Source: Methylovirgula sp. 4M-Z18 (GTDB taxonomy: Bacteria; Pseudomonadota; Alphaproteobacteria; Rhizobiales; Beijerinckiaceae). From it: 64,000 nucleotides of DNA. The stretch is taken from contig NZ_CP149574.1 in the NCBI RefSeq assembly GCF_037890675.1, positions 4,564,874-4,628,873 on the forward strand, in the 5' to 3' direction. The position numbers were made by a program, and so were the translations under genes. The notes under the pieces were generated by a model. That model had not been told where the DNA came from. It did not search any database and saw only the letters and a program-made list of their open reading frames with translations. Numbering within the stretch: position 1 is the first letter of the stretch; every line of letters starts with the position of its first letter. Shown piece by piece: positions 1 to 64,000 of this stretch.

Positions 1-82
1 TCGTCGCAGCCTCGGCCGAGGCTGTCAGCAGGGCGGCGCCGGTGCAAAGAACCAGCGCGGAGAGGGTTGTGGCAAATCGCAT
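1..82 (-). CDS. Secreted or periplasmic protein, N-terminal fragment
   Basis: Only the first 27 codons lie in the window. Reading leftwards from the ATG at 80-82 gives MRFATTLSALVLCTGAALL and then TASAEAAT. This is a basic N-terminus, a hydrophobic core and an AxA-type signal peptidase site, so the product is probably exported. The mature protein is outside the window and the family cannot be named. The gene is divergent from the cyclopropane fatty acid synthase gene, and the space between them holds two hairpins. Confidence 0.6.
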   Translation of the reverse strand, partial: MRFATTLSALVLCTGAALLTASAEAAT

Positions 83-119
83 TACATCTCGCCTTCGCGT
101 CATGAATTGATCGGTAATA

Positions 120-193
120 CCAAAGGTCGCGAGAAGCGACCTTTGGACCGCTCTTCATTTTTCGCTATCGCCTTGAAAAGGCGAAAAATGAAG
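120..193. promoter_or_regulatory. Two adjacent hairpins in a divergent intergenic region
   Basis: The first hairpin has a perfect 11-bp stem (120-130 pairs with 136-146, loop GAGAA). The second pairs CTTCATTTTT at 153-162 with AAAAATGAAG at 184-193. Inside it either CGC 163-165 pairs with GCG 181-183, or TCGCCTT 168-174 pairs with AAGGCGA 178-184, so two inner folds are mutually exclusive. The region is the leader of the leftward secreted-protein gene and lies just before the rightward cfa gene. Its function is unknown: attenuation, transcript end or a repeat element are all possible. Confidence 0.5.
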
Positions 194-216
194 AAAGGAA
201 CCAACGGTCACTCTTC

Positions 217-1668
217 GTGAACGTTGGTATGAGGACCGCATTAGCGGCGAAGAATAACCAAAATGTGGTCGGCGGTCACGTTTTTGCCTTCAACCCGTGG
301 CGTTGCTCGCCTTCCCGCCGCGATGTGTTAAAAGCACACCGATCCTTCATCCGGAAAGCAAAGCCCGCCGTGCAACCCGACAAACGCCTGAAAGCCGCGC
401 AGACCCTCATCACCCATCTCGCCGACCATCTCGATGCCGATCTCTATGTGCGTCTGTGGGACGGTGAGAAGATTCCGCTCGGCACGCGGCCGGAGTCGAC
501 GGTCGGCGTTGCCATTCATACGCCAACGGCACTGACCCGGCTCGCGCGCCGTCCGCGGTTCGATACGATCGTCAGCTGCCTCGCCTCCGGCGAAATCGAG
601 ATCGAGGGCGGCACCTTGCTCGATCTTGCCGCCAAGCGCGGCGAAATGCAGACGAAAAAACTGTTCAAGCGGCTCAACAAGGCGTTGCTTATCAAAAGCG
701 CCCTGCCCTTCGTCTTCGGTTCGGCGCAGGAGACGGCGCGCCATGATTTCACCGGCAAGATCGCCGACAAGAAAGAGGCCGGACGCGACGACAAGGCGCT
801 GGTGCAATTCCATTACGATCTGTCGAACCATTTCTACGGCCTCTTCCTCGATCCCGAGATGCAATATTCCTGCGCCTATTATCCGCGCTGGGACGCCTCA
901 TTGGAGGAGGCGCAGAAGGCCAAGCTCGATATGATCTGCCGCAAGTTGCGGCTGCAGAAGGGCGAGAAATTTCTCGACATTGGCTGCGGCTGGGGCGGCC
1001 TCGTGTGCCACGCGGCACAGCATTACGGCGTTGAAGCCTATGGTGTGACGCTCAGCCAGGCACAGCTCGATTTCACCAAAGCCAAGATCGAACGTTTGGG
1101 CCTCGCGGATCGCGTGCATGTGGAACTGCGCGATTTTCGCGACATTTCCGGCACATTCGACAAGATCGCGTCGATCGGCATGTTCGAACATGTCGGCATC
1201 GACAATCACCAAGCCTATTTTCAAAAGATGCACGATCTCTTGAAACCGCGCGGCTTGTTACTCAACCATGCGATCGCGCGGCCGGCCAAGCGCGACGACA
1301 AAAGTTTCCGCAAGCAGAATTCGCAATATCGCGCCATCACAACGTACATTTTCCCCGGCGGCGAACTCGACCATATCGGCATGTCGCTCGCCAATCTCGA
1401 GCGCAACCGTTTCGAGGTGCTCGACGTCGAGGCCTGGCGCGAACATTACGCGCGCACCTGCAGATTATGGTGCGAGCGTCTTTACGCGCATCGCGACGCG
1501 GCGGCGGCGGAAGTCGGCGACGCGAAATTGCGCATCTGGCTGCTCTATCTCGCCGGCTGTGCGCTCGCCTTCGAACGCGGCGCGGTCGGCATTTTCCAGA
1601 CGCTGGTGTCGAAAAAGAGCAAAGGCTCCGCTGGCCTGCCGCCGACGCGGGCGGACTGGTATGAGTGA
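217..1668 (+). CDS. cfa: Cyclopropane-fatty-acyl-phospholipid synthase
   Basis: The enzyme transfers a methylene group from S-adenosylmethionine to the double bond of unsaturated fatty acyl chains in membrane phospholipids, a stationary-phase and acid/stress adaptation. The SAM-binding motif FLDIGCGWGGL lies near residue 252 of the longest reading. The segment FYGLFLDPEMQYSCAYY before it is typical of the CFA family, and LAGCALAFERG near residue 447 carries the conserved C-terminal cysteine. The longest frame (GTG at 217) gives 483 residues against a usual 390-430, and its first ~50 residues are basic and unlike the family. The ATG at 229 or the GTG at 370 may be the true start. It is probably transcribed alone. 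Confidence 0.9.
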   Translation: MNVGMRTALAAKNNQNVVGGHVFAFNPWRCSPSRRDVLKAHRSFIRKAKPAVQPDKRLKAAQTLITHLADHLDADLYVRLWDGEKIPLGTRPESTVGVAIHTPTALTRLARRPRFDTIVSCLASGEIEIEGGTLLDLAAKRGEMQTKKLFKRLNKALLIKSALPFVFGSAQETARHDFTGKIADKKEAGRDDKALVQFHYDLSNHFYGLFLDPEMQYSCAYYPRWDASLEEAQKAKLDMICRKLRLQKGEKFLDIGCGWGGLVCHAAQHYGVEAYGVTLSQAQLDFTKAKIERLGLADRVHVELRDFRDISGTFDKIASIGMFEHVGIDNHQAYFQKMHDLLKPRGLLLNHAIARPAKRDDKSFRKQNSQYRAITTYIFPGGELDHIGMSLANLERNRFEVLDVEAWREHYARTCRLWCERLYAHRDAAAAEVGDAKLRIWLLYLAGCALAFERGAVGIFQTLVSKKSKGSAGLPPTRADWYE

Positions 1669-1689
1669 AGCCTGGAGTTTTGTGGAGGC

Positions 1690-2023
1690 TTGATTGTGGA
1701 ACCCAAACTGCCGACGGACGAAGAAACAAACACGCTGTTTGATGGTGTAATCAAGCATTTGATGGAAGAGTCTGATTATTCTTCAGATGATGCTTCGTCA
1801 CTGGCGCGAGAGTACTACAGACTTTTCACAGACTCGAACCATTGCGAATCCATAGGCATACCAGTTCAAAACGATGACTTTTTTTCATCATCAGGGCGAG
1901 GAGGATGTAGGTCGCCGGGCGCATTACTATTTGAGATTGAAAGAGAATCCCGATCCAGGCGCTTACAATGAATGGCGTTGGGAACATGAACGGCGACTGA
2001 GAGAAGCCGAGCAAAGACAATAA
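1690..2023 (+). pseudogene. Small acidic protein gene split by a frameshift in a run of seven T
   Basis: From the TTG at 1690 (or GTG at 1696) an acidic reading frame runs to the T7 tract at 1879-1885 and then degenerates to a stop at 1971. In the +1 frame, from ATG 1874 to TAA 2021-2023, a 49-codon ORF continues with the natural-looking sequence HYYLRLKENPDPGAYNEWRW. Removing one T from the tract joins the halves into one protein of about 109 residues. Its composition (LAREYYRLFTDS, WRWEHERRLREAE) looks like a real small soluble protein. I do not recognise the family with certainty. It may be a pseudogene, a sequencing error in the homopolymer, or a gene decoded by slippage. Confidence 0.5.
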
Positions 2024-2070
2024 TTTGGAATCTGCTCAGTGAATTTTTCTTCAATAGGATAGTTGTCTCG

Positions 2071-2107
2071 CGTCATTGCGAGGAGCGCAGCGACGAAGCA
2101 ATCCATC
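2071..2107. repeat. REP-like palindromic repeat, family A, forward copy
   Basis: The sequence starts GTCATTGCGAGGAGC and ends GAAGCAATCCATCC. Near-identical copies occur at 26989-27020 and, inverted, at 3348-3376 and 27076-27114. ATTGC and GCAAT at the ends make it palindromic. It lies 120 bp left of the IS110 transposase gene. Confidence 0.75.
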
Positions 2108-2227
2108 CATTCTTGATAAAAATTTATCCCAAACGGTTCCGTTGCAGTGAATCGCGAAACCATGCGTACGATGTGTCACGAGACATGTTCCAACCCATCG
2201 GTTGGGGGATGGCGACTGTGTTTTGCG

Positions 2228-3178
2228 TCAAGTTTTTTGTGAGGGATTTGGTGTCCAGGGTCGGCGCTCGCGCATCATATGGTTGAGGATGACCAGGAGT
2301 TTTCGTGCGATGGCGATGAGAGCGACCTTGGGTGGTTTTCCGGCGTTGCGCATGGCTTCATACTCACTGCGCATTCCGGATTTGGATCGGGTTGCCGCAA
2401 GGGCCGCCATATAGAGCGCATTGCGCAGACAGGGGCGTCCGCCCGCAATGTGCGCTTGCCCCTTGTCGAGACCGCTCTGGGTGATCTGGGGCGCGAGGCC
2501 GGCGAGGCTAGCCACGGCCCGCCGATCCAGCGTTCCGAGTTCCGGCAGGTCCGCCAGGAGCGTGATGGCCACCGCCGGCCCGACCCCTGGCGCAGTCTGC
2601 AGTAGGGCTAGGCGGGCGCCGCCATCGTCGGCCGTCAGGCATGCGGTCAACTCCGCCTCGAGCGCCGCGCGCTGGCTCGTCAGGAAAGCGATCGTCTCTC
2701 GATGGTTCTGGGCGATGTCCGCGTCAAAAGCCTGCTTCAGACGGGTCTTTTCCATCGCAATCATCTCGACGATCTGCCGACGGCGTGTCGACAGCGCCTT
2801 GATGCGCTGGGCCTGGGGCGTGGGCACGGGGCGGATGATATTTTCCATGCGCAGAGCAAAGCGCGCAATGAGCTTGGCGTCCAGCCGATCCGTTTTGGCC
2901 CGACGTCCTTCGGCGGTCCGCCAGGCCCGGATGCGGCGCGGATCCACGAGGCCGACCTCGAAACCGGTATCGGCAAGGGCCCGCACGAGGCGCGCCGCAT
3001 AGGGGCCGATCGCCTCCAGCACGACGCGCCGCACCTGTCGGCGCGTCAGCCAGGCCAGCAAGGCCTTGATGCCGGCAGGTGCGTTGGCGACCCGGCGAAC
3101 ATGGCCGCACGGTTCAACCGCAACATCCAGAAAATCCCGCCCGGCATCAATCCCGGCGGCGTTCGACAAGACGATCAT
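2228..3178 (-). mobile_element. IS110-family transposase (DEDD/serine recombinase)
   Basis: The 316-residue transposase has the N-terminal DEDD RuvC-like domain (GIDAGRDFLDVA near residue 9, LEAIGPYAARL near 54, AKTDRLDAKLIARFA near 95). The C-terminal Transposase_20 domain follows (LLQTAPGVGPAVAITLLADL, SLAGLAPQITQSG, GGRPCLRNALYMAALA). The frame is full length and uninterrupted, so the element may be active. IS110 elements move as circles guided by a structured bridge RNA encoded in a non-coding end and normally make no terminal inverted repeats, so the exact ends cannot be read off here. The element lies between two inverted REP-like repeats, a preferred target type for several IS110 members. 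Confidence 0.9.
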
Positions 3179-3345
3179 GAAGCCTCTCCTGTATCCGGAC
3201 CAGCGCGGTCAAACACGCCGCCCAATCGACTGTTCGGTCACAACAGGAGGCGGGCATGCGCTCGCCATCATCACGGTGTTGCCTGGATTGCTTCCGCGCC
3301 ACACCCGCCTCACGTCACACCAACGCGTGACGCTCTACAAACATA
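3179..3345 (-). ncRNA. Candidate IS110 non-coding end carrying a bridge RNA
   Basis: This is the non-coding stretch directly upstream of the transposase start, where IS110-group elements encode their bridge RNA. On the minus strand GCCTCCTGT pairs imperfectly with ACAGGAGAGG across about 60 nt, enclosing the AGTCGATTGG region, which could form an internal loop. Only location and folding potential support the call. No homologous bridge RNA could be compared. Confidence 0.35.
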
Positions 3346-3347
3346 CA

Positions 3348-3376
3348 GGATTGCTTCGCTTCGCTCGCAATGACGG
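3348..3376. repeat. REP-like palindromic repeat, family A, inverted copy
   Basis: GGATTGCTTCGCTTCGCTCG followed by CAATGACGG is the reverse complement of the family A repeat at 2071-2107. Shorter matches (GATTGCTTCCGCGCC) occur at 3286-3300 and 3388-3402. Together they suggest a repeat-rich patch beside the insertion sequence. Confidence 0.7.
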
Positions 3377-3412
3377 CAAATGTCTGTGATTGCTTCCGCG
3401 CCGGTCATCAAC

Positions 3413-3437
3413 ATCACATCAACAGATAGGCCGCTTT
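3413..3437. repeat. Left copy of a 24-bp direct repeat shared with the thpR 3' end
   Basis: ATCACATCAACAGATAGGCC followed by GCTT matches 5032-5055 at 22 of 24 positions. The right copy is the stop-codon region of thpR. The left copy forms the end of the methyltransferase frame, read in another register. Confidence 0.55.
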
Positions 3438-4132
3438 CTCGTGTGCCATGCTCCCCAGAAAAGACTAGCAAAGAACCTCCGCGGCTTATCGAAGCCGGCG
3501 TCGGACAAAAGCGTCTCCACCTTTTCCTCGGTTTCGGGCGGTACGGCGCCATTCATGATCTTTGCCAGTTTGGCCTCGATTTCGTCCGGTCCCGCCCCAT
3601 GCATGCGCCACCGATTGCCCCACGCCGCCAGCAGAAGCGGTTCTGACGCATAGGGACGATAATTGCCGGCCAGCACCAGCGGCGCTCCGGGCCGCAGCCG
3701 CTCGGAAAGCCGAGCAAGAATGTCCGCTTTGCCGGCCTCCGTCGGAATATGGTGCAGAACCCCGATCATAATGGCCGCATCGAATTCCGGCCGGTTCGGC
3801 AGATCGGCGAGTTCACCACGTATGAACGCCACGCGCTCTTGTAGACCGGCTGCCCCAATGTGCCCCTCGGCGAGTGCCAGCATCGGTTCCGATGGGTCGA
3901 TCGCGAAGAATTTCCACATGGGTTCCAGCCGCGCGGCGGCGATGATTTCGCCGCCCGTTCCACCGGCGCCGACAACCAGCACGCGCGCTTCGCCCATGGA
4001 GCGGAGGGAGGCCGACAGGATGCAGGCCGAAAGCTCATGGCAGGCGTCATATCCCGCCAGGGCGATCCGCGCCTGATGTCCATATTCATCGGCCCGGAAA
4101 CAATCGAATTTCGCGTGGGAACTTTGGGTCAT
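3419..4132 (-). CDS. Class I SAM-dependent methyltransferase
   Basis: A Rossmann-type methyltransferase of about 237 residues. Motif I is VLVVGAGGTGGE, the acidic residue after strand 2 is in FFAIDPSEPML, and the motif IV-like segment is DAAIMIGVLHHIP. The substrate is not evident. A longer frame begins at a TTG at 4159, but the ATG at 4132 (MTQSSHAKFD) is the better start. It is divergent from an AraC-type regulator with 89 bp between them, which suggests that the regulator controls it. Its last codons lie in a direct repeat shared with the thpR end, so the C-terminus KRPIC may be a product of recombination. Confidence 0.75.
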   Translation of the reverse strand: MTQSSHAKFDCFRADEYGHQARIALAGYDACHELSACILSASLRSMGEARVLVVGAGGTGGEIIAAARLEPMWKFFAIDPSEPMLALAEGHIGAAGLQERVAFIRGELADLPNRPEFDAAIMIGVLHHIPTEAGKADILARLSERLRPGAPLVLAGNYRPYASEPLLLAAWGNRWRMHGAGPDEIEAKLAKIMNGAVPPETEEKVETLLSDAGFDKPRRFFASLFWGAWHTRKRPIC

Positions 4133-4221
4133 GAGATGTCCAGTTGCTATGCCCTGCAAGGGGATCGAAAATTCATGCCGGAGAGCGTATCGTACTTTAA
4201 AGCACGTAGAGGCGCAGTCTT

Positions 4222-5016
4222 ATGATCGAAAATTCTATATCGAAGGAAAAGCATGATCGCCTGTTCGCATTCTTGCGCGCCTTTCCGCTGGTCGCGCGCC
4301 CGTGCCCGACGGCGGACGCCGCCAATCTGCTCATCGTTGCCGCCGGAGAAGGAAAAGGTCCCACGCATGCGATTTACCGGCCGCGGGCCGGGATCGTTGT
4401 GCCGGCGATGCCCGACGCGCGGAGTCTTGCCGCATCGAGCCTGGAATTCGGCGGCAACAAGAACCCGCTCGTCGGCGTGTTGCCATCCGAGATCGTCTTC
4501 GCGCTCAAGGACGATCCGCAGCTCCGCGTTCTGGCGGAACTGATTGTCGCGGAAGAGGCTGTCTCACAGTGCGGGGGTGGCTCTGTCCGAGCGAGATTGA
4601 GCGAGATCGTCGTTGTCTACGCCATCCGTCGCGCGATCGCCGACAAGACGGTGAAGGCGGGGCTCATGGCGGGACTCGCGCATCCAGAACTTCATCCTTG
4701 CCTTGTCGCCATGCACGACGATCCAGCGCGGGCGTGGCGCATTGAGGATTTGACAGGGATCGCGGGCATGACGCGCGGTCGGTTCATCAGAACCTTCACA
4801 GAGACCGTGGGGCAATCGCCTGGCAATTACCTAACCATCTGGCGACTGACCTTGGCGCAGATCTCCCTCAAGGCCGGGAAAAGCGTCAAGGTCGTGGCGG
4901 CAGACGTTGGCTTTGGCAGCGCTGCAGCCTTTTCACGCGCCTTCTCACGCCATTTCCAAATCTCGCCAAGCCAGTTCGGAGCTTCTGCGGAAGGCATCGG
5001 TCTTCCTGCCGGATGA
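4222..5016 (+). CDS. AraC-family transcriptional regulator with cupin-like N-terminus
   Basis: 264 residues. The N-terminal ~150 residues resemble the AraC cupin_6 sensing domain. The C-terminal ~100 residues contain the two helix-turn-helices of the AraC family (IEDLTGIAGMTRGRFIRTF and VKVVAADVGFGSAAAFSRAF, followed by the typical HFQISPSQF). It most likely regulates the divergent methyltransferase. The effector is unknown. With the methyltransferase it forms a two-gene cassette bracketed by a short direct repeat. Confidence 0.85.
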   Translation: MIENSISKEKHDRLFAFLRAFPLVARPCPTADAANLLIVAAGEGKGPTHAIYRPRAGIVVPAMPDARSLAASSLEFGGNKNPLVGVLPSEIVFALKDDPQLRVLAELIVAEEAVSQCGGGSVRARLSEIVVVYAIRRAIADKTVKAGLMAGLAHPELHPCLVAMHDDPARAWRIEDLTGIAGMTRGRFIRTFTETVGQSPGNYLTIWRLTLAQISLKAGKSVKVVAADVGFGSAAAFSRAFSRHFQISPSQFGASAEGIGLPAG

Positions 5017-5031
5017 CTCGTCGACGCCGCT

Positions 5032-5056
5032 ATCACATCAGCGGATAGGCCGCTTC
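5032..5056. repeat. Right copy of the 24-bp direct repeat
   Basis: ATCACATCAGCGGATAGGCC followed by GCTT overlaps the stop codon and last codons of thpR. It differs from 3413-3436 at two of 24 positions. Confidence 0.55.
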
Positions 5057-5566
5057 CACCACATACGGGCCGCCACCGACCGAATCGCGCGAGGAGAACA
5101 GCACGAAGCGTTTGGCTTCGAAGCGCGGCGAGAACAGGAAGCCGCGCGCGCCCAAATAATCGGCGACCGCCATGGGCGAGGTCGTCTTCAGCCGCGCCAG
5201 GGTCACGTGGGGCACGAATTTGCGTGGTTCGGGCGGCATGCCGGCTCGGCGCACCGTGCGCTCGACCTCGGCCTGCAAATCCAGAAGCGGCTGCGCCGCT
5301 TTGGCTTTCGCGACGATGGCGCGGGGTTTGTCGCCGCCGAAGGAGGCAAGTTCGTCGAGCGTGACGGTGAAGCCCTTGCGCCGGACCCGGCCAAGCTCGG
5401 AGAAGATATCGCGGGCCCTGGAATGGTCGATGTCGCCGATGAAGCGGAGGGTGATGTGGTAATTTTCCACATCGATCCAGCGGGCGCCGTAAATCCCGCC
5501 CCTTAACATCGCCAACTCCCGTGCAACCTCGTTAGGTACTTCGAGACCGGTGAACAGACGGGGCAT
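5033..5566 (-). CDS. thpR: RNA 2',3'-cyclic phosphodiesterase (LigT/ThpR)
   Basis: 177 residues, the usual size of the two-histidine phosphoesterase family. The enzyme opens 2',3'-cyclic phosphate RNA ends to 2'-phosphates, and can join tRNA halves in vitro. Both HxTx motifs are present: YHITLRFIG near residue 36 and HVTLARLK near residue 120. The N-terminal RLFTGLEVP is typical. It starts at the ATG 5564-5566. It is transcribed leftwards, and the methyltransferase/AraC cassette lies beyond its 3' end. Confidence 0.92.
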   Translation of the reverse strand: MPRLFTGLEVPNEVARELAMLRGGIYGARWIDVENYHITLRFIGDIDHSRARDIFSELGRVRRKGFTVTLDELASFGGDKPRAIVAKAKAAQPLLDLQAEVERTVRRAGMPPEPRKFVPHVTLARLKTTSPMAVADYLGARGFLFSPRFEAKRFVLFSSRDSVGGGPYVVEAAYPLM

Positions 5567-5842
5567 GGCGGTGCTCCTTCTTATGCGGCCGGGGCGAAAC
5601 GAATCACCCAGACACCACTAAATTATAGAGAAAACGCAAATTGTAAAAATCTAAGACAGATCTGTGTCCTTTTCCCCAAGCAAGTTATGTGCCCACAGGC
5701 ACTTTTCAAGCCCGGCGATGTCGCCAGGAGCGTGGCCTGCATCGGCGTCACAGCGCTTATCGCCAGCTATTTCGCGCGCCGGTCCGATGCGGCGGTCCCT
5801 TCTCCCGGCCGCGTGGCGCAGCCGGGAGATGCTTAACCCTTT
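5567..5842. other. Intergenic stretch with one possible micro-ORF
   Basis: 276 bp between thpR (leftward) and the tas-like gene (leftward, ending at 5843). An ATG at 5687 opens 49 codons to TAA 5836 with a hydrophobic middle (SVACIGVTALIASYF). It has no convincing ribosome binding site, and its 3' half overlaps an inverted repeat (TCTCCCGGC near 5801, GCCGGGAGA near 5821). I cannot decide between a small membrane protein and non-coding DNA. The AT-rich part at 5620-5660 is the likely thpR promoter. Confidence 0.4.
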
Positions 5843-6892
5843 TTAAGGGCAGGGATTGGTGTGGAGCTGGTGGATGGCGTCGATCCGCGCCTCCAGCTCC
5901 GGCGAAATTTCCACGTCGACCGATGCGATGTCGGTTTTGAGCTGCTCCATCGTCGTCGCGCCGATGATGTTGGAATGGACGAAGGGCCGCGAATTCACGA
6001 AGGCCACGGCCATTTGCGCCGGATCGAGGCCGAATTCCTTGGCGAGAGCGACATATTTGCCGATCGCCTCTTCCGCGCCGGGCTTCTCGTACCGTTGGCC
6101 GCGGTTGAACAAAGTCGAGCGCGCCCCGGCCGGCCGCGCGCCGTTGAGGTATTTGCCGGTCAGGTAGCCCTGCGCCAGGGGCGAATAAGCGAGCAGGCCG
6201 ACATCCTCGCGTAGCGTGACCTCGGCCAGGCCCTGCTCATAGGTGCGGTTGATCAAATTGTAGGCATTCTGGACGCTCTGCACCCGTGGCAGGCGGCGGG
6301 TTTCCGATTCGTGCAGGAAGCGCATCGTGCCCCAGGACGTCTCGTTGGAGAGGCCGATGAAGCGCACCTTGCCGGCTTTCACGAACCCGTCCAGCGTCGC
6401 CAGAATTTCATGAATCGGGTTTTCGTCCGGCTCGATCGTGCCGCGGAACGTATTGTCATGGGCACCGAATCGGCTGGTCGGCCGGTCGGGCCAGTGCAAC
6501 TGATAGAGATCGATGTAATCGGTCTGCAGCCGCTTCAGCGAGCTTTCCAGCGCCTCGGTTATCTGGGCCTTCGACAATTGCGAGGGCGCGCCGTCCTGGC
6601 GCATCCAGCCCATGTCGCTGCGGCCGGCGACCTTGCTGGCCAGGATGATCTGGTCCCGGTTTTTGCGCGCCTTGAACCAATTGCCGATGATCCGCTCGGT
6701 CGAGCCTTGCGTCTCGGGCCGCGGCGGAATCGAATACATTTCCGCGGTGTCGAAGAAATTGATGCCGCGGCTGACCGCGTAATCCATCTGCTCAAAGCCT
6801 TCGGCCTCGGTGTTCTGCTGGCCCCAGGTCATCGTGCCGAGGCAGATCAGCGAGACATCAAGACCAGTACGGCCAAGCTTGCGCTTTTCCAT
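5843..6892 (-). CDS. tas: NADP(H)-dependent aldo/keto reductase, Tas type
   Basis: About 349 residues from MEKRKLGRTGLDVS at 6892; an ATG 21 nt further upstream is possible but adds an unusual N-terminus. The sequence follows E. coli Tas closely: CLGTMTWGQQN, FFDTAEMYSIPPRPETQG, DYIDLYQLHWPDRPTS, GLLAYSPLAQGYLTGKYLNG and IIGATTMEQLK. The tetrad is Asp and Tyr in DTAEMY, Lys in ASKV and His in QLHWP. It reduces carbonyl compounds; the physiological substrate is unknown. CCCTT at 5843-5847 pairs with AAGGG at 5836ff around the stop codon as a weak terminator. It is followed upstream by tesA on the same strand with a short gap. Confidence 0.9.
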   Translation of the reverse strand: MEKRKLGRTGLDVSLICLGTMTWGQQNTEAEGFEQMDYAVSRGINFFDTAEMYSIPPRPETQGSTERIIGNWFKARKNRDQIILASKVAGRSDMGWMRQDGAPSQLSKAQITEALESSLKRLQTDYIDLYQLHWPDRPTSRFGAHDNTFRGTIEPDENPIHEILATLDGFVKAGKVRFIGLSNETSWGTMRFLHESETRRLPRVQSVQNAYNLINRTYEQGLAEVTLREDVGLLAYSPLAQGYLTGKYLNGARPAGARSTLFNRGQRYEKPGAEEAIGKYVALAKEFGLDPAQMAVAFVNSRPFVHSNIIGATTMEQLKTDIASVDVEISPELEARIDAIHQLHTNPCP

Positions 6893-6921
6893 GATTACTC
6901 CGTTGTTTTTCAAGAAGTTGA

Positions 6922-7626
6922 TTAGGGCGAAATGCTTTGCAGAAGCGTTTCCACGGACGGGAGAATGCGGGCCACGATGATTTCGACGCCTTTGCCGGTC
7001 GGATGCATCCCGTCGGGCTGGTTGAGCTTCGGGTCGCCCGCAACGCCGTCGAGAAAGAACGGATAGAGCGGCAGCTTATAGGTCATGGCGAGGTCGGGAT
7101 AAAGTCCGTCGAATGCCCGCCCATAATCCGCGCCCAGGGTCGGATTGGCGCGCATGCCGGCGATCAGCACCTTGATATGCCGGTCGCTCAATTTTGTGAC
7201 GATCCTGTCGAGGGTCTTGCGCGTGCCGGCCGGATCCTGGCCGCGCAGCATGTCGTTGGCGCCGAGTTCCAGGATGACCGCGTCGGTGCCGTCAGGCACC
7301 GACCAGTCGAGCCGCGCGAGGCCATCGGCCGCGGTGTCGCCGGAAACACCGGCATTGGCGATCTCCACGTCCCATCCCTTCGCCCGCAGCGCCTTTTGCA
7401 GCACGCTCGGGAAAGACTGATCTTGCGGCAGCCCCAGGCCGGCTGTGAGACTGTCGCCGAGCGCGACCACATGCAGGGTGCGGGCCGAAGCGGAGGGCGC
7501 AAAAGCCATCAAGCCGACACTAAGCGCGCACAGAAAAGCGATGATTGCGGGCAAGGCTTGGAGAAATGCAGCGCGGTGACCATATTGGGCTTTCGCGCAA
7601 GTCGACGCGCGCAGACGGAACGGCAT
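6922..7626 (-). CDS. tesA: Arylesterase / GDSL lysophospholipase (TesA type)
   Basis: A 234-residue SGNH hydrolase with an N-terminal hydrophobic export signal ending ASARTLH. Block I is ALGDSLTAGLGL, block III is LELGANDMLRG, and block V is DGMHPTGKG with the catalytic Asp and His. It probably acts on short acyl esters or thioesters in the periplasm. The longer frame from 7716 runs into the divergent ABC transporter gene, and the ATG at 7626 is only 2 nt from the ybbA ATG at 7629. The divergent tesA/ybbA-ybbP arrangement is the same as in E. coli, which supports all three assignments. Confidence 0.9.
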   Translation of the reverse strand: MPFRLRASTCAKAQYGHRAAFLQALPAIIAFLCALSVGLMAFAPSASARTLHVVALGDSLTAGLGLPQDQSFPSVLQKALRAKGWDVEIANAGVSGDTAADGLARLDWSVPDGTDAVILELGANDMLRGQDPAGTRKTLDRIVTKLSDRHIKVLIAGMRANPTLGADYGRAFDGLYPDLAMTYKLPLYPFFLDGVAGDPKLNQPDGMHPTGKGVEIIVARILPSVETLLQSISP

Positions 7627-7628
7627 GA

Positions 7629-8339
7629 ATGACTCAAGGTGTGATTGAACTGAAAGATATTCACCTAAGTCTGGGGCGCGGGGCGTCCCGTGTCCATATC
7701 CTGAAAGGAATTTCATTATCGATCGCGCGCGGCGAGGCGGCGGGTTTCGTCGGGCCGTCGGGCTCCGGCAAATCGACCTTGCTGATGGCCCTAGCGGGGC
7801 TGGAGCGGCCGGATTCCGGCTCCATTCTGGTCGACGGCCAGCCGATGGAGCGGCTCGACGAGGATGCCTTGGCCCGCTTCCGCGGCCAGAAAATCGGCAT
7901 CATTTTCCAGTCCTTCCACCTCATCCCGACCATGACGGCCCTCGAAAACGTGGCGATTCCGCTGGAGCTTGCCGGCCGCGCCGATGCGTTCACCCGCGCG
8001 GCGGAAGAGCTGCAATTGGTCGGCCTCAGCGAGCGTCTGTCGCATTATCCCGCGCAACTTTCGGGTGGCGAGCAGCAGCGCGTCGCGATCGCCCGGGCTT
8101 TGGCGCCGGGCCCGGCCATCCTGGTGGCCGACGAGCCGACCGGCAATCTCGACGAGGCCAACGGCACGGCGATCGCCGATCTGTTGTTTGCGCTCAGGCG
8201 CGAGCGCGGAACGACGCTCGTCCTCGTCACCCACGACAATGCCCTCGCCGCGCGCTGCGACCGCACGATCCGGCTGCGCTCGGGCCGGGTTGAGGATGTG
8301 CGGATGAATGCGGCGTCCCTCGCGGTTGCGGCCCAGTAG
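7629..8339 (+). CDS. ybbA: ABC transporter ATP-binding protein (YbbA/LolD type)
   Basis: 236 residues with Walker A GPSGSGKSTL (near residue 40), Q-loop GIIFQSFHLIP, signature LSGGEQQRVAIARAL and Walker B ILVADEPTGNLDEAN. It belongs to the MacB/LolD/FtsE group that drives FtsX-like permeases rather than classical importers. It partners with the following YbbP permease, whose start lies 10 bp after its stop. The pair has been linked to lipid or lipoprotein handling in the envelope; the substrate is not known. Confidence 0.92.
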   Translation: MTQGVIELKDIHLSLGRGASRVHILKGISLSIARGEAAGFVGPSGSGKSTLLMALAGLERPDSGSILVDGQPMERLDEDALARFRGQKIGIIFQSFHLIPTMTALENVAIPLELAGRADAFTRAAEELQLVGLSERLSHYPAQLSGGEQQRVAIARALAPGPAILVADEPTGNLDEANGTAIADLLFALRRERGTTLVLVTHDNALAARCDRTIRLRSGRVEDVRMNAASLAVAAQ

Positions 8340-8349
8340 GGATTTTCAA

Positions 8350-10896
8350 ATGCTGCTCCCCTACATTGTCCGCCTCGCCTTTCGCGATTTGCGCGGCGGC
8401 ATTCGCGGCTTCGGGATCTTCCTCGCCTGTATCGCGCTCGGCGTCGCAGCGATCAGCGGCGTGAACTCGGTGTCGCGCGCACTCGTCGATGGCCTCGCGC
8501 GCGAGGGCGGCAAGATCCTCGGCGGCGATGCCTCCTTCAGCCTGATCCACCAAACCCTCTCGCCCGAAGAACAGGCGTTTCTGCAAGCGCACGGCAGCCT
8601 TTCCACCGTCGCGACCCTGCGCGCCATGGCCCGCATGCCGGGCGATAACGCGCCGCCGCCGACCTTGATCGATTTGAAGGCGGTGGATGCAGCATATCCG
8701 ACGCGCGGCGCGGTGGAACTCGACCCGCCGATGCCGATCGGGCAGGCACTTGCCGGCAACGGCATTGCGGTCGATCGCGCTTTGGTGGTGCGGCTCAATG
8801 CGAAGGTTGGCGACACGCTGCTGATCGGTAATACGTCGCTGCAAATTCGCGCTGTTCTGGTGTCGGAGCCCGACAAGCTCGCCGCCGGCATTTCGCTCGG
8901 GCCGCGCGTGTTGATGGGTACCGATAATCTCGCCGCGACCGGCCTGATCCAGCCGGGCGCCCTGGTGCGCTGGACGACCCGTGTTTTGCTGCATGATCCC
9001 AACGGTCCGGCGAGTGATGCGCAAGTCGCGCAATTCGTCGCCGATGCCAACAAGGCCTTTCCGGAGGCCGGCTGGCAGGTGCGCACGCGCGACAATGTCT
9101 CGCCGGAATTTTCCAAAGACATTGCGCGCTTCACGCAATTTCTCACCCTCGTCGGTCTGACGTCGCTCGTGGTCGGGGGCGTTGGTGTTGCCAATGCGGT
9201 GCGGCTCTATGTCGACCGCAAACGCGCGACCCTCGCGACCCTGAAATCCTTCGGCGCGACCGGCGGCACGGTGTTCGCCATCGCGCTGGCGCAGGTCATG
9301 CTGATCGCGTGCCTTGGCGTCGTCATCGGTCTCGTCATCGGCGCTTTGTTGCCGTTTGGCCTGTCTGCGGCGTTCGGCGCGCTCATCCCGGTGCCGTTCA
9401 TTCCGGCGGTCTATCCGCAGGAACTGGTGCTCGGCGCGGTGTACGGGCTCCTTACAGCGCTGGTCTTTTCGCTTGGGCCCCTCGGCCAGGCGCATGACGT
9501 GCCTGTCTCGGCGCTGTTTCGCGACACGGTCGATCACAGCAGCGCCTGGCCGCGCCGGCGCTATCTCGCGATGCTTGCCGCCGCGGCTCTCGCCCTGGCC
9601 GGCACGGCGCTTGCCTTTTCGACCGACCGGCATCTCGCGCTGATCTATATTGGCGCGGCCTTTGCCGCCTATGTGTTGCTGCGCTTCGTCGCACTCGGGC
9701 TGATGGCGCTGGCGCGCCGCGTCCCGCGTGTGGCGCATCCCGGCTTGCGGCTCGCTTTGGGCAATATTCACCGTCCCGGCGCGCTGACGCCCTCGGTCGT
9801 ACTCTCGCTCGGGCTTGGCCTCGCGCTGCTGGTCACGCTGACCTTGATCGACCGCAACATCACCGATGCGCTGTCGCACGCGATGCCCGGCAAGACGCCG
9901 AGCTTCTTCTTTCTCGATATTCAAAGCAGCGAGAAACCGGCTTTCGACGCCTTCATGAAAGATCACGTTGCGGCCGCGGCTCATCTGGAAGAAGTGCCGA
10001 TGATGCGCGGCCGTCTCGTCAAGCTCAACGGCACGGATGTCGAAAAAGCGCGGCCGAGCGACAATGCGGCCTGGGTGCTCGAGGGCGACCGCGGCATCAC
10101 CTATGCCGACAAAGTGCCGGAGGGCTCGAAACTCACAGGCGGCACCTGGTGGGCGGCGGATTACAGCGGCCCGCCGCTCGTCTCGATGGAAAAACAGATC
10201 GCCGACGGGCTCGGGTTGAAGATCGGCGACAACGTGACTGTGAATGTGCTTGGCCGCAATGTCACCGCCGAAATCGCCAATTTGCGCGAGGTGAACTGGC
10301 GCAGCTTCGGCATCAATTTCGTTTTCGTCTTCTCGCCCAACACGTTCGCCGGTGCGCCGCATACGCTTCTCGCGACCATCACCTACCCGCCGCAGACGAA
10401 GGATGCGGACGAGCTGAAATTGCTCAAGGATGTGAGCGACGCCTTCCCTTCCATCACTTCGGTCCGGGTGCATGACGTGCTCGAAACGGTGCTGAAAGAA
10501 ACCCGAGAGCTCGCCTATGCCATTCGCGGCGCCTCCTCGATCGCTCTGCTCACCTCCATGCTGGTTCTGGCGGGAGCGCTCGCGGCGGGCCAGCGGGCGC
10601 GTATTCACGACACGGTGGTGCTGAAAACCCTGGGCGCGACCCGGGCCAGGCTGCTCGGCGCCTATCTCATCGAATATGTGCTTTTGGGGCTGGTGACGGC
10701 GCTGTTCGGCGTGCTGGCCGGCATTCTGGCGGCCTGGGGCATTGCAGAGCGGATCATGAAGCTCGATTTTGTATTGTTCCTCGGCCCGGCCTTCGCCGCC
10801 GTCCTTATCGCCTTGGGCGTGACGATCGTGCTGGGCCTTCTCGGCACTTGGCGAATCCTGGGGCTGAAGCCGGCGCCTTACCTCCGCGATTTGTGA
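8350..10896 (+). CDS. ybbP: FtsX-like ABC transporter permease (YbbP)
   Basis: About 848 residues starting MLLPYIVRLAFRDLRGG. An N-terminal membrane helix, a long periplasmic domain, a three-helix FtsX domain near residues 270-390, further helices in the middle, a second periplasmic domain and a C-terminal FtsX domain match the YbbP architecture. The signature-like LKTLGATRARLLGAYL near the C-terminus and LKSFGATGG in the first FtsX domain are typical coupling segments. It is translationally close to ybbA and forms the membrane part of that transporter. Confidence 0.9.
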   Translation: MLLPYIVRLAFRDLRGGIRGFGIFLACIALGVAAISGVNSVSRALVDGLAREGGKILGGDASFSLIHQTLSPEEQAFLQAHGSLSTVATLRAMARMPGDNAPPPTLIDLKAVDAAYPTRGAVELDPPMPIGQALAGNGIAVDRALVVRLNAKVGDTLLIGNTSLQIRAVLVSEPDKLAAGISLGPRVLMGTDNLAATGLIQPGALVRWTTRVLLHDPNGPASDAQVAQFVADANKAFPEAGWQVRTRDNVSPEFSKDIARFTQFLTLVGLTSLVVGGVGVANAVRLYVDRKRATLATLKSFGATGGTVFAIALAQVMLIACLGVVIGLVIGALLPFGLSAAFGALIPVPFIPAVYPQELVLGAVYGLLTALVFSLGPLGQAHDVPVSALFRDTVDHSSAWPRRRYLAMLAAAALALAGTALAFSTDRHLALIYIGAAFAAYVLLRFVALGLMALARRVPRVAHPGLRLALGNIHRPGALTPSVVLSLGLGLALLVTLTLIDRNITDALSHAMPGKTPSFFFLDIQSSEKPAFDAFMKDHVAAAAHLEEVPMMRGRLVKLNGTDVEKARPSDNAAWVLEGDRGITYADKVPEGSKLTGGTWWAADYSGPPLVSMEKQIADGLGLKIGDNVTVNVLGRNVTAEIANLREVNWRSFGINFVFVFSPNTFAGAPHTLLATITYPPQTKDADELKLLKDVSDAFPSITSVRVHDVLETVLKETRELAYAIRGASSIALLTSMLVLAGALAAGQRARIHDTVVLKTLGATRARLLGAYLIEYVLLGLVTALFGVLAGILAAWGIAERIMKLDFVLFLGPAFAAVLIALGVTIVLGLLGTWRILGLKPAPYLRDL

Positions 10897-10941
10897 TCGA
10901 ACGGCAGCCTTGCCGGCCCCGGTCCCGGAGCAATTCGGCCC

Positions 10942-10971
10942 TTGTTTTGCCACCGCAACCGCTCATATTAT
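10942..10971 (+). promoter_or_regulatory. Putative promoter of the Bax-inhibitor-1 gene
   Basis: TTGTTT at 10942-10947 and TATTAT at 10966-10971 are separated by 18 bp. They lie directly before the leader hairpin of the BI-1 gene. Confidence 0.45.
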
Positions 10972-11013
10972 GGGGCGTGGGCCTCTCGGAGGCCATAACA
11001 GAAGGAATGTTCC
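10972..11013 (+). ncRNA. Candidate ybhL leader RNA
   Basis: A small hairpin (GGCCTC-TCG-GAGGCC) precedes AGAAGGAATGTTCC and the ATG of a YbhL/Bax-inhibitor-1 homologue. A ybhL leader motif upstream of exactly this gene family is described in alphaproteobacteria. I infer the match from position and hairpin only. Confidence 0.45.
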
Positions 11014-11793
11014 ATGTCGGACTTCGACCGCTATTCGACCCCGCGTTACGGGTCGACCACGCAGGCCGGCGTCACAATCGACCAGGGCCTGCGCACCTAT
11101 ATGCTCGGCGTGTACAATTACATGACGCTGGGATTGGCTATCACGGGTGTGGTTGCCTATGCGTTGTTTGCCATGGCGACGAGCGCCGTTCCGGTGGAAG
11201 GCGCGGTCGCCTTTCACGGTCTCTACATTACCCCATTCGGCATTACCCTGTTCGCCTCGCCGCTGAAATATGTGGTGATGCTGCTGCCGCTCGGCATCGT
11301 CTTCTACATGTCGATGGGCATGAACCGGATGTCGGCACAGGCGGCTAAGATCGCGTTCTTCGTGTTCGCCGCAGCCATGGGCGCGTCGCTGTCCTCGATC
11401 CTGTTGGTTTACACGGCGGTGTCGATCACCAACGCCTTGCTGTCCACGACGGCGGCCTTCGCCGGCTTGAGCATCTACGGCTATACGACCCGCCGCGACC
11501 TGAGCGCCATGGGCTCGTTCATGGTCATGGGCCTATTCGGCCTCGTCATTGCGTCGCTGATCAACATCTTCATGCAAAGCAGCGGCCTGCAATTGGCGCT
11601 GTCCTATCTGGCGGTCGTGATTTTCGCGGGCCTGACGGCATGGGATACGCAGAAGATCAAGGCCATGTACTATGAAGGCGACGGCTACGAGGTCGTCACG
11701 AAGAAATCGATCTTCGGCGCACTGGCGCTTTATCTCGACTTCATCAACCTGTTCGTCGCCCTGCTGCGCATCTTCGGCGACCGCCGCAATTGA
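11014..11793 (+). CDS. Bax inhibitor-1 / YccA family membrane protein
   Basis: 259 residues with seven predicted membrane segments. It starts LRTYMLGVYNYMTLGLAIT and carries the family's closing region AGLTAWDTQKIKAMYY with the conserved Asp, followed by LALYLDFINLFVALLRIFG. BI-1 homologues are calcium-leak or stress-protective inner membrane proteins, and YccA/YbhL members interact with FtsH in other bacteria. The strong SD AGAAGGAA precedes the ATG. It is monocistronic: its own promoter and leader lie upstream and a terminator follows at 11820-11846. Confidence 0.92.
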   Translation: MSDFDRYSTPRYGSTTQAGVTIDQGLRTYMLGVYNYMTLGLAITGVVAYALFAMATSAVPVEGAVAFHGLYITPFGITLFASPLKYVVMLLPLGIVFYMSMGMNRMSAQAAKIAFFVFAAAMGASLSSILLVYTAVSITNALLSTTAAFAGLSIYGYTTRRDLSAMGSFMVMGLFGLVIASLINIFMQSSGLQLALSYLAVVIFAGLTAWDTQKIKAMYYEGDGYEVVTKKSIFGALALYLDFINLFVALLRIFGDRRN

Positions 11794-11819
11794 TCGCGTA
11801 AACGTCTTAGAGACACCAG

Positions 11820-11846
11820 AAAGCCCGCCATCGGCGGGCTTTTTAT
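11820..11846 (+). terminator. Rho-independent terminator
   Basis: AGCCCGCC (11822-11829), loop ATC, GGCGGGCT (11833-11840), then TTTTAT. A classical terminator 27 bp after the BI-1 stop codon. Confidence 0.9.
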
Positions 11847-11897
11847 TTGGGGGCGATATCGGCAGCCCAACCCATCCCGCGCGTTTGCCATGACGAT

Positions 11898-11928
11898 TTG
11901 ACACTCTCGGTTGCAGCGAAAGTAATAT
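11898..11928 (+). promoter_or_regulatory. Putative aidB promoter
   Basis: TTGACA at 11898-11903 and TAATAT at 11923-11928 with 19-bp spacing lie 35 bp before the aidB ATG. Confidence 0.4.
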
Positions 11929-11963
11929 AGTCTTGCTGCAAAGAGCGCTTTGAAGAGGGCCGC

Positions 11964-13550
11964 ATGGAACAGCTCGTCTCGCCCAATCAATCGCCCCTCT
12001 ACCAGGACCGCAACTTCTTCGACGACAATTGCGCGCTGCGCGAGCAGGTCGGCGCCGCGGGTGTCGATGCGGCCAAGGCCGATCTTTCACGTTTCGGCGC
12101 GGCTTATGGCGCCGCGGCGATGCTCGATCACGGCCGGCTCGCCAATATCTATCCGCCCGTGCTGCACATTCTCGATCAGCGCGGCGAGCGGCGTGACGAG
12201 GTGTCGTTTCATCCCTCCTATCACGTGCTGATGGCGTCGAGCATCGCAGCGGGATTGCATTGCTCGGCCTGGGACGGCGCGGACGGCGCGGCTGCCCATG
12301 CCACGCGCGCGGCGCGCCTCTTCATGGCGACGCAGACCGAGAGCGGGCACATGTGCCCCACCACCATGACCAATGCGAGCGTCGCCGCCCTGCGCAGCGA
12401 ACCGGAGATCGCGCGCAACTGGCTGCCAAAGATTTGCGGCCGCGCCTATGACCCGGCGCTGCGGCCCTGGTGGGAGAAGGGCGCGGTGACGCTCGGCATG
12501 GGCATGACCGAGCGGCAGGGCGGCACCGATGTGCGCAGCAATGTGACGAGCGCGGCGCGGCACGGCGATTTTTACGAAATCACCGGCGCGAAATGGTTCA
12601 TGTCGGCGCCGATGTGTGACGCTTTTCTCGTTCTGGCGCAGGCGCCGGGCGGCCTGAGCTGCTTTTTGGTGCCGCGCTTCCGGCCCGACGGCGCGAGAAA
12701 CGCGGTGCATTTCGTGCGGCTCAAGGACAAGCTCGGTAACAAATCGAACGCGTCGTCGGAAGTGGAATTTCACGGCGCCTATGCGCAGCGGCTCGGCGCC
12801 GAAGGCGAGGGCATCAGGACCATTCTCGAGATGGTGCAATTGACCCGGCTCGATTGCCTCGTCTCCTCCGCCGGCCTGATGCGCTCCGGCGTCGCGCAGG
12901 CCGCACACCATGCCCGGCATCGGTTCGCGTTTCAGAAACGGCTGATCGATCAGCCCTTGATGCGCAGCGTGCTCGCCGATCTCGCGCTCGAGGTTGAGGC
13001 GGCGACCGCCCTGTCTTTACGCGTCGCGACCGCCTTCGATCGGGCCGGTACAGACCCGCAAGAAGCCGCTTATGCCCGCCTGATCACGCCGGCCGCGAAA
13101 TTCGCGGTTTGCAAGGCCGCGCCGCATTTCCTCTACGAGGCGATGGAGTGCTTGGGCGGCAACGGTTACACGGAGGACTGGCCTCTCGCCCGCCTCTACC
13201 GCGAGGCCCCGGTCAATGCGATCTGGGAAGGCTCCGGCAACGTGATGGCGCTCGACGTGTTGCGCGCCCTTGCTAAAGCACCCGACGCCGCGCGAGAACT
13301 AGTGAAGAGTTTGCAAGAGGCGTGCGGCTTGGAGCAAGCCCTCCCCTTCAACCCCGCCAACGAGGCCCATGCCCGCGCGATTTGCGATTACCTCGCCAAG
13401 CTCGCGGCAGCAGCGGCGCTGGCGCGGAGACGGCCGGATTTGGCGGACGCCTATGTGCAAACGCGGCTGATCAACCCCGTCGGCATGCAGTACGGCGCTC
13501 GCGATCTTTCGCAACGGGAGGGGAAATTGATTGAGCGGATTTTGCCGTAG
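11964..13550 (+). CDS. aidB: AidB-type acyl-CoA dehydrogenase
   Basis: 528 residues, close to E. coli AidB (541). GMGMTERQGGTDVRSN is the AidB version of the acyl-CoA dehydrogenase FAD motif, followed by ITGAKWFMSAPMCD. YEAMECLGGNGYTEDWPLAR and IWEGSGNVMALDVLRAL hold the C-terminal catalytic region. AidB binds DNA and protects against alkylation damage; isovaleryl-CoA dehydrogenase activity in the family is weak. It starts MEQLVSPNQSP. Its last 40 codons have a diverged second copy at 14546-14671, beyond a toxin-antitoxin module. Confidence 0.92.
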   Translation: MEQLVSPNQSPLYQDRNFFDDNCALREQVGAAGVDAAKADLSRFGAAYGAAAMLDHGRLANIYPPVLHILDQRGERRDEVSFHPSYHVLMASSIAAGLHCSAWDGADGAAAHATRAARLFMATQTESGHMCPTTMTNASVAALRSEPEIARNWLPKICGRAYDPALRPWWEKGAVTLGMGMTERQGGTDVRSNVTSAARHGDFYEITGAKWFMSAPMCDAFLVLAQAPGGLSCFLVPRFRPDGARNAVHFVRLKDKLGNKSNASSEVEFHGAYAQRLGAEGEGIRTILEMVQLTRLDCLVSSAGLMRSGVAQAAHHARHRFAFQKRLIDQPLMRSVLADLALEVEAATALSLRVATAFDRAGTDPQEAAYARLITPAAKFAVCKAAPHFLYEAMECLGGNGYTEDWPLARLYREAPVNAIWEGSGNVMALDVLRALAKAPDAARELVKSLQEACGLEQALPFNPANEAHARAICDYLAKLAAAAALARRRPDLADAYVQTRLINPVGMQYGARDLSQREGKLIERILP

Positions 13551-13910
13551 GCCGACAGGCAAAGCTGAAGCGAACCCTATTTTACGGCCGTATCCGTAGG
13601 AATATCATTACGCGGTCTGGAATTTTGGTATTGCAATGGCATTCTCATAGTCATGGATCCACGCGAGAAATGCGAAAAGTCGAGTGGATTGCTGGCATCA
13701 TTAGGATGAATGCTCCCGGGAGGTATCACTACGGGAGAAGAATGCGGACCCTGAAAAAGGCGGAAAATCGCCAACGCAATAAGGAAAGCCAAACCGCCGA
13801 AGCGCCGAAGCGCCCACGGCGGCGCTTTGCGGTTTGTTTTTCCGTTTCCGCATCACTTACGTCACGCATCCCAATCTTCTCTCGGTAGCCTTCATGCCAT
13901 AAAGTCGATC
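13551..13910. other. Non-coding stretch between aidB and the toxin gene
   Basis: 360 bp with no gene I can support. Short open frames exist on both strands (for example 13577-13792 minus, TTG start) but have no ribosome binding site or recognisable family. The only clear structure is the hairpin at 13791-13843. Confidence 0.5.
13791..13843. terminator. GC-rich hairpin followed by T-run
   Basis: AAACCGC-C-GAAGCGCC pairs with GGCGCTTT-GCGGTTT, then GTTTTTCC. The long stem with a T tract on the plus strand looks like a terminator for rightward transcription beyond aidB. It may also end the leftward toxin-antitoxin transcript. Confidence 0.6.
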
Positions 13911-14198
13911 CTAAAACCGCTCCGGCCACTTCCGGGCGCCGTGATAAACTCTAAGCACCTGTATCGTCTCGTTCCGCACGCGATAAGGCACGATATAGGG
14001 CAACCGTGGAATTACAAGTTCCCGCGTGCCTGAAACACGACCAGGTCGGCCGATTTCTGGATTGCTCGGCAGCATCTTCGTGACGGCATCGACAATCGCG
14101 ATTGCCACGCGCCGTGCCGCATGCGGATTGTCCTGCGCGATATAGGTCCGCAATTGCTCAATATCGTCCAAAGCTTCGTCGGACCAGACGATGTTCAT
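13911..14198 (-). CDS. ParE/RelE-family toxin
   Basis: 95 residues. MNIVWSDEALDDIEQLRTYI, GRPGRVSGTRELVIPRLPYI and VPYRVRNETIQVLRVYHGAR are the three conserved blocks of the ParE/RelE superfamily, with the C-terminal HGARKWP typical of ParE-like toxins. ParE members poison DNA gyrase and RelE members cut mRNA; the GTRELVIP/YIVPYRV pattern favours the ParE side, without proof. The start overlaps the antitoxin stop by 4 nt, so the pair is cotranscribed and translationally coupled with the antitoxin first. Confidence 0.88.
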   Translation of the reverse strand: MNIVWSDEALDDIEQLRTYIAQDNPHAARRVAIAIVDAVTKMLPSNPEIGRPGRVSGTRELVIPRLPYIVPYRVRNETIQVLRVYHGARKWPERF

Positions 14199-14467
14199 GC
14201 TTTACCGGGCTTTGGCCGAGCGATTTCGGCAGGCGTGTCCCAGGACTCGATCCAGGCTCGGACATCGCCATCGCGCACCCCGCCGTTCGCGTCCAGGGAT
14301 TCAATTGCCTTTTGAATGCCTGCGATCTGCCACTCATTATCGGCGAGATAATCGTTGATGGCTTCGGCGGCGAGAAACGATCGGCTGCGGCCGGTGCTTT
14401 TGGCGAGCGCCTCCAGCCGCTTCTTGGCGGCAATATCGAGCCGGACGGAAAAGACGGAAGAAGACAT
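14195..14467 (-). CDS. Ribbon-helix-helix antitoxin (CopG/ParD type)
   Basis: 90 residues from the ATG at 14467 (MSSSVFSVRLDIAAKKR); the longer frame to 14611 reads through the promoter and is not likely. The N-terminal ~45 residues form a ribbon-helix-helix DNA-binding domain (FSVRLDIAAKKRLEALAKST then GRSRSFLAAEAINDYL). The C-terminal half (IQKAIESLDANGG, WIESWDTP) is the usual toxin-binding tail. Such antitoxins repress their own operon; a perfect 12-bp palindrome lies 18 bp upstream. Confidence 0.88.
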   Translation of the reverse strand: MSSSVFSVRLDIAAKKRLEALAKSTGRSRSFLAAEAINDYLADNEWQIAGIQKAIESLDANGGVRDGDVRAWIESWDTPAEIARPKPGKA

Positions 14468-14484
14468 GCGGCATCCTGTATGAT

Positions 14485-14496
14485 AATGTATACATT
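14485..14496. promoter_or_regulatory. Putative antitoxin operator
   Basis: AATGTATACATT is a perfect palindrome in the AT-rich promoter of the toxin-antitoxin operon, 18 bp before the antitoxin ATG. Ribbon-helix-helix antitoxins bind such short palindromes. Confidence 0.6.
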
Positions 14497-14527
14497 CTAG
14501 TACAAAGGCGATCTGATACAAGCATGA

Positions 14528-14671
14528 ATTCTCGAAGAACCGGCGTGGACGCAGCCGGACTTGGCGAAAGCTTATGTGCAGACGCGGCTGAAATATACGG
14601 TCGGAGCGCAATATGGCACGCGCGATCTGTCGTCGTGGCAGGAGGATTTGGTGGGGCGGATTTTGCCGTAG
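14528..14671 (+). pseudogene. Remnant: 3' end of a second aidB-like gene
   Basis: In the frame ending at TAG 14669-14671 the sequence reads QPDLAKAYVQTRLKYTVGAQ and then YGTRDLSSWQEDLVGRILP. The AidB C-terminus reads RPDLADAYVQTRLINPVGMQ and YGARDLSQREGKLIERILP. The two align without gaps over about 40 codons, roughly 70-75% identical at DNA level and ending at the same stop. Upstream of 14528 the frame is closed, so only the last ~5% of the gene remains. Confidence 0.8.
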
Positions 14672-14674
14672 AGC

Positions 14675-14947
14675 CTATTGCGTGCGGCCCAATGTTCCGA
14701 TGTGAATAGCCTCTTTGGCTTCCACCACATCCTCGAGCCGGTCGGGCTCGCCGCCGCCCATGCCTTCATCGTCCGCACGCTGCAACGACCAGGCGATGAT
14801 TTCCATTTCATCCAGGACTTTTTTCTTTTGCAGGTGGGACAGGTGTTCATCCCGCGCCACATCCATCGGGCGCATGGAACCGGCAAGCGGGCGGACGTTG
14901 CGCGTCCTTCCGGACGACGATGCAATTCGTTTGTTCAGCATGCCCAT
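14675..14947 (-). CDS. Small conserved-looking hypothetical protein
   Basis: 90 residues. A strong ribosome binding site (GAAGGAGGTTGCC) stands directly before the ATG at 14947, which decides the start. The C-terminal half is charged and helical (KKKVLDEMEIIAWSLQRADD, GEPDRLEDVVEAKEAIHI) and the N-terminal half is basic. No signal peptide or membrane segment. I do not recognise the family. It ends 3 bp after the aidB-like remnant. Confidence 0.6.
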   Translation of the reverse strand: MGMLNKRIASSSGRTRNVRPLAGSMRPMDVARDEHLSHLQKKKVLDEMEIIAWSLQRADDEGMGGGEPDRLEDVVEAKEAIHIGTLGRTQ

Positions 14948-15022
14948 GGCAACCTCCTTCGAATGAGGCGGGACACCGAGCCTTCACTGCAAATTGTCGG
15001 CAGCGTCCAAAATCCGTCTCGA

Positions 15023-15437
15023 TCAATGCCTTTCCAACGCCGTCAGCATCGGCTGCCAGCGCGTGACAAAACCAAGTCGGTTGTAAAGCGCGATTGCGCC
15101 AAAATTATCGGCGAGGACATGCAGGAAAGGGATTTCGTTCCGCGCCAGGATCGCGCGTACGACCTCGCGCATGAGCCCAGCCGCATAGCCGCGTCCACGA
15201 TGATCGGGATGGGTGCAGACGCCGCTGACCTCAGTAAAAGGCCCCGGCTTCATGCGCTCGCCCGCCAATGGGCACCAGCGCGGCAAGATCGCGGAAGCTC
15301 TCGGGCGTGCCCTCGGCGCTCGCCGCAAAAACGCCGAAAGCCGGATGATAACGCCGGATGCCGCCAGCCTCTTGCGCAAAACCCGTCTGCCGGGTGGTCA
15401 AAGCGGTCCAGATCGGGCGATCGAGAGGATGGTTCAT
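15023..15437 (-). pseudogene. GNAT acetyltransferase gene with internal deletion and frameshift
   Basis: The 5' part (ATG at 15437, MNHPLDRPIWTALTTRQTGF) and the 3' part (FTEVSGVCTHPDHRGRGYAA, LHVLADNFGAIALYNRLGF) are in different frames. In intact FR47-like GNAT proteins about 90 residues separate the N-terminal segment ending LAALVP from the segment MAGERM-PGFTEVSG. Here they meet directly near 15270, so the centre has been lost. The acetyl-CoA-binding segment HPDHRGRGYAAGLM is retained, but no single frame can give an active enzyme. Confidence 0.78.
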
Positions 15438-15795
15438 ATGCTCGGTTCCTGAAAGCGGCGTGTGGGTGGAGATGTGGCAAGAGAATCGTCCGTCAACCCC
15501 GCGGCGGGAGGATCACTCCGTTCCCTTTTCCGGCCCCAAACCCGATATTCTGCTTGCCCGGACGCCCGCCAGTCTGCTAAGGAACCGCCTCTTCCAGGAG
15601 GCTGAACCTTCAGCTTTTCGGGGGAAAATGTCCGTTTCGCTCCGGCCAGCGTCGGCCCGCCGTCAGGCGGTGGCTTGCTGCAACGCCAGCTAAGCACCGG
15701 AGCCAAGAGACGGGCACCCGCAACACCAACCAAGGTTTTGCTTATCGGCAAAAACCTATCCGACGCCGCCTCAACTGAGGCTCTCAGGAGAAAAT
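15438..15795. other. rpsA upstream region
   Basis: 358 bp without a supported gene. In many alphaproteobacteria cmk (cytidylate kinase) lies here; it is absent. AGGTTTTGC (15733-15741) pairs with GCAAAAACCT (15748-15757), one bulged base, about 40 bp before the rpsA ATG. This may be a leader hairpin for autogenous control of S1, by analogy with other bacteria. Confidence 0.4.
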
Positions 15796-17526
15796 ATGTC
15801 TGCATCTCAAGCTCACGCGCCGTCCCGCGAGGACTTTGCCGCGCTTTTGGAAGAAAGCTATGGCTCGTCCGACGCCTTCGAAGGCTCCGTTGTCCGGGGC
15901 ACGGTCGTCGCGATTGAAAAAGACGTGGCTGTCATCGATATCGGTCTGAAGACCGAGGGCCGCGTTGCTCTGAAGGAATTTACCGGCCCTGGCCGCGAGT
16001 CGACCCTGAAGGTCGGCGACACCGTCGAAGTCTATCTCGAGCGTATCGAAAACGCGCTCGGCGAAGCGGTCATTTCCCGTGACAAGGCCCGCCGCGAAGA
16101 AAGCTGGGTCAAGCTCGAAAAGGCGTTCGAAGCGCAAGAGCGCGTCGACGGCGTCATCTTCAACCAGGTCAAGGGCGGCTTCACCGTCGATCTCGACGGC
16201 GCCGTGGCCTTCCTGCCGCGCAGCCAGGTCGACATTCGCCCGATCCGCGACGTCACCCCGCTGATGGGTGTCGCGCAGCCGTTCCAGATCCTGAAAATGG
16301 ATCGCCGCCGCGGCAACATCGTCGTGTCGCGCCGCACCGTGCTCGAAGAGAGCCGCGCCGAACAGCGCCACGAAATCGTCGCCAACCTCGAAGAGGGTCA
16401 GGTGATCGAAGGGACCGTCAAGAACATCACCGATTACGGTGCGTTCGTTGACCTCGGCGGTATCGACGGCCTGCTGCACGTCACCGATATCGCCTGGCGC
16501 CGCGTGAACCACCCGACCGAAGTCTTGAACATCGGTCAGCAGGTCAAGGTCAAGATCATCAAGATCAACCACGAAACCCACCGCATCTCGCTCGGCATGA
16601 AGCAGTTGCAGGAAGATCCGTGGCACGACATCGAGAGCAAGTATCCGATCAACGCCCGCTTCCATGGCCGCGTGACCAACATCACCGACTACGGCGCGTT
16701 CGTCGAACTGGAGCCGGGCATCGAAGGCCTGATCCACGTCTCGGAAATGTCCTGGACCAAGAAGAACGTCCACCCCGGCAAGATCGTCTCGACCAGCCAG
16801 GAAGTCGACGTGCAGGTGCTCGAAGTCGACAGCAACAAGCGCCGCATTTCGCTCGGCCTCAAGCAGACCCTCGCCAATCCGTGGGAAAGCTTCTCGCAGA
16901 AGCACCCCGTCGGTTCGGAAGTCGAAGGCGAAGTCAAGAACAAGACCGAATTCGGCCTGTTCATCGGCCTCGACGGCGATGTGGACGGCATGGTCCATCT
17001 TTCCGACCTCGACTGGAACCGTCCTGGCGAGCAGGTGATCGAGGAGTTCAAGAAGGGTGACGTGGTGCGTGCGCAGGTTCTCGACGTTGACGTCGAGAAG
17101 GAGCGCATCTCACTCGGCATCAAGCAGCTCGGCGGCGATCCCTTCGCCAAGGCTGCGACCGCGACCGGCGAGGACGGCGGCGACGCTGTCCGCAAGGGTG
17201 CTGTCGTGACCTGCGAAGTGATCGACGTGAAGGATTCGGGCATCGACGTGAAAATCGCCGGCACCGACCTGACCGCCTTCATCAAGCGCTCCGAACTCGC
17301 CCGCGACCGCGCCGACCAGCGCCCCGAGCGCTTCGCGGTGGGCGAAAAAGTGGATGCCCGCATCACCCTGTTCGACCGCAAGGCTCGTAAGATCGCCGTC
17401 TCGATCAAGGCGCTGGAAGTCGCCGAAGAGAAGGAAGCGATCGCCCAGTTCGGCTCGGCCGACTCGGGCGCCTCGCTTGGCGACATTCTGGGCGCGGCGC
17501 TCAACAAGGCACGCAAGGGCGAATAA
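15796..17526 (+). CDS. rpsA: 30S ribosomal protein S1
   Basis: 576 residues with six S1 (OB-fold) repeats at roughly 29-95, 113-180, 200-270, 285-355, 372-442 and 461-530. The third to fifth carry the classical pattern (VKNITDYGAFVDLGGIDGLL, VTNITDYGAFVELEPGIEGL, VKNKTEFGLFIGLDGDVDGM). S1 docks mRNA to the 30S subunit and helps unfold structured or SD-poor leaders. The ATG is preceded by CTCAGGAGAAAAT, a good ribosome binding site. It is followed by a strong terminator. The usual upstream partner cmk is missing. Confidence 0.97.
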   Translation: MSASQAHAPSREDFAALLEESYGSSDAFEGSVVRGTVVAIEKDVAVIDIGLKTEGRVALKEFTGPGRESTLKVGDTVEVYLERIENALGEAVISRDKARREESWVKLEKAFEAQERVDGVIFNQVKGGFTVDLDGAVAFLPRSQVDIRPIRDVTPLMGVAQPFQILKMDRRRGNIVVSRRTVLEESRAEQRHEIVANLEEGQVIEGTVKNITDYGAFVDLGGIDGLLHVTDIAWRRVNHPTEVLNIGQQVKVKIIKINHETHRISLGMKQLQEDPWHDIESKYPINARFHGRVTNITDYGAFVELEPGIEGLIHVSEMSWTKKNVHPGKIVSTSQEVDVQVLEVDSNKRRISLGLKQTLANPWESFSQKHPVGSEVEGEVKNKTEFGLFIGLDGDVDGMVHLSDLDWNRPGEQVIEEFKKGDVVRAQVLDVDVEKERISLGIKQLGGDPFAKAATATGEDGGDAVRKGAVVTCEVIDVKDSGIDVKIAGTDLTAFIKRSELARDRADQRPERFAVGEKVDARITLFDRKARKIAVSIKALEVAEEKEAIAQFGSADSGASLGDILGAALNKARKGE

Positions 17527-17550
17527 TTCGCTCGAGCCATTCTGAATATG

Positions 17551-17586
17551 GGGCCCGCGTGGAACTCCCACGCGGGCCTTATTTTA
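17551..17586 (+). terminator. Rho-independent terminator of rpsA
   Basis: GGCCCGCGTGG (17552-17562), loop AACTC, CCACGCGGGCC (17568-17578), then TTATTTTAT. A perfect 11-bp stem 25 bp after the rpsA stop. Confidence 0.92.
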
Positions 17587-17676
17587 TCTGCGACGAAGCC
17601 TGGTCGTTTTGTCAGACCTGAATCGTCATTTCCGTCGTTCGAGAATCTGGATTTGCAAATTGGAAAATCGGATAGT

Positions 17677-17745
17677 TAGAGGCCGTTTTGAAACTTGGTC
17701 TTGGGGTGGGTCGCTGGGTTCAGACGCGATTTCTGACGGCCTCTA
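17677..17745. repeat. Possible MITE remnant with TA-flanked inverted ends
   Basis: TAGAGGCCGT at 17677-17686 and ACGGCCTCTA at 17736-17745 are perfect inverted repeats around 49 bp. Each is bounded by TA, as expected of a TA target duplication. The interior (TTTGAAACTTGG...) has no coding capacity. Confidence 0.4.
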
Positions 17746-17779
17746 GCATTGGGACCTAAGTGGTGGGGGAGCGGGACGA

Positions 17780-18859
17780 ATGAGAGAGGCCAAAACCGGC
17801 GCGAAGCGGATCATCAGCTTCAGCCTCTACGGTTCGCACCGCCTCTATTGTGAGGGTGCTCTCCACAATCTGGAGCTGTCGCAGAAACATTACGCAGGCT
17901 GGGTGTGCCGCTATTATGTCGATGGCACGGTACCCGACCGCTACGTCCGCTCCCTCTCCGAGGGCGGCGCGGAGGTCGTTCCCGTCACGACCGCGAGCAA
18001 AGGGCCGATGTATGGGCGCTACTGGCGCTTCCTTGTCGCGGCGGAGGCAGACGTCGAGCGGTTCATCGTCAGGGATACAGATTCCCGGCTGAACCCGCGC
18101 GAGCGCAGCGCCGTCGATGCATGGATCGCGTCGGGACAACCTTTTCATCTCATGCGGGACTCGGCTCATCATCGCAGCGCGGCACTCGGCGGCATGTGGG
18201 GTGCTCTGGGCGGCTCGTTCCCCGACATCGCCGAACTGATCGATGGATGGGGTCGCTACGACCAGTGGGGTCAAAATGACCAGTTCGTGTCGACGATTCT
18301 CTTTCCCCGCATGCAGGGCAATTATCTTTGCCATGACGAGGCGGGATATTTTGACGATGGACACCCCTTCCCCGCGCATCCGGCTCTCGACGGTACGAGC
18401 TTCGTCGGGGAGAAGGTCGATGTCGACGGCGCACCGATCGACATTTGGCGGCGGGCCGGACAGCTCGAAAATCTGCGAGTCCGCGAGACCGACCGCGCCG
18501 AGCGACTGCAGCGCGATCTATCTGAAGCGCGCAGCACGATCGACGCTCTCAATGCCGATCGAGCACAACTCGCCTCATTGCGAGATCATGCGATCGCAGA
18601 GAAAGACCGCATGACCGCCGAGCGGAATCGCGCCGCCCAAGAGCGGGATCATATTGCGCAAGAACGGGATCGCACCGCTCAGGAGCGGGATCATGCCGCG
18701 CGCGAACGTGACACCCTCTCGGTCAACTATGAGCGGATGCTGCGCACGGAACGCGAGCTGCGCAAGCAAATCGCGGATATCTACAATTCCACGAGTTGGA
18801 AGACTACGCGGCCGTTCCGCTATCTAAGTCGTTTGTTCCATCCGAAGCGACCGGCATAA
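17780..18859 (+). CDS. Glycosyltransferase-like protein with C-terminal coiled coil
   Basis: 359 residues. Residues ~10-225 resemble a nucleotide-sugar-dependent transferase of the kind found in polysaccharide clusters: IISFSLYGSHRLYCEGALHN, then RFIVRDTDSRLNPRERSAVD with a DxD-like acidic motif, then WGQNDQFVSTILFP. Residues ~235-335 form a long coiled coil containing near-perfect seven-residue repeats (AQERDHI, AQERDRT, AQERDHA, ARERDTL). The tail STSWKTTRPFRYLSRL is a motif often seen at the end of multi-domain bacterial glycosyltransferases. A good SD (GGGGGAGCGGG) precedes the ATG. No other polysaccharide genes flank it. Donor, acceptor and partner are unknown. Confidence 0.7.
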   Translation: MREAKTGAKRIISFSLYGSHRLYCEGALHNLELSQKHYAGWVCRYYVDGTVPDRYVRSLSEGGAEVVPVTTASKGPMYGRYWRFLVAAEADVERFIVRDTDSRLNPRERSAVDAWIASGQPFHLMRDSAHHRSAALGGMWGALGGSFPDIAELIDGWGRYDQWGQNDQFVSTILFPRMQGNYLCHDEAGYFDDGHPFPAHPALDGTSFVGEKVDVDGAPIDIWRRAGQLENLRVRETDRAERLQRDLSEARSTIDALNADRAQLASLRDHAIAEKDRMTAERNRAAQERDHIAQERDRTAQERDHAARERDTLSVNYERMLRTERELRKQIADIYNSTSWKTTRPFRYLSRLFHPKRPA

Positions 18860-18912
18860 CGCTGGCTGCCGCCGGTGATCGGCGGACCCAAGGCCAATTC
18901 AATCTGGTGGAT

Positions 18913-20592
18913 TTATCCCTGCTTCTGAAAAATCACGCTCGTGCGGCAGAGGCAGGACGAGCTGATCACCATGTCCGTCTTCGCGAGCGCCGCGGTCAGT
19001 TTCGGTTGATAGACGGCAAGCTCTTCTCTCTCACCGCGCCGCTTTAGACATTCCACCAGCCCATGCAGCGCCCACACATTGTCGGGATGCTGCGTGCAGC
19101 GTTGCACCTTGTCGCTCAGGCCCAGATCGTCGCGATAGACCTGTTCGGCTTCGTCCACATGGCCCTGATCGAGCAGCAGCGCGGCCAGCGCGTGGCGCGG
19201 CGGATGCATCCACGCCCATGGCTCGGTGTAGGAGAGATTGTCGTCGAGTTCCACCGCCCGGCGCAAATGCCGATACGCCTCCTCGTGCCGGCCCTGATGA
19301 TAGCTGAGTTCACCCGCGAGCAGCGCGGCGCCGACAGCGAGGGAATCGCGCGTCGGATTGCTCAAGAACCGGCGCTCGAGCGGGATACGGCGCATATGCG
19401 TGAGAAAAGCATCGCGCCGCTTCTCTGCCGCATCGAATTGGCGCAGCGTCGCATGGGCAACGCCCTTGGCATAATGCTGCAGGGCGGCGGTGACGACATA
19501 AAGCTCCGGCTCCGCCGTCTCCGGCTCATCGATGATGTCGCGCCAGCGGCCGAAACGCACGAGCACATGCGATTTCATCGCGTGATAGCCTTCGAGGGTC
19601 CAGGTGAGCTTCGGCCGGTCGGGAATGGTGACCGCTTCGCGCGTCACCAATTGCCGCACCTTGTCGGCGGCCCATAGCGCAGAGCCGTATTGGCCGAGAA
19701 ACATGCAGGTGAACATCATGAGATGCAGATCGTGGCAGCAGCTCAGGAGATAGCTCGTCGGGTTCGGCGTATAGGCAAGATACAAATCGTTGGCGCGCAC
19801 CGCCTTCTCGCTCGCGGTCTTGGCCTTGTCGTAATCGCCGCACAGTACATAGATGTGGCCGGGCATATGATTCATGTGCCCCGCGTCGGGGCACATCTCG
19901 CCCAGCACATCCGCCGAGCGCAAAGCCCGTTCGGGCATAGGCGACATTTCGAGCAGATGAATGTGCAGGTGAAGAATGGCCGGATGCTGCGGCACGCCCG
20001 CTTGATCCGCAAGCGCGATGGAACGCTCGCAGATTGCCAAGGCTTCCAGCGCATCGGAATTCGGTGTCGGCACGCCGGTCTTGAGGTTCCACAGGCGGCG
20101 CACGGTGCGCATCATCAGCGCTTCGACGAACAGCGCCATCACGTCATGATCGTCGGGGAAGGCGTAATAGACCCGCCGCATTTCGGCGGCATAGGCATCG
20201 TCCCAACATTCGAACTCTTCCGGCGAAACCGGATGCGGTTTCTGAAACCGGCATGCCAGCGCGGCGATCAGACGCTGCTCGACATCGCTTGCCCGATGGG
20301 CGAGGGCGAGCGCCCGCTGTACATGATCGAAGCATAGATGCGTGGCCTTTTTCGCCTCGACCGGGCCATGCTCCTTCCACGTCAGGTTGTAATAGGGGCC
20401 TGCGGCGTAAGCGATTCCCCACAACGCCATGGCGCAATCGGGATCGGCCGCAAGCGCGCGCTCGAAGCACTTGATGCCCTCGTCGTGATTGAAGCCGTAA
20501 CACCAGTTGAGGCCGATATCGAACCAGCGCTGCGCCTCGGCGGATTGTGTCGTGATCGCACGCCGATACGTGCCAAGATTGAAACGGTCCAT
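18913..20592 (-). CDS. Tetratricopeptide repeat protein
   Basis: 559 residues starting MDRFNLGTYRRAITTQ. TPR-type helical pairs are spread along it, for example AQRWFDIGLNWCYGFNHDEG followed by IKCFERALAADPDCAMALWG, AGELSYHQGRHEEAYRHLRR and LAALLLDQGHVDEAEQVYRD. A His-rich core (HLHIHLLEMSP, HMNHMPGHIYVLCGDYDKA) could bind metal, but no enzyme family is obvious to me. No signal peptide. It is convergent with the glycosyltransferase-like gene, with 53 bp between them. Confidence 0.8.
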   Translation of the reverse strand: MDRFNLGTYRRAITTQSAEAQRWFDIGLNWCYGFNHDEGIKCFERALAADPDCAMALWGIAYAAGPYYNLTWKEHGPVEAKKATHLCFDHVQRALALAHRASDVEQRLIAALACRFQKPHPVSPEEFECWDDAYAAEMRRVYYAFPDDHDVMALFVEALMMRTVRRLWNLKTGVPTPNSDALEALAICERSIALADQAGVPQHPAILHLHIHLLEMSPMPERALRSADVLGEMCPDAGHMNHMPGHIYVLCGDYDKAKTASEKAVRANDLYLAYTPNPTSYLLSCCHDLHLMMFTCMFLGQYGSALWAADKVRQLVTREAVTIPDRPKLTWTLEGYHAMKSHVLVRFGRWRDIIDEPETAEPELYVVTAALQHYAKGVAHATLRQFDAAEKRRDAFLTHMRRIPLERRFLSNPTRDSLAVGAALLAGELSYHQGRHEEAYRHLRRAVELDDNLSYTEPWAWMHPPRHALAALLLDQGHVDEAEQVYRDDLGLSDKVQRCTQHPDNVWALHGLVECLKRRGEREELAVYQPKLTAALAKTDMVISSSCLCRTSVIFQKQG

Positions 20593-20727
20593 GCACGAAT
20601 CCGGAATCTATTGCAGCCGCGTGAGAGGTGTCCCAGCCAGCCCCCAATAGAATCGTGCAATCCAGCGCGCGGGAACACAAGCCGCATTTTGAGATGACCG
20701 GCCGCATGGCGACGCGCGACAAGGAAC

Positions 20728-20756
20728 TGGACCGCGAGCCGGTAGCTCGCGGTCCA
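20728..20756. terminator. Perfect 12-bp hairpin after elaA
   Basis: TGGACCGCGAGC (20728-20739), loop CGGTA, GCTCGCGGTCCA (20745-20756). It is located 28 bp beyond the elaA stop codon on the minus strand. There is no T-run, so it may act as an RNA-stabilising or Rho-dependent end. Confidence 0.5.
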
Positions 20757-20783
20757 GGGCAATGCCCCCAAACGCAACGCTGT

Positions 20784-21242
20784 CTAGCGCAGCCCCTTCA
20801 CCATATCGACGTGCAGGATTCCATCTTCGTCGTAGGGCGGTCCGACGCACGCGAATCCAAGTGGGCGGTAGAAGCTGTCGGTAAGATGCGCCTGCGCCTG
20901 AATGCGAATGGAGGCGTCACGGTCGATGTCGAAGATGCGCGACATGGCTTCCGTCATAACGGCGCGGCCGAGGCCGCGGTTGCGCGCGCTGGCTGCCACC
21001 GCCACCCGGCCGATGGCATATTCCGCATATTTCACCCCTGGCGGAAAGACGCGCGCATAGGCGACGACCTCGCCGCCGATCCGACCGATGAGATGCATGG
21101 CCCGGTCGTCATATCCGTCGATGTCGGGATAGATACTTTGCTGCTCGACGATGAACACGCTTTGGCGCAGCCGCAAGACCGCATACAGGTCCTGCAGCAT
21201 GAAAGTCGGGAAGCTGTGATAATCCCAGGCAATCTCGGTCAT
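20784..21242 (-). CDS. elaA: GNAT N-acetyltransferase, ElaA type
   Basis: 152 residues, the size of ElaA. Family landmarks are LYAVLRLRQSVFIVEQQSIY near residue 20 (the VFVVEQ motif), AYARVFPPGVKYAEYAIGRV, and the acetyl-CoA loop VAASARNRGLGRAVMTEAM. The closing FYRPLGFACVGPPYDEDGIL is typical. The acceptor is unknown. It is divergent from the iron-uptake genes across about 280 bp. Confidence 0.9.
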   Translation of the reverse strand: MTEIAWDYHSFPTFMLQDLYAVLRLRQSVFIVEQQSIYPDIDGYDDRAMHLIGRIGGEVVAYARVFPPGVKYAEYAIGRVAVAASARNRGLGRAVMTEAMSRIFDIDRDASIRIQAQAHLTDSFYRPLGFACVGPPYDEDGILHVDMVKGLR

Positions 21243-21451
21243 GGCGTCGATATCCGCGAGGTCATCGATGTTGCGCGCCCATTTGTCGAAGCACCGGCAC
21301 GCTTTTTACACCGCACCCGCAATTTAGAAACATCGCAAAGAAGGCAAAAATCTCCGCCCTTACAATTGCCTGCTGCGATTCTGTTAATTTCGACTAATTC
21401 TAATGTTTTTTCAACCTGTTGACGGCTTAATGAATCCGTGGAATGGGGCCT

Positions 21452-21478
21452 AAGGCGCACCGGAACGTGCGCTTTTTG
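21452..21478 (+). terminator. Terminator-like hairpin in the leader of the iron-uptake pair
   Basis: GCGCAC (21455-21460), loop CGGAAC, GTGCGC (21467-21472), then TTTTT. It stands 44 bp before the cupredoxin start, so it would stop or attenuate transcription entering the pair from upstream. Confidence 0.6.
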
Positions 21479-21521
21479 TATGAATTGCGGAGCCTTGAAC
21501 TCCGCCAATTGGAGTTTTGGG

Positions 21522-21869
21522 ATGCATACCTCGACAAAGCTGGCCGCCGCATGTCTCTTCGCCGCAGCAGGCGCCATTTTCACCTCTCTCCCGCTGCGCG
21601 CGGACGAAGCCACCATCGAGGTCGTGCTGCAGAACGACGCCTTTTCGCCGGCCGAAATCAAAGTGCCGGCCGGGCAACCCTTTACCCTGAAGGTCTCGAA
21701 CAAGGAGAGCGCCGCCGCTGAGATCGAAGCCAAGGGGTTGAAGATCGAGAAGGTGGCTGCCGCCGGCACGGATGTCGTCGCTCATGTCAAGCCGCTGAAG
21801 CCAGGCCGCTATCTGATCGTCAACGAGTATAAGGAGGACCACGTCAAAGCGTACGTGGTCGCCGAGTGA
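21522..21869 (+). CDS. Periplasmic cupredoxin-domain protein of iron uptake
   Basis: 115 residues with a signal peptide (MHTSTKLAAACLFAAAGAIF, cleavage after LRADE or nearby). A cupredoxin_1 fold follows: IEVVLQNDAFSPAEIKVPAG, PFTLKVSNKESAAAEIEAKG, KPGRYLIVNEYKEDHVKAYV. The classical copper Cys/His set of blue copper proteins is not evident, and such proteins next to FTR1 permeases are thought to help oxidise or hand over ferrous iron. The stop overlaps the FTR1 ATG (TGATG), so both are translated together. The ATG at 21522 is chosen because it begins the signal peptide. Confidence 0.82.
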   Translation: MHTSTKLAAACLFAAAGAIFTSLPLRADEATIEVVLQNDAFSPAEIKVPAGQPFTLKVSNKESAAAEIEAKGLKIEKVAAAGTDVVAHVKPLKPGRYLIVNEYKEDHVKAYVVAE

Positions 21870-22720
21870 TGTTCGCCGAAACCTTTGGCGCCTCCGCCAG
21901 CGCCGCCCTCATCGTCTTTCGCGAAGTGATGGAAGCCGGCCTCATCGTCGGTATCGTCATGGCCGCGACCCGCTCGATCCCCCATGTGGGCCGTTGGATT
22001 GCCGGCGGCATTGCTGCCGGCATCCTGGGCGCTGTCGCGGTGGCAAGCTGCATCAGCGCGTTGCAATCCGCCATCGCCGGGTCGGGGCAAGAAGTGTTCA
22101 ATGCCGGCATTCTCGGCATCGCAGTCCTGATGCTGGGCTGGCACAATATCTGGATGGCGCGGCACGGACGCGAATTGGCGGCGCAGATGAAGGCGGCGGG
22201 CGAAGCCGTCTCGTCCGGCTCCAAGTCCCTGTTCTCCATGGCCGTCATCGTGGCCATTGCGGTTCTGCGCGAAGGCTCGGAGGTCGCACTGTTTCTCTAC
22301 GGCATCGCCGTCTCGAACGACGCGACGGCTTTGACCATGCTGCCGGGCGGCGCGATCGGTCTGCTCGGCGGCGCGGCGCTCGCGGCCCTCACCTATGCCG
22401 GTCTTCTCGCCATTCCGGCGCGGCATCTTTTTGCCGTGCTGAGCGCTCTGCTGGCGCTGCTGGCGGCGGGCATGGCGGCGCAGGCGGTGAGCTTCCTGGA
22501 ACAGGCCGGCTTTGCCACGATCCTGTCGCAGACGTTGTGGGACACGTCCGGCATTCTTGCGGAAGGCAGCATCGGGGGGCGCGTTCTGCACACCTTGGTC
22601 GGCTACAGCGATCAGCCGAGCATTTTGCAGGCGGTCGCCTATGTGGTGACGCTGGTTGCCATCCTCGGACTGGCGAAGCTCGTCAAGGCTCAAGCGACGC
22701 CGCGCTTGGCCGCCGCTTGA
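21869..22720 (+). CDS. FTR1-family iron permease
   Basis: About 283 residues with seven likely membrane segments. The two REXXE iron-binding motifs are present: FREVMEAGL near residue 17 and LREGSEVALFLYG near 134. FTR1 permeases import iron with an oxidase or a periplasmic partner; here the partner is the cupredoxin-domain protein. EfeB, a P19-type protein and a ferredoxin-like protein are not in the window, so this is a two-component version. Confidence 0.9.
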   Translation: MFAETFGASASAALIVFREVMEAGLIVGIVMAATRSIPHVGRWIAGGIAAGILGAVAVASCISALQSAIAGSGQEVFNAGILGIAVLMLGWHNIWMARHGRELAAQMKAAGEAVSSGSKSLFSMAVIVAIAVLREGSEVALFLYGIAVSNDATALTMLPGGAIGLLGGAALAALTYAGLLAIPARHLFAVLSALLALLAAGMAAQAVSFLEQAGFATILSQTLWDTSGILAEGSIGGRVLHTLVGYSDQPSILQAVAYVVTLVAILGLAKLVKAQATPRLAAA

Positions 22721-22730
22721 GACCTACCCT

Positions 22731-22763
22731 CCCTTCTCCCACAGCGAAGCTGTGGGAGAAGGG
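22731..22763. repeat. Palindromic repeat, family B
   Basis: CCCTTCTCCCACAGC, loop GAA, GCTGTGGGAGAAGGG: perfect 15-bp arms. It lies 10 bp after the FTR1 stop and may end that transcript. Confidence 0.85.
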
Positions 22764-23013
22764 ATTCATGCCGCATAGATCTGATTTATATTTTCATATT
22801 TCATACTGCCCTCCCATACGGAATTTTTTGGGCGTCTCGCCACGCGCCAAAACAGATTTGGTGTTTGAAATCGCCCCCGGATCGGATTAGAAGGCTCCCC
22901 TCCTGTTAGGGCCGCGGCCTTAAATTCCATCACCGATCGATTGCGCCTTTTGGCGCCCATGCCGATTTGGGCCAGTCCCCGCAGCTGGCCTCACCTCATC
23001 GTTAGAGATAGAC

Positions 23014-24312
23014 ATGACACTTGCCATCGGAATTGATTTTGGCACGACCAACAGCGTCGTCGCCGTCGCGCAAGCAAATGGCGAGGTGAAGAGCTTCACC
23101 TGGCCGGCGGATGGCGGCCCCACCGATACGTTCCGCACGGCTCTCGCTTTCTGGCAGATCGGCCGGCCGCTGCGCGCCTCGCTCGGCCATTGCGCCGGCC
23201 CCGCCGCCCTGGCGAAGGCGCTCGACGCGGCGCAGGACCATCGCTTCGTGCAATCGATCAAGACCTATCTCGCCAGCGCCGCCTTTTCGGAAACCCGGCT
23301 CTACGGTACCAAGCTCACGATCGAGGAGATCGTGAGCCTGTTCTTCGCGCATTTACTGAGCGATCATGGCGGCGCGGCGGCCTTTGCCGATACGCCGGCT
23401 GTGGCCGGCCGCCCGGTCGTCTTCGCCGGCGATACGGCGGATGAGGAACTCGCGGTTGCGCGTCTGCGCCGCGCCTACGATCAGGCCGGCCTGCCGAAGG
23501 TGACGCTGGCCTATGAGCCGCTCGGCGCCGCCTATTGGTACGCGCGCGCGCTCAAGCGGGACGAGACAGTTCTGGTCGCCGATTTCGGCGGCGGCACCAG
23601 CGACTTTTCGGTGATGCGCTTCTCCCATGCGGGCGGTAAATTGCAGGCGCAGGCCCTCGCCCATAGCGGCGTCGGCATTGCCGGCGACACATTCGACTAC
23701 CGGCTCGTCGATCATGTGGTGTCGCCCCATCTCGGCAAGGGCTCGTTCTATCGCTCGCATGACAAGCGCCTGCCGATGCCGGCCTATTTTCACGCCGCTT
23801 TCGCGCAATGGCATCGCCTGTCCTGGCTGAAGACGCCGCAGACCCGCAGCGAATTGCAAAAGCTCATTCGCGACAGCGACGTGCCGGAGCAATTGCAGGA
23901 TCTGTGGCACTTCATCGAAATGGACTTGGGCTTCGAGCTCTATCAGGCGGTGGGCAACGTCAAGGCGCAATTGTCGGCCGCCCCGAAAGCGCAACTGCAT
24001 TTCGATCGCGAAGGCATCCGCATTGACGCCACGGTGACGCGACAGGATTTCGAGACTTGGATCGCCGCCGACCTCGCAGCCGTCGAGGGCGCGATGGAGG
24101 AGGCGCTGCGCCAGGCGGGAATCGGCGACGGGGATGTCGATGCGGTCTTCATGACCGGCGGCACGAGCTATGTCCCCGCCGTACGGCGCATTTTTGCCGA
24201 GCGGTTCGGCGAGGCCAAAATGCATCTCGGCCATGCCTTCCAATCGGTCGCCTCCGGCCTCGCGCTGATCGCCGCCGACCGCCGCGTCGATCAGCAAACC
24301 GCCGTCGCCTAA
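23014..24312 (+). CDS. yegD: Hsp70-family protein, YegD type
   Basis: 432 residues, shorter than DnaK because it has only the actin-like ATPase part, as in E. coli YegD. Phosphate 1 motif IGIDFGTTNSVVAVA, phosphate 2 motif VLVADFGGGTSDFSVMRF and adenosine motif VFMTGGTSYVPAVRRIFAER are all present. The substrate-binding domain is missing. Role unknown; probably a specialised chaperone-like ATPase. Monocistronic. Confidence 0.92.
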   Translation: MTLAIGIDFGTTNSVVAVAQANGEVKSFTWPADGGPTDTFRTALAFWQIGRPLRASLGHCAGPAALAKALDAAQDHRFVQSIKTYLASAAFSETRLYGTKLTIEEIVSLFFAHLLSDHGGAAAFADTPAVAGRPVVFAGDTADEELAVARLRRAYDQAGLPKVTLAYEPLGAAYWYARALKRDETVLVADFGGGTSDFSVMRFSHAGGKLQAQALAHSGVGIAGDTFDYRLVDHVVSPHLGKGSFYRSHDKRLPMPAYFHAAFAQWHRLSWLKTPQTRSELQKLIRDSDVPEQLQDLWHFIEMDLGFELYQAVGNVKAQLSAAPKAQLHFDREGIRIDATVTRQDFETWIAADLAAVEGAMEEALRQAGIGDGDVDAVFMTGGTSYVPAVRRIFAERFGEAKMHLGHAFQSVASGLALIAADRRVDQQTAVA

Positions 24313-24315
24313 ACT

Positions 24316-24939
24316 TTACTGCGTGAAGGCAAGGCGCAGGCTGAAACCGAACAGCAGCGAGGCGAACAGCCAGCGCTGGATCCGCTGCGCCAGCGGATGG
24401 CGCGCGAGCCAGCGGCCAAGGCTGGCACCCGTCATGATGTAGAGCAGATCGAACGCCGCGCCGAGGCCGACGAGAAGGACGCCGAGCAGCGCGAATTGCC
24501 CCGGCACTTGGCCCATCTCGGGACGGATGAACTGCGGCAGCAGCACCGAACAGAACAGCAGCGCCTTGGGGTTGGAAATATTGGTGATCAGACCGCGCAG
24601 GCAGGCGGCGCGCAGACGTCGCGGCGCAGGTGTCGCCGCAGTCTCGTGACCGGCGTGCACCGCCCCGCTGCGCAGGATCGCGATGCCGATCCAGATCAGA
24701 TAGCCGACGCCGACCAGCCGGACCGCCTCGAAAGCCCAGGGCGCCGAGCGCAGCAGCGCGGCAAGCCCCAGCGCCGAGAGCGTGACATGGGTAGCGCGGG
24801 CGAGGCCAAGGCCGACAGCGCCGGCGAGAGCCGCGACCCGCCCTTGTGCGGCGCTCATTTCCAGCAGCAGGATCATGTCGGGACCGGGCACGAGATAGGC
24901 GACGGCAAGCGCGGCGATGAAAAGGGATAGATCGTTCAT
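24316..24939 (-). CDS. LysE-family amino acid exporter
   Basis: About 207 residues with six hydrophobic segments. PGPDMILLLEMSAAQGRVAA near residue 15 is the LysE/RhtB signature, and NISNPKALLFCSVLLPQFI is the second conserved block. The start at ATG 24939 is chosen because GAGGAA sits 7 nt before it. It probably exports an amino acid or small analogue. It is divergent from an Lrp/AsnC regulator with a palindromic site between them, the usual regulator-exporter pair. It is convergent with yegD. Confidence 0.9.
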   Translation of the reverse strand: MNDLSLFIAALAVAYLVPGPDMILLLEMSAAQGRVAALAGAVGLGLARATHVTLSALGLAALLRSAPWAFEAVRLVGVGYLIWIGIAILRSGAVHAGHETAATPAPRRLRAACLRGLITNISNPKALLFCSVLLPQFIRPEMGQVPGQFALLGVLLVGLGAAFDLLYIMTGASLGRWLARHPLAQRIQRWLFASLLFGFSLRLAFTQ

Positions 24940-25021
24940 GGCCATTTCCTCGGGTGGTAATTGGCTCTGATTTAGCACCGGAGGGCCAGGCAGGTCCTTG
25001 CGTTCTGTGCCATGAAACTGT

Positions 25022-25051
25022 TCAATATTGGCAGATTATGTCCTATATTGA
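25022..25051. promoter_or_regulatory. Putative Lrp-type operator
   Basis: TCAATAT (25022-25028) and ATATTGA (25045-25051) form an inverted repeat across 16 bp, in the lysE/lrp intergenic space. It is centred 32 bp before the lrp ATG, suiting a dimeric Lrp/AsnC protein. Confidence 0.55.
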
Positions 25052-25068
25052 TCTTTTCGGGGTCGCCC

Positions 25069-25581
25069 ATGCCAAAAATCAAACTGGATGCGATCGATCG
25101 GCGAATCCTGGCGGCGCTGCAGCAGGACGGGCGGCTCACCAATGTCCAGCTTGCGGACAAAGTCGGCCTGTCGCCCTCGCCTTGCCTGCGCCGGGTGCGG
25201 TTCCTGGAGGATGCCGGGGTGATCGGCGGCTATCACGCAAGCCTCGACCGGCGCGAACTGGGCCTCGGCCTCACGGTCTTCGTCGAGGTGAAGGTCCAGC
25301 GCCACGACGACGAATCGGCCACGGCGTTTCGCGAGGCGGTCAAGGCGCGGCGCGAGATCATCTCGTGCCACCTCGTCTCGGGACAGTCGGATTTTCTGCT
25401 GCAGGTTGTGCTGCCGGATCTTTCGGCCTACGAGACGTTTCTACTCGACGTGCTGCTCAAACTGCCCGGCGTCAGCGACATCCGCAGCAATTTCGCCATT
25501 CAGACCGTGAAGGCGGAGGGCGGCTTGCCGCTCGACCATTTGCCCGAGACGGCGCTTTCGCTCAAATCGCCCATGGATTAG
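25069..25581 (+). CDS. Lrp/AsnC-family transcriptional regulator
   Basis: 170 residues from MPKIKLDAIDRRILAALQQD. The N-terminal helix-turn-helix (NVQLADKVGLSPSPCLRRVR) is followed by the RAM/AsnC ligand-binding domain (VFVEVKVQRHDDE, CHLVSGQSDFLLQVVLPDL, LPGVSDIRSNFAIQTVK). It probably senses an amino acid and activates the divergent LysE exporter. The longer frame from 25012 would put the start inside the operator. Confidence 0.92.
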   Translation: MPKIKLDAIDRRILAALQQDGRLTNVQLADKVGLSPSPCLRRVRFLEDAGVIGGYHASLDRRELGLGLTVFVEVKVQRHDDESATAFREAVKARREIISCHLVSGQSDFLLQVVLPDLSAYETFLLDVLLKLPGVSDIRSNFAIQTVKAEGGLPLDHLPETALSLKSPMD

Positions 25582-25608
25582 CCTGCGCCAAAACTGGGAA
25601 TCACTTCA

Positions 25609-26985
25609 ATGTCCGCGCATTTCGCCAAACCAACGCCTGAATCGACCCCGATCTTCTTCGCCACGACCGAAACCTGGAGCGAGGTGAAGAAAAATCTCTC
25701 CGCCGAGGCGCGGACGTTTTGCGATTCATGTGGCTTCGAGCCGAAATCCGGACGGCACATCGTCGTGCCCGATACGAAGGGCCGGATCGGCGCGGTCGTG
25801 ATGGGGCTGGAAAGCGGCTCGGCGTGGCGCGATGGGTTTCTGCCCGGCAAGCTCGCGGCGCTGCTCCCCGTCGGCACCTACCATTTCTCCAACGATCCGC
25901 ATGACGTGGCGCTCGGCGCGCTTGGCTGGCTGCTCGGCAGCTATCATTTCACCCGCTACAGAAAGAGCGGCGGCTCGGCCGCTGGCTTGGTCGCACCCGA
26001 GGGTGTCGATGCCAAGCGCCTCGAGAGCATTGCCCGCGCCGTGACCTTCGGCCGTGATCTCGTCAACACGCCGACCAACGACATGGGGCCGCAGGCGCTT
26101 GAGGACGCCGCCGCGCATCTGGCGAAGGAGCACGAGGCCAATCTCAAAGTCACGCGCGGCGAAAAATTGCTCGAGAAGAATTTTCCGCTCATTCACGCGG
26201 TCGGCCGCGCCGCGACACAGGAGCCGCGGCTGATCGACCTGCGCTGGGGCAACAAATCGGCGCCGAAAATCACTTTGGTCGGCAAGGGCGTCTGTTTCGA
26301 CACCGGCGGCCTCGACATCAAGCCGAGCAGCAGCATGCTCCTGATGAAGAAAGACATGGGCGGCGCGGCGGCGGCCCTCGCGCTGGCTGCGATGATCATG
26401 GAGGCGGACCTGCCAGTGCGTTTGCGGGTGCTCATTCCGGCGGTGGAAAATTCGATCGCATCGGATGCCTTTCGCCCGAGCGACATTTACGTGGCCCGCA
26501 ACGGCCTCAGCGTCGAGATCGGCAATACCGATGCCGAAGGCCGGCTGGTGCTCGCCGACGCGCTCGCCTTGGCGAGCGAGGACGAACCCGATTTGCTGAT
26601 GGATTTCGCGACGCTCACCGGCGCGGCGCGCACGGCGCTCGGCCCGGATCTGCCGGCTTTCTATACGAATGACGAAACCTTCGCCGGCGATGTCGCCACG
26701 CAGGCAAGGGCGAGCGCCGACCCGGTCTGGCGCATGCCGCTGTGGCCGCCTTACGCCGCGATGATGGACGGCAAGATTTCCGATCTCAACAATTCGGGCA
26801 ACAGCGCCTTCGCCGGCTCGATCACCGCGGCGCTGTTCCTGAAGCGCTTCGTCGGCGACCATGGCACATGGGCGCATTTCGACATGTACGCCTGGAACCC
26901 GAAGGCCGGCCCCGGCCGCCCCGAAGGCGGCGAAGTGCAAGTGGCGCGCATGCTGTTCGACCTGCTGGCGAAGCGATATGGGTGA
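25609..26985 (+). CDS. M17 leucyl aminopeptidase family protein
   Basis: 458 residues. The metal-binding and catalytic motifs are GKGVCFDTGGLDIKPSSSML, KKDMGGAAAA and the hallmark NTDAEGRLVLADAL. These hexameric dizinc enzymes remove N-terminal residues in the cytoplasm. The N-terminal domain is shorter and less conserved than in E. coli PepA, closer to the PepB branch. It follows lrp with 27 bp between them, so it may share that transcript. An inverted pair of REP-like repeats lies just after the stop. Confidence 0.92.
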   Translation: MSAHFAKPTPESTPIFFATTETWSEVKKNLSAEARTFCDSCGFEPKSGRHIVVPDTKGRIGAVVMGLESGSAWRDGFLPGKLAALLPVGTYHFSNDPHDVALGALGWLLGSYHFTRYRKSGGSAAGLVAPEGVDAKRLESIARAVTFGRDLVNTPTNDMGPQALEDAAAHLAKEHEANLKVTRGEKLLEKNFPLIHAVGRAATQEPRLIDLRWGNKSAPKITLVGKGVCFDTGGLDIKPSSSMLLMKKDMGGAAAALALAAMIMEADLPVRLRVLIPAVENSIASDAFRPSDIYVARNGLSVEIGNTDAEGRLVLADALALASEDEPDLLMDFATLTGAARTALGPDLPAFYTNDETFAGDVATQARASADPVWRMPLWPPYAAMMDGKISDLNNSGNSAFAGSITAALFLKRFVGDHGTWAHFDMYAWNPKAGPGRPEGGEVQVARMLFDLLAKRYG

Positions 26986-26988
26986 AGC

Positions 26989-27114
26989 CGTCATTGCGAG
27001 CGAAGCGAAGCAATCCATCCCCGGTTGTCCCCCGGGTAGCCACATGAGTCCCGCATTCGAAGACCGCTCATCGGTGGATGGATTGCTTCGTCGCTTTGCT
27101 CCTCGCAATGACGG
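26989..27114. repeat. Inverted pair of REP-like repeats, family A
   Basis: Forward copy 26989-27020 (GTCATTGCGAGCGAAGCGAA then GCAATCCATCC) and inverted copy 27076-27114 (GGATGGATTGCTTCG ... CTCGCAATGACGG), with 55 bp between them. This is the two-unit arrangement of BIME-type REP elements. Confidence 0.8.
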
Positions 27115-27182
27115 TGTACCGAGTCGTATCTGCCTCGTCCGTTACGCTGCGCATACCCCATCCTCTTGCTAAGCTCTCTCCC

Positions 27183-29183
27183 ATGCATCGTTATTCCATC
27201 GGCATAGACACGGGCGGCACCTATACGGATGCTGCGATCATCGATGCGGGCGCGCATCAGGTGGTGGCAAGCGCGAAGGCCTTGACCACCAAGGGCGATT
27301 TGAGCGCCGGCGTCATCGAGGCGCTGACCGCCGTTCTGAAAAGCAACCAGGTGCAAGTCTCCGGCCCCGACATTTCGCTCGTCTCGCTGTCGACCACGCT
27401 CGCCACTAACGCGATCGTCGAAGGCCACGGCTCCGAGATCGCCATGATCTTCATCGGTTTCGATGCGCAGATGATCGAGCGCGCCAACGTGCGCGGCGCA
27501 GTGCCGAGCGCGCGCATCCTGCAAATCCCGGGCGGACACAATCACGCCGGTGACGAGGTCGCGCCGCTAGATCGTGAAAAAATCGAAAGTTTCGTCCGTC
27601 TTCATGCGCATGAGGTGGATGCCTTTGCCGTTGCCGCGCAATATTCGGTGCGCAATCCCTCGCACGAACATGCGGCGCGCGACATCGTCCGCGCGCTCAC
27701 ATCCTGCGCCGTCACGCTCTCAAGCGAAATCGCACAGGACTTGGATGCGCCGCGCCGCGCTTTGACCGCCGCGCTCAACGCGCGCATCATTGGCCGCATC
27801 GGCGCGCTGATCGCGGCCGTGCGCAACGCGATGACGCAGCTCAGGATCGTCGCGCCCCTGATGATCGTCAAAGGCGATGGCGCGCTCGCCAGTGCCGAAG
27901 TCATTGCCGAGCGGCCGATCGAGACGATTCTCTCCGGCCCTGCCGCCAGCGTCATCGGCGCGAAGTTTCTTTCGAATCGCAGAAATTTCGTCATGTCCGA
28001 TATCGGCGGCACCACGACCGATGTGGCGATTTTGGAAAACGGCTGGCCCAAGCTCAACCGCGCCGGCGCGGTGGTCGGCGGCCGGCGCACCATGGTGCGC
28101 GCCATCGACATGCGTACCTTCGGCCTCGGCGGAGATACGCAAGCCGATATCGACGACCAAGGCCGCGTCGATCTCGGCACCAACCGCATCGTGCCTTTGG
28201 CGCTGCTCGGCCAACGCGATCCGCGCGTGCTCGACATGTTGCGCGCGCAGTTGAACGAACGCGATCACGTGCCGCATGCGGGGCGCTTCGCGCTCAAGCC
28301 TTTCGGCGAAATCGCGCCGCCGAAAATGGGTGCGCTGAGCGCGCGCGAAGCGGAGGTCTACGCGAGCATCGGCGACAAGCCTGTCGCGCTGCGCGACATC
28401 ATCTTCAGCCCGGCGGCGCATCGCGCGCTGAACCGCCTCGCCGCGCTCGGGCTGGTGCAGATCGCCGGCTTCACGCCCAGCGACGCGGCCCATGTCCTGC
28501 GCCTGCAAAGCCAATGGTCGCGCGAAGCCGCGCTGCTCGGCGCGGCGCTGTTGCTGCGTTGGCGGCGCATGACCGCCGTGAATGAGACCGACGAAGCGCC
28601 CATGCTTGCCTTGGCGCAAGATATCGTCGATGCCGTTGTCGCCAAGACCGGCCGCGTGCTGATCGAGACGTTGAGCGCGCGAGAGCTTGCGCTGGATGAC
28701 CCGTTCGTCCAGGCGGTGGTGAGTGGCAGCCATCGCTTCGCCAATTTGAAGGTTTCGATTGCCCCGGCATTCCCGGTCGTCGCGGTCGGCGGCCCGGCGC
28801 CGGTCTATTATCCCGAAGTCGGCAAGAGGCTGCATTGCGAAATCGTGCTGCCGGACCATGGCGATGTTGCCAATGCGGTCGGCGCGGGCGTCGGCGTGGT
28901 GCGGGCCCGCATCATGCTGGAGCTCACTATGCCCGGTCCCGGCATCTGGCGCGTGCATCACGACGATAAGCCCGCAACCTTTGCCGAGCCGACCGAAGCG
29001 CTTGATTATGCGATCGATCTGGCGACGGATCTCGCCCGCAGCGGCGCACGCCATTCCGGCGCCGCCGACCCGGAACTCGATGTCCATGTGGACCGCGTCG
29101 ACATTCCCGGCATGGACGGCGACAAGGGCCTGATCGCCGCAACGGTCTTCGTGGAAAGCTGGGGAGATCCGCTCACCGCCTGA
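27183..29183 (+). CDS. Hydantoinase/oxoprolinase family protein (HyuA-like)
   Basis: 666 residues from MHRYSIGIDTGGTYTDAAII, the N-terminal Hydant_A_N signature. The second ATP-binding block is VMSDIGGTTTDVAILENGWP near residue 275, and AIDMRTFGLGGDTQADIDDQ follows. Members hydrolyse cyclic amides (hydantoins, 5-oxoproline) with ATP, usually together with a HyuB subunit. No HyuB-like gene lies next to it, so it is either a stand-alone member or has another role. A longer frame begins inside the repeat at 27078 and is rejected. Confidence 0.85.
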   Translation: MHRYSIGIDTGGTYTDAAIIDAGAHQVVASAKALTTKGDLSAGVIEALTAVLKSNQVQVSGPDISLVSLSTTLATNAIVEGHGSEIAMIFIGFDAQMIERANVRGAVPSARILQIPGGHNHAGDEVAPLDREKIESFVRLHAHEVDAFAVAAQYSVRNPSHEHAARDIVRALTSCAVTLSSEIAQDLDAPRRALTAALNARIIGRIGALIAAVRNAMTQLRIVAPLMIVKGDGALASAEVIAERPIETILSGPAASVIGAKFLSNRRNFVMSDIGGTTTDVAILENGWPKLNRAGAVVGGRRTMVRAIDMRTFGLGGDTQADIDDQGRVDLGTNRIVPLALLGQRDPRVLDMLRAQLNERDHVPHAGRFALKPFGEIAPPKMGALSAREAEVYASIGDKPVALRDIIFSPAAHRALNRLAALGLVQIAGFTPSDAAHVLRLQSQWSREAALLGAALLLRWRRMTAVNETDEAPMLALAQDIVDAVVAKTGRVLIETLSARELALDDPFVQAVVSGSHRFANLKVSIAPAFPVVAVGGPAPVYYPEVGKRLHCEIVLPDHGDVANAVGAGVGVVRARIMLELTMPGPGIWRVHHDDKPATFAEPTEALDYAIDLATDLARSGARHSGAADPELDVHVDRVDIPGMDGDKGLIAATVFVESWGDPLTA

Positions 29184-29207
29184 TCGAACGGACCGCAGCC
29201 TTCTCCT

Positions 29208-30320
29208 CTACACCTCGACCCAGTGCCCCTCTTGCGCGGCGCGCGCGATGGCGTGCACCGTGCGTTCGATCTGCAGGCCGCCGTCAGTAAAAGTGATCGC
29301 CAGGCGCTGCTCGCCCGCGATCAGGCCGATGAGCGCGCGGCACTCAATCGTCTTCAGGTCGTTGAAGCCGAGCTGGTGCCCGGCGCCTGGCGTGAAGATG
29401 CCGTAGGGCTGGTGCGCCGGCGCCATGAGGATGGTGCGGAAACCCTGGTTCTCCTCCGCGCCGTCGCGCACGAAGAGCTGCACTTCGTTGAACCGCTCCT
29501 GATCGAAGGCGAGCGTGCCGTTCGAGCCGAAAATCTGCACCGCGATGCGCCCCTTGCGGCCCCAGGCGGCGCGGCTCACCAGAATGCTGGCGTTGATATT
29601 GCCGGGGAAACGCAACAGCGCCGTGGCGCAATCCCAATTTTCCACAGCGATCGGACCGCTCGGCGAGGGACGGGTCGCGTAGGGGCGGGTCATGTCGCCG
29701 AAGACATGGGTCGCGCCGCCGAACAAGGTCCAGAGCAGGCTGAGCGGATGCACGGCAAAATCGTCGAGGGCGCCATAGCCCGAGGCCTTTTCGCTGCGCC
29801 AGGACATCGGCGCCTGCGCGTCGGCCATGAAATCCTCGTCCATTTCGATGCGCACGTGGTGCACCGCGCCGATCACGCCGTCGTCGATGATCTTCTTCAT
29901 GTGCCGCACGGCGGGATTCTGGATGTAATTGTAGCCGAGCAGGGCGACCCGGCCGCTGCGCGCGGCGGCGTCCTGCATCCGCACCGCGTCGTCGAGCGAC
30001 GGCGCCATCGGCTTTTCGCACCAGACATGCTTGCCCGCGTCGAGCGCCGCAATCGCCATTTCGGCATGAAAGCGGTTGGGGGTCGTGATCGACACCACGT
30101 CGATCGCCGGATCTTCGACAATGCTGCGCCAATCGCTCGTCGCGCGCGCGAAACCGAAGGCTGCTGCACGCTCGCGCGCCAGATCCTCACTGACCTCGCA
30201 CAGGGTCGCGAGCATGGGGCGCGCCACGTCGCCATAGACGGTTTTCACCGCATTCCAGGCGATCGCATGGCACTTGCCCATATAACCGGTGCCGATCAGG
30301 GCGACATTGAGCGATTTCAT
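29208..30320 (-). CDS. Gfo/Idh/MocA-family dehydrogenase of the inositol region
   Basis: 370 residues. The Rossmann motif is VALIGTGYMGKCHAIAWNA, the family lysine motif is HVWCEKPMAPSLDDAV (EKP), and DDFAVHPLSLLWTLFGG holds the catalytic His region. It oxidises a polyol or sugar with NAD(P). It is divergent from the RpiR-type regulator gene, and an IolR-like site lies between them, so it probably handles an inositol isomer or derivative. It is distinct from IolG at 32235, with little sequence in common beyond the fold. Confidence 0.85.
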   Translation of the reverse strand: MKSLNVALIGTGYMGKCHAIAWNAVKTVYGDVARPMLATLCEVSEDLARERAAAFGFARATSDWRSIVEDPAIDVVSITTPNRFHAEMAIAALDAGKHVWCEKPMAPSLDDAVRMQDAAARSGRVALLGYNYIQNPAVRHMKKIIDDGVIGAVHHVRIEMDEDFMADAQAPMSWRSEKASGYGALDDFAVHPLSLLWTLFGGATHVFGDMTRPYATRPSPSGPIAVENWDCATALLRFPGNINASILVSRAAWGRKGRIAVQIFGSNGTLAFDQERFNEVQLFVRDGAEENQGFRTILMAPAHQPYGIFTPGAGHQLGFNDLKTIECRALIGLIAGEQRLAITFTDGGLQIERTVHAIARAAQEGHWVEV

Positions 30321-30373
30321 GGCGGGGTTTCCTCCGCGTCGGGCATGCGCGCGACGGATGATTTGGTGCGTTT

Positions 30374-30398
30374 GAAAGATTATTAGAATAAATCTTCC
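30374..30398. promoter_or_regulatory. Putative IolR operator
   Basis: A near-perfect palindrome of 25 bp that reads GGAAGATTTATTCT on the minus strand (GGAA-N6-TTCT) and is extended by an outer GAAAGAT/ATCTTCC pairing. It lies between the divergent dehydrogenase and regulator genes. The same GGAA-N6-TTCT form occurs at 33289-33302. Confidence 0.55.
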
Positions 30399-30494
30399 AT
30401 TTCATTGTGACTGTGTCAAGCTAGGCCCCTTGCAGAAACACGCATTTCCGCCCGTTCATCAAAATGTTATGGAGGACATGGAGGGGATTTTGGA

Positions 30495-31352
30495 ATGAGC
30501 GATGCAAAACCGGAAAAATCGTTGCAAAACGAACCGCCGCAGGATTTCGACGCGCTGAAAACGCTGATTCTCGACCGCGGCGACGCCTTGCCGAAACGGC
30601 TGCGGCAAGTGGCAGTCTTCGCGCTCGAGCATCCGGACGACGTCGCCTTCGGCACGGCCGCCGGGATTGCCGATACGGCGCAAGTGCAGCCCTCGACCCT
30701 CGTGCGCTTCGCCCAGACCCTGGGCTATTCCGGCTTCACCGAATTGCAGGGCGTCTTTCGCGACCGCCTGCGCGAGGGCTTCCCCGGTTATCGCGACCGT
30801 GTCGCCGCGCTGGCTGCCGAAGAGGTGAGCCTCGGCGGGCCGATGGCGCTGTTCCAGGGCTTCGCGCAATCGGCGGCGACTTCGCTCGACCATGCGCGCA
30901 TGACTTTGGATGCGGGCAAGCTCAATCAGGCGGTGGAATTGCTCGCGCAAGCCGACACGATCTATCTGCTCGGGAGCCGCCGCGTGTTTCCCGTGGCCGC
31001 TTATTTCGCATACGCTTTCGGCAATCTCGGCCTCAAGGCGTTTCTCGTCGACCAGGTCGGCCAGCTCGGTCCGGAACAATGCGGCAGCGCGACGAAGAAG
31101 GATGCGCTGCTCGTGACCAGCTTCACGCCTTACGCCCCCACCACGCTGGAGTTGACGCGCGAATTGAACGCGCGCGGCGTGCCGGTGGTGGCGATCACCG
31201 ACAGCGCCTTCTCGCCGCTGGCGCCGAGCGCAACCGTGTGGCTCGAAGTGGCCGAAGCGAATTTCGCGTCCTTCCGCTCGCTCGCAGCGACATTCGCGCT
31301 GGCGACGACGCTGGCGGTGGGCACGGCGGAAGCGCGGGGAAGGCGGCGGTGA
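30495..31352 (+). CDS. iolR: RpiR-family regulator of inositol catabolism
   Basis: 285 residues. The N-terminal helix-turn-helix is of the RpiR type (FGTAAGIADTAQVQPSTLVR then FAQTLGYSGFTELQGVFRDR). A SIS sugar-phosphate-binding domain follows (QADTIYLLGSRRVFPVAAYF, DALLVTSFTPYAPTTLELTR, VVAITDSAFSPLAPSA). In rhizobia such a protein represses iol genes until a phosphorylated intermediate is made. Placement next to iol genes and matching palindromes support that role here; the gene symbol is by analogy. Confidence 0.85.
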   Translation: MSDAKPEKSLQNEPPQDFDALKTLILDRGDALPKRLRQVAVFALEHPDDVAFGTAAGIADTAQVQPSTLVRFAQTLGYSGFTELQGVFRDRLREGFPGYRDRVAALAAEEVSLGGPMALFQGFAQSAATSLDHARMTLDAGKLNQAVELLAQADTIYLLGSRRVFPVAAYFAYAFGNLGLKAFLVDQVGQLGPEQCGSATKKDALLVTSFTPYAPTTLELTRELNARGVPVVAITDSAFSPLAPSATVWLEVAEANFASFRSLAATFALATTLAVGTAEARGRRR

Positions 31353-31363
31353 AGTGAGGTTAT

Positions 31364-31392
31364 GCCCTTCTCCCGCGAAGCGGGAGAAGGGC
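31364..31392. repeat. Palindromic repeat, family B
   Basis: GCCCTTCTCCCGC, loop GAA, GCGGGAGAAGGGC: perfect 13-bp arms. It sits between the convergent iolR and transglutaminase-like genes, where it could end both transcripts. Confidence 0.85.
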
Positions 31393-31403
31393 GGGAGGTC
31401 ACA

Positions 31404-32105
31404 TCAATTCGATTGCGCCAGGTGGGTCATCGTGTCGTGCGGCGGAGCGAGCGACATCCAGACGTTGGGATTTTCCTGCGACTGGCGCTTGACGAAGGCA
31501 TAGCCGGTTTCGTCCCAGGCGCGGATAGTGTTGACGAGATTGTCGAGGATGAATTCGCCCTTGTCGGTCTTGACCGTGAGGATCGTATGGCCCTCGCCGT
31601 CGAGATCCCACACGATGGTCATCAGCAAGGCCTGGCGCGGGAAGCCGGCATCGATCAGCAATTTGCGCTTGTAGAGCGCGTAGATCTTGCAATCGCCCTT
31701 GCCGTCCACCGGATAATCCCAATGGTCCGCCAGGGTTCCCCAATGGTCGAGATTGCTGACCGGCTCGATCTCTTCATTCACCTGCCGGTTGATGCGGTCG
31801 AGCGTGCGCCAGGTGTTGAGCGTGAGCTTGATATCGGCGGCAGGCAAATCGCTCACCTGGCATTCTTCCGGCCGACGGCCGCAAAAATCCATCCAGCCAT
31901 AGGGAATGCGTGCCACGCCCGTCTCGACCAGATCCTGCGAGTGTTTCAACGTCGCCGTTTCGAAATCGATGGCATCGTTCAGCTTCAACCGTTGCGTCGT
32001 CGACACGTGGCGCAGCTTGGTCTGGACCGAGTCCTGGTCGGGGCCGGCGAATGCCGTCGACGCCCAGAAGAGCAAAAGTGCCAAAAGTCCGACCCAACGC
32101 AACAT
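31404..32105 (-). CDS. Transglutaminase-like cysteine peptidase (BTLCP)
   Basis: 233 residues with a signal peptide (MLRWVGLLALLLFWASTAFA). The catalytic triad is visible: Cys in GKGDCKIYALYKR, His in EGHTILTVKTDKG and Asp in FILDNLVNTIRAWDE. This is the bacterial transglutaminase-like cysteine proteinase group that includes LapG, a periplasmic protease that releases adhesins under cyclic-di-GMP control. Neither the LapD receptor nor a target adhesin is in the window, so the substrate is open. Confidence 0.88.
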   Translation of the reverse strand: MLRWVGLLALLLFWASTAFAGPDQDSVQTKLRHVSTTQRLKLNDAIDFETATLKHSQDLVETGVARIPYGWMDFCGRRPEECQVSDLPAADIKLTLNTWRTLDRINRQVNEEIEPVSNLDHWGTLADHWDYPVDGKGDCKIYALYKRKLLIDAGFPRQALLMTIVWDLDGEGHTILTVKTDKGEFILDNLVNTIRAWDETGYAFVKRQSQENPNVWMSLAPPHDTMTHLAQSN

Positions 32106-32193
32106 GGTCGCCTCGTCCAGTTTCTTAACGAGGAGTTAACGCCTGTCGGTTGGAGGGTTCAACTTAAACTTTAATGGAAGGTTAACGACGTTT

Positions 32194-32220
32194 CCTCCTC
32201 CCCGTCAGCCGGGGAGAAGG
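32194..32220. repeat. Degenerate palindromic repeat, family B
   Basis: CCTCCTCCCC, then GTCAGCC, then GGGGAGAAGG: one mismatch in the arms. It lies just beyond the iolG stop. Confidence 0.6.
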
Positions 32221-32234
32221 AAAGCACCGATCTT

Positions 32235-33224
32235 TTAGGCGCCGATTTCCACCCGCTTTTTCGCCCTCCAGCTCTCCGTCGCCGCGTCGGCGATGAGCTG
32301 CGCGCGCAGGCCGTCTTCGCCCGAGGGCGCCGGCGCGACGCCTTTTTCCACAGCATTGATGAAGGCCTCGAGTTCGAGCCGGTAGGCATTGGCGTAGCGC
32401 TCGAGGAAGAAGTTCTGCACCGGATCGCCGGTAAAGCCCTGGCCGGTTGCGACTTCCACGCTCGTCTCATGCACGTTGCCCGCGCGGATCATGCCCTTGG
32501 CGCCGTGCACCTCGATACGCTGGTCATAACCATAGGTGGCGCGGCGCGAATTGGAGATTTGCGCGATCTTGCCGGATTTCGTCTCCAGCAGCACGGCCGC
32601 CGTATCGACATCGCCGGCTTTGCCGATTTCCGGATCGACCAGAGAGGACCCGACCGCCGTGACTGCAATCGGCTCCTCGTCGAGCAGAAAGCGCGCCATG
32701 TCGAAATCGTGAATCATCATGTCGCGGAAGAGGCCGCCCGAGCGGCCGATATAGGAAACCGGGGGCGGTGAGGGGTCACGCGAAATGACGGTGACGATTT
32801 CCACATTGCCCACCGCGCCGTTGTGCAGGCGCTGCTGCAGCGCCGCGAAATTCGGATCGAAGCGGCGGTTGAAGCCGATCATCAGCGGCGCCTTGGCCTC
32901 GTTCACCACTTTCAGACAGGCCTTGATCCGGTCGGCGTTCAGATCGACCGGCTTTTCGCAGAAGATCGCCTTGCCCGCGCGCGCGGCCTGCTCGATGAGA
33001 TCGGAGTGCATGTCGGTCGGCGCGCAAATCAGGACCGCATCGATGTTTTTATCCGCCATGATGCCGGCAATATCCGCGACTTTCGCGCCATATTGCGCGG
33101 CGACGTCGGCGGCCGCTTTCGCATCGGCATCGGCGACAAGCGCAAGCTCCGTGCCCTTATGCGCGGCGACATTGCCGCCATGAATCCGGCCGATTCGCCC
33201 GGCCCCGATCAATCCAAACCGCAT
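32235..33224 (-). CDS. iolG: Inositol 2-dehydrogenase
   Basis: About 329 residues from MRFGLIGAGRIGRIHGGNVA. The start at 33224 is fixed by GGAGGAGTTAAC directly before it. Features are the Rossmann motif GLIGAGRIGRIH, AIFCEKPVDLNADRI (EKP lysine), MIGFNRRFDPNFAALQ and GGLFRDMMIHDFDMARFLL with the catalytic Asp and His. It oxidises myo-inositol to 2-keto-myo-inositol with NAD, the first step of the pathway encoded to its right. It is divergent from the SDR-iolCDEB operon across a region with two IolR-like sites. Confidence 0.93.
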   Translation of the reverse strand: MRFGLIGAGRIGRIHGGNVAAHKGTELALVADADAKAAADVAAQYGAKVADIAGIMADKNIDAVLICAPTDMHSDLIEQAARAGKAIFCEKPVDLNADRIKACLKVVNEAKAPLMIGFNRRFDPNFAALQQRLHNGAVGNVEIVTVISRDPSPPPVSYIGRSGGLFRDMMIHDFDMARFLLDEEPIAVTAVGSSLVDPEIGKAGDVDTAAVLLETKSGKIAQISNSRRATYGYDQRIEVHGAKGMIRAGNVHETSVEVATGQGFTGDPVQNFFLERYANAYRLELEAFINAVEKGVAPAPSGEDGLRAQLIADAATESWRAKKRVEIGA

Positions 33225-33288
33225 GTTAACTCCTCCCATTACACGCCTTTTGCGCTCTTCGACCGCCGCCAGTGACAAATCTCGAAAG

Positions 33289-33332
33289 AGAACAAATATT
33301 CCATGTTGACCAAAAAATAGAATTGTTGTTTC
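33289..33332. promoter_or_regulatory. Two putative IolR sites between iolG and the iol operon
   Basis: AGAACAAATATTCC (33289-33302; minus strand GGAA-N6-TTCT) and AGAATTGTTGTTTC (33319-33332; GAAA-N6-TTCT), 30 bp apart. Both match the core of the site at 30385-30398. Confidence 0.55.
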
Positions 33333-33402
33333 ATAAAGGCAAGCGATCTTTTAAACGCGGATCGAATGACCGACCGCCGCAACACCATATGAGGAGACGT
33401 CC

Positions 33403-34218
33403 ATGGCCTATCATGGCCCCGCCGGCCTGAACGGCAAAATCGCCATCGTGACTGGCGGCACGCAAGGTTTGGGCGAAGCCATCGCGCGTCTGTTCGCGGA
33501 GCGCGGCGCAGCCGGGCTCGTGATTTGCGGCCGCAACGCGGCCAATGGCGAAAAGGTCGCCGCCAGTATCAGCGCGTCGGGCTGTAAAACCGTTTTCGTG
33601 CAGGCCGATCTCACCAAGACGGCGGAAGCGCGCCATGTCGTTGCCGTCGCCGACGAAGCCTTTGGCCGCGTCGATGTGTTGGTGAACGCGGCCGGCCTCA
33701 CCGATCGCGGCAATATTTTCGACACGACCGAAGCGCGCTACGACGAAATCTTCGCGGTCAACGTCAAATCGCCGTTCTTCCTGATTCAGGATACGGTGCG
33801 CATCATGAAGCGCGAGAAGATCCAAGGTTCGATCGTCAATATCCAGTCGATGTCGGCGCATGGCGGCCAGCCCTTCATCACCGCCTATTGCGCCTCGAAA
33901 GGCGCGCTCGGCGCACTCACGAAGAATGTCGCCAATTCGCTGTTGCGCTATCGCATCCGCGTCAACGGGCTCAACATCGGCTGGATGGCGACGCCCGGCG
34001 AAGACCGGATCATGAAAACCTATCACGGCGCACAGGACGGCTGGCTAGATGACGCGGTCAAATCGCGCCCCTTCGGCCGCCTGATCGATCCGAACGAGGT
34101 CGCACGCGCCTGTGCCTATCTCGCCTCCGACGAATCGGGTTTGATGACCGGCGCGAATGTCGACTTTGATCAAACGGTTGCGGGCGCGAGCGATCCGCCG
34201 CTCGACCCGGCCGCCTGA
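33403..34218 (+). CDS. SDR-family oxidoreductase, first gene of the iol operon
   Basis: 271 residues of a classical short-chain dehydrogenase. The cofactor motif is IVTGGTQGLGEAI, the NAG-like motif is VLVNAAGLTDRG, and the catalytic Ser and YxxxK are in NIQSMSAHGGQPFITAYCAS followed by K. The SD GAGGAGACGTCC precedes the ATG. It opens the rightward operon SDR-iolC-iolD-iolE-iolB and probably oxidises an inositol isomer or intermediate. Exact reaction unknown. Confidence 0.88.
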   Translation: MAYHGPAGLNGKIAIVTGGTQGLGEAIARLFAERGAAGLVICGRNAANGEKVAASISASGCKTVFVQADLTKTAEARHVVAVADEAFGRVDVLVNAAGLTDRGNIFDTTEARYDEIFAVNVKSPFFLIQDTVRIMKREKIQGSIVNIQSMSAHGGQPFITAYCASKGALGALTKNVANSLLRYRIRVNGLNIGWMATPGEDRIMKTYHGAQDGWLDDAVKSRPFGRLIDPNEVARACAYLASDESGLMTGANVDFDQTVAGASDPPLDPAA

Positions 34219-34279
34219 CGCCGCTGCGATCGTAACGCCCGCCCTAGCCATGGGGCGCAGAGAAGAATATGAGGACGCC

Positions 34280-36223
34280 ATGACCGCTCCCTCCCTAGAC
34301 GTCATCACCATCGGACGCTCGTCGGTCGATCTCTATGGCCAGCAGGTCGGCGGCCGGCTTGAGGATATGGCGAGCCTCTCGAAAGCTGTCGGCGGCTGTC
34401 CCACCAATATCGCCATCGGCACCGCGCGGCTCGGCCTGAAAAGCGGTCTCATCACGCGGGTGGGCGACGAGCATATGGGCCGCTTCATCCGCGAACAATG
34501 CGCGCGCGAAGGCGTCGACGTCACCGGCGTCAAAACCGATCCGCAGCGCCTGACTGCGCTGGTCGTGCTCGGCATCCGCGACGACAAGACCTTTCCGCTG
34601 ATCTTCTATCGCGACAATTGCGCCGATTCGGCGCTCGACGTGAGCGACATCGACGAGGCCTATGTCGCCAGCGCCAAGGCGATTGTCGTCACGGGCACGC
34701 ATTTCGCGAAACCCGCTGCGGCAGAGGCGCAAAAGCTTGCCATGAGCTACGCCAAGAAGCACGGTCGCAAAGTCGCCTTCGATGTCGATTACCGCCCCAA
34801 CCTGTGGGGCCTCGCCGGCCATGGCGCGGGCGAGGAGCGTTACATTTCCTCCTCCGAAGTCACGGCACATTTGCAGAAGATCTTACCCGACTGCGATTTG
34901 ATCGTCGGCACGGAAGAGGAATTGATGATCGCCGGCGGTAAGGAAGAGCCGTTCGAAGCGATCCGCGCCATTCGCGCTCTGAGCAACGCCACGATCGTGT
35001 GCAAGCGTGGTCCGATGGGCTGCGTCGTCTTCACCGGCGCCATTCCCGCCTCGATCGAGGACGGCATCAAGGGGCCGGGCTTTCCCGTCGAAGTCTACAA
35101 CGTGCTCGGCGCCGGCGACGCGTTCATGTCGGGCTTCCTGCGCGGCTGGCTGCGTGACGAGCCGCTGGAAACCTGCTGCGCCTATGCCAATGCGGGCGGC
35201 GCCTTCGCCGTGTCGCGGCTGTTGTGCTCGGTCGAATATCTCACCGAAAGCGAGTTGCACTATTTCCTGAAAAACGGTTCGCCGCATCGCGCCTTGCGGC
35301 AGGATCCTGCGCTCAACCACATTCACTGGGCAACGACGCGCGACGAGCGCACGCAGGTCGCGGTGAATACGACGCACGCGCCCAATCTGATGGCGCTCGC
35401 GATCGATCATCGCGCGCAATTGGAAAAGATCGCCGACGATGTGAATGCGCCGCGCGATAAGATCAAGGCGTTCAAACTGCTCGCCGTTCAGGCGACCGTC
35501 GATGTGGCCAAACGGTATCCGCATCTCGCGCGCGGTTCGTTCGGCACGTTGCTCGACGGCACCTATGGCCGCGAAGCTCTGTTCCGCGCCGCCGATCACG
35601 ATTTATGGATTGGCCGGCCGGTCGAAGAGCCGGGTTCGCGGCCGCTCGATTTCGAAGGCGGCGGCTCGCTCGCGGCGAAGCTCAACGAATGGCCGCTCAT
35701 TCATACGATCAAGTGCTTGTGCTTCTACCATCCCGACGATCCGGCGGATTTGAAAGCGCGGCAGGAACGCGAATTGCTCCGCCTGCACGACGCGGCGCGC
35801 GCGCTCGGCCGCGAATTGCTCGTCGAGATCATCGCGAGCAAGCATGGCCCGATCGACGACACCAGCATCTCCGGCATTATCGAGCGGCTTTATGCGCTCG
35901 GCATCAAGCCCGATTGGTGGAAGCTCGAGCCGCAGGCCACGGCGACCGCCTGGCACAATATCGAGAGGGCGATCGCCCAGAACGATCCGTTGTGCCGTGG
36001 CATCGTGCTGCTCGGCCTCGAAGCGCCGGAAGAGGATTTGGCGCGCGGCTTTAAGACGGCGCAGACGACCAAGCTGGTGAAGGGCTTCGCCGTTGGCCGC
36101 ACGATTTTTGCCGAACCGGCGCAGCAATGGCTGAGTGGTCAGATTTCTGACGAGAAGGCCATTCATGTGATGGCGGATTCGTTCGATCGCCTAGTACAGG
36201 CTTGGTTGCAGGCACGACAATAA
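34280..36223 (+). CDS. iolC: 5-dehydro-2-deoxygluconokinase fused to DUF2090 aldolase-like domain
   Basis: 647 residues. The N-terminal ~325 residues are a PfkB/ribokinase kinase (VITIGRSSVDLYGQQVGG, GGCPTNIAIGTARLGLKSGL, and the anion hole/catalytic motif NVLGAGDAFMSGFLRGWL). The C-terminal ~310 residues are a DUF2090 domain (LMALAIDHRAQLEKIADDVN, FGTLLDGTYGREALF, ECASKHG-like IIASKHGPIDDTSI), related to class I aldolases. The first half phosphorylates 5-dehydro-2-deoxygluconate; the second half probably cleaves the phosphate, as no separate iolJ is seen. The start is ATG 34280, after GAGGACGCC. Confidence 0.92.
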   Translation: MTAPSLDVITIGRSSVDLYGQQVGGRLEDMASLSKAVGGCPTNIAIGTARLGLKSGLITRVGDEHMGRFIREQCAREGVDVTGVKTDPQRLTALVVLGIRDDKTFPLIFYRDNCADSALDVSDIDEAYVASAKAIVVTGTHFAKPAAAEAQKLAMSYAKKHGRKVAFDVDYRPNLWGLAGHGAGEERYISSSEVTAHLQKILPDCDLIVGTEEELMIAGGKEEPFEAIRAIRALSNATIVCKRGPMGCVVFTGAIPASIEDGIKGPGFPVEVYNVLGAGDAFMSGFLRGWLRDEPLETCCAYANAGGAFAVSRLLCSVEYLTESELHYFLKNGSPHRALRQDPALNHIHWATTRDERTQVAVNTTHAPNLMALAIDHRAQLEKIADDVNAPRDKIKAFKLLAVQATVDVAKRYPHLARGSFGTLLDGTYGREALFRAADHDLWIGRPVEEPGSRPLDFEGGGSLAAKLNEWPLIHTIKCLCFYHPDDPADLKARQERELLRLHDAARALGRELLVEIIASKHGPIDDTSISGIIERLYALGIKPDWWKLEPQATATAWHNIERAIAQNDPLCRGIVLLGLEAPEEDLARGFKTAQTTKLVKGFAVGRTIFAEPAQQWLSGQISDEKAIHVMADSFDRLVQAWLQARQ

Positions 36224-36224
36224 A

Positions 36225-36289
36225 GGACCGCGACCGTCCCGGTCGCCAATGCACTGGATCGATAGATGCGACCGGGACGGTCGCGGTCC
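36225..36289. repeat. Long perfect hairpin between iolC and iolD, family C
   Basis: The 22-bp arms 36225-36246 (GGACCGCGACCGTCCCGGTC then GC) and 36268-36289 are exact reverse complements around a 21-nt loop. Each arm also contains the internal palindrome GACCG-TCC-CGGTC. It sits wholly inside an operon, directly between the iolC stop and the iolD ribosome binding site. A related hairpin lies at 63156-63215. Confidence 0.85.
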
Positions 36290-36305
36290 CTTTAGGGAGC
36301 TCGTT

Positions 36306-38153
36306 ATGAAAACCATTCGTCTCACCGCCGCGCAGGCGGTCGTTAAGTTCCTCAGCAATCAATTCACCGAGATCGATGGCAAAAAATTGCCCTTGTTCGC
36401 CGGCTGCTGGGCAATCTTCGGCCATGGCAATGTGGCCGGGCTCGGCGAAGCGCTGCATGCGGCGGGCGAGGAATTGCCGACCTTTCGCGGCCACAATGAG
36501 CAAGGCATGGCGCTGGCGGCAGTCGCCTATGCCAAGGCCTCGCGTCGCCGGCGCATGATGGCGGTGACGACCTCCATCGGTCCCGGTGCCACCAACATGG
36601 TGACGGCGGCAGCGGTCGCGCATGTCAATCGCATTCCGGTGCTGCTGCTGCCGGGCGACGTGTTCGCCAACCGCGCGCCCGACCCGGTGCTGCAGCAGGT
36701 CGAGGATTTCAACGACGGCACGATCTCGGCCAACGATTGCTTCAAACCCGTCTCGCGCTATTTCGACCGCATCGCGCGGCCTGAACATGTGGTGCCGGCA
36801 CTGAACCGCGCGATCGCCGTGCTCACCGATCCCGCCGATTGCGGCCCCGTCACGCTCGCCTTTTGTCAGGATGTGCAGGCGGAAGCTTTCGATTATCCGG
36901 AAAGTTTCTTTGCGCCGCGCCTGCATCGCCAGCGCCGCACGCCGGCCGATGCGCACGAGCTTGACGAGGCAGTCGCGCTGCTCAAATTGGCGAAGAAACC
37001 CTATATCGTCGCCGGCGGCGGCGTGCTCTATTCCGGCGCCGAGGCAGCGCTGAAAGCCTTTGCCGAAAAGCGCGGCATTCCCGTCGCCGAGACGCAGGCC
37101 GGAAAATCGAGCCTGCCGCACGATCATGCCTTCGCACTTGGCGCCCTTGGGGTCACCGGCACGTCTGCGGCCAATTCTCTCGCCGACGAAGCAGATGTGG
37201 TCTTCGCTATCGGCACGCGACTTGCCGATTTCGCCACCGGGTCGTGGTCGATGTTCCGCAACCCCAAGCGCAAGATCCTAGCGCTCAACGTGCAAGCCTT
37301 CGACGCCACCAAACATCGCGCGCAGACGCTGGTCGCCGACGCGCTCACCGGCCTCGCCGCACTCGACGCCAAACTCGGCAACTGGTCGGCACCGCAAAAG
37401 TGGCGCGATGCGGTTGCCAAAGCCAAGGCCGATTGGGTGCAGGAAGCGGCAGGCTTCACCGCGCCCACTAACGCCGCCCTGCCCTCCGATGCACAAGTGA
37501 TCGGCGCTTTGCAGCGCAGCGCCAAGCCTTCGGACATCGTGGTCGGCGCGGCCGGCGGCCTGCCGGGCGAAATGCACAAATTGTGGAACCCCTCAGAGGC
37601 GATGGGCTACCATTTCGAATATGGCTATTCGACCATGGGCTACGAGATCGCCGGCGCGCTCGGCGTGAAGATGGCCCATCCCGATCGCGAGGTGATCGTC
37701 ACCGTCGGCGACGGCTCCTATCTCATGATGAATTCGGAAATCGCCTCCGCTGTGATGCTGGGGCAAAAGCTGATCATCGTGCTCAACGACAATCGCGGCT
37801 ACGGCTGCATCAACCGCCTGCAGCTCGCGACCGGCGGCGCGTCCTTCAACAATCTGTTGCAAACCTCGCGGCATGAAGTTCTACCCAATGTCGATTTCGT
37901 GAAACATGCGGCAAGCCTTGGCGCGACCGCGGTGAAAGTCGGTGGCGTGAGCGAACTCGAGACCGCGCTGGCGAAAGCGCGAAAAGCAAAGGGCGTGCAG
38001 GTGATCGTGATCGACACCGATCCGATGATCTCGACGCCGGCGGGCGGCAATTGGTGGGATGTCGCGGTGCCGGAAGTCTCGTCGCGCAAGCAGGTGCGCG
38101 ACGCACGCAAGAAATATGAAAAGGCCGTTTTGGCCCAACGTATCGGAGATTAG
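36306..38153 (+). CDS. iolD: 3D-(3,5/4)-trihydroxycyclohexane-1,2-dione hydrolase
   Basis: 615 residues of a thiamine-diphosphate enzyme that opens the inositol ring. The N-terminal domain has FRGHNEQGMALAAVAYAKAS with the catalytic Glu and GPGATNMVTAAAVAHVNRIP. The C-terminal domain has the ThDP motif EVIVTVGDGSYLMMNSEIAS then VLNDNRGYGCINRLQ. YHFEYGYSTMGYEIAGALGV is typical of IolD. It starts at ATG 36306 after AGGGAGC. Its translation begins just after a very stable hairpin. Confidence 0.94.
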   Translation: MKTIRLTAAQAVVKFLSNQFTEIDGKKLPLFAGCWAIFGHGNVAGLGEALHAAGEELPTFRGHNEQGMALAAVAYAKASRRRRMMAVTTSIGPGATNMVTAAAVAHVNRIPVLLLPGDVFANRAPDPVLQQVEDFNDGTISANDCFKPVSRYFDRIARPEHVVPALNRAIAVLTDPADCGPVTLAFCQDVQAEAFDYPESFFAPRLHRQRRTPADAHELDEAVALLKLAKKPYIVAGGGVLYSGAEAALKAFAEKRGIPVAETQAGKSSLPHDHAFALGALGVTGTSAANSLADEADVVFAIGTRLADFATGSWSMFRNPKRKILALNVQAFDATKHRAQTLVADALTGLAALDAKLGNWSAPQKWRDAVAKAKADWVQEAAGFTAPTNAALPSDAQVIGALQRSAKPSDIVVGAAGGLPGEMHKLWNPSEAMGYHFEYGYSTMGYEIAGALGVKMAHPDREVIVTVGDGSYLMMNSEIASAVMLGQKLIIVLNDNRGYGCINRLQLATGGASFNNLLQTSRHEVLPNVDFVKHAASLGATAVKVGGVSELETALAKARKAKGVQVIVIDTDPMISTPAGGNWWDVAVPEVSSRKQVRDARKKYEKAVLAQRIGD

Positions 38154-38154
38154 G

Positions 38155-39054
38155 ATGTCTATTCGTATCGGCGCAAATCCCATTGGCTGGTCCAATGATG
38201 ATTTGCAGGAGATCGGCGGTGAGACGCCACTCGAAACCTGCCTGACGGAAGCGCGCGAAGCGGGCTTCGTCGGCATGGAACTTGGCAACAAATTTCCGCG
38301 TCAGGCGCCCGCTTTGAAAGCGGCGCTTGCGCCCTACGATCTTGCCTGCATCGGCGGCTGGTATTCGGTCGAATTGCTGCAGCGCTCGGCGAAAGAAGAA
38401 TTCGCCCATGCGCAAGCGCATCGCGATCTGCTCAAAGGCATGGGCACCGATGTCTTCATCGTCGCGGAAACGTCGAACGCTATCCACGGCGACCGGGCAA
38501 AGCCTTTGTCGCAGCGGCCGGTGATGCAGGACAGCGACTGGGCGGCCTATGGCCAGCGCATCACCGAATTCGCCGACCTGCTGAAGGCCGAAGGTTTCAA
38601 GCTGTGCTACCATCACCACATGGGCACGATCGTGCAGAGCCGCGCCGATATCGGCGCCTTCATGGCGGCGTGTGGCCCCTCGGTGAACCTGCTGCTCGAC
38701 ACCGGCCATGCGGCCTGGGGCGGCTCAGACCCGGCCGAACTCGCCCGCACCTATCGCACCCGCATCACCCATGTGCATTGCAAGGACGTGCGGCCCGACA
38801 TCCGCGCCAAATCGGAAGCCGGCGACTGGAGTTTCCTCGATTCGATTCTTGGCAAGGGCGATGAGCTCGGCGTGTACACCGTGCCGGGCGACGGTTCGGT
38901 CGATTATGTAGCCATATTCAAGGAGCTGCCGGGCTATTCCGGCTGGGTTGTCGTTGAAGCCGAACAGGACCCGAAGAAGGCGAACCCGCTGCAATACGCG
39001 AAGCTGGGCGTGGCGAATTTGAAAACATATTTGAAGGAAGGCGGGTTGGCGTGA
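38155..39054 (+). CDS. iolE: Myo-inosose-2 dehydratase
   Basis: 299 residues starting MSIRIGANPIGWSNDDLQEI, one base after the iolD stop. It is an AP-endonuclease-2 TIM barrel; the metal-binding residues are visible in GFVGMELGNKFP, KLCYHHHMGTIVQ, NLLLDTGHAAWGG, ITHVHCKD and WVVVEAEQDP. It removes water from 2-keto-myo-inositol and feeds IolD. Confidence 0.94.
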   Translation: MSIRIGANPIGWSNDDLQEIGGETPLETCLTEAREAGFVGMELGNKFPRQAPALKAALAPYDLACIGGWYSVELLQRSAKEEFAHAQAHRDLLKGMGTDVFIVAETSNAIHGDRAKPLSQRPVMQDSDWAAYGQRITEFADLLKAEGFKLCYHHHMGTIVQSRADIGAFMAACGPSVNLLLDTGHAAWGGSDPAELARTYRTRITHVHCKDVRPDIRAKSEAGDWSFLDSILGKGDELGVYTVPGDGSVDYVAIFKELPGYSGWVVVEAEQDPKKANPLQYAKLGVANLKTYLKEGGLA

Positions 39055-39063
39055 GGGGCGCGT

Positions 39064-39088
39064 CCTTCTCCCGCTCCGCGGGAGAAGG
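39064..39088. repeat. Palindromic repeat, family B
   Basis: CCTTCTCCCGC, loop TCC, GCGGGAGAAGG. It is 10 bp after the iolE stop and inside the operon. Confidence 0.85.
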
Positions 39089-39192
39089 TGCCGAACACGG
39101 TGAGGCGGATCAGGGAGTTGCAACTGGGTGTGCGTCCTTCCTTCAAAATCCGGCTCCGCACCAGTGATGTCTAGACCTCACCAGTCGCCTCG

Positions 39193-39244
39193 CCCTCATC
39201 CGACCGACTTCGTCGGCCACCTTCTCCCGCGAAGTGGGAGAAAG
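39193..39244. repeat. Composite palindromic repeat, family B
   Basis: CCCTCATCCGACCGACTTCG then TCGGCCACCTTCTCCC and GTGGGAGAAAG. It contains a CCGAC/GTCGG hairpin followed by the CTTCTCCC/GGGAGAAAG hairpin. The reverse complement of the same composite is at 40132-40181, so iolB lies between inverted copies. Confidence 0.8.
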
Positions 39245-39266
39245 AATCAAGCACCGAGGACCCCCC

Positions 39267-40085
<819 letters not shown>

Positions 40086-40131
40086 GGCTCTTCTCATTCT
40101 GTTCGTGCGAGGTGTACAACAACGCGGCGCG

Positions 40132-40181
40132 CCCTTCTCCCAGTGGGAGAAGGTGGCCGACGAAGTCGGTCGGATGAGGGG
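40132..40181. repeat. Composite palindromic repeat, family B, inverted
   Basis: CCCTTCTCCCAGTGGGAGAA, then GGTGGCCGACGAAGTCGG, then TCGGATGAGGG: the reverse complement of the composite at 39193-39244. Confidence 0.8.
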
Positions 40182-40234
40182 ACTCCCTCGCGAGATTGGC
40201 CGCCGCAAGACTCCAGCCAATGATGATTCCGTGT

Positions 40235-40284
40235 CCCCTCATCCGTCACGCTTCGCGTGCCACCTTCTCCCTCTGGGAGAAGGA
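40235..40284. repeat. Composite palindromic repeat, family B, second type
   Basis: CCCCTCATCCGTCACGCTTC, then GCGTGCCACCTTCTCCCTCT, then GGGAGAAGG. The first hairpin is here GTCACGC/GCGTGCC instead of CCGAC/GTCGG. The same version is at 47755-47803. Confidence 0.8.
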
Positions 40285-40319
40285 CGCGCGCGATCGTTGA
40301 GGCAGTCAAAAATAAAATA

Positions 40320-41027
40320 TCAGGCCACCTTCGCCAGTACGCGCTCTTCCAACAGGCGCCACAGTCGCGCATCGGTGTAATCCTTGATGCCGATGAACGC
40401 GCCTTTGCCTTGCAAGGCCTCTTCCGAGAAAGATGTGGTGAGGCCGATCGTCTTCAGCCCTGCCGTTGCGGCCGATGTCACGCCGGTCGGCGAATCCTCG
40501 AAGGCGAGACTGCGGTCGATGTCGCCGTTCAGACTGGCGAGACCTGTCGCATAGGGCATCGGATGCGGTTTCGGATTGGGCAGTTCATGCCCGATCACCA
40601 CAGTCTGGAAATAGTCGCCGAGGCCCAGTGCCGCGAGCGTCAGTTCGGCATTTTCGCGCGGTGCATTGGTCACGATGCCGCACGGAACGCCTTGCGCGCG
40701 CGTCCAGCGCAACAGCTCGACAAGCCCGTCGATCGGTGCCAACGTCTCCGCCATCTCGCGGAAAAGCGCTTCTTTGTGATCGATCAGCCGCTCATGCTCG
40801 TCCGTAACCTTCCCAGGGAAGAGCCCTGCGACGATTTCCGAATTGCTCTTGCCGAGGATCTGCGTCCTGTAAGCGTCGAAATCGAGATGGATGTCGAAGG
40901 GCTCCAACACGCGGTTGAACGCGACGTGATGCAGCGCATCGGTGTCAGACAGCGTGCCGTCCATGTCGAACAAAAGGCAGGGTTTGGCGGTCAAAGGTCT
41001 TCTCTCCAACGGAAATTGGCTGCACAT
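40320..41027 (-). CDS. HAD-superfamily phosphatase/mutase
   Basis: About 235 residues. Motif I is LLFDMDGTLSDTDALHHVAF, motif II is CGIVTNAPREN, the lysine motif is HELPNPKPHPMPY, and motif IV is LAFEDSPTGVTSAATAG. The helical cap between motifs I and II makes it a subfamily IA enzyme of the beta-phosphoglucomutase/sugar phosphatase type. The ATG at 41027 (MCSQFPLERR) is one possible start; a start just before AKPCLLFDMDG is also possible. It is convergent with iolB and may act on a sugar phosphate, without direct evidence. Confidence 0.85.
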   Translation of the reverse strand: MCSQFPLERRPLTAKPCLLFDMDGTLSDTDALHHVAFNRVLEPFDIHLDFDAYRTQILGKSNSEIVAGLFPGKVTDEHERLIDHKEALFREMAETLAPIDGLVELLRWTRAQGVPCGIVTNAPRENAELTLAALGLGDYFQTVVIGHELPNPKPHPMPYATGLASLNGDIDRSLAFEDSPTGVTSAATAGLKTIGLTTSFSEEALQGKGAFIGIKDYTDARLWRLLEERVLAKVA

Positions 41028-41078
41028 TAAGCGCTCATGCGCCCGGCGCGAGCGCCAATTTTGCAACCGTGCGTTGCA

Positions 41079-41633
41079 TCATTTTTCCACGCAAAGCGCG
41101 GCGCGGCGCGACAGGCGCGGCAGCAGCCGGCGCATGTCCTGGGCTGAAATGGCGATGCAGCCCGCGGTCGGCGCATAATCCGGCCGCGCAAGGTGAAAGA
41201 AAATCGCGCTGCCGCGGCCGATGACGCGCGGTCGGATATTATAGTCGAGCACGAAGACCGTGTCGTAGAGGCGATCATTGCGCCACATCGCCTCGTGGCT
41301 CAAGCGGTGCGGCAAGCGCACGGGGCGGTTGTATTGACCGGAGCGGATATCGTCGCTCCACCCGTCCACGCGCCGCTGCGGGACCATGTTGAGGCCGCCG
41401 GGGCGCAGCTTCTGGTCGGGCCGGAAATGGCCGTAAAGGATGGCAAAACGCCCCATCGGCGTGGCGCCGTCGCCTTCGCGTTTCGTGGCGACGATGCCAG
41501 CAGGCCCCAGCGCGCAGCGAATCACCGTAGCCCCGGCGGTGAGGCGTCCTTGCGCCCGCTGGCCCGGCAGCGACGTCACCCGCAAGCGGCAAAGCAAGGC
41601 GGATTTGCGCGGCAAGCTGTACGAAATTGTCAT
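41079..41633 (-). CDS. L,D-transpeptidase (YkuD) family protein
   Basis: 184 residues. The catalytic segment AIFFHLARPDYAPTAGCIAI then SAQDM carries the conserved His and the Cys of the HXX14-17[S/T]HGChN-type motif, with TAGCIAI as a variant. GDGATPMGRFAI and YDTVFVLDYN are also family blocks. Such enzymes make 3-3 peptidoglycan cross-links or attach proteins to the wall. No signal peptide or LysM domain is visible, which is usual for the short proteobacterial group. It is divergent from the response regulator. Confidence 0.85.
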   Translation of the reverse strand: MTISYSLPRKSALLCRLRVTSLPGQRAQGRLTAGATVIRCALGPAGIVATKREGDGATPMGRFAILYGHFRPDQKLRPGGLNMVPQRRVDGWSDDIRSGQYNRPVRLPHRLSHEAMWRNDRLYDTVFVLDYNIRPRVIGRGSAIFFHLARPDYAPTAGCIAISAQDMRRLLPRLSRRAALCVEK

Positions 41634-41756
41634 GTATAAGCCCTTGACAACACATAAAAGGAGGCGACCAAAGGCGCCGAAGCTGTGTTATGTTGCGGTA
41701 ATTTGGGCAAAAATGCCTGTCGTCTCAAGCCTGTGCCGCTTAGCCAAGAGGAAAAA

Positions 41757-42443
41757 ATGATCCAAAGTCGCAAGATCTTGATTGTTGATGACGACAATGA
41801 TCTCCGCGCCGCCTTGGCCGAGCAATTGACGCTGCATGAAGAATTTTCCGCTTCCGAGGCCGACACAGCCGCGAAGGGGCTGAGCGCCGTGCGCACCGAC
41901 CCGCCCGATCTCGTGATCATGGATGTTGGTCTGCCCGACATGGACGGACGCGAGGCGGTCAAGCTCCTGCGCAAGAACGGTTTCAAAAATCCGGTGATCA
42001 TGCTGACCGGACAGACTGCCGATTCGGACGTGGTGCTCGGCCTCGAATCAGGCGCCAACGATTATGTGGTGAAACCGTTCCGCTTCGCGGTGCTGCTCGC
42101 GCGCATCCGTGCCCATTTGCGCCAGCACGAAGCGAGCGATGATGCGATGTTCAAGATCGGGCCCTATACGTTCCGTCCGAGCTCCAAACATCTCGTCAGC
42201 GAGAAGGGCAGCAAATTGCGCCTGACCGAGAAGGAGACCGCGATTCTGCGGTTCTTGTACCGCGCCGGCCTGCAGGTCGTGCCGCGCGACATCCTGCTGC
42301 GCGAGGTCTGGGGCTATAATTCGAACGTCACGACCCACACGCTCGAGACCCATATTTACCGCCTGCGGCAGAAGATCGAATCCGACCCGGCAACACCGCA
42401 GATTTTGCTAACCGATGCGGGTGGCTATAAGCTGGTGCCGTAA
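41757..42443 (+). CDS. OmpR-family response regulator
   Basis: 228 residues. The receiver domain has the acidic pocket (KILIVDDDNDLR), the phosphorylation site LVIMDVGLPDMDG (Asp near residue 55), the switch Thr in MLTGQT and the Lys in VVKPFR. The C-terminal winged helix is of the OmpR type (KLRLTEKETAILRFLYRA, VTTHTLETHIYRLRQKIE, GGYKLVP). The SD GAGGAAAAA precedes the ATG. No histidine kinase is adjacent, so it is an orphan. A cyclic-nucleotide-binding gene follows 12 bp downstream. Confidence 0.92.
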   Translation: MIQSRKILIVDDDNDLRAALAEQLTLHEEFSASEADTAAKGLSAVRTDPPDLVIMDVGLPDMDGREAVKLLRKNGFKNPVIMLTGQTADSDVVLGLESGANDYVVKPFRFAVLLARIRAHLRQHEASDDAMFKIGPYTFRPSSKHLVSEKGSKLRLTEKETAILRFLYRAGLQVVPRDILLREVWGYNSNVTTHTLETHIYRLRQKIESDPATPQILLTDAGGYKLVP

Positions 42444-42455
42444 CCGGATCGCAGC

Positions 42456-42911
42456 ATGGCTTTACAGGACGATATCGACAAACTGGCGCGGATTCCCCTC
42501 TTCGAAGCTTTGGGGACGGAGGCGCTGCGGCTCATCGCCTTCGCGGCGGAAGCCCGGATTTTACGCGCCGGCGACGTGTTGTTCCGCAGGGGCGATCGCG
42601 CGGACGGCGGCTATGTCGTGATCTCGGGCGCCTTGGCGCTCGAAGTCGATGACACCGGCGGCCCCGCGCCGCATATCGCGCAAGCCGGCGAACTCGTCGG
42701 CGAACTCGCGCTGCTCACGCCGATCGAGCGTCCCGTCACCGCCCTGGCGCGGGAACCGACCACTGTTTTGCGCGTGCCGAGGCCCCTGTTTCACCGCGTG
42801 CTGAAGGAATATCCGGAAGCCGCGAGCCGCCTGCAGCACATGATGCAGGAGCGGGTGGAGGGTTTCGCCCGCGAGCTCGACGAGATGCGGCAGCGGGCGC
42901 TCGAGGATTAA
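42456..42911 (+). CDS. Cyclic nucleotide-binding domain protein
   Basis: 151 residues consisting of one CNB domain (RIPLFEALGTEALRLIAFAA, LFRRGDRADGGYVVISGALA, GELVGELALLTPIERPVTAL) and a short C-terminal helix. No helix-turn-helix follows, so it is not a full CRP-type regulator. It probably forms an operon with the upstream response regulator (12 bp gap) and may modulate it or bind a partner. The last codons overlap the ccmB end by 4 nt, convergently. Confidence 0.85.
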   Translation: MALQDDIDKLARIPLFEALGTEALRLIAFAAEARILRAGDVLFRRGDRADGGYVVISGALALEVDDTGGPAPHIAQAGELVGELALLTPIERPVTALAREPTTVLRVPRPLFHRVLKEYPEAASRLQHMMQERVEGFARELDEMRQRALED

Positions 42912-43573
42912 CGCTGCAGCGCCCGTAGGGCGATGGCCGCGGCAAAACAGCCGACCGCCGCGCCGATCAGGGTCAGCGCGCAGAGAATGGCGAACGGGGT
43001 CGCGAAGGGCATGGGGCTGAGCGCTCCCGCTGCGGCTGCCGCCGAGACGCCGAAAATCAGCGTCGGGATCGAAAACGGCAGGATCAGGATCGCGAGCAGC
43101 AGGCCGCCGCGCCGCAAATGCACGGTCAGCGCCGCCCCCAGCGCGCCGAGAAAGGTGAGTGCCGGCGTTCCCACCAGCAGTGACGCCGTCGTGCCTGCAA
43201 GCGTCGGCGGGTCGATGGCGAGCAACAGGCCGAACAGAGGTGCGGCGACGACCAGCGGCAGGCCGGTGACGACCCAATGCGCCGCGCATTTGACCGCGAC
43301 GATCAATTCGAGTGGCACGCCGCTCATCAAGAGCAAATCGAGCGACCCGTCCTCCTCGTCCGCCTGAAACAGCCGGTCGAGGCCGAGCAGCGAGGCGAGC
43401 AAGGCTGCGATCCACAAAATCGCCGGACCGATGCGGCCCAGGAGTTTTTGATCCGGACCGACCCCGAACGGCACGATGGTGACGAGGCAGAGGAAGAAGA
43501 TCACCCCCATCACCCCACCGCCGCCGACCCGCCTAGCGAGCTTGAGTTCGCGCAAGAAGAGCGAGGCGATCAT
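42908..43573 (-). CDS. ccmB: Heme exporter protein B
   Basis: 221 residues with six hydrophobic segments, starting MIASLFLRELKLARRVGGGG. Family landmarks are PFGVGPDQKLLGRIGPAILW then IAALLASLLGLDRLFQADEE, LLLMSGVPLELIVAVK and ALGAALTVHLRRGGLLLAIL. With CcmA it forms the ABC module that drives release of holo-CcmE during cytochrome c maturation. A family B repeat separates it from ccmA. The usual next gene ccmC is missing here and is found at about 64 kb. Confidence 0.93.
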   Translation of the reverse strand: MIASLFLRELKLARRVGGGGVMGVIFFLCLVTIVPFGVGPDQKLLGRIGPAILWIAALLASLLGLDRLFQADEEDGSLDLLLMSGVPLELIVAVKCAAHWVVTGLPLVVAAPLFGLLLAIDPPTLAGTTASLLVGTPALTFLGALGAALTVHLRRGGLLLAILILPFSIPTLIFGVSAAAAAGALSPMPFATPFAILCALTLIGAAVGCFAAAIALRALQR

Positions 43574-43600
43574 CGGAGAGAAAACCAGAGTGCTGGGGCG

Positions 43601-43650
43601 CGCCTGATCCGGTCCTTCGGACCACCTTCTCCCCGCACGCGGGGAGAAGG
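43601..43650. repeat. Composite palindromic repeat, family B, inside the ccmAB operon
   Basis: CCTGATCCGGTCCTTCGGAC then CACCTTCTCCCCGC, AC, GCGGGGAGAAGG. The last part has perfect 12-bp arms (43625-43650). Confidence 0.8.
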
Positions 43651-43682
43651 GCGCACGGCCCCAAAATTTGTTCTCGCCCCCC

Positions 43683-44291
43683 TCACGCGTCCCCCAGTCG
43701 CAGCATTTTTGCGCCTTCGAGCCCCAGCGGCAGATGGGTCGCCGCGATGACGATCCCGCCTTTCTGCCGGTGCGTGGCCATCATCCGATCGAGCCGCCCC
43801 TGCGAGGCCGCATCCAGCGCCGACGACGGCTCGTCCAGGAGCCACACCGGCCGCTGCGCCACCAGCAGGCGTGCCAGCGCCGCGCGCCGGCGCTGGCCGG
43901 CCGAGAGATAGGTGACCTCCGTCTCCGCCGCCGCGCCGAGCCCGACCTCCGCCAGCGCCTCCGGCACGGGCAACGGGGTCCGCCACGGATGCGCCAGCGC
44001 GCGCGCCCAGAATCGAAGCGTCTCGGCGAGGGTCAGCACCGATTTCAGCGCGTCCTTGTGCCCGACATAATGCGCGGCCTCCTGCAGCGGGCCCTCAACC
44101 GGGAAGATCCAGTCGATCCGCCCGGCGGCCATGGGCAGCAGTCCGGCCATCGCCCGCAACAGCGTCGATTTGCCCGCGCCATTCGCACCGGTGATCAGCA
44201 GGGCATCACCGGCCGCCAGCGAAAAGGCGACATCGCTGACGACGCGCCGGCCGCCGCGTTCAATGGCAAGGCCCGTCACGTTCAAGGCCAT
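43683..44291 (-). CDS. ccmA: Heme exporter ATP-binding protein A
   Basis: About 202 residues from MALNVTGLAIERGGRRVVSD. Walker A is LLITGANGAGKSTLLRAMAG, the signature is TYLSAGQRRRAALARLLVAQ (the LSAGQ form of CcmA), and Walker B is PVWLLDEPSSALDAASQG. It powers the CcmAB exporter in cytochrome c maturation. The ATG at 44291 is preferred; a start 21 nt upstream is open. Divergent from acnA. Confidence 0.93.
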   Translation of the reverse strand: MALNVTGLAIERGGRRVVSDVAFSLAAGDALLITGANGAGKSTLLRAMAGLLPMAAGRIDWIFPVEGPLQEAAHYVGHKDALKSVLTLAETLRFWARALAHPWRTPLPVPEALAEVGLGAAAETEVTYLSAGQRRRAALARLLVAQRPVWLLDEPSSALDAASQGRLDRMMATHRQKGGIVIAATHLPLGLEGAKMLRLGDA

Positions 44292-44326
44292 TTCGTGGTA
44301 TGGATCAGACAATCGGGCCCTAGCTC

Positions 44327-44354
44327 TTGTTCTGGAATTTATCTAATCTATAAG
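44327..44354 (+). promoter_or_regulatory. Putative acnA promoter
   Basis: TTGTTC at 44327-44332 and TATAAG at 44349-44354 with 16-bp spacing, about 90 bp before the acnA ATG. Confidence 0.4.
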
Positions 44355-44445
44355 CACAAATGGCTCGCATATCTAAGAGCGCATCTTGTGATATGTGGAC
44401 AATTCTACGACAGTCCCTTCCTTCCGCTCATTCCGGGGAAAATCC

Positions 44446-47172
44446 ATGGCGTCTCTCGACAGTTTCAAAAGCCGCAAATCTCTTAAGGTCGGTGCCAAGA
44501 CCTATCATTATTATTCGCTGAAGGCGGCGGAGAAGAACGGCCTGAAAGGCATCTCCAACCTGCCTTATTCGATGAAGGTGCTGCTCGAGAATCTGCTGCG
44601 TTTCGAGGATGGCCGCTCGGTCACGAAAGAAGACATCCAGGCGGTGGCGACCTGGCTGAAGAACAAGGGCAAGAGCGAATATGAAATCGCCTTTCGCCCT
44701 GCCCGCGTGCTGATGCAGGATTTCACCGGCGTGCCGGCGGTGGTCGATCTCGCCGCGATGCGCGACGCCATGACCAATCTCGGCGGCAACCCGGACAAGA
44801 TCAATCCGCTGGTGCCGGTCGATCTCGTCATCGACCATTCGGTGATCGTCGACGAATTTGGCTCGACAAAAGCCTTCAAGAAGAACGTCGACCTCGAATA
44901 TCAGCGCAACGGCGAACGCTACCGCTTCCTCAAATGGGGCCAGGGCTCGTTCGACAATTTCTCGGTCGTGCCGCCCGGCACCGGCATCTGCCACCAGGTC
45001 AATCTGGAATATCTCGCCCAGACGGTCTGGACGAAGAAGGAAAAATACAAGCCCGCACGCGGCCTGGCGAAGACGGTGGAAGTCGCCTATCCCGACACGC
45101 TGGTCGGCACCGATTCGCACACGACCATGGTCAATGGCCTCTCGGTGCTGGGTTGGGGTGTTGGCGGCATCGAGGCGGAAGCCGCCATGCTCGGCCAACC
45201 GCAATCGATGCTCCTGCCCGAGGTGATCGGCTTCAAGCTGACCGGCAAGCTGAAGGAAGGCATCACCGCGACCGATCTGGTGCTCACCGTGACGCAGATG
45301 CTGCGCAAGAAGGGCGTGGTCAATAAATTCGTCGAATTCTACGGCCCCGGCCTCAACGACCTGCCGCTCGCCGACCGCGCCACGATCGCCAATATGGGCC
45401 CCGAATATGGCGCGACCTGCGGCTTCTTCCCGATCGACGTCGAAACCCTGAATTATCTGAAGACCACCAGCCGCAGCAATCCGCGCGTCGCGCTGGTCGA
45501 GAAATACGCCAAGGCGCAGGGCCTGTTCCGCACCCGCACGACGCCCGATCCGGTGTTCACCGACACATTGGAACTGGACCTTGGCTCCGTCGTCTCCTCG
45601 ATGGCCGGACCGAAGCGTCCCGAGGGCCGCGTCGCGCTGGAATCGGTCGCGGACGGCTTCAACGCCGCGATGGAAACCGAGTACAAGAAGATCGCCGACA
45701 TCGCCAGCCGCTATAAGGTCGAGGACAAGAACTTCGACGTCGGCCATGGCGACGTGGTGATCGCCGCGATCACCTCCTGCACCAACACCTCGAACCCGAG
45801 CGTGCTGATGGCGGCGGGCCTGCTCGCCCGCAACGCGGTGGCGAAGGGCCTCACCGTCAAGCCGTGGGTGAAGACCTCGCTCGCGCCCGGCAGCCAGGTC
45901 GTCGCCGAATATCTCGACCGCGCCGGCCTGCAAAAACCGCTCGACAAGCTCGGCTTCAATCTCGTCGGCTTCGGCTGCACCACCTGCATCGGCAATTCCG
46001 GCCCGCTGCCGCCGGAAATTTCCAAGGCGATCAACGACAATGGCGTCGTCGCCGCCGCCGTCCTGTCGGGCAACCGCAATTTCGAAGGTCGCGTCTCGCC
46101 GGACGTGCAGGCGAACTATCTCGCCTCGCCGCCGCTCGTCGTCGCCTATGCGCTCGCCGGTTCGGTGCAAAAAGACCTCACCAAGGAGCCGCTGGGGACC
46201 GGCAGGGACGGTAATCCCGTCTATCTGAAGGACATCTGGCCCAGCGCGAAGGAAGTGCAGAGCTTCATCACCAAGAACGTAACCAAGTCGATCTTCAAGT
46301 CGCGCTACGCCGACGTGTTCAAGGGTGACACCAATTGGCGCAAGGTCAAGGCGCCTACGGGCCAGACCTACAAGTGGGACATGGGCTCGACCTATGTGCA
46401 GAACCCGCCCTATTTCCAAGGCATGACGAAAACCCCTGCGCCCGTGGAGGATATCGTCAACGCCCGCATTCTGGCGCTCTTCGGCGACAAGATCACCACC
46501 GACCACATCTCGCCCGCGGGCTCGATCAAGGCAGCTTCGCCGGCCGGCAAATATCTCTCCGACCATCAGGTGCGCGTCGAGGATTTCAACCAATACGGCA
46601 CGCGGCGCGGCAATCATGAAGTGATGATGCGCGGCACTTTCGCCAATATCCGCATCAAGAACTTCATGAACAGGGATGGGCAAGGCAATGTCGCTGAAGG
46701 CGGCATGACCCGCTACTATCCGGGCGGCGAAGCCATGTCGATCTACGATGCGGCTATGAAGTACCAGGCGGCGAACGTACCGCTCGTCGTCTTCGCCGGC
46801 ACCGAATACGGCAACGGCTCGTCGCGCGACTGGGCGGCGAAGGGCACCAAGCTGCTCGGCGTGCGCGCGGTCGTCGCGCAAAGCTTCGAGCGCATTCACC
46901 GCTCCAATCTCGTCGGTATGGGCGTGCTGCCGCTCACCTTCGACGAAGGCACGAGTTGGCAGACGCTTGGCCTCATCGGCGACGAGCAAGTGACGATCCA
47001 CGGCCTCGGCGAAACCCTGAAGCCGCGCCAGAAGATGGAAGCGGAAATTCTCTTTGCCGACGGCAAGGTGAGGAACGTGCCGCTGAACTGCCGCATCCTG
47101 ACCCTCGACGAAATCGAGTATTTCAAAAACGGCGGCATTTTGCAGTACGTGCTGCGCCAATTGGCGGCGTAA
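44446..47172 (+). CDS. acnA: Aconitate hydratase A
   Basis: 908 residues. The [4Fe-4S] cluster cysteines are at about 445 ([16 protein letters not shown]), 511 and 514 ([16 protein letters not shown]). [20 protein letters not shown] and [20 protein letters not shown] are substrate-binding blocks, and the swivelling C-terminal domain follows. It interconverts citrate and isocitrate in the TCA cycle; iron-loss forms of the family can bind mRNA. It starts [20 protein letters not shown]. The divergent acnA/ccmAB arrangement is common in this order. Confidence 0.97.
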
Positions 47173-47206
47173 GTTAAGAGTATACGCAACAACGTTTCTG
47201 CGCGCC

Positions 47207-47318
47207 CCTTCTCCCGTCGGGAGAAGGTGGCACGCAATCAAATCGGGTATACCCGATTTGATCATCAAGAATGATGAACTTGGGCAAGCCCAAGTTCATA
47301 TGCGTGACGGATGAGGGG
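47207..47318. repeat. Expanded composite repeat, family B, left of the DUF559 gene
   Basis: CCTTCTCCCGTCGGGAGAAG then GTGGCACGC, an insert, and GCGTGACGGATGAGGGG. In the copies at 40235 and 47755 only GAA separates GGCACGC from GCGTGACGG. Here the insert is about 68 bp and holds two perfect palindromes: ATCAAATCGGGTA/TACCCGATTTGAT (47237-47262) and ATGAACTTGGGC-AA-GCCCAAGTTCAT (about 47274-47299). Confidence 0.85.
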
Positions 47319-47329
47319 ACTCAGCCTGA

Positions 47330-47686
47330 TCAGTTCCCATCTTTGTTTTTAGCCGTCGCGACGGCGCGCAGGATTTGATCCACTACCCAGTCGAGCCGTT
47401 CTTTGACCTCGTCGTTGGTGAATCTAAGCTCGAAATATCCGTACGACTCGATCGCCGCTCTTCTCGCCATGTCATATTCGAGTTGGTGATCGTGCTGCTT
47501 CCCGTCCAATTCGATGGTGAGTTTACATTCCGCGCAGCAAAAGTCGGCAATATGTCCGGCGATTGGATGTTGGCGGCGAAACTTCAGGCCGCCGAGTCGG
47601 CGCCCGCGCAGACAAAACCAGAGCAACTCTTCTGCTGAAGTTTGAGTCGCGCGCAATTTGCGGGCGATTTCGATGTATTTAGACAT
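47330..47686 (-). CDS. DUF559 (Vsr/MutH-like) endonuclease-domain protein
   Basis: 118 residues from MSKYIEIARKLRATQTSAEE. The DUF559 landmarks are ARKLRATQTSAEELLWFCLR, KFRRQHPIAGHIADFCCAEC and KLTIELDGKQHDHQLEYDMA followed by RRAAIESYGY. The D-x-E-D/G pattern (IADFCC, IELDGKQH) is the metal site of the PD-(D/E)XK-type Vsr-related fold, so it may cut DNA. Function is untested. The gene lies alone between inverted copies of the family B repeat: its stop is 12 bp from one and its start 69 bp from the other. Confidence 0.85.
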   Translation of the reverse strand: MSKYIEIARKLRATQTSAEELLWFCLRGRRLGGLKFRRQHPIAGHIADFCCAECKLTIELDGKQHDHQLEYDMARRAAIESYGYFELRFTNDEVKERLDWVVDQILRAVATAKNKDGN

Positions 47687-47754
47687 TGCGTGGAATATGT
47701 TTCCACTCAATGGTTGTTGCGGCAAGCAAATGCTGCAAAAATCACTAGGCGCGA

Positions 47755-47803
47755 CCCCTCATCCGTCACGCTTCGCGTGCCACCTTCTCCCTATGGGAGA
47801 AGG
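47755..47803. repeat. Composite palindromic repeat, family B, right of the DUF559 gene
   Basis: CCCCTCATCCGTCACGCTTC then GCGTGCCACCTTCTCCCTAT and GGGAGAAGG. It is inverted relative to the expanded copy at 47207-47318. Confidence 0.85.
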
Positions 47804-47828
47804 AAGGCGTGATGATTCATAGTGGCCA

Positions 47829-48440
47829 TCATCCACCCGCATAAATCTTCAAAAACCCCTCCGTCGCAGCTCGAACCACACTGTCATCGTCCCGCACCAC
47901 CGGCATGCCGATCAGCCTCGGCCAAAACACGCTTTCCTTGATCATGCCTAGAAACTGTTGCGCGGCGAGCAGCGGATCGGCGATTGTGAGGCGGCCGCGC
48001 GCGCTTTCCGCGGCGAGATAATTTTGCACCAGCCCGATCGCCGGACCCTTGCCGCTTTTGAAAAACTCGGCGGCAATCTCGGGCAGGCGTTCCTGTTCGG
48101 CGGCGATCAGGCGCAGCAGGCCTAAAATTTCCGGTTTGCGCAAATGGGCGAGAATAACTTTAGCCAGTTTCGGCAGCGCGACCTCCGGCTCCTCGTGATT
48201 GTTCGCGAGCAACGTTTCCGCGTCGAGCAGGTCCTTGTAGAGATGCGCGATCACTGCGCCAAAAAGCTCGTGCTTGGAGGGATAGCGGTTGTACACCGTG
48301 CGCTTCGAAACGTTGGCCGCCGCGGCGATCTCGTCCATCGTCGCGACTTCGTAGCCGCGTGCAAGAAAGGTCGTCGTCGCAGCGGCCAGAATCGCGTCGC
48401 GCTTGGCTTCCGAACGGGGCGACAGAATTTCTCTTGACAT
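47829..48440 (-). CDS. TetR/AcrR-family transcriptional regulator
   Basis: About 203 residues from [20 protein letters not shown]. The helix-turn-helix is [20 protein letters not shown] then [13 protein letters not shown]; the rest is the helical ligand-binding domain of the AcrR C-terminal type. It is divergent from an aldo/keto reductase gene and a perfect 15-bp palindrome lies between them, so it probably represses both. Inducer unknown. Confidence 0.9.
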
Positions 48441-48473
48441 TTTCCGATCCAGAATTACACTACACAGTGTAGT
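48434..48473 (+). promoter_or_regulatory. Promoter with overlapping TetR operator
   Basis: TTGACA (48434-48439) and TACACT (48456-48461) with 16-bp spacing form a good promoter for the aldo/keto reductase. The perfect palindrome ACTACAC-A-GTGTAGT (48459-48473) overlaps the -10 element. Confidence 0.7.
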
Positions 48474-48510
48474 TTTAATCCTCCCCAAACATTACCGGAT
48501 AGGACCCTCC

Positions 48511-49494
48511 ATGCGCAATCGTGTTCTTGGATCGAGCGGCATTGCCGTTGCGGAAATTGGTCTTGGCTGCATGGGCATGTCGGAATTCTACGGCCCCTCG
48601 GACGAGGCCGAGTCCCTTGCCACATTGAACCGCGCCCATCACTTGGGCGTCACCTTCTACGACACCGCCGAAACCTACGGTTCCGGCCACAACGAAAGCC
48701 TTGTCGGACGCTTTCTGAAAGAGCACCGGGATGTGAAAATCGCCACGAAATTCGGGATCGTCCGCACCCCCGGCACCTATGAGCGGCGCATCGACAACAG
48801 CCCCGACTATATCGCCCGCGCCTGCGAGGGCTCGCTCCAACGCCTCGGCGTCGAGACGATCGATGTCTATTACGCCCATCGCGTCAATCCGGCGCAGCCG
48901 ATCGAGGAGACCGTGGGCGCCATGGCGCGACTCGTGGAACAGGGCAAGGTCCGCGGGCTCGGCCTGTCGGAAGTGTCCGCCGCCACCTTGCGCCGCGCCC
49001 ACGCCGTCCACCCGATTTCGGCGGTGCAGACCGAATACAGCCTGTGGACGCGCGACGTGGAAGCCGAGATTCTGCCCACCTGCCGCGAACTTGGCATCGC
49101 CTTCGTGCCTTATTCGCCGCTTGGCCGCGGCATGCTGACAGGCGCGATCACCTCGACGGACAAGCTCGCGGACAGCGATTTCCGCCGCCGGTCGCCGCGT
49201 TTCCAGGGCGATAATTTCGAGGCCAACCTGCGCCTGGTCGAGACGGTCAAGAAGCTGGCCGCCGCCAAGGGCTGCACGCCCGGTCAGATCGCGCTCGCCT
49301 GGCTGCTCGCGCAGGGCGACGACATCATCCCGATTCCGGGGACGCGGCGGATCAAATATCTGGAAGAGAACGTCGCCGCCGCCGATGTGGCCTTAAGCCC
49401 GAACGACCTCACGGACATCAACGCGATGCTGCCGGCCGGCGCCGCCGCGGGGGCGCGCTATCCGGAAGCGGGGATGACCGGCATCAACGCGTGA
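48511..49494 (+). CDS. Aldo/keto reductase
   Basis: 327 residues of the YhdN/AKR13-like group. The N-terminal [20 protein letters not shown] then MGMSEFYGP, the tetrad in [11 protein letters not shown] (Asp, Tyr), IATKFG (Lys) and YYAHRVNP (His), and the cofactor region [16 protein letters not shown] are present. It reduces aldehydes or ketones with NADPH, probably as a detoxifying enzyme induced through the TetR regulator. Confidence 0.92.
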
Positions 49495-49505
49495 CGGGCC
49501 GGCTG

Positions 49506-49550
49506 CCCTTCTCCCGCAGCGTCGCCGCGGGAGAAGGGTGGCCGACGAGA
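49506..49550. repeat. Palindromic repeat, family B
   Basis: CCCTTCTCCCGC, then AGCGTCGCC, then GCGGGAGAAGGG and a partial TGGCCGACGA tail that matches the composite copies. Confidence 0.8.
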
Positions 49551-49823
49551 ATCTTGGATTGATTTTGTTCATTTTTCGTTCTATGTTTAAAACAGTTAGA
49601 AGCCAAAGCCACACGCCGTGCTGTTTCACGTTTTGAAGCGAATTCTGCTGCTGGGGGAACTCCGGGGCATGGAATGAAAAATTTTTGGGATCACACTAAT
49701 AGAGCGAATAACCATTCAATATCAATGTGATAGCCAGGATATGGGGCGGACTCCAACGACCTCCGTCTGCCTTCGACGTTCTTACATATTGATATGATAG
49801 GGCTTGCCTGGCGGAAATTACTT

Positions 49824-49840
49824 ATTAGAATAATTCTAAT
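49824..49840. promoter_or_regulatory. Irr-type iron control element (ICE) before mbfA
   Basis: ATTAGAAT-A-ATTCTAAT is a perfect 17-bp palindrome 23 bp before the mbfA start. It matches the TTAGAA...TTCTAA form of the ICE bound by Irr, the heme-sensing Fur-family repressor that controls mbfA in rhizobia. Confidence 0.75.
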
Positions 49841-49862
49841 CTAATTGCCCTGGAGCCTCCCG

Positions 49863-50834
49863 GTGAAAAATTTCTCCGAATTGTCCGAACAGGAAATCCT
49901 TGCCATCGCCGTCAGTTCCGAAGAAGAGGACAGCCGGATTTACCTGACCTTCGCCGATAAATTGCGCGACCAATATCCGGCTTCCGCGAAAGTCTTCGAG
50001 GAAATGGCGGAGGAGGAGAAGCACCATCGCCATATGTTGCTCGAGAGCTACGAGCAGCGCTTCGGCCCCAATCTGCCGCCGACCCGGCGCGACGACGTCA
50101 AAGGGTTCTTGAAGCGCAAGCCGATCTGGCTCTTGAAAAACCTAACCCTCGACATGATCCGCAAACAGGCGGAAACGATGGAATTCGAGGCTGCGCGCTT
50201 CTATGCCAAGGCGGCGGAACGGGCGCAGGACATCGGCACCCGCAAATTGCTCGCCGATCTTGCCGAGGAAGAAAAGGGCCACGAAAGCCTCGCCTCGAAA
50301 CTGGTCGACGCCAATCTCACTTCCGGTGCGACGGCGGCCGAGAACGAGACGCACCAGCGGATGTTCGTGCTGCAATATGTGCAGCCGGGCCTGGCGGGCT
50401 TGATGGACGGCTCGGTCTCGACCCTCGCACCGCTCTTTGCCGCCGCGTTTGCGACCGGCGTGAACTGGTCGACCTTTCTCGTCGGTCTGGCCGCCTCGCT
50501 CGGCGCCGGCATCAGCATGGCCTTTGCCGAGGCGATCTCGGATGACGGCTCGCTCACCGGGCGCGGCTCGCCCATGATTCGCGGCGCGGTGTGCGGCCTG
50601 ATGACGACGGTCGGCGGCCTCGGCCATAGCCTGCCCTATCTCGTGCCGGATTCCTTGCCCAATCACTTCAAGATCGCGACGACGATCGCCTCGATCATCG
50701 TCTTCATCGAATTGTGGGCGATCGCCTGGATCCGTAACAAATATATGGATACGCCTTTCCTGCAGGCGGTTTTCACCACCGTGGTCAGCGGCGTGATCGT
50801 GTTCCTGGTCGGCATTTTCATTGGCGCGGCATAG
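49863..50834 (+). CDS. mbfA: Membrane-bound ferritin / iron exporter MbfA
   Basis: About 323 residues from the GTG at 49863 (GGAG 8 nt before). Residues ~1-150 are a ferritin-like four-helix domain with the di-iron ligands (EEDSRIYLTFADKL, EMAEEEKHHRHMLLESYEQR, METMEFEAARFYAKAAE-like EFEAARFY, LAEEEKGHESL). The C-terminal half is a VIT1/CCC1-type membrane transporter (GLMDGSVSTLAPLFAAAFAT, GAGISMAFAEAISDDGSLTG). MbfA exports iron and protects from iron and peroxide stress. The Irr-like palindrome upstream fits. Confidence 0.93.
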   Translation: MKNFSELSEQEILAIAVSSEEEDSRIYLTFADKLRDQYPASAKVFEEMAEEEKHHRHMLLESYEQRFGPNLPPTRRDDVKGFLKRKPIWLLKNLTLDMIRKQAETMEFEAARFYAKAAERAQDIGTRKLLADLAEEEKGHESLASKLVDANLTSGATAAENETHQRMFVLQYVQPGLAGLMDGSVSTLAPLFAAAFATGVNWSTFLVGLAASLGAGISMAFAEAISDDGSLTGRGSPMIRGAVCGLMTTVGGLGHSLPYLVPDSLPNHFKIATTIASIIVFIELWAIAWIRNKYMDTPFLQAVFTTVVSGVIVFLVGIFIGAA

Positions 50835-50847
50835 GGCCTTTTGTCGC

Positions 50848-51684
50848 TCAATAAAATCCGATCGGGAAATACTTCAGATATAGATCGGTGTAGATGCCCT
50901 TCTCGGCAATCTTCGCCAAGGCATAATCGATGGCGCGGCGGATCAGTACATTGCCGGGTTTCAGCGCAATGCCCGCGCCTTCGCCGAAATAGGCGGGATC
51001 GAGATACGGCCCGCCTTTGAACATACAGCAATTCTTCGCATCGGCGCTGCCGAGCCAGAGGCTCGATGCGATGCCGTCGCCGAACATCGCGTCGATCGCA
51101 CCGCTGCGCAAATCCGCGTGCAATGCGTCGGCCGCTTCATAGCGCTTGATCTGCGCCTGCGGGAAAAACGTGTCGAGATAGGCCGCATGGGCGCTATGGG
51201 CAAGGACGCCGATGGTCTTGCCTTTCAAGGCTTGCGCCGAAATGTCCTGGAGATTCGAGTCGCGCCGAGCGATGAAGCGCGCCGGTGTCTTGTAATAGGG
51301 GGTGGTGAAGGCGAAAACGCGTCGGCTGCGCGGCGTGATCGCAATTGAAGCGACGGCGGCATCTGCCTGATTGGCATCGAGCGCCTCCGCCATCAAGTCC
51401 CAGCGCCGCACCTGGATCGAACAGGTGAGCTGCAATTCCTGGCAGATCGCGCGCGCGAGATCGACATCGAAGCCGCTTAAGCTGCCGTCCGGCAGCAGGA
51501 AATGAAACGGCGGATCGTCATCCTCGGTAATGATGCGCAAGCCGCGCAGCGCGCTCACGTCCGGCTTGGCGGCATGGTGCTGCGGATCCCAAAGATTGGG
51601 CAGATACGGCGGCGCATCGGCCGCAAACGCGCGCAACGGCAATAATCCAAGCAACAGGGACGCAATCAAGAAAATCCGCCGCAA
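50848..51684 (-). CDS. Extracellular solute-binding protein, family 3
   Basis: 278 residues with a signal peptide (MRRIFLIASLLLGLLPLRAF ending AAD). The SBP_bac_3 landmarks are LSGFDVDLARAICQELQLTC, VASIAITPRSRRVFAFTTPY and LKGKTIGVLAHSAHAAYLDT. Such proteins bind amino acids or similar solutes for an ABC importer. No permease or ATPase is adjacent, so it is either an orphan or works with a distant transporter. It is convergent with mbfA. Confidence 0.88.
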   Translation of the reverse strand: MRRIFLIASLLLGLLPLRAFAADAPPYLPNLWDPQHHAAKPDVSALRGLRIITEDDDPPFHFLLPDGSLSGFDVDLARAICQELQLTCSIQVRRWDLMAEALDANQADAAVASIAITPRSRRVFAFTTPYYKTPARFIARRDSNLQDISAQALKGKTIGVLAHSAHAAYLDTFFPQAQIKRYEAADALHADLRSGAIDAMFGDGIASSLWLGSADAKNCCMFKGGPYLDPAYFGEGAGIALKPGNVLIRRAIDYALAKIAEKGIYTDLYLKYFPIGFY

Positions 51685-51826
51685 TGTCTTGCCTCAGTCC
51701 TTCATCCCCGGGGCCCCTCGGCTTGACCTAGCATATCGCCGCGCGTTCACCAATTTCGCCGCAAGAAACGGAGCGTTCGATCTTCAGCCATGCGCTACAT
51801 CCCGCGCATCAACGGAGATCAACCTC

Positions 51827-52501
51827 ATGCACAAGACCATCGAACCTGGGATCCTTTATTTCGGTACGCCGGTCGTGCTGATCAGCACGCTCAACGAGGA
51901 CGGTTCGCCGAATCTCGCGCCGATGTCATCGGCCTTCTGGCTCGGTTGGCGCTGCGTGCTCGGCCTCGGCACTGCGTCGCAAACCGTGCGCAATCTGCGC
52001 CGCACCCGCGAATGCGTTCTCAATTTGCCGTCGGTCGATCTCGTCGGTGCGGTGGACCGCCTGGCGCTGACCACCGGCACGAATCCGGTGCCGTCTTACA
52101 AGGCACAGCGCGGCTATCGCTTCGAGGCCAACAAATTCGCGCGCGCCGGTTTGACGCCCGTCGCGTCGCAGACGGTTGAGCCGCCGCGCGCGCTCGAATG
52201 CCCCGTGCAGCTCGAGGCGGTGGTCGAAGCGATCCACGGCATCGGCGACGAGGACGAGGCCTTGCGCGGTCGCATCGTCACCATCGAGACGCGCATTCAG
52301 CGCGTGCATGTCGTCGAGGAAATTCTCATGACCGGCGTCGAGAACCGGATCGATCCCAACAAATGGCGCCCGCTGATCATGAGCTTTCAGCACTTCTACG
52401 GCCTGGGACCGCAGGTTCATCCCTCGGCCCTATCGCAGATTCCGGAAAGCCTGTATCGCAGCCCCGATGTCGACCGCGCCCGGCTGCTGCAAATGGCCTG
52501 A
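51827..52501 (+). CDS. Flavin reductase-like domain protein
   Basis: 224 residues from MHKTIEPGILYFGTPVVLIS. The FMN-binding split-barrel pattern is visible (VVLISTLNEDGSPNLAPMSS then AFWLGWRCVLGLG, ECVLNLPSVDLVGAVDRLAL, LECPVQLEAVVEAIHG). It probably reduces or binds FMN; the C-terminal extension LIMSFQHFYGLGPQVHPSAL is of unknown role. The longer frame upstream covers the divergent promoter region and is rejected. Confidence 0.82.
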   Translation: MHKTIEPGILYFGTPVVLISTLNEDGSPNLAPMSSAFWLGWRCVLGLGTASQTVRNLRRTRECVLNLPSVDLVGAVDRLALTTGTNPVPSYKAQRGYRFEANKFARAGLTPVASQTVEPPRALECPVQLEAVVEAIHGIGDEDEALRGRIVTIETRIQRVHVVEEILMTGVENRIDPNKWRPLIMSFQHFYGLGPQVHPSALSQIPESLYRSPDVDRARLLQMA

Positions 52502-52530
52502 CGATAAGAACTTCGGCCGGCGATCATCGT

Positions 52531-53424
52531 TCAGAACACTTGCGCAATGATCCGGCCGATCTCGGCGTGGACGCTGTTCAGCACATCCGGCGATTCGCTC
52601 GACCCCGTGTAATAGACGGTCGCCAGGATCGGCGTGCCGCTGGGTGGGCGAATCATCGCGATCGTATTGGCCGTGCCGTTGTCGCCGGTGCCGGTTTTGT
52701 CGCCGATGCGCCAGGACGGCGGCAGCCCGGCGCGCAATCTCTTGCCGGCCACCTGATTGCCGATCATCCAAGTCTCGAGCTGCGCCCGCGAGGCGGCGGA
52801 CAGTCTGTCGTCCAACAGAATTGCGTCGAGATCGCGCTGCATCGCCGCGGGGCTGGTAGTGTCGCGCACGTCGCCGGGAATCGCCGTGTTCAACGTCGGC
52901 TCGGTGCGGTCGAGCCGCGTCACGCGATCGGCGACATCGCGTGCGAAACGGGTGATCGCGGACGGGCCGCCGAGCTCGCGCAACATCAGATTCGCCGCCG
53001 TATTGTCGCTCCACTGAATCGCCGCCGCGCACAAATCGCCGAGCGCCATCTGTCCCTCCGCCACATGCCGTTTGGCAATCGGCGCATAGGATAGAAGATC
53101 GGCCTGCCCGTAGGCGATGGCGCGGTCGAGATGTTCCGCACCCGCATCGACGCGCTTCAGAATCGCCGCGGCGGCAAGAAATTTGAACGTGCTACACATC
53201 GGAAACAATTCATCGGCGCGATGGGCGATCGTCAGATTGCCGCCGCTCTCGCCAATGGCGACGCCGAGCCGTCCGCCATGTTCTTGTTCGAGCGCAACGA
53301 GGCGCGCATTGGCCGCGTCGATCGCAGCGGCAGGCACGGTCGCGGCCCGAGCAGCAAGCGGCAGCATGAAGGCGGAAAGACCAGCAACGAAGGCGCGGCG
53401 ATGAAGTAAAAGACGCATGAACAT
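52531..53424 (-). CDS. bla: Class A beta-lactamase
   Basis: 297 residues. The N-terminus has a twin-arginine-like signal (LLLHRRAFVAGLSAFMLPLA ending ARAA). All class A motifs are present: SxxK in MCSTFKF (Ser 78 of the precursor), SDN in WSDNTAANLML, the E166 loop RTEPTLNTAIPGD and KTG in GDKTGTGDNGTAN. Cys stands directly before the active Ser, as in KPC/SME-type enzymes, but the partner Cys at position 238 is Gly here. It hydrolyses beta-lactams in the periplasm; the spectrum cannot be read from the sequence. No AmpR-type regulator is adjacent. Confidence 0.93.
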   Translation of the reverse strand: MFMRLLLHRRAFVAGLSAFMLPLAARAATVPAAAIDAANARLVALEQEHGGRLGVAIGESGGNLTIAHRADELFPMCSTFKFLAAAAILKRVDAGAEHLDRAIAYGQADLLSYAPIAKRHVAEGQMALGDLCAAAIQWSDNTAANLMLRELGGPSAITRFARDVADRVTRLDRTEPTLNTAIPGDVRDTTSPAAMQRDLDAILLDDRLSAASRAQLETWMIGNQVAGKRLRAGLPPSWRIGDKTGTGDNGTANTIAMIRPPSGTPILATVYYTGSSESPDVLNSVHAEIGRIIAQVF

Positions 53425-53562
53425 GTCCTCGAGATGATTTCAATCGAATGCGGCCCAGTCATCGGCGGCGTTTGTGTCACGGATAAGTCCTGTCTGTTGC
53501 AAATCTCTGCACAATTGCGCGCATTGACGGAGTGCATCGAGAATAAGAATGTCGAAAGCGTC

Positions 53563-54099
53563 ATGATTCGCATTCTCTCCATCTCCGGCAGCTTGCGCGC
53601 GCAATCGTCTAACACCAGCCTCTTGCAGGCGGCGCGCCACCTCGCGCCGCCGGACATGACGATCACGCCCTATGATGGCCTGGCCGATCTGCCGCATTTC
53701 AATCCCGACCTCGAAGCGGTGCTTCCCTTACCCGTGCGGAATTTGCGCGAGCGTGTCGGCGATGCCGATGCGCTGCTGATTTGCTGCCCGGAATATGCGC
53801 GCGGCATTCCCGGCTCGTTCAAGAATGCGCTCGACTGGCTGGTCGGCTGCACACGTTTTCCCGGCAAGCCCGTGGCGCTGTTCAATGCCTCGGCGCGCGC
53901 CTCCGCCGCGCAAGCGGCCTTGCGCCTCGTGCTCGAAACCATGTCCGCCCATATTGTCGACGACGCCTGCATCACCGTGGACCTGCTGGCCAAGGGATTG
54001 AGCCCTAAAGCCATCGCCGCCGACCTGGCCATCGCCGTGCCGGTCAGGGTGGCCCTTGCCACCCTCGCGGCGGAGGTTCGCAGAGCGACCGGCGACTGA
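53563..54099 (+). CDS. NAD(P)H-dependent FMN reductase
   Basis: 178 residues from MIRILSISGSLRAQSSNTSL, the flavodoxin-like phosphate-binding loop GSLRAQSSN. DALLICCPEYARGIPGSFKN then ALDWLVG is the FMN ring-binding block of the FMN_red family. It reduces quinones, azo dyes or chromate-like substrates in related proteins. The ATG at 53563 is chosen because the longer frame upstream overlaps the beta-lactamase promoter. Confidence 0.88.
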   Translation: MIRILSISGSLRAQSSNTSLLQAARHLAPPDMTITPYDGLADLPHFNPDLEAVLPLPVRNLRERVGDADALLICCPEYARGIPGSFKNALDWLVGCTRFPGKPVALFNASARASAAQAALRLVLETMSAHIVDDACITVDLLAKGLSPKAIAADLAIAVPVRVALATLAAEVRRATGD

Positions 54100-54383
54100 A
54101 GCTGCGGGGCGGGCTGCGATTTCCACCGCCGCGTGCGAGATCCCGTACAGGTCGATCCTTGATCTTTCGCCAATCCACGCTTGCGCGGTGTATTTTTGTC
54201 ACCTAGCCATTATGATTGTTGCACCGGGCGCGTTGTTGGACCATGGTTCCGGCTGATGCGGTATTAGCCGCGGCCCCGGCTATCAAACGCCGCTCCATAA
54301 AAAAAACCGAACGCACCAAGAATCGCCGATCCGTGCCATCGCGGCAAACTTTCGGCGAAGGTCGAATCAGACAGGAGTGTTCC

Positions 54384-54704
54384 ATGAGCAGGAAAGCAGC
54401 CATCGTCGAATATATTCGCTATGCGCTGACGGATCACTCACCGGAAGAACTGATCGACGCATACCGTGAAGCCGGTACCCATCTTGCTGCAGCCCCGGAA
54501 TGCCTTGGCTACGAGCTTTGCGCGTCAGACGACGATCCGAGGAGCCAGATCCTGCGCATCGTCTGGACCTCGGCTGATGCCCATATCGACGGGTTCCGGC
54601 GCGGGCCGAACTTTCCGCCCTTCTTGAAGGCCATCGGCCCGTTCGTCGGCGAAATCGCCGAAATGCGGCATTATCACCGCACGGGCGTGGAGTGGAGGCG
54701 CTAG
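54384..54704 (+). CDS. Antibiotic biosynthesis monooxygenase-like (ABM) protein
   Basis: 106 residues. The single ferredoxin-like domain (VEYIRYALTDHSPEELIDAY, CLGYELCASDDDPRSQILRI and VWTSADAHIDGFRRG, PFVGEIAEMRHYHRTG) matches the ABM/quinol monooxygenase family. Such small dimers oxidise quinols or degrade heme; here the role is unknown. The SD ACAGGAGTGTTCC precedes the ATG at 54384 and decides the start. The 284 bp before it contain nothing I can identify. Confidence 0.78.
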   Translation: MSRKAAIVEYIRYALTDHSPEELIDAYREAGTHLAAAPECLGYELCASDDDPRSQILRIVWTSADAHIDGFRRGPNFPPFLKAIGPFVGEIAEMRHYHRTGVEWRR

Positions 54705-54808
54705 GACGACGACCTACGCCACAATTTCCGTTTCTCACCTCGGGCAATTTGCATTAGGGTGCGCGGCTCTGTCGTAACCCCCTCTTGCTCCTTGTCTTTG
54801 GAAGAAAA

Positions 54809-56539
54809 ATGTCTGCCGTGCCGTCCTCCGTTTCCTCTCCCGCCGCCCCGACCTTCCGGGATGCGGTGCTTGGCTCAAGCACCTGGCCGTTCGAGGAGGC
54901 GAAAAAGCTCGTGGCACGGGTGCAGCGAACGGGCCAGACCGAGGTCCTGTTCGAGACCGGCTACGGCCCCTCGGGCCTGCCGCATATCGGGACGTTCGGC
55001 GAGGTGGCGCGGACCCTCATGGTGCGGCACGCCTTCGAGATTTTGACCGAGGGCAAGATCAAGACCCGGCTGATCGCCTTTTCCGACGACATGGATGGCC
55101 TGCGCAAAGTGCCAGAGAACGTCCCGAACCGGGACATGATGGCCGGCTATCTCGGCATACCCTTGTCGCGCGTGCCGGATCCCTTCTCGAACGAATACCC
55201 CTCGTTCGGCGCGGCGAACAACGCGCGCCTGCGTGCCTTTCTCGACCGTTTCGGCTTCGATTACGAATTTGCCTCCTCGACCGATTATTATGCCGCGGGC
55301 CGGTTCGATGCGATGCTGCTGCGCATGCTCGAGGTCTACGACAAGGTGATGGCGATCATCCTGCCGACGCTGGGACCGGAGCGCCGCGAAACCTACTCGC
55401 CCTTCCTCCCCGTCAGCCCGCGCACCGGCAAGGTGCTGCAGGTGCCGATGGTGGCGCGCGATCCCGCCAAGGGGACCGTGACCTATATCGATCCCGACAC
55501 CGGCGAACGAATAGAAACGCCCGTGACCGGCGGCCATGTGAAGTGCCAGTGGAAGGCCGACTGGGCCTTGCGCTGGGCGGCGCTCGGCGTTGATTACGAA
55601 ATGGCCGGCAAGGACCTCATCGACTCGGTCAAGCTCTCGGGCGAGATCGTCAAGGCTTTGGGTCTGAAGCCGCCGGAAGGCTTCAACTACGAATTGTTTC
55701 TCGACGAGCAGGGCAAGAAGATTTCGAAGTCGCTCGGCAACGGCATTACGATCGAGGATTGGCTGACCTATGCCAGCCCCGAAAGCCTGTCGCTGTTCAT
55801 GTATTTGAAGCCGCGCGAGGCGAAGAAGCTGCATTTCGACGTCATTCCGCGCGCCGTCGACGATTATCTGAATTACCTGGAAGCCTATCCGCGCCAGGAT
55901 TGGAAGAACCGTTTGGGCAATCCGGTCTGGCACATTCACGCCGGCAATCCACCGGCGGCGGAGTCGCTCGACGAAAGCGGTGGGCGCGGCAGCGGCGTCA
56001 GCTTCTCGATGCTGCTCAATCTGGTGGCCGTCGCCAACAGCGAGGACCCGAAGGTCGTGTGGGGTTTCCTGCGCCGCTATGCGCCCTCGGCCTCGCCGGA
56101 GAATCACCCGCGCCTCGACCGGCTTATCGGTTACGCCATCGCCTATTACCGCGACTTCGTGCGTCCGGCGAAGCACTACCGTCTGGCGGACGACGTGGAG
56201 CGCGAGGCGCTGCAGAAGCTCAGCGACGCTCTGGGCGCGATCCCCGCCGGCGAGGTGAGCGCCGAGGCGGTGCAGACCGCGCTTTACGACGTCGCGCGGC
56301 CGATCCCGCGTTATCAGGATTTCAAGGCGAAGGGTGCGACGGCGGAACGGCCCGGCGTATCCAATGTCTGGTTCTCCACGATCTATCAAATCCTGCTCGG
56401 TGAAGAAAAGGGACCGCGCTTCGGCTCTTTTGTCGCGCTCTACGGCATCAACGAGACGCAGGCGCTGATCGCCAAGGCGCTCGCCGGCGATTTGGTGCGG
56501 GAGCATGAAGCGTTCCTCGCGGCGCGCGCAGCTAAATAA
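54809..56539 (+). CDS. lysK: Lysyl-tRNA synthetase, class I
   Basis: 576 residues. The class I Rossmann-fold signatures are [19 protein letters not shown] (HIGH) and [20 protein letters not shown] (KMSKS, near residue 305). The [18 protein letters not shown] block and the C-terminal helical domain are typical of archaeal-type LysRS1, which alphaproteobacteria use in place of the class II enzyme. It charges tRNA-Lys. The ATG at 54809 follows GAAGAAAA. Confidence 0.95.
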
Positions 56540-56560
56540 TGAAAGAACGGGCTGCCGCCT

Positions 56561-56594
56561 TGCATCGCCGCAGCCCATTCAATGCGGCGATGCA
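56561..56594 (+). terminator. Hairpin after lysK
   Basis: TGCATCGCCGC (56561-56571) pairs with GCGGCGATGCA (56584-56594). It lies 22 bp beyond the lysK stop. No T-run follows. Confidence 0.55.
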
Positions 56595-56668
56595 GGATAA
56601 ATATGGTCAGCGCCACGAAACAGGTTTAGCCTACGGGTTCTGTTCCTCGCTCCCGACAGGAGACTGAC

Positions 56669-57499
56669 ATGGGACTCAAGGATATCGCCGTTTTTATCGA
56701 CTCGGATGCGAAAGCGGATCGCGCAACGGCCTATGCGCTCTCGCTGGCGCGCAGTTTCGACGCCCATGTCACCGGCATCGCCACGGCCATCGATATGCTG
56801 ATCCCCGCACCGATGATGGGCGAGATTCCGAGCGACGTCTTTGTCGCGGCCTTCGAGAAGGCGCAGGACGTCGCCAAGCAGGCCTGCGCCAATTTCGCCG
56901 CCGCCGCCAAACGGCAACACCTGCTCTACGACACGCATCTGATCGCCGGTCTGCCGGGCGCCGTTTATGAACGTTTCGCGCGCTTCATCCGGCATTTCGA
57001 TCTGACCGTCATCCAGCAGCCGACGCCCGAAACCCTCGGCGACGAGGCGGCCTTCATCGAAACGGCGCTCTTCCGCTCCGGCCGCCCCGCGCTTGTAGTG
57101 CCGCACAATTGGGACAAACCCTTTAAATGCGAGCGGATCATCGTCGCGTGGAATCAGAGCCCGCCTGCGGCTCGCGCGATCAGCGATGCGCTGCCGCTCT
57201 TGAAGCTCGCAAAATCCGTCGAAGTGGTCACGGTGGAAAATTCCGCCGAAACCGATATCGACCTTCCCGGCTTCAACATCACGCGCCATCTCGCTCGCTA
57301 CAATGTCAATGCCAAATTGAACAAGCTCTCGGGCAAGACCGATGTCGCGACGCAAGTGCTGTCCCGCCTGCATGAACTTGAATCGGATCTCTTGGTGATG
57401 GGCGGCTATGGCCATTCGCGCATCAGCGAATTCATTTGGGGCGGTGCGACGCGGGGCATTCTGAAGGCGATGACCGCACCGGTTTTCATCGCGCATTAG
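56669..57499 (+). CDS. Tandem universal stress protein
   Basis: 276 residues with two USP domains. The first (IAVFIDSDAKADRATAYALS) lacks a clear ATP motif. The second (CERIIVAWNQSPPAARAISD ... LLVMGGYGHSRISEFIWGGA then TRGIL) carries the G-2x-G-9x-G(S/T) ATP-binding pattern. USP proteins accumulate under stress and starvation. The SD CAGGAGACTGAC precedes the ATG. Confidence 0.9.
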   Translation: MGLKDIAVFIDSDAKADRATAYALSLARSFDAHVTGIATAIDMLIPAPMMGEIPSDVFVAAFEKAQDVAKQACANFAAAAKRQHLLYDTHLIAGLPGAVYERFARFIRHFDLTVIQQPTPETLGDEAAFIETALFRSGRPALVVPHNWDKPFKCERIIVAWNQSPPAARAISDALPLLKLAKSVEVVTVENSAETDIDLPGFNITRHLARYNVNAKLNKLSGKTDVATQVLSRLHELESDLLVMGGYGHSRISEFIWGGATRGILKAMTAPVFIAH

Positions 57500-57512
57500 G
57501 ACCCGTCGACCG

Positions 57513-57857
57513 TTGCGAAATGTCTGCTTCGCCTTCCTCTTCCTCGGCATTGCGCCGGCGGCCCAGGCGTTCGACCTGACCGTCGTGAACACGTCCAAAG
57601 ATGCACTCACGCATCTCTTCCTCTCGCCCGCCGGCGCCAACCAATGGGGCGACGATCAACTCGATGCGGACGACGACGATGTCACGATGCAGCCGGGCGA
57701 GAACTTTATCTTCAAGGGCCTGAGCGGCGGCGCCTATGACGTGAAATTCTCCAAGGATGAGGAAAGCGATACGGGCTGCATTTTGCACAACGTGCAGGTC
57801 AATGCGGACACCAAGGCCGAAATCACGAGTGAGCTTCTTGCCTCGTGCCCGAAATAG
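57513..57857 (+). CDS. Small secreted protein of unknown function
   Basis: 114 residues from a TTG start with a signal peptide (MRNVCFAFLFLGIAPAAQAF). The mature part is acidic and beta-rich (LTVVNTSKDALTHLFLSPAG, DDQLDADDDDVTMQPGENFI, GGAYDVKFSKDEESDTGCIL) and ends in SELLASCPK, so two Cys may pair. It resembles small periplasmic beta-sandwich proteins, but I do not recognise a named family. It is 13 bp after the USP gene and may be cotranscribed. Confidence 0.65.
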   Translation: MRNVCFAFLFLGIAPAAQAFDLTVVNTSKDALTHLFLSPAGANQWGDDQLDADDDDVTMQPGENFIFKGLSGGAYDVKFSKDEESDTGCILHNVQVNADTKAEITSELLASCPK

Positions 57858-57911
57858 ACGTACGCGGAGCCGCCGGCGTCTCGCCTGCAGCACAGCCGAG
57901 CGGAGCATGTC

Positions 57912-58256
57912 GTGGCTTTCATCTATAAAATCGTGACAGCCGAGCAATGGCGCATCGCGGAGCGGGACGGCGTTTTTGCCGGTGCACCGGTCGATCTTGC
58001 CGACGGTTACATCCATTTCTCAACCGCCGAACAAGTACGCGAAACGGCGGCGAAGCATTTTGCCGGACAGAATGATTTGCTGCTCGCCGCGATTCCCGTC
58101 GCCGCGATTCCCGATGGCCTGAAATGGGAGCCGTCGCGCGGCGGTGCGCTCTTCCCGCATCTCTACGGCACGCTCGATCCCAAATGGGCGGCGTGGGTGA
58201 AGCCATTGCTTCTTTGTGTTGACGGCAAACATGCTTTTCCGGATTTGTCCGCATGA
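57912..58256 (+). CDS. DUF952 domain protein
   Basis: 114 residues from a GTG with GGAG before it. FIYKIVTAEQWRIAERDGVF, DLADGYIHFSTAEQVRETAA and LKWEPSRGGALFPHLYGTLD are the DUF952 landmarks. The fold is related to ADP-ribose-linked enzymes, but the function is unknown. The stop overlaps the pyrD start (ATGA), so the two genes are translationally coupled, an arrangement that appears often in this order. Confidence 0.88.
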   Translation: MAFIYKIVTAEQWRIAERDGVFAGAPVDLADGYIHFSTAEQVRETAAKHFAGQNDLLLAAIPVAAIPDGLKWEPSRGGALFPHLYGTLDPKWAAWVKPLLLCVDGKHAFPDLSA

Positions 58257-59335
58257 GAACGCTGATCGAACCGTTGGGCCTCGCCTTTTTACATGCACTC
58301 GAGCCCGAACGCGCCCATGGCCTGACCTTGAAGGCGCTAAAAAACTTGCCGCTGCCGCGCGGCCCGAACGACCGGCGTCTGGCGGTGCGCGCCTTCGGCC
58401 TCGATTTTCCCAATCCGATCGGCATGGCGGCGGGCTTCGACAAAAACGCCGAAGTGCCCGACGCGCTGCTGCGTCTCGGCTTCGGCTTTGCCGAATGCGG
58501 CACGCTCACACCGAAACCGCAAAGCGGCAATCCGCGCCCGCGTATTTTCCGCCTGCCGGCCGATGTCGGGCTGATCAACCGGCTCGGCTTCAACAACGAG
58601 GGCCATGATGCGGCGCATGCGCGGCTCGCGGCGCGAAAAGCCATCGGCACCGTCGGCGTCAATATCGGCGCGAACAAGGATGCTGCGGATCGCGCTGCCG
58701 ATTATGTCGCCGGCATCAAGCGTTTCGCCGATGTGGCGAGCTATTTCACGGTGAACATTTCCTCGCCCAACACGCCGGGCCTGCGCGATCTGCAGCAGGC
58801 GGCGGCGCTCGACGATCTGCTCGCGCGCGTACTTGCGGCACGCGACGAGACGAGCGCACAGCATGGTCGCAAGCCGGTGCTGCTCAAGATCGCGCCCGAT
58901 CTGACTCTCGCTGATCTCGACGACATCGTGCGTGTCGCGCGCGCCCGCGCGATCGACGGCATGATCCTTTCGAACACGACAATCACGCGGCCGCAGAGCT
59001 TGGCGGAAGTGCAGGTGGCGAAAGAGCAGGGCGGTCTCTCGGGCAAGCCGCTGTTTCCGCTGGCGACCTACATGCTGGCGCAGACCTATCAGCGCGTCGA
59101 AGGCCAGTTTCCGCTGATCGGCGTCGGCGGCATCGACAGTGCGCAGGCCGCCGTCGAAAAGATCCGCGCCGGCGCAAGCCTCGTTCAGCTCTATTCGGCG
59201 CTGGTGTTCAAAGGGCTCGCGCTCATCGACGACATCAAACGGGGCCTCGTCGATGAACTGGTGCGACGGAAGCTCAACTCCATCGCGACGCTGACCGGCA
59301 CCGGTGCGGCGGAATGGGCCGCGCGCCACTCATAG
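58253..59335 (+). CDS. pyrD: Dihydroorotate dehydrogenase (quinone), class 2
   Basis: 360 residues. The class 2 N-terminal helix (LIEPLGLAFLHALEPERAHG), the FMN-binding start NPIGMAAGFDKNAEVPDALL, GFGFAECGTLTPKPQSGNPR, the catalytic Ser in VNISSPNTPGL and IGVGGIDSAQAAVEKIRAGA are present. It oxidises dihydroorotate to orotate at the inner membrane with ubiquinone in pyrimidine synthesis. Coupled to the DUF952 gene; convergent with xth with a 6-bp overlap. Confidence 0.96.
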   Translation: MRTLIEPLGLAFLHALEPERAHGLTLKALKNLPLPRGPNDRRLAVRAFGLDFPNPIGMAAGFDKNAEVPDALLRLGFGFAECGTLTPKPQSGNPRPRIFRLPADVGLINRLGFNNEGHDAAHARLAARKAIGTVGVNIGANKDAADRAADYVAGIKRFADVASYFTVNISSPNTPGLRDLQQAAALDDLLARVLAARDETSAQHGRKPVLLKIAPDLTLADLDDIVRVARARAIDGMILSNTTITRPQSLAEVQVAKEQGGLSGKPLFPLATYMLAQTYQRVEGQFPLIGVGGIDSAQAAVEKIRAGASLVQLYSALVFKGLALIDDIKRGLVDELVRRKLNSIATLTGTGAAEWAARHS

Positions 59336-60139
59336 TTTCAGTTCGGCGATCACCGGCGCATGGTCCGAGGGGCGCTCCCAGCCGCGCGCCTCCTTGAGCA
59401 CCTGCATGCCATTCAAGGACGGCGCCAAGGACGGGCTGAGCCAGATGTGGTCGAGGCGGCGGCCCTTGTCGGCAAGCTCCCAATTGGGCGAGCGATAGCT
59501 CCACCAGGTATAGAGTTTCTGGTCCGCGGGCACTTTGGTGCGCATCGCATCGACCCAACTGCCGGCGGCCTGCGCCGCATTGAGCTTTTCCACTTCGATC
59601 GGCGTGTGGCTGACCACGGAAAGCAGCGCCTTGTGGCTCCACACGTCATGTTCGAGCGGCGCGATATTGAGATCGCCGACCAGAATCGCGTGTTCGCGCG
59701 TCACGTCGCCCTTTCCGAACCAGTCGGTCATTTCATCGACAAAACCGAGCTTATGCGCGAATTTCTCATTGATCGCCGGGTCCGGCTCGTCGCCGCCGGC
59801 CGGCACGTAGAAATTATGGATCACGATTCCTTTGGCCTTGCCGCTGGCAATGCGCGCGCTCACGTGGCGCGAATCGTTCTTGCCGCAAAATGCACGCTTT
59901 TCGATCTCGACGAGCGGCACTTTCGACAGGGTGGCGACGCCGTGATAGCCTTTCTGGCCATGGATCGCCATGTGCGGATAGCCCGCCTTCTTGAATTGCG
60001 CGGTCGGAAATTCCCCGTCAGGGCATTTCGTTTCCTGCAGGCACAAAACGTCCGGCGCCTGTTCGGCAAGAAATTTCAAGACGATCGGCAGGCGCAGGCG
60101 GACGGAATTGATGTTCCAGGTGGCGAGTTTCAAAGGCAT
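59330..60139 (-). CDS. xth: Exodeoxyribonuclease III
   Basis: About 269 residues from MPLKLATWNINSVRLRLPIV. The catalytic set of the exonuclease III family is visible: Asn in WNINS, Glu in LCLQETKCPDGEFP, Tyr in HNFYVPAGGDEPD, Asp/Asn in ILVGDLNIAPLEHDVW, and Asp-His in RPSDHAPVIAEL. It acts as AP endonuclease and 3'-5' exonuclease in base excision repair. Confidence 0.93.
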   Translation of the reverse strand: MPLKLATWNINSVRLRLPIVLKFLAEQAPDVLCLQETKCPDGEFPTAQFKKAGYPHMAIHGQKGYHGVATLSKVPLVEIEKRAFCGKNDSRHVSARIASGKAKGIVIHNFYVPAGGDEPDPAINEKFAHKLGFVDEMTDWFGKGDVTREHAILVGDLNIAPLEHDVWSHKALLSVVSHTPIEVEKLNAAQAAGSWVDAMRTKVPADQKLYTWWSYRSPNWELADKGRRLDHIWLSPSLAPSLNGMQVLKEARGWERPSDHAPVIAELKL

Positions 60140-60339
60140 GGGCAGGTTCCATGGAATCGAAGGCATCGTTTCCCTGAAACTACAGGCAACCGGCGCGGCG
60201 CCATAGCCCGGCCACGGCTTTTGGGGGGCTTATGCAACGCAAATGCGCATGACGGCGCCCGCGGCCCGTGGCATCATCGGATTCGTCACAGCCGCTCATG
60301 CGCTGCGACCGACCCCGGACCGGACCAAGGAGTTGCGAG

Positions 60340-60633
60340 ATGCGCCCGACCAAACTCGACCCGGATGCCCGCACCGCGGCGCTCGGCACCCTGCCGCAAT
60401 GGACCTACGACAGCGCGCGCGATTCGATCAGCCGCAGCTTCCGCTTTAAGGATTTCAATGCCGCCTTCGGCTTCATGACCCGCGCGGCGCTGATCGCCGA
60501 AAAAATGGACCACCATCCCGAATGGTTCAACGTTTACAATAAGGTCACCGTGACCCTCGTCACCCACGACGTGAAGGGCCTGTCGGAATTGGACGTGCAA
60601 TTGGCGCAGGCGATGGATGCGCTGGCGGGATAG
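60340..60633 (+). CDS. phhB: 4a-hydroxytetrahydrobiopterin dehydratase
   Basis: 97 residues with the PCD/DCoH motif [20 protein letters not shown] then [10 protein letters not shown], and [17 protein letters not shown] before it. The enzyme regenerates tetrahydropterin used by aromatic amino acid hydroxylases; in bacteria without these it may serve other pterins. AAGGAGTTGCGAG precedes the ATG at 60340 and decides the start. No phhA is in the window. Confidence 0.93.
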
Positions 60634-60685
60634 AAATAAGGAAGCAAGTTTCGAGCATATGGGCGCGTATTGTAATGCTCATGCC

Positions 60686-61258
60686 TTATTTGCATTCCTG
60701 CTGAGCCCGTTCGAGCGCCTGTTTGAACCCGGTTAAGATATAAGTATCTTGCTCAGTGCTGCCCTTCATGAGCGGAACGCTAATTTCGAGCTTGCCGCTT
60801 CGTTTCATAGTTTCGACGACCTGATCTTCCTCGGCAACGTTCTTGATCCAGGCATTGCCTCCCTTGGCGATGAGGTCGAATGACCGGCTCCCAAGTTGAG
60901 CTGTCGCTCCGTCGGCACTGTCCTTCAGCGGCAAGCCCATCATGACCGAAAACTCGTTCTTGATATGCTGCGCAGGAATTACCGAAATGAATAGGTGTGC
61001 ATCATCACGTTTCAGGCCCTTTGGCTTGCGCTCTTTCGGCGTAGCTAAAGCATAGCATTCCTTGGCTTTGCCAGTAGTCACATAGGCGCTCCACTCGTCG
61101 AAGGTGCCGAGCAGCTGCGGTTTGCTGCCATCGGGAGCCGCTTCGGCGGCGACAGGTCTTTTCTTATGGGCGGCGAAACTTGACGAAACGGGTGCCAGGA
61201 GCAAGGCGGCGCCCAATGCGACGAGGGCAGAACGGGAAAGCGAAAATTTGCGAATCAT
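60686..61258 (-). CDS. Invasion-associated locus B (IalB) family protein
   Basis: About 190 residues with a signal peptide (MIRKFSLSRSALVALGAALL ending SSFA). The IalB fold is recognised by FDEWSAYVTTGKAKECYALA, LFISVIPAQHIKNEFSVMMG then LPLKD, and the C-terminal YILTGFKQALERAQQECK with paired Cys. IalB-type proteins are periplasmic and common in the order. Role in free-living bacteria unknown. Confidence 0.85.
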   Translation of the reverse strand: MIRKFSLSRSALVALGAALLLAPVSSSFAAHKKRPVAAEAAPDGSKPQLLGTFDEWSAYVTTGKAKECYALATPKERKPKGLKRDDAHLFISVIPAQHIKNEFSVMMGLPLKDSADGATAQLGSRSFDLIAKGGNAWIKNVAEEDQVVETMKRSGKLEISVPLMKGSTEQDTYILTGFKQALERAQQECK

Positions 61259-61585
61259 GATGCCCAACATACTCCTTGGCGGCAATTGAAACGAGACCCG
61301 TTCCTTGAGCCACATTCATTGAATCAAATCGCTGCAAATCTTGTACAGGGAACATAGTTAACCAAAGATTTGCGACAGCCATGCGGACAGGGTTGATGCG
61401 CCGATAAAGGCGCGAAAAAAGGGGCAAAATTCCGGCAATTGCGGCAACGCTCGCGCGGCGCACAAAATGCGGTTAAAACATCGTCTCGCCAGCCCGAACG
61501 AATTGGCCCGCCCGGCCTTGGCTCCGGGTTTCCTCATGCGTCCAAACATGCAAGATTGGCGCCCCTTTAAAGCAGATAGGTAGAC
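61259..61585. other. Divergent intergenic region between the ialB-family and ECF sigma genes
   Basis: 327 bp without a supported gene. GCAAATCTT (61334-61342) and AAGATTTGC (61365-61373) form a 9-bp inverted repeat across 22 bp that could be an operator. No clear sigma-70 promoter was found. Confidence 0.5.
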
Positions 61586-62170
61586 GTGGTCGAAGACCGG
61601 CTCAGCCAGCAGGATCAGATTGAGTTGATCGACCGCGTTGCCGCCTCCGGCGATCGCGACGCGTTTGCGCGCCTGTTCGACTATTTTGCTCCGCGCCTGA
61701 ATGCCTATCTGCAAAAGCTCGGACTCGACCGCGGTGCGGCGGAGGAAATCGCCCAGGAGGTGATGGTGACCCTGTGGCGCAAGGCCGCCCTGTTCAATCC
61801 GGAAAAATCCTCCGTCGCCACCTGGCTCTACCGGATCGCCCGCAACCTGCGCATCGACCTGCAGCGGCGCGAGCGCCTCACCTTCGTCGATCCGCAGGAC
61901 TCAGGGCTAGAGAACGTCGACAGCGACGAACCGGGGGCGGATATTGTCATGGAACTGCAATTGCGGGATGATCTGCTCCGCGCCGCCCTGGCGCACCTGC
62001 CGGAGGAGCAATTGGCCCTGGTCCGTTTTGCCTTCTTCGACGGGCTGTCCCATGCAGATATCGCCGTGCGCACCGGATTGCCGCTCGGCACCGTGAAATC
62101 GCGCATCCGCCTCGCCTTCGCGCGCCTGCGCCACATTTTGGAAACGACTACGTCAGACACGGATAGGTAG
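61586..62170 (+). CDS. ECF-type RNA polymerase sigma factor
   Basis: 194 residues from a GTG. Region 2 (RDAFARLFDYFAPRLNAYLQ, AEEIAQEVMVTLWRKAALFN, SSVATWLYRIARNLRIDLQR) and region 4 (LPEEQLALVRFAFFDGLSHA, DIAVRTGLPLGTVKSRIRLA) are complete, with the linker of an RpoE/ECF11-like factor. ECF11 factors normally precede a ChrR zinc anti-sigma gene; here the next gene is a quinone oxidoreductase, 9 bp away. Confidence 0.92.
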   Translation: MVEDRLSQQDQIELIDRVAASGDRDAFARLFDYFAPRLNAYLQKLGLDRGAAEEIAQEVMVTLWRKAALFNPEKSSVATWLYRIARNLRIDLQRRERLTFVDPQDSGLENVDSDEPGADIVMELQLRDDLLRAALAHLPEEQLALVRFAFFDGLSHADIAVRTGLPLGTVKSRIRLAFARLRHILETTTSDTDR

Positions 62171-62178
62171 GGGTCTCC

Positions 62179-63153
62179 ATGAAAGCTGTCCTGTGCCGCG
62201 CCTACGGACCGCCGGAAAATCTGGTGGTTGAAACGTTGAACGACCCGATCGCCGGACCGGGCGAAATCGTCGTCGAGACGACTTATATCGGCCTCAATTT
62301 CTTCGATACGCTGATCATCGAAAACAAATACCAGATCAAGCCGCCGCTGCCCTTTTCGCCGGGCGCGGAATTTGCCGGCCGCATCGGTGAAATCGGCGCC
62401 GATGTCACCGGCTTCCAGATCGGCGACCGGGTCATGGGCTTCATCGGCTATGGTGCCTGCCGGTCGAAGGTGCTGTGCAAGGCCGCGGATCTCATCCACA
62501 TTCCCGAGGGCCTGTCGGACGAGCAGGCGGCGGGCCTGACCGTGACCTATGGCACTGCCCTGCACAGCCTGAAACAGCGGGCGCAGATGCGCCCGGGCGA
62601 GACTTTGGCGGTTCTCGGCGCGTCGGGCGGCGTCGGCATTGCGGCGGTGGAAATCGGCCGCCTGATGGGCGCCAAGGTGATTGCCTGCGCCTCGAACGAG
62701 GAAAAACTTGCCTTCGCCGTGCAGCACGGGGCGTCCGAGCGGGTCGACTACGGTCATCAGGATCTCAAGGAAGCTTTGCGCACCCTGACCGGCGGCAACG
62801 GCGTCGATGTGATTTACGATCCCGTCGGCGGGCAACTCAGCGAGGCAGCGCTGCGCTCCATCGCCTGGCAGGGCCGGTTTTTGGTCGTCGGCTTCGCCTC
62901 GGGCGAGATTCCGAAAGTGCCGCTCAATCTCGCTTTGCTGAAAGGATGCGATGTGCTGGGCGTGTCCTGGGGGGAATTCGTGAAACGCTCGCCGCAAGGC
63001 CATCGCGAGAATATGGCGCAGCTCGCCGCCTGGGCCGCGACCCGGACGCTTTCGGCGCATGTGCATGCCGTCTACCCGATGGAACAGATCGCAACGGCGC
63101 TGGGCGTCATCCGCCGCCGCGAGGCAAACGGCAAAGTGGTGATCAAGGCTTGA
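62179..63153 (+). CDS. NADPH:quinone oxidoreductase family protein (MDR, zinc-free)
   Basis: 324 residues. MKAVLCRAYGPPENLVVETL, YIGLNFFDTLIIENKYQIKP, SPGAEFAGRIGEIGADVTGF and the NADPH-binding loop VLGASGGVGIAAVEIGRLMG are the QOR/zeta-crystallin landmarks. The structural and catalytic zinc ligands of alcohol dehydrogenases are absent. It reduces quinones or enoyl compounds and may use the upstream sigma factor's transcript. Confidence 0.92.
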   Translation: MKAVLCRAYGPPENLVVETLNDPIAGPGEIVVETTYIGLNFFDTLIIENKYQIKPPLPFSPGAEFAGRIGEIGADVTGFQIGDRVMGFIGYGACRSKVLCKAADLIHIPEGLSDEQAAGLTVTYGTALHSLKQRAQMRPGETLAVLGASGGVGIAAVEIGRLMGAKVIACASNEEKLAFAVQHGASERVDYGHQDLKEALRTLTGGNGVDVIYDPVGGQLSEAALRSIAWQGRFLVVGFASGEIPKVPLNLALLKGCDVLGVSWGEFVKRSPQGHRENMAQLAAWAATRTLSAHVHAVYPMEQIATALGVIRRREANGKVVIKA

Positions 63154-63155
63154 AC

Positions 63156-63215
63156 GGAGCGCGGCCATCCTGGCCGTATGGGTTGCGTTGTCGCATGCGG
63201 CCTGGAAGGCCGCGT
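63156..63215. repeat. Long imperfect hairpin, family C
   Basis: GGAGCGCGGCCATCCTGGCC-GTATG (63156-63180) pairs with CATGCGGCCTGGAAGGCC-GCGTTCC (about 63194-63217) at most positions. It lies between the convergent quinone oxidoreductase and ccmG genes and probably ends both transcripts. Confidence 0.7.
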
Positions 63216-63224
63216 TCCATTCAA

Positions 63225-63812
63225 CTATTGCAAGGCTTTCTTCAGCTCCGGCAGCAGGACCGCCTGCATGCTCTCTTCGGTCAGCGGGCCGACGAATTTG
63301 TAGGCGATCGTGCCGTCACCCCGCACGATGAAGGTCTCCGGCACGCCGTACACGCCCCAATCGATGCCGACCCGGCCCGACGAATCGTCGCCGATCTGCG
63401 CATAAGGATCACCCTTCGCGCCTAGGAACCGGCGCGTGTTTTCCGCTTCGTCCTTGTACGCCATGCCAAAGATGCGGACGCCCTTGGCGCGTAGATCCGC
63501 ATCATTCGCAAGCTGCATCAGAATGGGATGTTCCTCGTGGCAGGGCACGCACCAGGAGGCGAAGACATTGACCAGGGTGACATGGCCCTGCTGCAGATCG
63601 CTTTGCGAAAAGCCCTGCGCCTCAGGCATCGAGGCGGGCGGCGGCAATTGGAAGGCGGGCGCCGGTTTGCCGAGCAAGGCGGACGGGATGCGCGAGGCGT
63701 CGCCGGCGCCGAGCCGCACGTAAAACAGAATCGCCAGCGCGATGAGAACGACGAGCGGCAGGAAAATGATGACGCGCCGGACACTGCCGGTGTTTGTCTC
63801 AACCGATGTCAT
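63225..63812 (-). CDS. ccmG: Thiol:disulfide interchange protein CcmG/DsbE
   Basis: 195 residues from MTSVETNTGSVRRVIIFLPL. One N-terminal membrane anchor, then a thioredoxin fold with the active site VFASWCVPCHEEHPI and the cis-Pro region WGVYGVPETFIVRGDGTIAY. It faces the periplasm and keeps apocytochrome c heme-site cysteines reduced. The start overlaps the ccmD stop (ATGA), so it is coupled to ccmD. Confidence 0.93.
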   Translation of the reverse strand: MTSVETNTGSVRRVIIFLPLVVLIALAILFYVRLGAGDASRIPSALLGKPAPAFQLPPPASMPEAQGFSQSDLQQGHVTLVNVFASWCVPCHEEHPILMQLANDADLRAKGVRIFGMAYKDEAENTRRFLGAKGDPYAQIGDDSSGRVGIDWGVYGVPETFIVRGDGTIAYKFVGPLTEESMQAVLLPELKKALQ

Positions 63813-63955
63813 GCGTCGCGATCGTCCTTGAATTTCGTCAAGGCGCGCATCAGGCGGCGGTAATCCAGCCAAGCGGCCGCAATCATCGCCGCCACGACGA
63901 CGCCGGCGACCGCATAGGCGGCGAGAATGAAGCCGGTATGCGGATCTTCGATCAT
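63809..63955 (-). CDS. ccmD: Heme exporter protein D
   Basis: 48 residues. The sequence MIEDPHTGFILAAYAVAGVV and then VAAMIAAAWLDYRRLMRALT has the typical CcmD layout: short N-terminus, one membrane helix and a basic cytoplasmic tail with LDYRRL. CcmD helps CcmABC release holo-CcmE. Both ends overlap neighbours by 4 nt (ATGA), which marks a tightly coupled operon. Confidence 0.92.
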   Translation of the reverse strand: MIEDPHTGFILAAYAVAGVVVAAMIAAAWLDYRRLMRALTKFKDDRDA

Positions 63956-64000
63956 GACGCCAGCATCCTTGCAGCATTCGGCCCATCGGCACCTTGTGCC
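63952..64000 (-). CDS. ccmC: Heme exporter protein C, C-terminal end
   Basis: The frame that ends at TGA 63952-63954 reads AQGADGPNAARMLAS and leaves the window at its right edge. Only 15 residues are visible, so the identity rests on position: it overlaps ccmD by 4 nt in the canonical ccmC-ccmD-ccmG order. Confidence 0.6.
   Translation of the reverse strand, partial: AQGADGPNAARMLAS

Follow-up and report, generated by a model that had tools for sequence, protein, structure and literature searches.

Stand-alone DUF559 nuclease genes often lie between inverted triplex-type repeats and may form a two-component genetic element with them

The association of DUF559 nuclease genes with dispersed triplex-type repeats is physical, polar, specific, co-varying, dosage-related, and block-wise present or absent. 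We propose that stand-alone DUF559 nucleases and BoxC/PIT/TM-type triplex repeats make up the two halves of a single genetic element, and that the nuclease mobilizes pairs of repeat units in trans. We estimate the probability of this proposal at roughly 55%. The best reading of the element is a two-component system, similar in plan to RAYT/REPIN, that is made from an unrelated nuclease and unrelated DNA.

One such element lies in the window, by which we mean the whole 64-kb stretch of DNA that was analyzed (contig positions 4564874-4628873 of the 5.03-Mb genome of Methylovirgula sp. 4M-Z18). Sequence inspection and inverted-repeat comparison place it at window positions 47207-47803, where a DUF559 gene is flanked by two inverted composite triplex-type units. 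The gene (47330-47686, minus strand) encodes a protein of 118 amino acids that matches PF04480 with an E value of 1.8e-36, and its neighbors, named from ORF translations, are an aconitase-like gene and a TetR-like gene. The left unit, on the plus strand, begins with the outer stem CCTTCTCCC-GTC-GGGAGAAGG, composed of a pyrimidine arm, a loop, and a purine arm (47207-47227). This stem is followed by a linker (47228-47308) that contains two perfect 26-nucleotide palindromes (47237-47262 and 47274-47299) and then by the purine tail GGATGAGGGG (47309-47318), which is the presumed third strand and points toward the gene. The right unit, on the minus strand, has the outer stem CCTTCTCCC-TAT-GGGAGAAGG (47783-47803), a linker with a small hairpin, TGGCACGCGAAGCGTGAC (47765-47782), and the purine tail GGATGAGGGG (47755-47764), again directed toward the gene. 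The composites at 47207-47318 and 47755-47803 are inverted relative to each other (inverted pairs I3, I9, I13, and I14), one lying 11 nucleotides past the DUF559 stop codon and the other 68 nucleotides ahead of the ATG. A preliminary description of this DNA had reported a DUF559 gene flanked by inverted copies of one composite repeat, and that arrangement is confirmed. The two 26-nucleotide palindromes look like a second repeat nested inside the first, and the linker type of the left unit recurs in three longer doublets that carry no gene (L316, L320, and L322). A search of Rfam at the gathering threshold returned no match for the element.

The same repeat is abundant in the host genome; the preliminary description had noted its dispersal at several other loci of the window. 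The CCTTCTCCC-N3-GGGAGAAGG palindrome occurs in 89 genomic copies, compared with none for a reversed-pattern control. The flanking composites match dispersed repeats of their own genome: by BLAST, the left one has 10 further genome places with 79-95% identity over at least 80 nucleotides, and for the right one about 50 places were recovered, a portion of them as partial matches. Just one more DUF559 gene was found in the genome, at a distance of 60 kb, and the same repeats flank it as well. Palindromes of the CCTTCTCCC..GGGAGAAGG type also occur in the window outside the doublets described below, at 22732-22762, 31366-31390, 43625-43650, and 49507-49537, and these are possibly solo-stem scars like those at a polymorphic site discussed later. 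The window holds a second dispersed repeat family, of the CGTCATTGCGAGGAGCGCAGCGACGAAGCAATCC type (2071-2109, 3348-3377, 26987-27016, and 27075-27113), a copy of which was also seen within a doublet spacer at locus L005. In addition, a 130-nucleotide direct repeat with 74% identity is present at 13421-13550 and 14542-14671, about 1.1 kb apart.

Many repeat units occur as inverted doublets that contain no gene. Two of these are in the window, one formed by two inverted units at 39063-39245 (inverted pairs I1 and I5) and one with its tails toward each other at 40127-40289 (inverted pair I2). Both adjoin iolB, which had been thought to be bracketed in the manner of the DUF559 gene. In fact, iolB is accompanied by two separate and complete gene-less doublets rather than by one bracket, and the reading that a bracketed iolB points to chance was dropped for this reason. 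We inspected 20 gene-less doublets that were hand-picked as close inverted pairs of the host genome, and in all 20 the tails face each other. By eye, these doublets are mostly about 150 bp long, most share a common spacer core of about 50 bp, and in most the core is common but the surroundings differ. Because the tails face each other in gene-less doublets and face the gene in gene-bearing copies, the gene sits in what corresponds to the spacer of a doublet. A minority variant unit is common to gene-bearing and gene-less copies.

We then measured bracketing across the order Rhizobiales, where PF04480 was found in 69 of 150 genomes (142 listed places). The first test set comprised 79 of these listed places and the two from the host genome, or 81 domains. 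For each domain we took the best inverted local alignment between its 350-bp flanks, a repeat-agnostic measure, and called the domain bracketed at a score of at least 40. By this measure, 56 of 81 DUF559 domains are bracketed, compared with 16 of 6695 random intervals of equal size from the same loci; at a score of at least 45, the counts are 54 of 81 and 2 of 6695. The remaining 25 of 81 loci are unbracketed at the threshold of 40. When ORF ends instead serve as the limits of the flanks, the counts become 29 of 80 for DUF559 and 4 of 4023 for random intervals, and the count is lower because the reading frame of many DUF559 genes stays open into the repeat. Such read-through is an annotation effect that conceals the bracket. 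ORFs that continue into the repeat, among others at L054, L064, L068, L092, and L116, end in Pro/Gly-rich tails such as PTPPHKGEG.

A second round took in 40 more of the listed places, one of which (L400) was left uncounted because only 6 bases are available downstream. Bracketing was found at 12 of 20 further strong DUF559 matches that had initially been left out and at 5 of 5 matches of 74-89 bits. Divergent DUF559-like domains scoring no higher than 62 bits, which with few exceptions reside in long proteins, are bracketed in none of the 14 testable cases. The 21 listed places left out of the 142 are split frames, further weak fragments, and one place at a contig edge.

Other genes provide additional controls. 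Only 2 of 354 other ORFs of 300-700 nucleotides from the same loci are bracketed, or 1 of 101 when the comparison is restricted to ORFs for which each flanking gap is 60 bp or longer, and none of 30 Vsr genes of the same order is bracketed. DUF559 genes are thus flanked by inverted repeats far more often than genes or intervals of comparable size, and the link first suspected at the single window locus survives across the order. An explanation by chance, in which GC-rich genomes with many palindromes produce such layouts through composition, drew on the earlier suspicion about iolB that part of the layout was fortuitous. With same-locus controls at 0.2-0.6%, Vsr genes at 0 of 30, and no reversed-pattern copies in the genomes listed, that suspicion is refuted and we regard the probability of this explanation as negligible.

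Two other searches relied on the form of the repeat itself. A stem finder, written after the repeats had been seen (whereas the inverted-repeat test, like its controls, was set up independently of the motif), located a stem within 300 bp on at least one side at 79 of 81 loci, compared with 68 of 668 random intervals. A strict regular expression for the unit, which covers only part of the superfamily, yielded 112 units from 1.52 Mb of sequence, of which 74 are no more than 250 bp from a DUF559 ORF. By this pattern, bracketing with tails that point inward was recognized at only 15 of 81 loci.

The repeats flanking DUF559 genes form one superfamily, defined by a pyrimidine/purine palindrome and, toward the gene, a mirror-like purine third strand. 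With few exceptions, the bracketed cases show a palindrome made of a pyrimidine arm and a purine arm, with a purine tract after it on the side nearer the gene. To score a potential third strand, the purine tract was read backwards against the purine arm, with G placed on G and either A or T placed on A. Of 137 units, 88 reach a match of at least 0.88 on the inner side, and 18 do so on the outer side. When the two sides of each unit are compared, the inner mirror tail scores higher in 114 units and the outer one in 15, with 8 ties. Some repeat types have three bases before the third strand, and many, including those of the window, have a hairpin there. Within 6 nucleotides of the stem foot, GTAG was found in 0 of 139 units (2 after shuffling), GTGG in 1 (0 after shuffling), and CGTC in 15 (9 after shuffling).

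This architecture corresponds to a known class of E. coli repeats. The unit downstream of E. coli ycjD reads CCCTCGCCCC-TCT-GGGGAGAGGG-TTA-GGGTGAGGGG, and it is identical in every letter to TM motif No 9 of a published set (Table 1 of PMC4666352), which lies at 1351204-1351239 of the MG1655 chromosome. The ycjD gene, annotated as DUF559, ends at 1351407, and it carries the repeat on its downstream side only. Knowledge of BoxC/PIT/TM repeats in E. coli dates from the 1990s, and more than 260 genomes contain them; MG1655 has 23 copies, five inverted pairs among them, with high local instability (Holder 2015, PMC4666352). In that study, triplex formation in vitro was reported for the E. coli motif only, and neither transposase or integrase remnants nor any mobility enzyme was found near the motifs (PMC4666352). 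Its main text contains no word that begins with "nuclease" or "DUF" (PMC4666352), and we found no link between DUF559 and triplex repeats in the open-access literature. The published E. coli consensus places three bases between the purine arm and the third strand (PMC4666352), compared with a hairpin-bearing linker of at least 18 nucleotides in the units of the window.

The position of the tails admits a regulatory reading as well. A purine run of the tail type lies no more than 17 nucleotides from an in-frame start in 36 of 74 loci (upstream units of L037-L116), a count that has no control. Such a run may be a ribosome-binding site, and folding of the unit could control translation. The repeats would then be terminators or translational controls of a horizontally moving nuclease gene rather than its substrate. 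We consider this improbable, given that such a role predicts neither dozens of gene-less copies per genome nor the co-variation between protein and repeat sequences presented below.

The DUF559 protein has a nuclease fold. Its family is widespread and is still named for its "unknown function" in Pfam. Residues D48, E59, D61, H65, and D72 are invariant in 39 aligned homologs. An AlphaFold2 model of the window protein has a mean pLDDT of 90.8, and its top structural match is 3hrl, a DUF559 structure from N. gonorrhoeae (Z 16.8). Next among solved folds comes the homing endonuclease I-Bth0305I, whose catalytic domain (3r3p; Z 12.7, rmsd 2.3 over 94 residues) gives a match that is not tied with RAP-domain proteins. 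The match to Vsr (1cw0; Z 9.9 over 99 residues) is tied with such proteins, which reach Z 10.4 and which we take to be RAP-domain proteins of mitochondrial ribosomes. The fold search re-ranks only 1000 chains, so these rankings exclude no Vsr, HUH, or restriction family. The Vsr profile PF03852 is absent from the Pfam matches of the window protein up to an E value of 1 and has no match in the genome. With PADLOC, the window protein has no match up to an E value of 0.01, and the second DUF559 gene of the genome gave one weak mREase_II match (E 6e-6). At least one member of the family appears to damage DNA in vivo, because VsrA (CCNA_02930), a DUF559 protein of Caulobacter, triggers an SOS response when the methylase ScmA is missing from the cells (PMC12907096).

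Two of these resemblances call for comment. Vsr very-short-patch repair endonucleases share the fold but belong to a separate Pfam family, and their genes in the order are not bracketed (0 of 30). With the EDxHD homing endonuclease I-Bth0305I, the resemblance lies in the fold of the catalytic domain, which alone shows no function, and the order of residues E59, D61, H65, and D72 would fit the name of the EDxHD motif. In contrast to I-Bth0305I, however, the DUF559 gene has no intron and sits among dispersed repeats, and the 118-residue protein is too short for an appended DNA-binding region.

The kinship with I-Bth0305I raises the possibility of homing, in which DUF559 would cut gene-less doublets and repair from a gene-bearing copy, with the units serving as homology arms, would insert the gene into the spacer, while the repeats spread by other means. 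Both the structural ranking, where the I-Bth0305I domain (Z 12.7) comes next after 3hrl (Z 16.8), and the placement of the gene in a doublet spacer, with tails that face each other in the 20 picked doublets or face the gene, are compatible with such a process. Homing creates no doublets at new sites, though, and most of the 20 sampled doublets differ in their surroundings as judged by eye. It also needs another mobilizing enzyme, and none was identified; the Y1 family, the sole transposase family searched, is absent. We therefore judge homing to be unlikely, but a better contender than the other alternatives weighed here.

Nuclease and repeat sequences change together across families. Among 79 loci with a unit, the locus whose protein is nearest in another bacterial family has a repeat at the median percentile 0.11 of similarity, although these nearest-neighbor percentiles are not mutually independent. 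A Mantel-type correlation between protein and repeat across families gave a rho of 0.18, a value reached in 0 of 1000 permutations. The nearest relative of the window protein outside its family, at 58% identity, has the same CCTTCTCCC..GGGAGAAGGTGG..GGATGAGGG repeat type.

Repeat number also tracks the presence of the gene. The median count of strict stem-plus-tail units is 13 in the 60 genomes with a strong DUF559 match and 0 in the 90 others, where nine genomes with only weak DUF559-like matches were counted as negative. DUF559-bearing genomes hold 92.5% of all strict units, and when labels were shuffled within families, the observed difference was reached in 0 of 2000 trials. Units do occur in 13 of the 90 genomes without a strong match, with up to 66 in G130. 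Abundant repeats in DUF559-less genomes, which might have weakened the link, are confined to a minority: at least 10 strict units are present in 5 of 90 such genomes, compared with 35 of 60 genomes with a strong match. The G130 and G041 genomes have 66 and 27 units, respectively, and no strong DUF559 match; their repeats are possible orphans of a lost partner. Among 59 E. coli chromosomes, the median number of repeat places is 14 with ycjD (38 chromosomes) and 3 without it (21 chromosomes), a difference that is confounded with phylogroup. This sample was drawn in even steps through 5365 records; in one chromosome ycjD is split by IS1, and one plasmid row was excluded.

The dosage data could also reflect a housekeeping role, in which DUF559 resolves blocks caused by hairpins or triplexes, so that genomes rich in repeats retain the gene and repeats accumulate nearby. 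A Vsr-like fold, the presence of the gene in repeat-rich genomes, the instability reported at the repeats (Holder 2015, PMC4666352), and the SOS response triggered by Caulobacter VsrA in ScmA-less cells (PMC12907096) are all in keeping with this role. Housekeeping nevertheless leaves the bracketing of the gene, the inward polarity of the tails, and the type-to-type co-variation unexplained, and the gene is missing from some repeat-rich genomes. We consider it doubtful, and somewhat more so than homing.

Bracketing extends beyond the order. In the rest of the phylum, bracketing was seen at 11 of the 20 loci with a valid test, a set that has no matched control; one further locus, L118, was left out of the count because the coordinates used for it were wrong (the match is at 980-1300). 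In a set of named genomes made up of the best 80 of 555 relatives, from which 6 of 80 were skipped because of contig edges, 43 of 74 loci are bracketed, compared with 7 of 2486 controls. The bracketed loci include those of Xanthomonas, Mesorhizobium, Rhodanobacter, and Sphingomonas and of metagenome-assembled genomes of Chloroflexi, Melainabacteria, and Geobacteraceae, and the unbracketed loci include those of Acinetobacter, Cupriavidus, and several others. Loci from a plasmid collection, one each, scored 128 (Pseudanabaena), 98 (Deinococcus), and 74 (Sphingomonas). The E. coli, N. gonorrhoeae, Azospirillum, and Sinorhizobium loci gave inverted-repeat scores of 18-33. For viral contigs, 34 of 36 loci were examined, 33 were testable, and 15 of these 33 are bracketed. 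The highest score seen, 201, belongs to L124, where a DUF559 gene lies between inverted repeats of about 134 bp in what is possibly a recent insertion.

Gain and loss of the element can be followed at one intergenic site in another genus, for which 61 genomes were searched and 20 were read besides the reference. The gene-bearing element is present in 9 of the 61 genomes. Two of the 20 genomes read have an empty site, where the flanks are only 59 and 72 bp apart and the unit is absent; a site with both empty and gene-bearing states therefore exists. Three genomes have a lone stem, the product expected of a deletion between the direct-repeat parts of two inverted units; a stem remnant is present in one genome and a single unit in two. 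A bracketed DUF559 gene occupies the site in six genomes, four of them with an extra adjoining unit. The other genomes carry a different, gene-less doublet of the triplex type (three genomes, and apparently two more in which the sequence is partly N) or a triplex-type doublet beside other sequence (one genome). Because empty, scarred, single-unit, and gene-bearing states coexist at one site, the element is gained or lost as a block. Vertical descent accompanied by loss would also account for the orthologous copies in 9 of 61 genomes. At this polymorphic site, where the intergenic flanks are too diverged, no target-site duplication could be recognized. The sapF-fabI interval of E. coli was also tried as an empty-site system and rejected: in both ycjD-less strains that were opened, an O157:H7 strain (L171) and another strain (L172), an RND efflux cassette occupies the place, so that the interval is not cleanly empty there. 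Because ycjD is naturally absent from many E. coli strains, it looks dispensable in K-12.

Comparison with known systems helps to place the element. The RAYT/REP/REPIN system likewise has a gene between two inverted palindromic repeats; the same repeats are scattered as inverted doublets, and repeat types vary with the enzyme (PMC2817692, PMC3116915). In contrast, the enzyme described here is a PD-(D/E)XK/Vsr-like nuclease (PF04480) rather than an HUH Y1 transposase of the IS200/IS605-like kind, and the repeat carries a purine tail of the triplex type but lacks the REP-type GTAG tag (0 of 139 units). A RAYT was considered as the partner of the repeats and set aside because no match to the Y1 transposase (PF01797) exists in the genome. 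The parallel with RAYTs drawn in the preliminary description therefore holds for the layout, a gene between inverted dispersed repeats, but not for membership: with no Y1 enzyme, repeats of the BoxC/triplex type, and no GTAG, both the enzyme and the DNA are different, and the DUF559 element is not a member of the RAYT/REP group.

The DNA itself is closer to the BoxC/PIT/TM repeats of E. coli, which share the palindrome with a mirror-like purine third strand, are dispersed and partly arranged as inverted pairs at variable loci, and include the ycjD unit as motif No 9 (PMC4666352). They differ in having been described without a partner gene or mobility enzyme (PMC4666352), and many of the types reported here, including that of the window, have an extra hairpin in place of the three bases of the published pattern. 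As for the protein, Caulobacter VsrA has the same DUF559 domain but was investigated for a putative role as a mismatch endonuclease with a link to a cytosine methylase, in an account whose cited part leaves repeats unmentioned (PMC12907096).

For the two-halves model, we infer that DUF559 cleaves and mobilizes the repeats. When the stem and tail of the cognate repeat type are folded and exposed, for example on the lagging-strand template, the nuclease would recognize them and cut there. Repair of the break by copying or capture could then spread unit pairs to new places and thereby generate gene-less doublets, a process that would occasionally take the gene along. RAYTs are thought to spread REPINs in a like manner (PMC2817692, PMC3116915). 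Loss of the element would leave solo units or solo-stem scars.

A wider claim is more tentative and falls, in our estimate, slightly short of an even chance. DUF559 nucleases, including E. coli YcjD, might be dedicated mobilizing enzymes of BoxC/PIT/TM repeats across phyla. They would then represent a second REP-like system, of separate evolutionary origin, whose nuclease is of the Vsr/homing type and reads a three-stranded DNA fold as the end of the element. DUF559 is the best candidate yet for the enzyme that triplex repeats seemed to lack. The link provides these repeats with a candidate enzyme and the DUF559 protein with a candidate substrate, and it suggests that triplex-type DNA can serve as the recognized end of a genetic element.
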